A stretch of 34,650 nt of DNA, taken from positions 1 through 34,650 of the forward strand of contig JAKANS010000054.1 in the NCBI GenBank assembly GCA_021823625.1, given 5' to 3'. The notes below the pieces were generated by a model. It was not told the DNA's origin. It made no database searches and worked only from the letters and a program-made list of their open reading frames with translations. The DNA comes from a bacterium (GTDB lineage Bacteria; Verrucomicrobiota; Verrucomicrobiia; Limisphaerales; J093). Shown piece after piece: positions 1-34,650 of the stretch (positions are counted from its first letter, which is position 1; the number at the start of each line of letters is the position of its first letter). Made by a program: the position numbers and the translations under genes.

Positions 1-144
1 CGGGCAGCGCTGGCCGGCCCAGACTTGTGGCGTTTCTTCCACCCGGATCACCACCTGGCTCTCCTGGGCCACATACTCCACCGCCGCCACCCGCCATGCT
101 TCGCCCAACGCCAGAATTTGCTGAAACATCTTTTCTGGAATCAT
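1..144 (-). CDS. Transposase N-terminus, ISL3-like (partial, cut by window edge)
   Basis: Only the first 48 codons are in the window, read from the ATG at 144 towards position 1. The protein begins MIPEKMFQQILALGEAW and reaches a GQRCP segment at the edge. This matches the usual beginning of ISL3-family transposases, where an amphipathic N-terminus is followed by a Cys-rich zinc-binding region starting with CP.CG. The catalytic DDE domain lies outside the window. A purine stretch (GGTAGGAA) sits about 12 nt upstream of the ATG. The gene runs away from the GH78 remnant, so the right end of the insertion sequence should lie in 145-339. The family call rests on a short stretch and is inference; the terminal inverted repeat cannot be checked without the other end. 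Confidence 0.6.
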   Translation of the reverse strand, partial: MIPEKMFQQILALGEAWRVAAVEYVAQESQVVIRVEETPQVWAGQRCP

Positions 145-339
145 CAGGCCGCCGATTCCTACCCTGTCCCTATCCTTTTACCCACCAAAACTGTCGAGGA
201 ACCTGTTTCTTCTTCGCCTGGCGTTCTCAGCCGGAACCATGCCGTTGGTTTTGGGGAGCATACGCGTCTCGCGTGTCGGGTTCGGCGTCCCGCCGAACCC
301 AGCAAGCGTGCGGACGCCACACTATTTTGTAGGCCGCTC
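145..339. other. Non-coding junction between IS end and GH78 remnant
   Basis: No protein-like reading frame is visible here. The plus-strand frame that continues into the GH78 remnant is open, but its translation is basic and low in sequence character, so it is probably chance. The stretch should contain the end of the insertion sequence and the breakpoint with the rhamnosidase gene. It also holds a strong palindrome at 278-300, listed separately. Confidence 0.5.
278..300. repeat. Perfect 10-bp inverted repeat, 3-nt loop
   Basis: GGGTTCGGCG (278-287) and CGCCGAACCC (291-300) are exact reverse complements around the loop TCC. The adjoining ACGCGTCTCGCGTGT is itself partly palindromic. The arrangement looks like a dispersed intergenic palindrome. 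It could instead be a transcription terminator or part of the IS end; there is no U-tract on either side. Confidence 0.5.
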
Positions 340-954
340 GTGCTCGCGAGCCTGGTGTCGAACGTCCGGACGAACGGCAATCGCGTGACTGCCGGCGACG
401 TCGGCTTCGCCTACGTGGTGCGGGCGCTTTACGAAGGCGGACGCGGTGACGTGTTGTTCGACCTGGTCACGCAAACCAACGGACCGGGTTACGCCGACCA
501 ATTGCGGCGGGGCGCCACCAGCCTGACCGAAGCCTGGGACGCGAATCCCGCATCCTCGCAGAACCATTGCATGTTGGGCCACGCGGAGGAGTGGTTCTAC
601 CGTGGCCTGGCCGGCATCAATCCCGATCCGGCCGCGCCGGGTTTCAAGCGGTTCATTGTCCGGCCGGACGTGGTGGGCGACCTGACCTGGGTGAAGGCGC
701 ATTACGACTCCGTCCACGGCCGCATCGTCAGCGAATGGGAGCGCAAGGACGGCCGGCTGCGCCTGTGCGTCACCGTGCCGCCCAACACGACCGCGACGCT
801 GTTCCTGCCGGCCAGCGACGCCTCTGCCGTGCGTGAATCGAACGCCCCGGCCAGCAAGGCGCCGGGCGTGCACTTTTTGCGGAGCGAGACCGGGCGAGCT
901 GTGTTTACGCTGGAGTCGGGGCGGTACGAGTTCGACGCACCCGAGAGTCCCTGA
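340..954 (+). pseudogene. 3' remnant of a GH78 alpha-L-rhamnosidase
   Basis: From about 340 the frame reads like the end of a Bacteroidetes/PVC-type GH78 alpha-L-rhamnosidase. It has the NRVTAGDVGF segment, then the TEAWDAN and GHAEEWFYRGLAGI segments of the (alpha/alpha)6 barrel, then a C-terminal beta-sandwich ending at TGA 952-954. About 205 residues remain of a family usually 700-1000 residues long. The N-terminal carbohydrate-binding domains and the catalytic acid of the barrel are missing. The open frame extends upstream to 25, but that part has no family resemblance. The neighbouring transposase start suggests that IS insertion or an IS-linked deletion removed the 5' part. The remnant cannot be an active enzyme; a functional rhamnosidase of another family (GH106) lies at the far end of the window. 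Confidence 0.75.
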
Positions 955-975
955 CCGCCCGGCGTTGGCGGCGAC

Positions 976-2694
976 TCAGGGTTTCTTCGTCGGCACGAGC
1001 GCCTTTTCACGGCGGGCTTTGAACTCGCTGCCGTCTTTCCAGGTTGGCCAGCGGTTGGCCTGCGCCGCCTCCCAACCGATCTCGAAAAAGAGCTGCGTGT
1101 CCTCCACCGCCCCGCTCAAGTCCCAGCCTGGCTTTACCTCATCGCTGACGCGGTGGTAATCGTTCTTGAGATACTCGGCGGCCTTTTGCCGGCCGTAGTC
1201 GGCGGGCTGGCCGATAAAGTCGAGGCCGGCCTTGAAGTACAGCGCCGGCACCCCCACCTTCGCGAACTCGAAATGGTCGGAGCGGTAGAACCGGCCTTTC
1301 TCCGGTTCCGAGTCGGGCTTGATCGTGCGCCCTTGCGTGGCCGCCGCCGCGGTCAACACATCGTCCAAGGTGGATTGGCCGTAGCCGATGATCTCGACAT
1401 CGCGCGTGCGCCCCCACGGATTCATGCCGTCCACATTCACGTCCGCCACCGTGTGGTCGAGCGGGTAAAGCGGGTGGGCTGCATAGTAAGCGGCGCCGAG
1501 CAGGCCTTTTTCCTCCGCGGTCACCGAAAGGAACACCAGCGAGCGGCGCGGGGGTTGCTTGAGCTTCGTGGCTGCCTGAGCGACTTCGAGCAAGGCGGCG
1601 ACGCCGGAGGCGTTGTCGAACGCGCCATTGTAAATCTGGTCGCCGGCCAGTTTGGGGTCGCGTCCCAGATGATCCCAGTGCGCGCTGAAGAGGACGTACT
1701 CGTCGCGATGCCGCGGGTCGCTGCCGGGCAGCAATGCCACCACGTTCCGCGACTTCACGGTGCGCTGGCGGTTGCCCAGGCTGAAACTGGCCTTCACGCC
1801 CAGCGGGACCGGCCGAAAGTCTTTGCGCACGGCCAGGTGCTTCAGCGCGTCGTAATCGAAACCGCCGGTGGCGCAAAGCCGGCGGCCTTCATCGACCGTC
1901 ACCCAGCCTTCGATGGCGGCGCGGCCGGCGTTGCCGTCGTCACGGGCGAGATCGAATTGCTCCTGCGAATTGCTCTCGGCGACGACCGACCACGGGTAAC
2001 CAGCCGGGCCGGTTTCGTGAACGATGATCGCGGCGGCGGCGCCTTTCTCGGCCGCGATCTCGAACTTATAGGTCCAGCGGCCGTAATAAGTCATCGCCTT
2101 CCCCTGGAAGAAACGCGGGTCGAGTTTCTCGGGGTCGTCGGGATCGGGCACGGCGGGATCGTTGACCAGCATGAGAATCGTTTTGCCGCGGACGTCCACG
2201 CCCTTGTAGTCGTCCCAGCCATACTCGGGCGCGACCACGCCATAGCCCACGAAGACCACGTCCGTCTCGTCCAGTTTAACCTGTGGCATAAAGCGTTTGG
2301 TCCAGATCACGCCTTCGGTCGGCAAGGCCACGGTAATGTGCCGGTCGCCCGCCGAGTAAGCGAAGCGCGGCTCCGTCGTGGTCAACCCGACCAACGGCAC
2401 GTCCTGAACCCAGGTGCCGTCGGGGTTGCCGGGTCGGAGTCCGAGGCGGGCGAATTGGTTGGTCAGGTAGCCAATCGTTTTGTCCTCGCCCGGCCTGCCC
2501 GGCGCGCGACCTTCGAAGTCATCGCTGGCGAGCACCTGGATGTGGCGGAGCAAACCGTCGGCAGTGATGCTGGACAACGCGGGCGCGAGCGCGCGGGGCG
2601 GGTGGGGTTCTGACGCCAACGCGACGGCGGCACAGACCAATGCCAGCGACGGCGAGCCGAGGCCATTCATCGAGGCAAGGCGGAACGGGTTCAT
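976..2694 (-). CDS. Secreted M28 family zinc aminopeptidase with PA domain
   Basis: A 572-residue exported peptidase. Residues 1-28 form a signal peptide (hydrophobic core [12 protein letters not shown]). A protease-associated (PA) insert spans roughly 145-270 and begins [20 protein letters not shown]. The M28 catalytic domain follows from about 310. The di-zinc ligands and catalytic residues of the family are visible: His339-x-Asp in SAHWDHLG, Asp360 in FDNASG, the Glu394-Glu395 pair in TAEEKG, Asp422 in NVDGMNP and His474 in SDHFEF. Known M28 enzymes of this type release amino acids from peptide N-termini in the periplasm or outside the cell. The open frame extends to 2856, but the Met at 2694 puts the signal peptide at the N-terminus, so it is preferred. 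No clear ribosome binding site is seen. Confidence 0.9.
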
Positions 2695-3271
2695 GCGGGC
2701 GCCAGTGGACCACGGCGAGCTTGGCGACGCAAACCTGGAGGAACGCGGCGCGGTGAAAAGAAGCGCATCGGCCCCGGCAACCGGCGGCACACGCCCGCTG
2801 AACCTCGCAACCGCGAAAACCTTTTCTTGCCAAGCATAATGTTTGACCGGCATCAAGCGGGGCCTCTACGCTTCTTTGGTGATCCTGGATTTCGTCAACG
2901 GTGATTTCGGCGTGCGGGAGTTGGACGGCAGCGTGTTGGAGGGGACGAAGCCATGAGGGGCCGAAGCACGAGGACTGGCCTTGGGGCCCTGGCGGTCTCC
3001 CTGCCCGTCAGGGCGACAGAGCATTGCCCAACGCTTCCGAAACACAGGGGGCTCAAGACGGCGCGGGTTGCGTCGGAGGCAACGGTACGCTGGCCTTGGG
3101 CTGCCTCCGAGATGACCTCGCCGGCCACTTCTGGCGCGACTGATTCCAGCTTGAAAGGCAGGCGTGCATCCCCCAGAGCAGGCCCAGCGCCGCCAAGGGT
3201 AAATGGACCGCCGGCAACCAAAGGCGCCTACCCTATTGTCCCGTCAGACAGCCGATGAGAAAGGCCCGGCC
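2695..3271. other. Intergenic region between divergent genes
   Basis: This 577-bp stretch separates the divergent peptidase and radical SAM genes and should hold both promoters. A 108-codon minus-strand frame (3221-2895) is open, but it shows no recognisable domain and no start signal. A short plus-strand frame ending at TGA 2954-2956 is also open (…LVILDFVNGDFGVREL…) and is not recognised. I see no convincing gene. Confidence 0.5.
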
Positions 3272-4819
3272 ATGAACGTGTTTCTGGTGGACGTCCGGGA
3301 CGGCGATTTCTGCCGACTGCTCCCAGACCGCTTGAAGCGGAAAGACTCCGACGGTTCGCGGATTCAAGTCATGGCTTTCCCGCCGTTAGGCATCCAGACT
3401 CTGGCCCCGGTGCTGCGCGAGCACGGGCACCGGGTTCGGATGTTTGACACCTGCCATCCCCAGATGCAGGCCGCGCACGTGGCTCAAGCCGCAGTGGACG
3501 AGCAACCCGATGCCATCGGTCTTTCGTTTCTTTCCGCTACGACCTACCCCGCCGCGAAAGACCTGGCGCGGCAAATCAAGACGCGAAGGCCGCAAACGCC
3601 GATCGTCATGGGCGGACCGTTTGCGTCGATGAACTCGGACCAGATTCTTCAGGATTGCGCGTACGTGGACAGCGTTGGAGTTGGCGAGGGCGAGGAACTC
3701 CTGCCGGATTATTTGAATCACCTGGATGATCCGGGCGCTGTGGCCGGCCTGGTCTGGCGCAACGGCGCGGAAGTGGTGCGCAACAGGCGGCGTCCTTTGC
3801 TCCGCGACTTGGATCAGTATCCCTATCCCGATCGCATCAGCCTACCGATTGATTACATCGAGTCCCTGCCTTTGGATGTGCCGGCCGTGCTGTCGCTGGA
3901 CCGGTTTTGCACCATGCAAACGTCCCGGGGCTGTCCCTTCTCCTGTATTTACTGCGACATCCCCTCGCTCGCGGAAGGCAAATGGCGCGCCCGTTCCCCC
4001 GAACACGTGCTGGGCGAAATGCAGCAACTCCACGAGCTGGGCTATCGCTCGGTTTACCTGACGGACGACCATTTCCTCGTCCAGCGCAAGCGGATCGTCG
4101 CCATCTGCGAAGGCATCAGCGAGCGCAAACTGGCCTTCCACTGGGGTTGCGAGGGGCGGGTGGATGCAACCGGCGTGGACCAACTGCCCATCATGAAGCA
4201 AGCCAACTGCGACTTTCTGGCCTTTGGGATCGAGGCGGGCGCCCAGAGAATCCTGGACCGCCTCAACAAGCACCAAACCCTCGCCCAAGTCGAACACGCC
4301 GTCCGTGAGGCGAAGCGGCACGGCATCAAACGTGTCCACGGCTTCTTCGTCATCGGCTCGCCCGGCGAAACGGCGGCGGACATTCGGGAGAGTTTCCGCT
4401 TCGCGGCGCGTTTGGAGTTGGACACTTTTGGGTTCAATCGCCTGTGCGCCTACCGCGGCACGCCGCTCTGGCAGGAATACGTGGACCGCGGGATCATCGA
4501 CGACGCGCGCGACTGGCACAAATGGTTCAAATGTTCCGACCTTGACCCGACTACCTTGCCGAGTGAGTTAGTCAACCGAACGCGCATGAAAGGCTACGCC
4601 TCGTTATTCGTGCGCCGGATTATCAAACGTCCCATCCGCACGGCCAGGCTCCTGCGCACTTTCAGCCGCCACATGAAGAAGTCCGACATCCTGAAAATGC
4701 TGGCCAGCCCGTTTCGGCGGCGAACGCTGACCCGGAAGCCCGATCTCCCCGCCCGGATGCTGGATCTGGGACTCACAGAGCCGGTCCGGGAGAAAGTCCT
4801 CGCACCCGCCATCTCGTGA
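3272..4819 (+). CDS. B12-binding domain radical SAM protein
   Basis: A 515-residue cytoplasmic enzyme. Residues 1-150 form a Rossmann-like cobalamin-binding domain ([43 protein letters not shown]). It lacks the DxHxxG base-on motif, as is usual in this superfamily (BchE/HpnJ/HpnP-like). The radical SAM core carries the 4Fe-4S motif at Cys221-x3-Cys225-x2-Cys228 in [12 protein letters not shown]. Next come YLTDDHF and FGIEAGAQ (SAM-binding strands), [10 protein letters not shown], and a basic C-terminal tail. The ATG at 3272 is preceded by GAGAAAGG about 8 nt upstream. Members methylate or rearrange unactivated carbons, often in lipids or secondary metabolites; the substrate cannot be deduced. 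It stands alone, followed only by a decayed gene. Confidence 0.88.
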
Positions 4820-5023
4820 TGAAGTATTCCACCGTTCGTAGCAAGGGCCTGATCGTGATGCTGAGTCGCCGCATGAAGCACGTCTATCCCCACGCCATCC
4901 GCCTCGCCAAGCAGGGCCGGGTGGATGGTGCGCCACCGCTTCCCCCTGAAATGCGCGGTCGAAGCGTTTCAGTTGAACGCGGCCTACGCGGACAAGGTGG
5001 TGAAGGTGATGGCGGAAAGCTGA
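4819..5023 (+). pseudogene. C-terminal relic of a zinc-dependent alcohol dehydrogenase (MDR)
   Basis: Two frames together spell the end of a medium-chain dehydrogenase. The first, 4837-4926, reads [20 protein letters not shown] followed by RLAKQGRVD. The second, 4928-5023, reads [20 protein letters not shown] and then [15 protein letters not shown]. This is the typical final 60 residues of sorbitol/threonine-dehydrogenase-like proteins (RRMKHTYPRAI…GRVD…HRFPLE.A.EAF…YADGVVKAVI). A frameshift, probably a short deletion, lies at 4926-4928. No N-terminal zinc or NAD-binding part is present upstream, where the radical SAM gene ends. The relic is therefore both truncated and frameshifted. Confidence 0.75.
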
Positions 5024-5030
5024 GAAGCGA

Positions 5031-5051
5031 ATTATGCACGCCAAGCATAAT
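5031..5051. promoter_or_regulatory. Operator-like dyad upstream of the R-M genes
   Basis: ATTATGC (5031-5037) and GCATAAT (5045-5051) are perfect inverted arms with a 7-nt spacer, 62 bp before the methyltransferase start. The right arm contains CATAAT, which is 5 of 6 with a sigma-70 -10 box, so a bound protein could block transcription. No -35 box is visible at the right distance. Type II R-M operons are often controlled by a controller protein or by the methyltransferase itself; no controller gene is present here. The regulatory role is inference. Confidence 0.4.
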
Positions 5052-5113
5052 GTACCGCGATCACAATTCAGCAGAACGACGCGCATTGCAGCCAAGAACC
5101 GGAATGGCAGGTT

Positions 5114-6670
5114 GTGCAAACAAACGTGAGCATATCGGGAACAATTGAAATTTCGCCTGCGGTCAAGCAGCGAAAAGGGCTGCTGTTACCGCACGATGAA
5201 AATGAAGCCCCGCTGGACAAGAAGGGTGAACTGGGCCAGTTCCTCACGCCTGCGCCGGTGGCGGAATTCATGGCGTCATTGTTCCAATCGCATTGGCGGT
5301 CGGTGAACCTCCTAGAGGCCGGTGCTGGGGATGGGGCGCTGACTACGGCGCTGGTTCGGCGGCTGTGCCGAGAAAATCGCAAGCCGAAGAGTTTTTCAGT
5401 CACGGCGTACGAGATTGACCCCACAATGATCGCATCACTGAGGGCGAATCTGGCGTCGTGCCAGCGAGAGTGCGTACGGACTGGCATCGCCTTTTCTGGC
5501 GCAGTTCACAACACCGATTTCATTGAGGCGGTCGTGCCGACGCTGCGCGGCGATTTGTTCGCGGCACAGGCGGACCGATTCAACGCGGTCATTGTCAATC
5601 CGCCCTACCGGAAGATTCGGAGCGATTCGCCAACGCGGCTACTCCTCCGCTCGGTTGGCATTGAGACGAGCAACCTGTATGCGGGTTTTCTGGCGCTCAT
5701 CTTCCGCTTGCTCAGCGACGGCGGCGAAATGGTTGCCATTACGCCGCGGAGCTTCTGCAATGGACCTTACTTCCGACCATTCCGCGAGGATTTGCTGGCC
5801 CGAATGTCATTGCGGCGCTTGCACGTTTTCGATTCGCGTTCGGCGGCTTTCAGCGGCGATGACGTTTTGCAGGAGAACATTATCGTCCATGCCGTGAAGT
5901 CGGCGGAGAAGCCAGAGCGCGTAGTGATTTCAAGCAGCAGTGGCACGCCGGGCGGAAAAGTGTGTGAGCACGTTGTGCCGTTCACCGAGGTGGTGTCCCC
6001 GAGTGATCCAGAACAGTTCATCCACTTGGTTGGCGATGCCGGGCAGGCGATAGTGCGCGACACCATGACAAGTCTTTCGACGAGACTTGAGGAACTTGGC
6101 CTTTCGGTTTCGACTGGCCGCGTGGTGGAGTTCCGAGCGGAGGAGTTTCTGCGACAACAACCGTCGCGCGACACGGCACCGCTGATCTATCCTTGTCACT
6201 TCGACGGCGGTTTCGTGCGCTGGCCGAAGTCTTCCGGACGCAAACCGAACGCCATCGTTGCTGATGACCACACCCGTGATCTGCTGGTGCCGGCAGAGGT
6301 TTACGTGCTGGTGAAGCGGTTCACGTCGAAGGAAGAGCGACGGCGGGTGGTGGCCTGCATCTACGACCCGGCGCGAGTGCCCGCTTCTGCTGTCGGCTTC
6401 GAAAACCACCTGAACTATTTCCACGTCAAAGGCCACGGTTTAGGGATGGACTTGGCGAAGGGCCTGGCGGCCTTTCTCAACTCGACGCTCGTGGACACTT
6501 ACTTCCGCCAATTCAACGGCCACACTCAAATCAACGCGACGGACCTTCGGAACCTCCGCTACCCCACGCGGGCGCAACTCATCCACCTCGGTCGCTCGGT
6601 GGAAGCCCCGGCTGCGAATCAGAGGGAACTCGACACTCTTTTGGAAAGGGAACTACATGCCACAAGCTAA
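5114..6670 (+). CDS. Type II DNA adenine methyltransferase (BsuBI/PstI type)
   Basis: A 518-residue N6-adenine methyltransferase. Motif X is [16 protein letters not shown] near residue 40, motif I (SAM binding) is [16 protein letters not shown] near 72, and the catalytic motif IV is VIVNPPY near 168. Then follow the ITPRSF segment and a C-terminal target-recognition region ending in a [13 protein letters not shown] segment. This order (X-I-IV) is the gamma arrangement seen in Eco57I/BsuBI/PstI-type methylases. It protects host DNA at the site cut by the endonuclease of the next gene, whose start it overlaps by 14 bp. The GTG at 5114 is preceded by GGCAGGTT; GTG 5126 is an alternative. By homology the target is probably the adenine of CTGCAG, but specificity cannot be read from sequence. 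GC content looks lower than in the flanking sugar genes, suggesting transfer. Confidence 0.88.
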
Positions 6671-7661
6671 AGCGCGCTGGAACGCAACCGCAGCCAAGCA
6701 CAAACTTAGTGATGCGATGGACGCGCTCGCGGCGCTAGGCTTCGGTCCAAGACAAAGCAACGAAATCGCCGGCTACACGCTGCTGACTTTGCTCGATCTG
6801 AAACCGGAAGATTCGTGGGAGAAGGTAGCCAATCCGCTCCGGGGCATCACGCCCATCATTGAGTTCGTCGCCGAACACTACCGTCAGCGTTACGCCCCGA
6901 ACACACGCGAAACGATCCGTGACGAAGCGGTGAAGTATTTCGTTGAGTTTGGGATGCTCCTGCGGAACCCGGACAATCCGAGTCGCCCAACCAACAGCGG
7001 CAAGACGGTGTATCAAGTCGAGCCGGCGGCCTTGGAATTGTTCAGGAAGTACGGCTCTCGCGATTGGTCGCACCATCTCCAAAGTTATCTCGCCTCTCGC
7101 GCTAAGATTCGCGGCGAAATCGAACGAGAGCGAAGACTCTCACGGCTCCCCGTCAAACTGCCGGACGGCCAGACTGTGAGACTCTCGCCAGGCGGCCAGA
7201 ATCCACTTATCAAAGCAATCGTTGAGGAGTTCTGCTCACGTTTTGTTCGTGGCGCAACAGTTGTCTATATTGGTGACACCGAAAACAAGTTTGAGCATCT
7301 CCACACCGACTACTTGGCGAAACTCGGCGTGACCATTGATGCTGCGGCCAAGATGCCGGATGTGGTTGTTCACGACACCGAGCGTAATTGGCTTCTGCTC
7401 ATTGAAGCGGTCACAAGCGCTGGTCCTGTGGACGGCAAGCGCCGGAAGGAACTCAAGGAATTGTTCCAACGGAGCATCGCTGGTTTGGTTTTTGTGACAG
7501 CCTTTGAGGACCGCCAGGCGTTTGGCAGATTTCATCAACAGATTGCCTGGGAGTCTGAAGTCTGGATTGCTGCAGAGCCGGATCACATCATCCATTTCGA
7601 CGGCGAAAGATTCCTCGGCCCGTATCCCGACGTGACTCCGTCCGCGTTGGTGAAGATTTGA
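6657..7661 (+). CDS. BsuBI/PstI-family type II restriction endonuclease
   Basis: A 334-residue endonuclease. The N-terminal half is helical (DAMDALAALGFGPRQSNEIAG, family helix-turn-helix-like domain). The C-terminal half is the BsuBI/PstI nuclease domain: VYIGDTENK near 204, KMPDVVVHD near 233 and NWLLLIEAVTSAGPVDGKR near 244. The PD and EAV residues are the family's variant of the PD-(D/E)xK metal site. Characterised members cut CTGCA^G. The ATG at 6657 has AAGGGA about 8 nt upstream and lies inside the end of the methylase gene, so the two are translationally coupled. A CTGCAG site occurs inside this gene at 7570-7575 and would need methylation. The protein appears full length and intact. 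Confidence 0.9.
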   Translation: MPQAKARWNATAAKHKLSDAMDALAALGFGPRQSNEIAGYTLLTLLDLKPEDSWEKVANPLRGITPIIEFVAEHYRQRYAPNTRETIRDEAVKYFVEFGMLLRNPDNPSRPTNSGKTVYQVEPAALELFRKYGSRDWSHHLQSYLASRAKIRGEIERERRLSRLPVKLPDGQTVRLSPGGQNPLIKAIVEEFCSRFVRGATVVYIGDTENKFEHLHTDYLAKLGVTIDAAAKMPDVVVHDTERNWLLLIEAVTSAGPVDGKRRKELKELFQRSIAGLVFVTAFEDRQAFGRFHQQIAWESEVWIAAEPDHIIHFDGERFLGPYPDVTPSALVKI

Positions 7662-7692
7662 GTTTTTTTGAAAACCTAAACCCCATTCACCC

Positions 7693-9369
7693 ATGAGCAC
7701 CCAATACACCATCGGTCTGGATTACGGCACGAACTCCGTTCGCGCCCTCATCGTCAACGTCGCCAACGGCCAGGAAGTCGGCACCGCCGTCTGGGGTTAC
7801 GCCCACGGCACCGCCGGCGTCATCCTCGGCCGCGACCCGAACCTCGCCCGGCAGCACCCCGCCGATTATCTCCAGGGGGCAGAGATCACCATCCGCGAGG
7901 CGCTGGCCCAGGCGCGCGACGCCGTGCGCGGCTTCAAGCCGGAGCAGGTCGTCGGCATCGGCGTGGACACGACCGGCAGCACGCCGTTGCCCGTGGACGC
8001 GCAAGGCCAACCGCTTGCGTTCCAAAAGAAGTTCGCCAGCAATCCGGCGGCGATGGCCTGGCTGTGGAAGGACCACACCGGAGTCGCGGAAGCCGCCGAG
8101 ATCACCGCGCTGGCCCGCAAGCTGCGCCCGCAGTATCTCGCCAAATGCGGCGGCACGTATTCGAGCGAGTGGTTCTTCAGCAAAATTCTCCATTGCCTGC
8201 GCACCAGCCCGGAGGTGTTCAACGCCGCTTACACTTGGGTCGAGTGCGCCGACTACGTCCCCGCCGCGCTGACCGGCACCGAAGCGCCAGACAAGTTGAC
8301 CGTGGGCGTCTGCGCCGCCGGTCACAAGGCGATGTACAACGACACTTGGGGCGGCTACCCGGACGCGAAGTTCCTCGCCAAGCTCGATCCCCAGCTTGGC
8401 GAACTGCGTGCGCGGCTGCGGCCGGAAGCTTACTCCGTTGACAAGTCGGTGGGCGGCCTGACCGAAGCATGGGCCAAGCGCACGGGATTGCCGGCGGGCA
8501 TACCGGTGGCGGTGGGGGCGTTCGACGCGCATCTCGGCGGCGTGGGCAGCGGCATCGCGCCGGGCACGCTGGTCAAGATCATCGGCACCAGCACGTGTGA
8601 CATGATGGTCGTGCCGGTCGGGCAGAAACTCGCCGATGTGCCCGGCCTTTGTGGCATCGTGCGCGGCTCGATCCTGCCCGGCTTCTACGGCCTCGAAGCC
8701 GGCCAGTCGGCGGTGGGAGATATTTTCAATTGGTGGGTGAATTACATCCAACCCGGCGGCGAGCAGGCGGGGTCGCACGAGGCGCTCACCGCCGGCGCCG
8801 CCAAGCTCAAGCCCGGCGAGTCCGGCCTCATCGCGCTGGATTGGAACAACGGCAACCGCACCATCCTGGTGGACCAGCGCCTCACCGGCTTGCTGGTGGG
8901 CCAGACGCTCTACACGACGCCGGCGGAGGTTTATCGTGCGTTGATCGAGGGCACGGCCTTTGGCGCGCTGACGATCATCAACCGGTTCGAGGAATACGGC
9001 GTGAAGGTGAAACAGGTCGTCAACTGCGGCGGCATCGCCGAGAAGAGTCCGCTGGTGATGCAGATCTACGCCGACGTCACCGGCCGCCCGATGAAGATCA
9101 GCCGCTCCGCGCAAACCTGTGCGCTGGGCGCGGCCATCGCGGGGGCCGTGGTGGCGGGCGCGCACAAGAACTTCGCCGCCGCGCAAAAGGCGATGACCGG
9201 CTTGAAGCCGCAGGTTTTCACGCCGAACGCCAAGGCCCACGCGACCTACAAACAGCTCTACCCGCTCTACTGGCAGATGCACGACGCCTTTGGGATCAAG
9301 GACTGGCGTGGCAACCTGCAAAACGTGATGAAGCAACTTCTCGAAATCCGCGGCCAGGCGCGGAAGTGA
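7693..9369 (+). CDS. araB: Ribulokinase
   Basis: A 558-residue FGGY-family sugar kinase, close in length to E. coli AraB (566). It phosphorylates L-ribulose to L-ribulose-5-phosphate in cytoplasmic L-arabinose catabolism. The N-terminus has the phosphate-binding IGLDYGTNSVRALIV. GVDTTGSTPLPVD and GTYSSEWFFSKIL are ribulokinase-type substrate-region segments. The C-terminal domain has KIIGTSTCDMMV, LEAGQSAVGDIFNWWVN and the adenosine-binding VNCGGIAEKSPLVMQIYADV. The ATG at 7693 lies 31 bp after the endonuclease stop, with no clear Shine-Dalgarno sequence; a T7 tract at 7664-7670 lies between. Neither araA nor araD is in the window. The two GH43 genes at 19951-22018 would supply arabinose. Confidence 0.93.
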   Translation: MSTQYTIGLDYGTNSVRALIVNVANGQEVGTAVWGYAHGTAGVILGRDPNLARQHPADYLQGAEITIREALAQARDAVRGFKPEQVVGIGVDTTGSTPLPVDAQGQPLAFQKKFASNPAAMAWLWKDHTGVAEAAEITALARKLRPQYLAKCGGTYSSEWFFSKILHCLRTSPEVFNAAYTWVECADYVPAALTGTEAPDKLTVGVCAAGHKAMYNDTWGGYPDAKFLAKLDPQLGELRARLRPEAYSVDKSVGGLTEAWAKRTGLPAGIPVAVGAFDAHLGGVGSGIAPGTLVKIIGTSTCDMMVVPVGQKLADVPGLCGIVRGSILPGFYGLEAGQSAVGDIFNWWVNYIQPGGEQAGSHEALTAGAAKLKPGESGLIALDWNNGNRTILVDQRLTGLLVGQTLYTTPAEVYRALIEGTAFGALTIINRFEEYGVKVKQVVNCGGIAEKSPLVMQIYADVTGRPMKISRSAQTCALGAAIAGAVVAGAHKNFAAAQKAMTGLKPQVFTPNAKAHATYKQLYPLYWQMHDAFGIKDWRGNLQNVMKQLLEIRGQARK

Positions 9370-9376
9370 ATCCTGG

Positions 9377-9820
9377 GTGGGGCGAGACGCCGTCGAGCCC
9401 GGCAATTCCAGCCACGGAGGCACCGAGGCTCGGAGTTTGAATGAGGAACTCAGGAAAGTCGGAAACCAGAGACCGCCGTTCCTGAGTTCCTGCCTTCCTG
9501 ATTGGATTTCTGTGGCTCTGCGACTCTGTGACGGTTTCGTCGTGGGGCGAACGCCGTCGAGCCCGGCATTCCCAGCCATGGCGGCGCCGAGGCGCGGAGT
9601 TTGAATCAGGAACTCAGGAAAGTCGGAATCCGGAGACCGCCGTTCCTGAGTTCCTGCCTTCCTGATTGGATTTCTGTGGCTCCGCGACTCTGTGACGGTT
9701 TCGTCGTGGGGCGAACGCCGTCGAGCCCGGCATTCCCAGCCATGGAGGCGCCGAGGCGCGGAGTTTGAATCAGGAACTCAGGAAAGTCGGAATCCGGAGA
9801 CCGCGGTTCCTGAGTTCCTG
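9377..9820. repeat. 164-165 bp tandem repeat, about 2.7 copies, with internal inverted repeats
   Basis: Three direct copies begin at 9377, 9542 and 9706; the last stops at about 9820. Copies 2 and 3 are nearly identical, and copy 1 differs at scattered positions. Each copy carries CAGGAACTCAGGAA and its exact complement TTCCTGAGTTCCTG, separated by roughly 22 nt, so each can form a 13-14 bp stem (9444-9491 in copy 1). Minus-strand frames run through the array without stops but show only repeated, gene-unlike peptides. The array lies downstream of araB and just upstream of the glyoxalase-fold gene. Confidence 0.9.
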
Positions 9821-9892
9821 TCTCCCGCGTTGCGAGCAAAGGCAAGTACATGGCTTGGCAAGAGGCAGGCGCCCGGTTACAGTTTGGCCCGC

Positions 9893-10294
9893 ATGGTCAC
9901 CAAACTTCTCCATACCCGTTACCGCCTGAACGATCTTGAGCGGAGCGTGAAGTTCTACCAGGAAGTGCTCGGGCTCCAGGAAGTGCGCCGGCACAAGTCC
10001 CCGCGCGGCTCGGAGCTGGTGTTCCTCAAAGCCCCGCAGAGCGAGGAGACGATCGAGCTCTGCCATTTTCCGGACAGCGGCCCGGTGCAGGTGCAGCCGG
10101 ACCTCACGCACCTCGCGTTCGAGGTGGAGAGTCTGGAGGCTTTCGGAAAACACCTTGCCAGGCTCGGCTTGAAATACTCGGACGGCCCGCACGTAAATCC
10201 GGACGGCAGCGGCTTCGCCTTCATCGACGCACCGGAGGGTTACGAGATCGAGCTGATGCAGGAGCCGCGGCGGTACTTGGGCAAAACCGCGTAG
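9893..10294 (+). CDS. Glyoxalase I-like VOC family protein
   Basis: A 133-residue single-module vicinal-oxygen-chelate protein, the length of bacterial lactoylglutathione lyases. The four metal-ligand positions of the family are visible: His7 in LLHTRYRL, Glu in EETIELCHF, His in LTHLAFEVE and Glu in GYEIELMQ near the C-terminus. KFYQEVLGL is the typical first-helix signature. Known members detoxify methylglyoxal or act on related small substrates in the cytoplasm. The open frame extends upstream into the repeat array to 9692, but homology starts with MVTKLLHTRYRL, so the ATG at 9893 is chosen. The exact substrate is not certain. Confidence 0.85.
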   Translation: MVTKLLHTRYRLNDLERSVKFYQEVLGLQEVRRHKSPRGSELVFLKAPQSEETIELCHFPDSGPVQVQPDLTHLAFEVESLEAFGKHLARLGLKYSDGPHVNPDGSGFAFIDAPEGYEIELMQEPRRYLGKTA

Positions 10295-10376
10295 CGCGAC
10301 CTTGGCGGCCCAGGCGCTTGGCCGGCTGGCGACGCACGTTGGCGAACCTGCGATTTCGGTGACGACAAACCCTTTT

Positions 10377-12905
10377 ATGAAAACCTGCTTGGACACGGAC
10401 CGGATGGCCGCTGGTGGCTTGCGGCGGTGGCTCACTCAAACCTTGCTCGCCGGGTGCGCACTGGCGGTCACCGCCCACGCCATTACGCCGAATCCGGACG
10501 AGTTTCGCCTTTCCCACCAGTGGGTGGATGCGGCGTTCGGAGCCGCGCCAGCCGCGGGCGGCGCGCAGTTGAAATTGCTTTACGAAGACGTGGCCGACGC
10601 GGTCACGCGCGGGCGTTCGTGGCGCGGAACGCCGTTCCAGATCGGCGACCAGACCTACGCGCACGGACTGGCCTTTAACGCGAACAAGCACCTGCTCGTT
10701 CAGCTTGGCCAGCCGGGGGCGCGGTTCACCGCGGACGTTGGCCTGGAGAACAACGATGACACCCGGCGGGGCGCGACGATGGGCCGCGGTTCGGTCACGT
10801 TCCAAGTGCGGGTCGCGGGTCAGGAGGTCTTCGCGTCGCCGGTGATGCAGCTCAAGGACGGACCGCGAAGAATCGACCTGCCGCTGAACGGCGCCACCGA
10901 GTTTGAATTGCGCGTTGGTGACGGCGGCGACGGCCGGGGTTGGGACCAGGCTCTGTGGGGTGAGGCGACGGTGACGCTGCAGGATGGCACGAAGCTGCGC
11001 CTGCAAGACCTGCCGTGGGCCGACCAGCCGGGCGCGAATCCGTTTGGGATTTCGTTCGTGCTGGGCGGCCAGCCCAGTGCGACGTTGCTCCGGCAATGGA
11101 CCCGCACGGTCACCGAATCCGAGTCGGATGCCGGACCCGCGCACCGGCAGGCGGTTTACGAAGATGCGGCCACGGGCCTGCAAGTACGCGTCGAGGCAGA
11201 GCTGTTTCGTGACTTCCCGGCGGTGGAATGGGTCGCGCATTTCCGGAACGGCGCTCAAACCAATTCGGCGCTCCTCGAATCCATCCAGGCTTTGGACGCC
11301 GCGATGAATCTGCCGAGCGCTGGCCGCACGACGCTGCACTGGGCCAAGGGGGCGGTGGCTTCGTTCGACGATTTCGCGCCGCAGGAGACGGAATTGAAAC
11401 CGGGTGTGAAACTGCACCTCCAGCCGGGCGGCGGCCGGTCTTCCAGCCAGGTGCTGCCGTTCTTCAATCTCGAAGGCGCGGGCGGCGGCGTGATCGCGGT
11501 GGTGGGCTGGAGTGGCGAGTGGGCCGCGGACTTTACCGGCGCGGCGCAGGGCAGCGTGGGAGTCAGAATCGGCCAGGCGCGCACCCATCTGGTGTTGCGT
11601 CCCGACGAGGAGATCCGCACGCCGCGGATGCTGCTGCTGTTTTACGAGGGCGATCGCTGGCGCGGGCAGAACTTGCTGCGCCGTTTCTTGCTGGCGCATC
11701 ACCGGCCGCAGCGCGACGGCCAGCCGCTGGTGGCGCCCATCACGTGCGGGAACTGGGGCGGCACGCGCGCGGAGATTCACCTCGGCAACATCCGCGAGAT
11801 CGCCGCCCACGACCTGCCGATCGAGTACTACTGGATCGACGCCGAGTGGTATGGCCACGGCGGCTGGCCGGTGAACGTCGGCGATTGGAACGTGAAGCGG
11901 AACCTCTACCCGGACGGCTTCAAACCGCTCAGTGACGCGCTGCGCCGGACCGGCCGCGAACTGATGCTCTGGTTCGAGCCGGAGCGCGTTTTCAAAGGCA
12001 CGCCCTGGCAGCGCGAGCACCCGGAATGGCTGCTCAACACCGGCGGCGACAACTCGTTGTTCAACCTGGGCCTGCCCGCCGCGCGCGAGTTCCTCACGCG
12101 TTTCGTGAACGATCGCATCGACGAATTCGGCCTCGGCTGTTATCGGCAGGATTTCAACATCGACCCGCTGTCGTTCTGGCAGGCCGCGGATGCGCCGGAC
12201 CGCCAGGGGATGACGGAACTGCGCCACATCGAAGGGCTGTACGCGTTTTGGGACGGCCTGCTCGCGCGGCACCCGCACCTCATTCTGGACAACTGTGCCA
12301 GCGGCGGGCGGCGCATCGACCTGGAAACTGTCGGCCGCGCGACGCCGTTCTGGCGCACCGACGGGCCGCGCGATCCGATCGCGCACCAATGCCACACCTT
12401 CGGCTTGTTGCCGTGGGTGCCGTTGAGCGCCACCAGCCAGGACCGCGTCGGCGACGATTACGAATTCCGCAGCAGCATGTGCAGCGGACTCTGCTTGAAC
12501 TGGTGGGTCTCCGGCGACGTGCCGGCCGAGAAGATCCCGGCCAACTTCCCATTCGCCTGGGCGAAACGAACGTTGTCGCAGTATCTCGATCTCCGACCGT
12601 TCTACTACGGCGACTACTATCCGTTGACCGGGTACTCGCAATCCCGCGATGTCTGGATGGCCTACCAACTCGACCGCCCCGAACAGGGCGACGGTTTGGT
12701 GGTGGCGTTGCGCCGGCCGGAGAGTCCGTACGAGACCGCGCGGCTCGTGCTCCACGGCCTGGAGTCGGCAGCGCAGTACTTGGTGAAGAACCTGGATTCC
12801 GGCGTGGAGACGACCTATCTCGGAAGTGAATTGTCAGGTGAAGGCCTGGCCGTGGCGCTGGGTAAAAGGCCCGGCTCCGCCTTGCTCACCTACCGAAAGC
12901 GGTAA
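10377..12905 (+). CDS. Secreted GH36-type alpha-galactosidase with NPCBM domain
   Basis: An 842-residue exported glycoside hydrolase. A signal peptide spans about 1-35 (RRWLTQTLLAGCALAVTAHA). An NPCBM/NEW2-like carbohydrate-binding domain follows to about 205 (YAHGLAFNANKHLLV, ADVGLEND-like, VRVAGQEVF). A beta-sandwich comes next, then a GH-D clan TIM barrel from about 450 (GNWGG, YYWIDAEWYG, LMLWFEPERV). The nucleophile is probably Asp592 in CYRQDFNID and the acid/base Asp662 in FWRTDGPRD; DNCASGGRRID lies between them, as in GH36. It should release terminal alpha-galactose from oligo- or polysaccharides. The ATG at 10377 is chosen because it gives the complete signal peptide; the ATG at 10404 is possible. 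Confidence 0.9.
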   Translation: MKTCLDTDRMAAGGLRRWLTQTLLAGCALAVTAHAITPNPDEFRLSHQWVDAAFGAAPAAGGAQLKLLYEDVADAVTRGRSWRGTPFQIGDQTYAHGLAFNANKHLLVQLGQPGARFTADVGLENNDDTRRGATMGRGSVTFQVRVAGQEVFASPVMQLKDGPRRIDLPLNGATEFELRVGDGGDGRGWDQALWGEATVTLQDGTKLRLQDLPWADQPGANPFGISFVLGGQPSATLLRQWTRTVTESESDAGPAHRQAVYEDAATGLQVRVEAELFRDFPAVEWVAHFRNGAQTNSALLESIQALDAAMNLPSAGRTTLHWAKGAVASFDDFAPQETELKPGVKLHLQPGGGRSSSQVLPFFNLEGAGGGVIAVVGWSGEWAADFTGAAQGSVGVRIGQARTHLVLRPDEEIRTPRMLLLFYEGDRWRGQNLLRRFLLAHHRPQRDGQPLVAPITCGNWGGTRAEIHLGNIREIAAHDLPIEYYWIDAEWYGHGGWPVNVGDWNVKRNLYPDGFKPLSDALRRTGRELMLWFEPERVFKGTPWQREHPEWLLNTGGDNSLFNLGLPAAREFLTRFVNDRIDEFGLGCYRQDFNIDPLSFWQAADAPDRQGMTELRHIEGLYAFWDGLLARHPHLILDNCASGGRRIDLETVGRATPFWRTDGPRDPIAHQCHTFGLLPWVPLSATSQDRVGDDYEFRSSMCSGLCLNWWVSGDVPAEKIPANFPFAWAKRTLSQYLDLRPFYYGDYYPLTGYSQSRDVWMAYQLDRPEQGDGLVVALRRPESPYETARLVLHGLESAAQYLVKNLDSGVETTYLGSELSGEGLAVALGKRPGSALLTYRKR

Positions 12906-13029
12906 CGCCCTCGGAGCGGGCCGGAGTCTGCGCCGACTCCCGTCGGCGACCGCTGCGGGTGATGTGTATAGCCGAAACTCACAAACGGCCGAAAACGGAG
13001 GTCATTTTTGAGTCTCTGAGTTTAGGCTC

Positions 13030-13047
13030 CGTTCGGGATTCCGAACG
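13030..13047. terminator. Hairpin between convergent GH36 and GH2 genes
   Basis: CGTTCGG (13030-13036) and CCGAACG (13041-13047) form a perfect 7-bp stem with a GATT loop, midway between two convergent genes. A bidirectional terminator is plausible from position, but there is no T-tract on either side. The rest of 12906-13081 shows no gene. Confidence 0.4.
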
Positions 13048-13081
13048 TTGACGCCACCTCGCGGCCGCAGCCCTTCGCGCG

Positions 13082-16357
<3,276 letters not shown>

Positions 16358-16599
16358 CTACCGCCGATCCCGCGGCAAGTCACGCCCGTTTCGCGCGGAC
16401 TGAGCTGACGCCAGCCCGTACGCCGAAATCATCCGCCAGCGTGCCGGGCGTGGGATCGCGTTCCTGGCCGAGAACACTCGCCCGGTGGACAGGGGACAGG
16501 AGCTTGCGAGAAGCGTTGATCTGGGTGCCGTTCTACTTCGGTGAAACGGAGTGCCGCGCGTCCCCAGCCCGCACCGACATCCAGTGCCCGCCTTCGCGA

Positions 16600-17907
16600 T
16601 TACGGTTTGGACGTGCGCGCGGCACCGCGCAGTTCGTGGGAGGGAACGCCACGCTTCTTCGCCAGTGGATCGACGTACCAGTGGTCGTCACCCTGGTCCG
16701 AGAAGAAAAGATACGGGCGGTTCTCCGGGAGCCATTTCTCCCACGCCGCCATCGAATCCTTTGGGGGCGCAGCAGCCGGTGCGTAGCGCGTCAGCAAACG
16801 AGCCGCACGTTGAGCGCTTTCCCCGCTGCCGCGCAAGGCGGCCAGGACTTTGTCGAAGAACTCCACGCGATCAATCGGCGCGCCCAGCGTGCGGGCGTCT
16901 TCGTCCACTTCCAATTTCAGATCGGCGCCGGGGTGGAGATAGACACGGTGCGCCACGTACCACTCGCGGACCTCAGTGCGGCTTTGGCCCTTGAGCTGAT
17001 CCACCAACGGGGCGCTCAGCAACCACGCGGCGTCGCTGGCGTCCCCGTTTTGCCCGAGACGCCGGTCGAGATACGCGCGCGGATAGCTCACCGGGCCGGC
17101 GAAGACGGACGGGGTCACCGCGATGGGACGGTCTTCGGTGAAGCGGCTGATGTAGGCAATGCAGTTAAGCAACAGGCGCTGACCGGCCTCGTTCAGCTCC
17201 GCCGGGGATTGCTGGAAACCGAAGTGCAGCAAATTGTCTTGCCGCCAGCAGGCCGCTCCGCGCGCGGTCTTTTCATTCTCGCCCCCACAGAAGACTTCGA
17301 TGTCGGGATTGTCTTCGAAACCGTCCGGGTAGGTACACCAACCCGCGGACCACTGCCGGCCGGCGTCGCGCACCAGCGGCAACATCGCGACCGTGGCGTT
17401 GGTTTCCTGCGGGCGAAACGCGGGCGCGGGCGCACGCTGGATCGTCGCCTGGGTGTCGCTGGCCAACGGTTCGCGGAAGATGCGGTGCTCGCGTAACCCG
17501 TACGCGAAAGGCGTCAGGCACGTTCACCCCGAACCGCCGCGGACTTTCCACACGACGGCCAGGTTCAGTCCGGCGCTGCCGAGTAACACCGTGGGCTTGC
17601 TCCATTGGGCGCGGTCGCCGAGCGGTGCGCGGCCCGTCTTCCACTCTTCGCGCGTTCGTTCCGATTGGGGCCAGTCAAGCAGCACGACGTCGAAAGTCTC
17701 TGCGTCAGCCGCCTTGAAGGCCCCGCGCGCCGCCACGGTCACCTGGCCAACGTTTTGGCGAAGGAAGCCTTCGAATTCCCTGGCGCGCGGTGTGCCGGCG
17801 TCGCCGATATAAAGCACCTTCAGCTTGTCGAGGTCGGCCGCGGTGGTCGCCGCGGACAGGATCCATCCGCCGAGCGCCAACCCCATCAGGATCGCGAAAG
17901 GCTTCAT
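16600..17907 (-). CDS. Secreted ThuA-like protein with in-frame TGA; candidate selenoprotein
   Basis: One gene of 436 codons interrupted only by TGA at 17526-17524 (codon 128). The first half (17907-17527) has a signal peptide (MKPFAILMGLALGGWILSA) and a Rossmann-like ThuA/amidotransferase-type start (LKVLYIGDAG, FDVVLLDWPQS, PTVLLGSAG). The second half continues in the same frame: TCLTPFAYGLREH, GWCTYPDGFEDNPDIEVF, GENEKTARGAACWRQ, NLLHFGFQQSP and LLLNCIAYISRF, which is typical of secreted ThuA-like proteins of PVC bacteria. A conventional gene caller would give two genes, 17524-17907 and 16600-17466. The continuous frame and the SECIS-like hairpin after the TGA suggest selenocysteine, giving GGSG-Sec-T-C. 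A Cys or Trp codon mutated to TGA is the alternative. The start is 4 bp after the upstream DsbD-alpha-like gene, so the two are co-transcribed. Biochemical function unknown. Confidence 0.75.
17488..17526 (-). promoter_or_regulatory. Candidate bacterial SECIS hairpin following the in-frame TGA
   Basis: Read on the minus strand, the TGA (17526-17524) is followed after 16 nt by TCGCGTA (17507-17501), a loop CGGGT (17500-17496) and TACGCGA (17495-17489). The stem is a perfect 7 bp, extendable by one U-G pair to 17508/17488. The loop begins 23 nt after the TGA. Its second base is G, and it contains GU. Bacterial SECIS elements are short stem-loops inside the coding region just after the UGA, with a G near the start of the apical loop. 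The geometry therefore fits, but SelB binding has not been shown. Confidence 0.6.
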
Positions 17908-17911
17908 AGGC

Positions 17912-19555
17912 TTAGGGCGACAAACCTAGCACATCCAACTGGGTTTCCAAAGCGATTGTTTCTGGCGGCCAGCACAGCGCCTCGTTGCATACCTGAAGAT
18001 ACACGGTGAGCGGCAACTGGTATCGGCCGGGCTGCGCGTGGTCCTTCACCAGGAAACGCCGCTGAAAGACCAGATCGCCCGCCAGCGTGCGCGAACTGTC
18101 TGGTTGTGACTGCGGCTCCGGGCCGCGCCACGGGCTGTCCGCCTCAAGGACCTGGCGCAGGCGCAGCGAAGCGTTAATGGTGGTCGGCACGTTGCTGCCG
18201 CCGGAATCTTCCAACGCGTAGATGTGAAACCCGGGCGCCAGCCGCACCTTCACAAACACGGTGACTGTCTCGCCCGGGCGTACGTGGCCGGGCTGAACCG
18301 CGACGCCGGTCGCCACGCGCTCTGCCGGCGAAGGCGCCGCGACGCCCATTTCCGGCATCGGCTGCGGTTGAAGGCGGAACTCCAATCGCGATCCTCGTTC
18401 CGCGTCGCGCAGGACGCGCGACAAGGCCGGCGCGTGGCCGTCGGCTTCGACGCGAAACTGCCAGTCGTGCATCTCGCGCGGGCCCGACAACAACGGGGAG
18501 TCATACTCCAAAGTGAATTGGCCGCCGGTGAATTGTCTGCGGTTGTACTCATGCCAGGCGCCGAAATTGGTCTGCCCGAGGCCCTGACTCTGAACGAACC
18601 GCGCGTTGACGATGAACTCCGGCACCGGCTGGCCGGTTGTTCCGTCGAGTACGGTCCCGCTCCCCCGAAACGAGGGACCGAGCGTCACGACCGCCTCGCC
18701 TGCCGACGGGCGCAATTCCTGCCGGCCGCGGCTCAAGTAGCCGCCCTTGCGAAAAGTCAGAAGCGCCGTTTCCGGCGGGGCATTCGACCAAACAAAGCGC
18801 CCGTCGGCGTCCGTTTTCCACTCCCAGCCCGGATAATACCACCGCCCCGGCAAGCTCGACTGCGAAGCGGGTTCTTCGGCAGGCCACTCGTCCACGCTCA
18901 CTTGCACACCCTGAATCGGCATGCCCGCCTCGTCCACCACGCGCACCCGCAACGGCGCGCCGCGGCTGAGTCGGATTTCCAACGGCGCCAAGTCGCGTTG
19001 CACCTCGACGAGCCGGAGGGCCGGCGCCGCCCCGTCGGCTTTGACACCGAGCAGACGCTTCTGCAAGTGCACGCGGCGGAACTCGAATCGTCCTTCCGCA
19101 TCGGTGGTGGTTTCCGGCGCCGAGCTTCCCGGCAAGATGTTGCCCTCCACGCCGAGAGCGACCTGAGCCCCACTCACGGCCGTGCCAGTGTCGTCCGTCA
19201 CGCGGCCCCGCAGCCGGACCACCGAGGTCAACCGGAATTGCGCGGTGCCATCCCGCAACGCCTCGACGGGAACTTCATCCTCCGGCATCGCGAAATCCGG
19301 ATGCGTCACTTCCACCCGCACGTAAGCCGCGTCTTTCGGCACGAAGTCGCAACTCCAGGTGCCGTTGGGGTCCGTTTGCACCCGAGTGTCTTCAGTCGGG
19401 ACGCACGGACCTGCCAGGCGTTGCGGAAAGACCAGCGTTACCTCGGCGCCCGCCACCGGTCCGCCGGATTCGTCGGTGACCCGCCCGCTCAAGTGTTGCG
19501 CTGGCGACAGCCGCAATTCGAACTGCGCTGGAATCCGGTCAGCGGGCCAGCGCAT
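17912..19555 (-). CDS. Carboxypeptidase-regulatory-like repeats with C-terminal DsbD-alpha-like domain
   Basis: About 547 residues. Several beta-sandwich modules of the carboxypeptidase-regulatory type follow one another (LSGRVTDESGGPVAGAEV, RGRVTDDTGTAVSGAQV, LRVRVVDEAGMPIQGVQV, GSGTVLDGTTGQPVPEF). From about 425 there is a domain resembling the N-terminal alpha domain of DsbD (APGFHIYALEDSGG, PGRYQLPLTVYLQVCNEALCWPPE). The Cys-x5-Cys pair in VCNEALCWPPE corresponds to the redox pair of DsbD-alpha. The gene ends 4 bp before the candidate selenoprotein. The ATG at 19555 is unlikely to be the true start: it falls in mid-module, and the missing N-terminus is in the frame of 19558-19809. A one-base frameshift in a C5 run explains the split. 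Confidence 0.8.
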   Translation of the reverse strand: MRWPADRIPAQFELRLSPAQHLSGRVTDESGGPVAGAEVTLVFPQRLAGPCVPTEDTRVQTDPNGTWSCDFVPKDAAYVRVEVTHPDFAMPEDEVPVEALRDGTAQFRLTSVVRLRGRVTDDTGTAVSGAQVALGVEGNILPGSSAPETTTDAEGRFEFRRVHLQKRLLGVKADGAAPALRLVEVQRDLAPLEIRLSRGAPLRVRVVDEAGMPIQGVQVSVDEWPAEEPASQSSLPGRWYYPGWEWKTDADGRFVWSNAPPETALLTFRKGGYLSRGRQELRPSAGEAVVTLGPSFRGSGTVLDGTTGQPVPEFIVNARFVQSQGLGQTNFGAWHEYNRRQFTGGQFTLEYDSPLLSGPREMHDWQFRVEADGHAPALSRVLRDAERGSRLEFRLQPQPMPEMGVAAPSPAERVATGVAVQPGHVRPGETVTVFVKVRLAPGFHIYALEDSGGSNVPTTINASLRLRQVLEADSPWRGPEPQSQPDSSRTLAGDLVFQRRFLVKDHAQPGRYQLPLTVYLQVCNEALCWPPETIALETQLDVLGLSP

Positions 19556-19557
19556 GG

Positions 19558-19809
19558 TCAGGGGGCAAAGCCCACTTTGCGCGCCGTCACTCGCAACGCA
19601 CGGGGTGCGCCCTCGGGAACTGGAATTCCGACTCGTCCTTGCGCATCGACCGCGACTTCGCTCTTGTCGCCCTCGTCAGTGCGCCAGACCACGTTCGCAC
19701 CGGCCAGGGGCTTTGCCTTCGCTGCATCCAGAATGCGCAACTCCAATGCCTCGCCAGTGTCCAAGCCCAAGCCAAGCAACAAGACTCCGCTGCCGACCGC
19801 ATCTGGCAT
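19558..19809 (-). CDS. N-terminal part of the carboxypeptidase-regulatory-like protein (frameshifted)
   Basis: This 83-codon frame begins with a hydrophobic stretch (GVLLLGLGLDTG) and a typical first module (LELRILDAAKAKPLAGANVV…LRVTARKVGFAP), then stops at TGA 19560-19558. Homologous modules normally continue with a W-x-x-x-IPA segment, which is found in the next frame as MRWPADRIPAQFELRL. Adding one C to the CCCCC run (19565-19561 on the plus strand, read as G) joins them as VGFAP-LTMRWPADR. A mutation, an assembly error or slippage on the C run could account for it. I regard 17912-19809 as one gene. Confidence 0.65.
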   Translation of the reverse strand: MPDAVGSGVLLLGLGLDTGEALELRILDAAKAKPLAGANVVWRTDEGDKSEVAVDAQGRVGIPVPEGAPRALRVTARKVGFAP

Positions 19810-19950
19810 GATGCGGGCACATAACTGGTTAACCCACTCTGTCGTCTCCGCCCGCCCCGGTCAATTGGCCATTGGCGGGGCCAGGACGCGAACAGGGCCG
19901 CGCAAAGTCGGCCAGGCGGGAGAACGTTTACGCGGAAGGTCTATGGTCGA

Positions 19951-20976
19951 TCAGCCGGGTTGGCCGGGTTGGCCGCGGGGCGGGCAGCGGTTTGGGGGAA
20001 CGGCGGGCCAGCCGTCCTCGGTCCAGTCGAGCCGGCGGAGGTCGAGCGTCGGACGGCCGCCGCGGTTCGCGTCATAGTAATGGTAGCTGAACCAGTTCGT
20101 GCCGCGATCCTCGAGGATGCCGAGGTGGCCGGGACCGATGTAACGGCCGGTGGTGCCGAGGAACAAAGTGCCGCCGCCCTCACGCATGTCCTTGCCCACG
20201 CGATCAAGGTACGGCCCGGTGATCTGCCGGCTGCGCCCGACGCGGAGGTTGTAAGTGCTGTTCACGCCGGCGCAGCAGCGGTCCCAGTTCACGAAGAGAT
20301 AGTACCAGCCGGCGCGGTAATGCAGACAGGCGGCTTCGATCGACGTGTTCCAGGCGAGCGAGTCCCGCGGCGTGTCCGGTGCCGGCAGTTTGCCGGTGGT
20401 CGAATCGAGTGGGACCAGCTTGATGCCGCTCCAATACGAGCCAAAGGCCAGCCAGAGGTTGCCGCTCGCGTCCCGCGCCACCGACGGATCGATGGCGTTG
20501 AAGACGTCGCCCGCGCGCGACTGCACCACCAGGCCGCGGTCGGTCCAGCGATACGCCGGCGCCGCCGGATCCAGGGTCGGGTTGGTCACCAGGCCGATCG
20601 CCGACACCGGGCTGCCCCAGGTCGAGACCGAGTAATAAAGCCAGTAGCAGCCGTTGGTGAAAATGAGGTCGGGCGCCCAGCAAAAGCCGCGGAAGCCGGG
20701 CACGGAATTGGTGGTCCAACCGGGCGGCGAGTCAAACACGCGCGGCCCGGCGGACCACGAAACAAGGTCGGCCGACGACTTGGTGATGATCCCGGACCCG
20801 GTGTCGAAGACGTAATAGCGCTCACCGCAGCGAATGAGGGTCGAGGGATCGTGAATGCGGAGATCGCCTTGCAGGCCAGCGGAGAAGGCCGCAGCGGACG
20901 ACAACAGCCACGCGGAGGCGAGTGCCGCCAGCCCGCATCGAGGCGCAAGGTTTTGGCGGAGCGTCTTCAAATTCAA
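19951..20976 (-). CDS. Secreted GH43 family enzyme, endo-arabinanase-like
   Basis: A 341-residue five-bladed beta-propeller hydrolase with a signal peptide (about 1-34, AALASAWLLSSAAAFSAG). The three catalytic carboxylates of GH43 are visible: Asp43 in RIHDPSTL (base), Asp163 in NAIDPSVAR (pKa modulator) and Glu214 in SIEAACL (acid). The segments WAPDLIF, GSYWSGIKLVPL, YLFVNWDRCCAGV and GPGHLGI are those of arabinan endo-1,5-alpha-L-arabinanases of subfamily 5 type. It should cut alpha-1,5-arabinan outside the cytoplasm. The C-terminal tail is Pro/Gly-rich (GQPGQPG) from a short direct DNA repeat. It starts 25 bp after another GH43 gene, so the two are probably co-transcribed. Confidence 0.9.
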   Translation of the reverse strand: MNLKTLRQNLAPRCGLAALASAWLLSSAAAFSAGLQGDLRIHDPSTLIRCGERYYVFDTGSGIITKSSADLVSWSAGPRVFDSPPGWTTNSVPGFRGFCWAPDLIFTNGCYWLYYSVSTWGSPVSAIGLVTNPTLDPAAPAYRWTDRGLVVQSRAGDVFNAIDPSVARDASGNLWLAFGSYWSGIKLVPLDSTTGKLPAPDTPRDSLAWNTSIEAACLHYRAGWYYLFVNWDRCCAGVNSTYNLRVGRSRQITGPYLDRVGKDMREGGGTLFLGTTGRYIGPGHLGILEDRGTNWFSYHYYDANRGGRPTLDLRRLDWTEDGWPAVPPNRCPPRGQPGQPG

Positions 20977-21001
20977 ACGATTGTTCAGGCGGCCGTCGGC
21001 C

Positions 21002-22018
21002 TCAAGGTTGCCTGGCTGGTCCTAGGCGTCCATCCGCGCCGAATTCGACCGGCAATATCCCCGGCCTTTCCTGCCACGGTGCGCTCGCATCGCTACCAAA
21101 GAAGGTGGACCACCACCGGCCGCGGTCGTCCTGGAAAAACGTGTTGTGGCCGGCGTGCGGCAAGGCTTCGTAGCGCGCACCATATGAGCCGAAGATGTTC
21201 GTCGCCGTGGCCACGGTGCAACTGTACCGGCCGTCGAAGTTTTCCGCGCAAGACAGGTAATAGCGGCCGTTCCGCTTGAAGAGGTACATGCCTTCATAGC
21301 CGACGTGGTCGAACGAGTCTTGGCCGAAGATTCCCGCACACAGGCCGGAGTGGTGCTTGGGATTCGGATCGGACGCAGTCGTTTTCAGCCAATGGTACGG
21401 CTCGGCCAGGTCGCTCAGGTCCGGCTTCATCCGCGCGATCTTGCCGCTGTGCCAGAGAAAATAAACGGTGCCGTCGTCGTCTTCGAAGAGCGAGGCGTCA
21501 ATCTCGTCGCCGAGGCGCGCGTCGGGATGCATGTCCGCGTACGGTCCTTCGGGCTTGCCGGTCGTGCTCTTGAGGAGGCCGCAGCCGGAGGTTTTGGCGG
21601 TGCCGTCCCAACCCGGCATCGAGTACGTGAGCCAGAACGTGCCTTTGAGGTAATGCACCTCCGGCGCCCACAGCGGCTTCTTCGCTGCGAGGTGCGGTTG
21701 GTGCCACGGGCTGGCGCCGTATTTCCAAACAAAACCCAGCGCCATCCAGTTGGTGAGGTCGGGGGATTTCCAGAGCTTGATGCCTTCGTTGAAACCCCAG
21801 AACGGCTCGATCGTGCCGGTCAGGTACCAGGTGCCGTTCGGGCCGCGACAGATCGAGGTGTCGCGCAGTGGCGTGTCCATGAGTTGGCGCAGGCCGGGAA
21901 GCGGATTGATCGCGGGTGACGGCGCCAGCGTGTCAGCCGCGCGCGATGGCAGGCCACCCAGGATTGCCAGGCAAGCGACGCCAGCCACGGCCCGCGCTGG
22001 AAGAAGGCGTCTGAGCAT
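21002..22018 (-). CDS. Secreted GH43-like beta-propeller glycosidase
   Basis: A 338-residue exported protein with a signal peptide (MLRRLLPARAVAGVACLAILG, about 1-28). The GH43/clan F propeller shows Asp53 in PLRDTSICRGP as base, Asp174 in DEIDASLFEDDDG as pKa modulator and Glu242 in YEGMYLFKR as acid. WAPEVHYLKGTFWLTYSM is a blade-2 signature. It probably cleaves arabinofuranosyl, xylosyl or galactosyl links; the subfamily cannot be fixed by eye. The open frame extends to 22099, but the ATG at 22018 starts the signal peptide. It is the first gene of the minus-strand block, divergent from the Gfo/Idh/MocA gene across 133 bp. Confidence 0.85.
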   Translation of the reverse strand: MLRRLLPARAVAGVACLAILGGLPSRAADTLAPSPAINPLPGLRQLMDTPLRDTSICRGPNGTWYLTGTIEPFWGFNEGIKLWKSPDLTNWMALGFVWKYGASPWHQPHLAAKKPLWAPEVHYLKGTFWLTYSMPGWDGTAKTSGCGLLKSTTGKPEGPYADMHPDARLGDEIDASLFEDDDGTVYFLWHSGKIARMKPDLSDLAEPYHWLKTTASDPNPKHHSGLCAGIFGQDSFDHVGYEGMYLFKRNGRYYLSCAENFDGRYSCTVATATNIFGSYGARYEALPHAGHNTFFQDDRGRWWSTFFGSDASAPWQERPGILPVEFGADGRLGPARQP

Positions 22019-22151
22019 GATCACGCGTCGAGCATGGGGTGGCTTTGGTCCCGGAAGCCAGTTTGTTTTGCGCCGGCACACCGCGCGTTTGCAGCACATT
22101 GCTCGAAGATGGGCTTGTCAGCGCCGCGGAAGCCCCTAACTTCAAAGAAAA

Positions 22152-23588
22152 ATGCGTCCCATGAAATCGCTCGTGAATCGTCGTTCTTTCCTGAAACGGT
22201 CCCTGTTTGCCGCCGGCGCGGTGTCCGCGTCGCGCGTGCTGACCATGCCCAGCCTCCTGGCCGCCCAGTCGCCCAGCGACCGGTTGCGGTGCGTGCAGAT
22301 CGGCTGTGGCGGACGCGGCATGGCGCATCTGGACTGGGTGGTCAACCAAAGCAAGGAGCACCTCGTGGCGATCGTCGATCCGGACGAGAAGCGCCTGGCC
22401 AGTGTGCGGTCGTGGCTGAGCAAGAAAGGCCAGAACCCCGACGGCCCACAAACCTTCACGGATTACCGCCAGATGTTCGATCGCATCGGCAAGGACATCG
22501 ACGCCGTGTTCATCGCCACGCCGAACCATCATCACGCACTGGCGTCGATGATCGCGATGCAGTTGAACAAGGGCGTGTATTGCGAGAAGCCGCTGTGCCA
22601 CGACATCGCCGAGGCGCGCAAGCTCCGCCAGATGGCCGCCGCCTCCAAGGCGCCGACGCAAATGGGCAACCAGGGCCACTGCGAGGAAGGCTACCGTCGG
22701 CTTTGCGAGTACATCTGGGCCGGCACGATCGGCAAGGTGCTCGAAACGCACAGTTGGACGGACCGCGCCAACGGTGGTGAGGGACCGCGTCCGCCCACGT
22801 TGCCGGTGCCGGCCGGTCTGCACTGGGACAACTGGATCGGGCCGGCGCCGTACCGCGATTTTCACAGCGACCTGCACCCGCACGAATGGCATGGCTGGTA
22901 CGACTTCGGCAACGGCTCGATCGGCAACATGGGTTGCCACGTGCTGGACGGCGTGTTCTGGGCGCTCAAGGTCGAACACCCGACCCGCATCGAGGTCGAG
23001 CAAATGCGCGGCGGTAGCGACGAGCGTTATCCACTGGGTTCGCGCGTGCGCTGGGATTGTCCCGCACGCGGTGATATGCCCGCCTTGAAGGCTTACTGGT
23101 ACGAGGGCCTCAACGAGACCACCGATGCCGGACCGGTGGGGAGTCTGCACGCGGCGACCGGCGCCGCACGCAACCTCCCGCCGCTGCTGAAGGAGTTGCA
23201 GAAGCAATACCCGGACGAGGAATTCGACAACAGCGGCTCGCTTTACGTCGGCGAAAAAGGGGTGATCTACACCGCGACCTACGGCGGCGAGATGCACATT
23301 GTTCCGCGCGAAAAGATGCGCGAAGTGCCGGCCCCGCCCAAGACGCTGCCGCGCACCAAGAACATCATGACCGATTTCCTGGAAGCCTGCCGCGCCGGCA
23401 AGACCGAGACCGCCGCCGGCTTCGATTACGGCGCGCGCCTGACTGAGTTCACGCTCCTGGCCAACCTGGCCCAGCACGTCGGCGCCGGGAAGAAAGTCGA
23501 GTGGGACGGCCCGAACATGAAGGTCACGAACCTCACCGCCTTGAACGAGTGGGTGACGCGGCCTTACCGCCAGGGTTGGCACGCCTGA
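22152..23588 (+). CDS. Tat-exported Gfo/Idh/MocA family oxidoreductase
   Basis: A 478-residue protein with a twin-arginine signal (NRRSFLKRSLFAAGAVSASRV, residues 9-29). The NAD(P)-binding Rossmann domain has CVQIGCGGRGMAH near 47-59, AIVDPDEKRL and FIATPNHHHALA. The family's catalytic-lysine motif is CEKPL (Glu145-Lys146-Pro147). The C-terminal substrate domain includes MGCHVLDGVFWALKVEHPT and ends with the AAGFDYGARLTEF segment. This is the large secreted family common in Planctomycetes and Verrucomicrobia; members oxidise or hydrolyse sugars, with cofactor bound before export. Substrate unknown. ATG 22152 is used; ATG 22161 is equally possible and leaves the Tat motif intact. Confidence 0.9.
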   Translation: MRPMKSLVNRRSFLKRSLFAAGAVSASRVLTMPSLLAAQSPSDRLRCVQIGCGGRGMAHLDWVVNQSKEHLVAIVDPDEKRLASVRSWLSKKGQNPDGPQTFTDYRQMFDRIGKDIDAVFIATPNHHHALASMIAMQLNKGVYCEKPLCHDIAEARKLRQMAAASKAPTQMGNQGHCEEGYRRLCEYIWAGTIGKVLETHSWTDRANGGEGPRPPTLPVPAGLHWDNWIGPAPYRDFHSDLHPHEWHGWYDFGNGSIGNMGCHVLDGVFWALKVEHPTRIEVEQMRGGSDERYPLGSRVRWDCPARGDMPALKAYWYEGLNETTDAGPVGSLHAATGAARNLPPLLKELQKQYPDEEFDNSGSLYVGEKGVIYTATYGGEMHIVPREKMREVPAPPKTLPRTKNIMTDFLEACRAGKTETAAGFDYGARLTEFTLLANLAQHVGAGKKVEWDGPNMKVTNLTALNEWVTRPYRQGWHA

Positions 23589-23656
23589 GGCCAGTCCCCA
23601 ACTATAGACGCGGACCGGAGGCTTCCACGCGAGGAAGCTGCCGGGCGCACGCAAAC

Positions 23657-23695
23657 CACCGGGCCTTGGGTGACAGTCGCCGCCCAAGGCCGGTG
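23657..23695. terminator. Strong hairpin between convergent genes
   Basis: CACCGGGCCTTGGG (23657-23670) pairs with CCCAAGGCCGGTG (23683-23695) as a 13-bp stem with a single bulged G and a 12-nt loop. It lies between the convergent Gfo/Idh/MocA and sulfatase genes, so it probably ends transcription from both sides. A real U-tract is missing on either strand. Confidence 0.6.
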
Positions 23696-23706
23696 AATCT
23701 TTGAAC

Positions 23707-25164
23707 TCAGTTTGAGAACTTCGCCCGCGTGCCCGGCTCCGCCTTGCCACCGTTGACGGGCGCGGGATGCACCTTTTTTAACAGAGCCTTCAATTCCGCG
23801 ACCACGCCGGCATATTTCGCGTCATGGGCCAGGTTGTGCAGTTCTTGGGGATCGTGGTTGTGATCGTAGAGTTCGACGCCTTTTGCGCCGAAGCCCCACT
23901 CCGTGTACCGCCAGCGATCCGTCCGGACGCTGTGACCCGGCACCGCGCCGCGCTGGACTTGGGTGTAGGCCGGGTGATCCCACGCCGCCTGCGGCTCGGC
24001 AATCAGCGGGCGCAGGCTGAAACCCTCGAGATGATCCGGCGGCGTCAGATTCGCCAGGTCGGCCAGCGTCGGATAGAGATCCACCAGTTCCACCGGACGT
24101 GAGCTCGCCTGTCCGGCGGTCTTTTGGCCGGGAACAGAGATGATCAACGGCACGCGCGCCGATTCCTCGAAGCAACTCTGCTTGAACCACAGCCCGTGCT
24201 CGCCCAGGTGATAGCCGTGGTCGCTCCAGAACACGATGATGGTGTTCTCGCGCAACCCGAGCCGGTCCACCGTGGCAACTACCCGCCCGATCTGCGCATC
24301 GACGAACGAAATCGCCGCGTAATAAGCCCGTTTGCATTCGCGCGCCTGGTCCGCGGTGACGCCGAAATACGGCCACGGACGCGTCGAGGCGAGCGCCAGC
24401 GGCGGAAAGTCGTTGGTCGTTTGCGGGGTGATCGAGGGCAGCGCGATTTCGTTCAACGGATAGAGGTCAAAATACTTCTTCGGCGTCACCCACGGGCAGT
24501 GCGGTTTGTAGAATCCCGCCGCGATGAGAAACGGCTTGTCCTTGTGGGCTTCGAGCAACTGGATCGTCTGCGTGGCCACCTTGCCGTCGGTGTGCTCGGT
24601 GTCGGTGCCGGTGGGGTCTGCCAAAAACGCCATCGCCGCGCCCAGACCGCGTTTCGGCGTGTAATTCATGATGTCCGGTTCGAGCGCAGTCTTGTCCCGG
24701 CCGGCCGGATTGAACCGCTCTGTCCACGACGCCCGGTCGTCCAGCCCGCTGGAGCCGATGTCGCCGGGATTGCCATAGTGATACAGCTTCCCGACGCGCG
24801 CCACGTAATAGCCATTCCGCATGAACAGTTGCGGCAGCGTCACCACGTCCGGCAGGCCCTGGCGGAAATGGTACTGCAAATCGAACACGCGCGTCGTGTC
24901 CGGGCGCAGGCCGGTGAGCAGCGACGACCGGCTGGGGCTGCACAGCGGGAACTGACAGTACGCCCGGTCGAACCGCAGGCCGCGGGCGGCTAGCCGGTCG
25001 ATGTTCGGGGACTTCACGAACGGATGGCCGTAACAACCGAGGTCGTTGTTCATGTCGTCCACCGCGATGAACAGGACATTGGGTTTGGCCAGAGCCGCCG
25101 AGGCCCGGTTGGGCGCCACGAACGCAAGGCTGACCATCGCGAGGGCCATCAAGGTTTTCATCAT
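23707..25164 (-). CDS. Secreted sulfatase, iduronate-2-sulfatase-like (S1 family)
   Basis: A 485-residue exported sulfatase. The signal peptide is MMKTLMALAMVSLAFVAPN (about 1-23). The type I sulfatase signature CSPSR has Cys75, which must be converted to formylglycine by a maturation enzyme outside this window. Metal ligands appear as Asp36-Asp37 in AVDDMNN and Asp-His in FWSDHGYHLGEHG. KLYHYG and FYKPHCPW are typical of the iduronate-2-sulfatase-like group. It should remove sulfate esters from sugar polymers outside the cytoplasm. The open frame continues to 25374, but the Met at 25164 gives the signal peptide. The upstream 284 bp to the next gene show nothing recognisable. Confidence 0.9.
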   Translation of the reverse strand: MMKTLMALAMVSLAFVAPNRASAALAKPNVLFIAVDDMNNDLGCYGHPFVKSPNIDRLAARGLRFDRAYCQFPLCSPSRSSLLTGLRPDTTRVFDLQYHFRQGLPDVVTLPQLFMRNGYYVARVGKLYHYGNPGDIGSSGLDDRASWTERFNPAGRDKTALEPDIMNYTPKRGLGAAMAFLADPTGTDTEHTDGKVATQTIQLLEAHKDKPFLIAAGFYKPHCPWVTPKKYFDLYPLNEIALPSITPQTTNDFPPLALASTRPWPYFGVTADQARECKRAYYAAISFVDAQIGRVVATVDRLGLRENTIIVFWSDHGYHLGEHGLWFKQSCFEESARVPLIISVPGQKTAGQASSRPVELVDLYPTLADLANLTPPDHLEGFSLRPLIAEPQAAWDHPAYTQVQRGAVPGHSVRTDRWRYTEWGFGAKGVELYDHNHDPQELHNLAHDAKYAGVVAELKALLKKVHPAPVNGGKAEPGTRAKFSN

Positions 25165-25448
25165 GGTTTTGTTGGTTGGGTGGAGTCGGGGCGCGCGACG
25201 CAGAATAACTGTCCGCCACTCCGCCGGCGGGACCGACGTGGGAACGTTGCAGATCGCCGGAACGTGATCTTCATGTGTACGGCGGAACGTATTCCCAGGC
25301 CAACCGGTAGCAAGTTCAAGTTTGGTGAGAACCGGAGTGGTGGGACTTTCATACCACGCTTGGCCCGCCGTCATTCTCAGCCTCGAACGATGGCCCGGCT
25401 CGGTTGGTCAAGGGACCACGTGTTGGGCAGGCGGCGGACCCTGAACGG

Positions 25449-25886
25449 CTATGTGGCTGCGTTGCCCCCAGCAGATTTTCCGGCCTTTGCCTGCCATTCA
25501 GTCCAGTATTCATCGCACACCTTTTCAATCGTCTCGTAAGTAATCTCTTGACCGGTATCCATGGCAAACCGGATGCGCTCGAAATCCAGAATCAATTGAC
25601 CCATTGTCGTCTCGATGCTGACCGGCATCGCCTTTGATTCGGTCGAGAGAATCGCGGGGGTGCCAATGTCAAGTTCCTCACGAAGGGATGCTGTCGTACC
25701 GTCGTAATTACGAAACTCAACGCGCTTCAGGCGCTCCAACATCAGAACGAAACTGTCACCAAGAGGTTTCAGTCTCCGTCGCAAATAGGGAATGCTGACG
25801 AAGATGGTGAGTGTCTCACCAACATCTGAGATGGCGGTAATCTCACCATCGTGCAGGACATTCCAGATCTGAATACGTGGGTCCAT
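25449..25886 (-). CDS. Hypothetical protein, 145 aa
   Basis: A soluble 145-residue protein with no signal peptide or membrane segment. The N-terminus MDPRIQIWNVLHDGEI, the middle VSIPYLRRRLKPLGDSFVL and the acidic C-terminal helix CDEYWTEWQAK read as a normal folded protein. Small proteins of this look recur in Verrucomicrobia, but I know no function. It starts 22 bp after the gene at 25909-26412, and the two probably form an operon. Both have lower GC than the surrounding glycosidase genes, suggesting separate origin. Confidence 0.65.
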   Translation of the reverse strand: MDPRIQIWNVLHDGEITAISDVGETLTIFVSIPYLRRRLKPLGDSFVLMLERLKRVEFRNYDGTTASLREELDIGTPAILSTESKAMPVSIETTMGQLILDFERIRFAMDTGQEITYETIEKVCDEYWTEWQAKAGKSAGGNAAT

Positions 25887-25908
25887 GTTGTTTGGCCGAA
25901 CTTCGGGG

Positions 25909-26412
25909 TCAACGATCCCTGAACTGAATCATGAAACGATCCAAGAACTCCAAGATCTGCCCCACGCGCAAACCGAAGTTGGCTATATCCGGTTTGTTAG
26001 GCTTGTCAGGATGCATTGGCGATGTCCTCCAGCGAGTTCTTGACGGACTGACGAAGGCCCGACCACTGCTTCTTACGGGCCTCATCATCTGGGATGGCTT
26101 TGCTTTAAGTTGATCGTCGGTCATTGTCACATACTTCTCGCAAGCGATCCTAAATCGCCGACGTTTCCAGAATGGCACATCATCAGCGATTTCGATACCC
26201 AGCTTGCGGACAACCGGAGCGGTGTCCTGATGCATCTGGAATATCCTCATGGCATGAGCGCGTCCCGCTTCTTCTGCCATTACCCGGATTTGACTCCTGA
26301 AAGCCCTGCGGCGGTCGGTGGCTTGTCCGCCGCGCCCAAGCCGGAAACCGAAGTAACCGGAGACCAACGAGCAAAAGACCCCCGAGAGAATTGCGCTCAC
26401 TACTGGATCCAT
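25909..26412 (-). CDS. Hypothetical membrane-anchored protein, probably frameshifted
   Basis: The start is convincing: one N-terminal membrane segment (VVSAILSGVFCSLVSGYFGF), then basic and helical sequence (DRRRAFRSQIRV…FWKRRRFRIACEKYV). After about residue 100 (TMTDDQLKAK) the given frame becomes Ser/Arg/Pro-rich. In a neighbouring frame the DNA reads AIPDDEARKKQWSG, then LRQSVKNSLEDIANAS and a stop at 26006, which is far more protein-like. An indel near 26095-26109 is therefore likely, and the original gene would be about 26006-26412. Function unknown. Confidence 0.55.
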   Translation of the reverse strand: MDPVVSAILSGVFCSLVSGYFGFRLGRGGQATDRRRAFRSQIRVMAEEAGRAHAMRIFQMHQDTAPVVRKLGIEIADDVPFWKRRRFRIACEKYVTMTDDQLKAKPSQMMRPVRSSGRAFVSPSRTRWRTSPMHPDKPNKPDIANFGLRVGQILEFLDRFMIQFRDR

Positions 26413-26777
26413 ACGTTACTGGATGGCGGAATCAGAATGCTGATCGTGGCGTCTTGTGTCTTGAGCGGGCCGTTCTATAATCGCATCGGATGGTGGCTGT
26501 TGTATCGGTTCTCGTCTGACAATAGTATTCGGCCAGAGTCAGCAGCGAAAGCCAAAGTCTCCACCGCTGCTTCGTTCATGGGACAATGAGCCGCCTCATC
26601 GGAATTACAAGCCTTATCATTAGGCGCTTGCACAGATACAGCTTGTGAGCGGGCGGTCGTCACCGCGCCAGCTTTTGGAGTGCGGCGCTTGAGCGCCGCT
26701 TTCTTGGGCCTGTAGCGCTCTCTTGTGACCAGCGCAAAGCACTCGAAACCTCGCGAAATCCATACCGAATCGGTAAC
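26413..26777. other. Intergenic region, 365 bp
   Basis: No protein-like frame is seen on either strand. The region should carry the promoter of the hypothetical pair and the 3' end of transcripts from the large glycosidase gene. It contains one palindrome at 26683-26700, listed separately. Confidence 0.5.
26683..26700. repeat. Perfect 8-bp hairpin, intergenic palindrome
   Basis: GCGGCGCT and AGCGCCGC are exact complements around a TG loop, preceded by CCAGCTTTTGGAGT. The look is that of a dispersed hairpin repeat; it may also work as a terminator for the glycosidase gene, which ends at 26778. Confidence 0.5.
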
Positions 26778-29700
26778 TCAATAGTACGCCGTCACGGTCG
26801 TCTTGACCTCCAACTTGGGCAGTTCCACCCACTCTTTCCTGGGATCGAATTTGTCCCACGGCTGGCCGTTCACCTCGACACGCTGGATCGGTTTCGCCTC
26901 GGGATGCCGGAAGCGGAGGAGGATTTGTTTGGGTGGCCGGCGGAAAGCCCCCTCACCCCGGCCCTCTCCCCCGGTGGGGGCGAGGGAGCGCTGCGGCTCG
27001 ACGACCGCCGTGATCTGGCCGCTGTTGGCCTTGGACTCGAACCGCAGGCTCATCGGCCCGAAGTGCGTCGCGGCGCGTTCGATGGACGGTTTTTCGCCAT
27101 CGGCGAGCCAGGCGCGGGGCAGGGCCATGCCGAGGCGGAGCACATCGTCGCCGCGGTCGTCTTCAATAAACATCAGCCGCAGCCAGTAGGTGGAGTTCGA
27201 CTCGTCGCTGGATTTGTAGTGGTCGCCGCGGAAATCGCCGAGGTCGGGCAGCGGATGCTCGCACATCATCTGCGTATCCGGGTAGTAGCACGAGGCGAAG
27301 GCGTTGAAGTAGGCGCGGAGGTAGTGCTTGATTTCGTCGCGCAACAGATACGGATGCGGCGAACAGAGGAGGTTCGGCTGCATGGAAATCCCGCCGCGGC
27401 TGAACCACTCCGCGCCGTGCTCCGCCCACGAGTAGCCGTAGCGCTCGGACAGGTAGAGGTTGTCCTCGAAGTCCTGCAGGATGTTCACGGCCATCGGATC
27501 GTCCGGTGCCAGCAGGCCGGTGCGGAGGAAGTAGATCGAGCCTTCCAGCGTCGTGGCGATCCAGCCGAACGTGCGTCCGCGCCGGTGAACCTCGGACGGG
27601 TATTGCGGAATCCAGGTGCCGTCGCGCAACGCCACCAGCGGCGCGCGGACCTTCGCCTCATTGAACGCCGTCAAGATATCGCGGTGATAGGCGTCGGCCT
27701 CGGCTTGGAGTGCCTTGGCGTCGGGGTGGCCGATGTCCGCGAGCGCACGGGCGATGGCATTCATGCCCCACCAACTGAAGGTGTTGTTCGACATCCAGCA
27801 ACGCCAGTCGCCAATGTCTTCCAGCGAGCCGGGCGGGAGCAGTCCGCGCTCGATGGCGCGCAGGCCGGTCAGCCTGGCGGTGCGGGCACGTTCGCGGGTG
27901 ATCCAGGCGCAGGCCTTGAGAAACTTGGCGGCGTTGCGTTCGAGCCAGGCCTGGTCGCCGGTGTACCGGTAGTGCTCGGCCATCGCCCAGAGAATCCAGC
28001 CGTGGTGCTGGTTGTAGCCGCCGGATTCCCAGCCGTTGGCGCCGTTGAACACGCCGTCCTGCGAGTCGTAGTCGCCCGGCAAACCCGTCGAGCTTTGGTA
28101 TTGGAGGAACGTTTCGAGGCAACGCTCGGCTTGGTCATGAAAGCCGCGGCGGTCGAGGTCGGTGATCATCATGCACGATTCGTTGCCATAGACGCCGTAG
28201 GCGAAACTGCCCACGCGCGCCGCCAGTCGGTCGGCGCCGACTTCGCGTCCACAGTTGATCAGGAGATGCGAGACATCGGCGCGGTAAAACCGGTTGAGTT
28301 CAGGAATCGGCGTTGTGATCTGGGCGCTGGCGTCGGCGCGGGCCGTCCAGAAGCGCTTTACGCGTTTGAACTCGTCGTTGAAGTCGAGATCGCGCAGGCG
28401 CTCGATTTCCTCCGGTTTGTCCAGCGTGATGAAGGGAATCTTGAGCACCATGGCGCCGTCGGTGCCGGGCGGCAGGTTGCCAAAGAAACGGATTCCCTGG
28501 CCTTCGGCGTGGGGTTTGCCGTCCGCCTGGCAATCCACCTGCGCGCGGAGGACTTCGCCGGACGGCAATTTTGCGAAAACGAGACCGTTCGTGAAGGTGA
28601 GCGGCAGGAGACGGCCGTCGGCCTTCAAGGTGAGGACGGCGTGCGCCTCCTTGTATTCCTGGGCGATGTTTCGGCCCGCGATCCGAACCATGAGCACGGC
28701 GATGTCGTCCGCCTGCATGTCCGGAAAGCCGAGGCTGCCGGGATCGAGCCGCGTGGCGAACGCCGTCTGCGTGTAGCGGATGCCGTCCCGTTCCCACTCG
28801 GTGTTCATGATCGGCAGGCACTCGTCCTCGATCCAGCGTTTCGTGGGCGCGGTGGCGGGCAGGCCAAAGTCGTAATCGAGCCGGTTCCCGCCCCAGATGC
28901 GGCGCGGGGTATCCTTGCCCACCGGTTGGTCAATGCGGTCGTTGAGGCAGAAGACCGAGCCGTTGAAGTTCACGCCGAAACGCTGGCGACCGCCCTCGGT
29001 GCCGACCGGCAGATAGATGTGGCCGGGCTTGGGCGGCTGTTGGGCGAGGGCGCGGGCGAGAGACTGCTCAGGTTGACTCGAGATCCGCTCATAGAGTGGA
29101 AGTGCTTCCGGGCTGCGCCTGCGTTCCTCGGTCTGAGCCGCAAGGCCGACCAGGCTATCCCTGCCGTCCCACGCCTCCACCAGCACCCCCAACCCCGGTG
29201 CGAAGATCGGCTTGCCCGTGGCCACGTCGGCCGGATCGAAGCTGAACGACTGGGCGGGCGTTCGCACCGTGACGACCGTGCGGTCGAATCCGTTCACGTT
29301 GGGACTCGCGGCAAACCAGACGAATGCGAGTTTCTGTCCCGGTTCCTCTTCCGGGACTTTGATGCCGTCCTCAACCGCGCTTTGAGGCGGCGCGGCCCAG
29401 CCGTTGAACACCTCGAGTTTCGCCGACTTCGCCTCGTCAGCTTGTTGCCACCTCATCGCGACTCCGATCTGGCGCCACACCGAGTCCGTGTACGTTTCCA
29501 GTTTCTCGACCTTCGGCGCGGGGCCGTCGAACAGCAGCCGCAGCCGCATCGTGGTGCGGTACTCGGCGTTGAAGTCCTTCAAGTTCGGGAATTCGTTCAA
29601 GTTCACGTGCCGGAAGGTGTAGGTCCACGTCTTGCCCTCCGGCTGAAAATAGACGTCCGCGCCGCGCCACTCGCCGCGGTACCAGTCGCCGAGCTCCAGC

Positions 29701-30122
29701 CAGCCGGACTCGCTGGCGCCGGAAGGCTGGTCGCGCGGGATGTGCCGTTCGGGCCAGACCGAGTGCCACCACTGCAGTCGCGCCTTGGCCGGATCGGGCG
29801 GGGCCTCGGCAAAGGTGACGACCACGCGGAAGAGGTCGCGCGGGTCCTCCCAAAAGATACCGACGTCGTTGCCGTTGGCCCACGACGCGCGTTCACCCCA
29901 CGGCGCGACATCCACCGGGTCGCCAGCGTGCAGGCTCGCGACGGTTGGCGGCGCCGCCGCAGAATCGGTGGCGAACAGCGGCGTGATCGCATGGCCGAGC
30001 CACAACGTGGTGGCTGCGAGGGCAAGCCAGCGGGCCAGCCGTTTGGGCCGGAGTGCGCGGCAGAGTGCGGTTGCCATCAAGCGGGGGGTTCGCCGCGCCG
30101 GGGCGGCACGTGCAGGTTTCAT
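26778..30122 (-). CDS. Large secreted (alpha/alpha)6-type glycosidase, family not assigned
   Basis: An 1114-residue exported protein. After a basic N-terminus and signal segment (RWLALAATTLWLGHAI, to about 52) comes a roughly 300-residue beta-rich region that looks like a DOMON/carbohydrate-binding module (VGIFWEDPRDLFRVVV, WTYTFRHVNL). A second beta-sandwich follows, and from about 620 a six-hairpin helical barrel: YGVYGNESCMMITDLDR, GANGWESGGYNQHHGWILW, NNTFSWWGMNAIARALADIG and YSWAEHGAEWFSRGG. The C-terminus is a short beta-domain. The architecture resembles GH78/GH65/GH63-like enzymes, but no CAZy family is recognised by eye; Asp and Glu in the barrel segments are catalytic candidates. 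A REP-like element is translated near residues 1044-1060. Met1 is used; Met16 is an alternative. Confidence 0.8.
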   Translation of the reverse strand: MKPARAAPARRTPRLMATALCRALRPKRLARWLALAATTLWLGHAITPLFATDSAAAPPTVASLHAGDPVDVAPWGERASWANGNDVGIFWEDPRDLFRVVVTFAEAPPDPAKARLQWWHSVWPERHIPRDQPSGASESGWLELGDWYRGEWRGADVYFQPEGKTWTYTFRHVNLNEFPNLKDFNAEYRTTMRLRLLFDGPAPKVEKLETYTDSVWRQIGVAMRWQQADEAKSAKLEVFNGWAAPPQSAVEDGIKVPEEEPGQKLAFVWFAASPNVNGFDRTVVTVRTPAQSFSFDPADVATGKPIFAPGLGVLVEAWDGRDSLVGLAAQTEERRRSPEALPLYERISSQPEQSLARALAQQPPKPGHIYLPVGTEGGRQRFGVNFNGSVFCLNDRIDQPVGKDTPRRIWGGNRLDYDFGLPATAPTKRWIEDECLPIMNTEWERDGIRYTQTAFATRLDPGSLGFPDMQADDIAVLMVRIAGRNIAQEYKEAHAVLTLKADGRLLPLTFTNGLVFAKLPSGEVLRAQVDCQADGKPHAEGQGIRFFGNLPPGTDGAMVLKIPFITLDKPEEIERLRDLDFNDEFKRVKRFWTARADASAQITTPIPELNRFYRADVSHLLINCGREVGADRLAARVGSFAYGVYGNESCMMITDLDRRGFHDQAERCLETFLQYQSSTGLPGDYDSQDGVFNGANGWESGGYNQHHGWILWAMAEHYRYTGDQAWLERNAAKFLKACAWITRERARTARLTGLRAIERGLLPPGSLEDIGDWRCWMSNNTFSWWGMNAIARALADIGHPDAKALQAEADAYHRDILTAFNEAKVRAPLVALRDGTWIPQYPSEVHRRGRTFGWIATTLEGSIYFLRTGLLAPDDPMAVNILQDFEDNLYLSERYGYSWAEHGAEWFSRGGISMQPNLLCSPHPYLLRDEIKHYLRAYFNAFASCYYPDTQMMCEHPLPDLGDFRGDHYKSSDESNSTYWLRLMFIEDDRGDDVLRLGMALPRAWLADGEKPSIERAATHFGPMSLRFESKANSGQITAVVEPQRSLAPTGGEGRGEGAFRRPPKQILLRFRHPEAKPIQRVEVNGQPWDKFDPRKEWVELPKLEVKTTVTAYY
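26948..26988. repeat. REP-like palindrome inserted in frame in a coding region
   Basis: The plus strand shows CCCCTCACCCCGGCCCTCTC followed by CCCCGGTGGGGGCGAGGGAG. This is the classic dispersed bacterial element of the CCCTCACCC-x-GCCCTCTCCC type, normally intergenic. Its core stem is CCCCC/GGGGG. In the plus frame it gives PLTPALSPGGGEG, a peptide known from spurious annotations of such repeats. In the gene's own (minus) frame it adds SLAPTGGEGRGEGAF without a stop. Confidence 0.8.
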
Positions 30123-30190
30123 CGTCGTTGGTCCAAGTAGTGCCGGGCGGCTCCGGCGTGGCTTCGTCCGGATATTTAACCAATTTCCGG

Positions 30191-30217
30191 CGCAACGCCA
30201 GCTTGAAGCTGGTTGCG
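30191..30217. terminator. Hairpin upstream of the large glycosidase gene
   Basis: CGCAA-CG-CCAGCTT (30191-30204) pairs with AAGCTGG-TTGCG (30206-30217): a 7-bp stem with a single-base loop, then 5 more pairs beyond a 2-nt bulge. It lies after the DUF5615 relic and before the glycosidase start, so it may end upstream transcription. It could equally be a dispersed palindrome. Confidence 0.45.
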
Positions 30218-30290
30218 GTGACGTGGCATCTCAACGCTGCCGAGATGCAAACAACAGAATGGGGTGCGAAGCCGCCGCGGCGGAGGGTGT

Positions 30291-30548
30291 TCAGGCGAAG
30301 TTCACATTGCCGGCCAGTCCGCCTTCGCCGGCTCGGCGCAAGAGACGAAGCAGGTGCGCGCACTCAGCCTGGCGGGTCTTGCGGCGAATCAGGATAACCA
30401 GCCCCGGATGCGGACCCGCTTCAGCCAAAGGCAGCAAATCTCTCTGGTTGCAGGTTATCGTGACCCAGCCCTGCGCTTGGGCGCGGGCAAACACCTAGAC
30501 GAGGCCATCCCGGCCATTGTCCGCGACCTGCGTGGTGAAACCTGGCGC
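30291..30548 (-). pseudogene. Relic of a PIN-like DUF5615 family toxin-type protein
   Basis: From 30494 the frame reads VFARAQAQGWVTITCNQRD, LLPLAEAGPHPGLVILIRRK and TRQAECAHLLRLL, and it ends GLAGNVNFA-stop at 30291. This is the C-terminal two-thirds of DUF5615 (Mut7-C/PIN-like) proteins, which are usually encoded beside a DUF433 antitoxin. Upstream, the same frame continues as GFTTQVADNGRDGLV, but a TAG stop separates it from VFARAQ. The first conserved strand (usually LLLDANLS-like) is absent because the GH106 gene ends at 30549. No DUF433 gene is seen. The relic is broken by truncation and an internal stop. Confidence 0.65.
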
Positions 30549-33500
30549 TTAATCCCGCAGCCGCCGCACGTCCTCCGGCACGAGGCGCACGGGACCGATC
30601 AGGCCGGATTCCACGAGCGGCGAGTCCTTTTTCCACAGTTCCCAGGTCGTGAACGTGAAGTGACCGGTGGGGCTGGGTTTGCCCTGCTGCACCCATTGCG
30701 GCCATTCCTTGAGCGTGCCGTTCGGATTGCGCTGGCTGTCGGGCGGCAGTTGCTGGTCGCCGATCAGCCGGTTGGGCCAGAGGTTGACGACGCGGATTTC
30801 GAGCGCGTTGTCGCCGGTTTTCAGGGCGCGGGTGACATCCACGCGGTAAGGCGGTTTCCACCGTTCGCCGAGGTCCCGGCCGTTGAGCTTCACCGCAGCC
30901 ATCACCTGCACGTTGCCCAGGTCCAGCCACAGCCGGCGGTTGCTGGCGGTCAGGCCGCGCGGCACGCGGAAAGTTTTGCGATAGGTGGCCGTGCCGGAAA
31001 AATATTTCATGCCGGGATCGCTGGCGTCGCTCCACGAAATGAGCTTCGGCAGCGTCACCTGCGCCGGCGCGCCCCAGTTTGGCGGGAAGCGCAACTCCCA
31101 CGGGCCGTCCAGCTCCATCGGCGCGGGGAGGTCGGTGACGGTCCACTCGCGCGTCACCCCGGCGGCGGTTTTCAAGGCGTAATGGCCCGGCTCCCGCGCC
31201 TCGACCAGCAGCCGGCCGCGCGCGACCGAATGCACGGTGGCGACCGGTTCCGCGCCGCCGGAAGCGTTGAGGTTGATCTCCTCCGGGTCCTGACCGCTGG
31301 CCCGGAACGCCTGTCCGCCGACGGTGTATTCGACCACGAGGGTTTTCACGACGTTGACGGCCGGGTCGTCGCCCTCCGCCATGCGCGCCACCGGCAGGCT
31401 CAACTCGCCGCCGTCCACGAGCGCCTGGAGCTTGGCCCGCACGTCGCGGGTGCGTTTGGGATCGCCCAACATGCCATACACCGCCTTGGTGATGACCACC
31501 GGCGTCTTCACTTCGGGCGCGGGGAAAATGGGCTGGCCGTCGCGCGTCACGCTGACGACCGGATCGAACCGCCCGGCGCGGTCGTGAAACACGACGAACA
31601 CCGAGCCGCTCGGCTCGAAATGCAGCGGAATGCGCGTCACGCCGCCGGCGGTGGTGAACGACGCCGGCGTTTCCATCCGGCCCGTCTCCGGCTGCCACAA
31701 CCCCGGCGTTTTGCCGCTGACCCGAAACGCGCACAGCGCATCGGTCGGCCAGGGATGGCTGCACGCGACGAAGTAAATTTCCGTCCCGTCCGCCATGGCG
31801 CGATGAATCCAGCGAACGGCCGGCCCGGCGGTGAAATCCGGCGGCACGTTCAACCCCGCCAGCACCTGCTCCGGCGTTTTGTCCGTGATGATTTTCCCGC
31901 TGCCCCAAAGTTCCCCGGCGAGCTGCTTCACCTCTTCGTCGCAATGCGGGTAGTCCGACAGGCCCGGCGATTTCTCCGGCCGCGTTGGGCCGATGACCGT
32001 GGCGCCGGCCGCGACGAGTTCCTTGATTTTTCGCAGCAACGCCGGCGTCATGGCCTTGACCTCCGGCAGGACCAGCACCCGGTAGCTCATGCCGTCGGGC
32101 AGCACGATCCGGCCGTCCTTCACCGCCATGCGCTTCAACACAACCTCGGCGGAGCAGTTGTCGAAATCGTAGCCGTAACGCGTGTGCCCGGCGAAACCTT
32201 GCGGCGATTCCTCCGGCTGGAGGTAGCAGATGTCGGCGACGAACATCCCCTGCCGCAGCATGAACTGGCAGCGGGCCAGATATTCGTGCCACGGGCGCGA
32301 CCACTCCCACCACGTCTCGGTGCGCTCGTAATGCAGCCCCCACGGCCCCATCGTCATGCCCGGCGCGTAATTCAGCCACGGTTGCATGGCGTAACGGTGG
32401 AAGACGAAACGGCTCACGCCCTCGCAAAACGCGCGGTCGCCGAGCGACTTGATCGTCGCCGGATGCTGGAGCCATTTCTCGCGGTCGTCGGCCGTGAACG
32501 ATTCCGCGCCGAGAATCGGGTGGCCGTAGGTGTGCGCCGCGGACGCCATTTCCTTGCACGTCTCGAACGCGCCGCCGCCGATCCAGAACTCGCACATCGG
32601 CTCGTCCGCGCGGCCGCCGTAGGTGATGTCGTCGCACGGGCCGCCGTAGGCCTCGATGGAGAGCCGCAGGCCGTGCTGCTGCGCGAGTTGTTCCAGGCGA
32701 CCGGCGTAATTCTCCACCAACAGGTCGTTGATCGTCTGCCGCAAATCCCACAGGAACCGCTCGGAAATCTCCCGGCTGCCCACCACGCGGCCCGACATGA
32801 CCGGTAGGAACGGCAGCAGGTCGTAACCGCGCCGGCGCTGGAATTCCTCGTGCATCCGCGCCGTCCAGTTCTGCGAACCGTTCTCCCAACTGTCAATGTG
32901 CGTTGAAACCAGCGTTTTGCCCGCCGCGCGGCCCACGTCCTGAATCAGCGGTCCCATCATGCCGGCGAACTGCGCCTCGATGCCTTGCGGGCTGAGCTTG
33001 TCGCACTCCAGGCCGCGGCCGGTGGCGGGCGCCGGGGCGTTTTGCGCGCCGGTGGAGGTGTGGCCGAGACGCATGACAGTCCATTTGCCGGCGGGCACGT
33101 GCCAGGAAAACCGGCCGTTCGCGTCCATCAGCGCGGTGAGGTTGGTGATGCTGGCGCGGTCAATCACCATTTCCGCCGGCAACGACGCTTCGCTGGGCGG
33201 AGCGCCGCCGCCGCGTTTGTAGGCCGCCTTGGCCTGGATGTTCTCCAGGCGGAAGCTGCCGGGCGTCAGAAACGCGAGCATCGCGATGTCGCGGTAATAA
33301 CCGGCCACGGTCGGCGGCGTTGGCAGCGTACCGGTGAACTCTTCCGGGCCTTCCAGGCCGGTTTCGCTCCACACGACTTTTTGCATGGATTGCGCGGGCT
33401 GGATCCACGGACCGCCGCTGCCGTTCCAGCCGGCGTCGTCGTTCATGTTGACCTCCAGTCCGAGGCGGCGCGCCTCGTTGACGGCGTGCCCGAACAGCTC

Positions 33501-33782
33501 CCGCCACGGTGTGCTCATGAACCCCACCGGTCCGACCGGCACGCCCTGGTCCACCTCCATGATCAGCACGCCGCCGATCCCCAAGCGCCGCATCGCCTCC
33601 AGGTCCTTGGTGATGCCTTCGCGGGTGAGGTTGCCGTTGAGCCAGAACCAATAGACCCACGGGCGGGCCGCCGCCGGCGGAGCCACGAAGTCACGAACGA
33701 GTTCAAATGACGGTTCGGCGCCCAGTGCTGCGCCCACGAGCATCGCGCCCGCCAGCCAGCCGCAAAGCCATCGTATATTCAT
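30549..33782 (-). CDS. Secreted GH106-like alpha-L-rhamnosidase
   Basis: A 1077-residue exported enzyme with a signal peptide (MNIRWLCGWLAGAMLVGAALG). The catalytic part has the N-terminal signature of the family: RPWVYWFWLNGNLTREGITKDLEAM, GIGGVLIMEVDQG, LGLEVNMNDDAGWNGSGGPW, then STHIDSWENGSQNW, HEEFQRRRGYD, EAYGGPCDDITYGGRADEP and GAESFTAD. Beta-rich accessory domains follow; the last is a GH2-like sugar-binding module (YRKTFRVPRG, LWLDLGNVQVMAAVKLNGRDLG, ALEIRVVNLWPNRLIGD). Known GH106 enzymes remove L-rhamnose from rhamnogalacturonan-type pectin with metal help. The open frame continues to 34013, but Met at 33782 begins the signal peptide. It may replace the broken GH78 gene in function. 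Confidence 0.88.
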   Translation of the reverse strand: MNIRWLCGWLAGAMLVGAALGAEPSFELVRDFVAPPAAARPWVYWFWLNGNLTREGITKDLEAMRRLGIGGVLIMEVDQGVPVGPVGFMSTPWRELFGHAVNEARRLGLEVNMNDDAGWNGSGGPWIQPAQSMQKVVWSETGLEGPEEFTGTLPTPPTVAGYYRDIAMLAFLTPGSFRLENIQAKAAYKRGGGAPPSEASLPAEMVIDRASITNLTALMDANGRFSWHVPAGKWTVMRLGHTSTGAQNAPAPATGRGLECDKLSPQGIEAQFAGMMGPLIQDVGRAAGKTLVSTHIDSWENGSQNWTARMHEEFQRRRGYDLLPFLPVMSGRVVGSREISERFLWDLRQTINDLLVENYAGRLEQLAQQHGLRLSIEAYGGPCDDITYGGRADEPMCEFWIGGGAFETCKEMASAAHTYGHPILGAESFTADDREKWLQHPATIKSLGDRAFCEGVSRFVFHRYAMQPWLNYAPGMTMGPWGLHYERTETWWEWSRPWHEYLARCQFMLRQGMFVADICYLQPEESPQGFAGHTRYGYDFDNCSAEVVLKRMAVKDGRIVLPDGMSYRVLVLPEVKAMTPALLRKIKELVAAGATVIGPTRPEKSPGLSDYPHCDEEVKQLAGELWGSGKIITDKTPEQVLAGLNVPPDFTAGPAVRWIHRAMADGTEIYFVACSHPWPTDALCAFRVSGKTPGLWQPETGRMETPASFTTAGGVTRIPLHFEPSGSVFVVFHDRAGRFDPVVSVTRDGQPIFPAPEVKTPVVITKAVYGMLGDPKRTRDVRAKLQALVDGGELSLPVARMAEGDDPAVNVVKTLVVEYTVGGQAFRASGQDPEEINLNASGGAEPVATVHSVARGRLLVEAREPGHYALKTAAGVTREWTVTDLPAPMELDGPWELRFPPNWGAPAQVTLPKLISWSDASDPGMKYFSGTATYRKTFRVPRGLTASNRRLWLDLGNVQVMAAVKLNGRDLGERWKPPYRVDVTRALKTGDNALEIRVVNLWPNRLIGDQQLPPDSQRNPNGTLKEWPQWVQQGKPSPTGHFTFTTWELWKKDSPLVESGLIGPVRLVPEDVRRLRD

Positions 33783-33909
33783 AGGGTTGATTTCGTCCAA
33801 GAGTTGCACTTTGTCGGCGTCGCCGTAAGGCTTTCGCCTCGGCCGGCATTTGTCAGTGACGTTTTTTTGGGGGGGGACGAAGCCCGCTTGCGGCCCGCCG
33901 CCGCTGCGC

Positions 33910-34650
33910 TCACGGCGTGGTGATGCCAGGGATGACGAAGTAGCACATCCAGCTTCCGATGTTACCACCGCCTGCGCCCAAGGTGATCGTCTTGTTGTTC
34001 TGCCATTGGGCATGCCCGTCCTCGAAGAGAAAGTTCCCGCCCGCCGGCAAACCGCGATCCAGGAAATGCGCCGCGGTGCGAACCTGGCGGCCGTTGTAAT
34101 CGGTCGTCCACACCAGCCGCGAGTCCAGCATGTTGGTGGTCATCGGTCCCTGGCCCTGCAACTTGTCCATCAAGATCGGCGCCTGGCTGTAGGTGCCGCC
34201 CAGTTTGGTGCGGTAAAACCACTCGGCCGTGCCGCGCGCGAAGGTGGCGACGTCGGACTGCGACTTGTCTTTCTGCCGGCCCGGCAGGTAGAAGTACCCC
34301 AGCAATTGCGGCACCGTGTCCGAGGCGATGTTGTCGGCTTCGAAGGCGCGATGCCACTCGTCCGTGGGGCAGAACAGCACGTCGTTGGCGGCGCGGCGGG
34401 TCTTGGTGGTGCTGCGCTGGTTCGGGAGGAGGTAGTTTCTCCAAAAGTTGCTCATGCTCGGCATCATCCAGCTCAAGTGGTACCCGCCGGTGTTGTCCGG
34501 GAAGCTTTCCTGGTAATCGCCGGCGTACATGGCGATGGCGATGCCCCACTGTTTGCAGTTGCTCGCGCAGAGCGTGCGTTTGGCCTTGGCCTTGGCCTGC
34601 GCCAACGCGGGCAGGAGCAACCCCGCGAGGATCGCGATGATGGCAATGAC
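33910..34650 (-). CDS. Prepilin-like secreted protein with H-x9-DG ending (5' end outside window)
   Basis: At least 246 residues; the start lies beyond the window edge. The visible N-terminus VIAIIAILAGLLLPALAQAK is the hydrophobic helix of type IV prepilin-like proteins, so the missing part should hold the short basic leader with the FTLIE cleavage site. A globular domain follows (CKQWGIAIAMYAGDYQESFP, DVLFCPTDEWHRAF). The end HFLDRGLPAGGNFLFEDGHAQW matches the H-x9-DG motif common to the huge family of such proteins in Verrucomicrobia, Lentisphaerae and Planctomycetes. Their role is unknown; surface assembly is presumed. It is upstream of, and in line with, the GH106 gene, 127 bp away. Confidence 0.88.
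   Translation of the reverse strand, partial: VIAIIAILAGLLLPALAQAKAKAKRTLCASNCKQWGIAIAMYAGDYQESFPDNTGGYHLSWMMPSMSNFWRNYLLPNQRSTTKTRRAANDVLFCPTDEWHRAFEADNIASDTVPQLLGYFYLPGRQKDKSQSDVATFARGTAEWFYRTKLGGTYSQAPILMDKLQGQGPMTTNMLDSRLVWTTDYNGRQVRTAAHFLDRGLPAGGNFLFEDGHAQWQNNKTITLGAGGGNIGSWMCYFVIPGITTP

Follow-up and report, generated by a model that had tools for sequence, protein, structure and literature searches.

A predicted selenoprotein with a U-T-C pair on a ThuA-like fold, encoded beside an nDsbD-like gene in a verrucomicrobial genome

Most characterised selenoproteins are thioredoxin-like (PMC13188914). Thioredoxin-like selenoprotein Sec.2 (PMC13188914, Table 1) carries a U-x-C motif, as does the family described here, and belongs to Pfam PF13192, whereas our family is predicted to have an amidotransferase-like fold and gives no thioredoxin match. 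The CTP synthase C-terminal region-related selenoprotein (NF004836; PMC13188914, PMC12013277) is likewise a predicted selenoprotein and, by its name, of amidotransferase type. Its motif is GxUxG rather than GGxG-U-T-C, no NCBIfam match to NF004836 was obtained for our family, and the latter appears to differ further in a site placed outside the presumed nucleophile elbow and in a protein bearing a signal peptide. ThuA-like proteins (PDB 1t0b) resemble the family in fold, with a Z score tied with those of HisH and other amidotransferases, but lack its Sec/Cys-x-Cys pair and its extra C-terminal region. The N-terminal domain of DsbD (PF11412) is the domain found, with both Cys aligned, in neighbours of the family and in fusions to it; here it stands alone, follows CarboxypepD_reg repeats or is fused, and no DsbD membrane domain was listed for the scanned proteins.

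The family itself is absent, by name and by motif, from Table 1 of PMC13188914, a list of 119 prokaryotic selenoprotein families (May 2026), the word ThuA does not occur in the accessible text of that paper, and the new families described in the accessible text of PMC12013277 do not include it. An earlier note on this DNA knew of no described ThuA-like selenoprotein, which agrees with open PMC full text: among the matches listed there, none describes one by title, none links a selenoprotein with type 1 glutamine amidotransferase, and no paper deals with the family (subscription papers, preprints and the PMC4807772 supplement, whose planctomycete candidates may include a member, lie outside this scope).

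The window, that is, the whole stretch of DNA analysed, comprises 34,650 nucleotides of contig JAKANS010000054.1 (assembly GCA_021823625.1; Verrucomicrobiota, Limisphaerales), and the features of interest are collected in Table 1. Two minus-strand ORFs, 17907-17524 and 17466-16600, had been described in the earlier note as lying in one frame. The same coordinates were recovered, and the frame read through from 17907 to 16600 contains one internal stop only, a TGA at codon 128. The proposed placement of Sec128 in GGSG-U-T-C is borne out by this codon, with residues around the site reading ...VRGGSG-U-TCLTPFAYGLREH..., and by its relatives, which have Cys or TGA there. The LacZ gene and both GH43 genes in the neighbourhood terminate with an ordinary TGA; UGA is thus not reassigned throughout, and general reassignment was ruled out. 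The neighbourhood is one of carbohydrate degradation, with a LacZ-type beta-galactosidase gene (13082-16342) and two GH43 arabinanase-like genes (19951-20976 and 21002-22099), all on the minus strand. Very long shadow ORFs of 1054 and 1078 aa (13193-16357 and 26904-30140, plus strand) face long minus-strand ORFs; ORF length by itself means little in this GC-rich window.

Table 1 Features of the predicted selenoprotein gene and its upstream neighbour in the window
Feature	Position	Strand	Remark
Predicted selenoprotein gene	16600..17907	-	435 aa when UGA is read through; stop TAA
Signal-peptide-like N-terminus	17830..17907	-	read by eye
ThuA-like / class-I-amidotransferase-like domain, residues 27-259	17131..17829	-	predicted model
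Predicted Sec codon, in-frame TGA, codon 128	17524..17526	-	Cys in Cys forms
U-T-C motif, residues 128-130, predicted redox pair	17518..17526	-	128 and 130 invariant among members
SECIS-like hairpin, 7-bp stem	17489..17507	-	loop CGGGU at 17500-17496
Upstream partner gene	17912..19555	-	ends 4 nt before selenoprotein ATG; CarboxypepD_reg repeats and C-terminal DsbD_N
DsbD_N domain (PF11412), partner residues 425-535	17951..18283	-	27.5 bits against cut-off 25

A protein search with the window protein returned 598 relatives at E ≤ 0.001. Among the best 120 of these 598, the motif is found in 65, all of more than 380 aa and all with Cys at position 128 as GGxG-C-T-C, and the remaining 55 (260-313 aa) start downstream of the site. 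A profile search returned 625 relatives at E ≤ 1e-5, of which the best 120 were used, and the two sets together hold 184 distinct database proteins: the motif is present in 129 (P0182 included), as C-T-C in 129/129, and 55 are short. The short proteins include the closest relatives of the window protein among the matches listed, with up to 95% identity. Judging from protein lengths and starts, these short forms would be the products of gene callers restarting after the UGA.

Species genomes were scanned with two conserved peptides, neither of which covers site 128, and 20 loci were obtained. Codon 128 is TGA in 13 of them (L028, L029, L030, L031, L034, L036, L038, L040, L041, L042, L044, L046 and L047), TGC or TGT in six (L032, L033, L035, L037, L039 and L043), and lost together with residues ~118-258 in one (L045). 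With the window included, 20 genes cover the site, 14 with TGA and six with Cys; in the alignment of homologues suggested by the earlier note, nothing else, and never Trp, was found at this position. Within the stretch examined, each of the 14 TGA genes is interrupted by its single TGA and by nothing else (L047 is cut off by a contig end), and the motif is U-T-C in 13 of them and U-A-C in L030. Positions 128 and 130 are invariant across 51 aligned members when U is read as C. The window protein shares 79% identity with that of L028 over residues 2-435, which span both sides of the TGA. The in-frame deletion of residues ~118-258 in L045:6001-6879 (identical to L048/L061) is either natural or an assembly artefact, and the genome of this site-deleted copy has both selA and selB above cut-off. 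Decayed copies, with TAG or with parts missing, were also seen (L026/L062 and L025/L060); the copy L026/L062 in genome G032 contains a TAG, yet its TGA is still present and its 7-bp stem is intact.

The perfect 7-bp stem with a 5-nt CGGGU loop reported in the earlier note was confirmed as claimed: its arms are UCGCGUA (17507-17501) and UACGCGA (17495-17489), the stem begins 16 nt past the TGA, and the loop lies 23 nt from it. Bacterial SECIS (bSECIS) rules place the loop 16-37 nt from the UGA, with a G in the first two loop positions and an MFE ≤ -7.5 (PMC13188914), and the window hairpin passes them with its loop 23 nt away and an energy of -8.7 kcal/mol. Taken alone, this hairpin is unremarkable in so GC-rich a gene, with z values of 0.20 and -0.90 that are no better than chance and an equal found in 496 of 2000 synonymous shuffles (shuffle figures overstate independence, as the genomes are related); compared with relatives, however, it goes well beyond chance. 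A script applying the bSECIS rules found, in 13 of the 14 TGA genes, a 6-8 bp stem whose 5-nt loop lies exactly 23 nt past the TGA, with an energy of -7.9 kcal/mol or lower in 12 and of -6.2 in L038. All of the rules are passed by 12/14 TGA genes; L038 fails the energy limit (-7.5), and L036, with the variant hairpin UCGCGC-AUGGC-GCGCGA (-9.3 kcal/mol), fails the loop rule. The same script found no hairpin at the 23-nt position in any of the six Cys genes, two of which have mere -0.1 and -1.1 stems elsewhere. The bacterial SECIS check thus returned a bSECIS-like hairpin specific to TGA genes.

In the ungapped alignment of the TGA genes, 96.9% of cells are paired at the hairpin against at most 46.9% when the pairing is slid, and two-sided changes occur at three of the seven pairs against none or one when slid. 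The compensatory changes are U-A to A-U (L044 and L046), G-C to C-G (L034) and U-A to C-G (L036). Where TGA genes have the same amino acid, they share the same codon in 84-100% of cases at codons +6 to +9 and +11, over the hairpin, and in 16-57% at codons -20 to -1; the highest values outside the hairpin are at +16 (80%) and +2 (64%). At the same codons the six Cys genes gave 4/4, 6/10, 10/15, 2/7 and 1/6, which are small numbers. An Rfam scan of the site yielded a single chance-level match, whose 16.5 bits fall short of the gathering score of 50.

The Sec genes for which the earlier note proposed a search, selA, selB and selD together with tRNA-Sec(UCA), are all present in the window genome. 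The selA match scores 491 bits (in-frame neighbour included), and selB, in an 886-aa ORF, 274.6 bits against a cut-off of 242.25, the match spanning positions 2-353 of the 581 in the model. ARAGORN places a tRNA-SeC with anticodon TCA directly before selD (G000:C23:27845-28925; L009, L019). The selD match, at 369.5 bits, carries an in-frame TGA of its own, as in known Sec-containing SelD. Across genomes, selA and selB are both above cut-off in 13/13 with the TGA form versus 1/6 with the Cys form (G440), with a Fisher p of 5e-4 that overstates independence because the genomes are related and also incomplete. A tRNA-Sec was matched at 59.7 bits or more in 11 of the 13 TGA-form genomes, and the model scan of the other two, G437 and G441, gave no tRNA-Sec match above cut-off. 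A second match above cut-off to the tRNA-Sec model in the window genome, at 49.5 bits, is a tRNA-Ser according to ARAGORN and was rejected; for this reason, matches of 47-50 bits in the Cys genomes G439, G442 and G446 were left uncounted.

TGA forms come from Verrucomicrobiota, Planctomycetota, Candidatus Hydrogenedentota and Acidobacteria, that is, from at least four phyla (L028 and L042 were not placed). The family is sparse, with four carriers among 97 relatives, five among 384 genomes of the class, two among 387 of the phylum and 12 among 320 of the order, these sets of genomes overlapping. The order search also gave L054-L059, which duplicate loci already counted, and L024 aligns as L028 does. 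In a tree of 37 rows with the site masked and a midpoint root, at least five Sec/Cys changes are required, two of them forced by starred branches, as where L034 (Sec) stands beside L037 (Cys) with support 100/94. Support is lower (98/76) for the position of L035 (Cys) within a set of planctomycete Sec forms. Sec rows are more scattered than Cys rows, which, under the midpoint root, fits an old Sec form that would have been lost to Cys repeatedly.

The window protein is predicted to adopt a ThuA-like/amidotransferase-like fold over residues ~27-259. The earlier designation as ThuA-like holds at the level of fold, in the predicted model, and does not hold at the level of sequence: Pfam ThuA matched 0 of 51 members at E values up to 1, NCBIfam gave nothing credible for the 51 members and nothing at 0.001 for the window protein, and sequence searches of the family against Pfam, NCBIfam and the PDB returned no credible relative. 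The presumed nucleophile elbow, which was placed by inference, reads LLGSAG, with S111 invariant and no Cys. In the predicted secondary structure, residue 128 is found in strand 127-131, after helix 112-120, and so appears to lie outside the presumed elbow near S111.

For the partner gene, the window and the 20 loci were surveyed (n = 21; adjacent ORFs only, several loci having short flanks). A relative of the DsbD_N-like partner adjoins the gene in 12 of 21 loci, upstream in the window, L028, L029, L030, L031, L032, L033, L039, L043, L045 and L047, and downstream in L044; among the adjacent ORFs of the other nine, some with short flanks, no DsbD_N-like neighbour was seen. Pfam DsbD_N is above cut-off in seven of the 12 partners (window, L028, L029, L032, L033, L045 and L047) and under cut-off with E < 0.01 in L030, L043 and L044, and for L039 and L031 the assignment relies on similarity in BLAST. 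The neighbour in L037, grouped with the partners by single-linkage clustering, was rejected, as Pfam identifies it as a sigma-factor/CarboxypepD_reg protein. The DsbD_N Cys codons of the window partner (17989-17987 and 17974-17972) form a pair that aligns with that of E. coli DsbD-alpha, and the Cys pair is retained in 11 of the 12 aligned partners. The partner-like protein L031:2463-5615 has neither DsbD_N Cys, and the Sec form next to it keeps U-T-C. A profile of the 12 partners matches E. coli DsbD-alpha structures with a best E of 7e-4 and both Cys aligned. Among the matches listed, three fusions of 615-631 aa (P0143, P0152 and P0159) carry DsbD_N above cut-off N-terminal to a Cys-form member. 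Pairing and fusion together suggest that an nDsbD-type thiol domain is linked with the U/C-x-C pair, probably in an extracytoplasmic setting. Lipobox-like N-termini were read by eye in the three fusions and in the partners of L032, L043, L044 and L047. Of the earlier claim that the protein is secreted, the signal-peptide-like N-terminus stands, along with these lipobox-like N-termini; export itself we infer from them, and the proteins of the family are probably secreted.

Class-, phylum- and order-wide searches gave no further full-length member apart from L064:1459-2757 (minus strand), which has ~29-31% identity to members and a TGA at the aligned site, reading M-U-N-C-M. Its genome, G440, has Sec genes, and the main family is represented there by a Cys form. 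The L064 stem GCGGCUC/GAGCCGC has 7 bp and -12.8 kcal/mol, with a loop, AAGGC, at 22 nt that fails the G rule. A search for L064 relatives gave 498 matches, and among the best 120 of these, 119 are pieces of 270-337 aa that begin past the site; among 25 whose starts were examined, 24 begin with the Met immediately past U-N-C. The sole full-length relative among the best 120 of 498, P0242, has C-N-C, and L068 (G450; selA and selB not above cut-off) has C-L-C at the site. As 119 of the 120 listed relatives start past the site, L064 likely represents a second, mostly Sec, family. A remote relative, L052 (G512; 23-26% identity), lacks both Cys and TGA at the site; not all of the wider superfamily has the Cys/Sec pair.

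Exchange of TGA with Cys, the Sec genes in the genome, the conserved hairpin and a sister gene with TGA at the aligned site support the recoding proposed in the earlier note, and UGA at codon 128 very likely encodes Sec, which would make the window gene a selenoprotein gene. Counting against this are the ordinary score of the window hairpin taken alone, the L036 and L038 hairpins that each miss a rule, the two TGA-form genomes with no tRNA-Sec match above cut-off, and L052. Were the TGA a true premature stop, whether from gene decay or from a mistake in assembly, the two halves would be made separately, and decayed copies do exist elsewhere (L026/L062 and L025/L060). The same lone TGA, however, recurs in 13 further genomes from several phyla, the protein is conserved on both flanks of the TGA (79% identity to L028), and the hairpin combines synonymous conservation with covariation, which makes such a stop very improbable. 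Decoding of UGA as some other amino acid, for instance Trp by a suppressor or near-cognate tRNA, would equally give the full-length protein that read-through alone predicts, and nothing specific favours it; the site has Cys and never Trp in relatives, neighbouring genes end normally at TGA, and TGA forms accompany selA, selB and the SECIS-like hairpin, so that we consider this decoding scarcely credible.

In such a selenoprotein, Sec128 could serve as a nucleophile of the hydrolase or transferase type, or as a metal ligand, rather than in redox exchange with the nDsbD-like partner. The fold is common to class-I amidotransferases, in which the catalytic residue is Cys, and nine of the 21 loci show no DsbD_N-like neighbour. 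Against a nucleophile or ligand, the U/C-x-C pair formed by residues 128 and 130 does not vary, DsbD_N is adjacent or fused with its Cys pair kept in 11/12 aligned partners, and residue 128 sits in strand 127-131, apparently away from the presumed elbow near S111. We give the nucleophile or ligand role tentative credit only. A redox role with the nDsbD-like partner is the one we lean towards, with some reserve, this part being the weaker because of the nine loci in which no neighbour was seen and the L031 neighbour without both Cys.

The best explanation overall, which we hold with good confidence, is a predicted selenoprotein with an extracytoplasmic redox role alongside an nDsbD-like partner. 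SelB and tRNA-Sec would insert Sec at UGA codon 128, likely guided by the downstream hairpin acting as a bacterial SECIS element. The protein would then be exported, and its ThuA-like domain would act outside the cytoplasm, where Sec128-Thr-Cys130 may form a selenol/thiol redox centre that cycles via a selenylsulfide and the adjoining nDsbD-like domain, by means of a Cys pair of its own, may pass reducing equivalents to and from it. The insertion of Sec, the export and the function are predicted here from sequence, and partner adjacency (12/21) and the three fusions point to a selenol-thiol redox protein that would work outside the cytoplasm with an nDsbD-like partner. On a wider view, the chances seem to us evenly balanced that sister ThuA-fold selenoprotein families (GGxG-U-T-C and M-U-N-C) make up an unrecognised extracytoplasmic selenol redox system of Verrucomicrobiota, Planctomycetota and Acidobacteriota, paired with or fused to nDsbD-like lipoproteins and hidden because annotation truncates almost all Sec forms at the UGA.

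The predicted family adds to the selenoproteins an uncatalogued member without a Pfam or NCBIfam model and, judging by L064, probably a second. Its U-x-C pair would sit on a ThuA/amidotransferase-like fold that is probably extracytoplasmic and nDsbD-linked, in contrast with the thioredoxin-like majority. Gene calling loses such genes: the region up to the site is missing from 55 of 120 listed relatives, and for the sister from 119 of 120. For hundreds of 'hypothetical proteins' (598 and 498 matches), the predicted U/C-x-C pair would provide a testable redox hypothesis.
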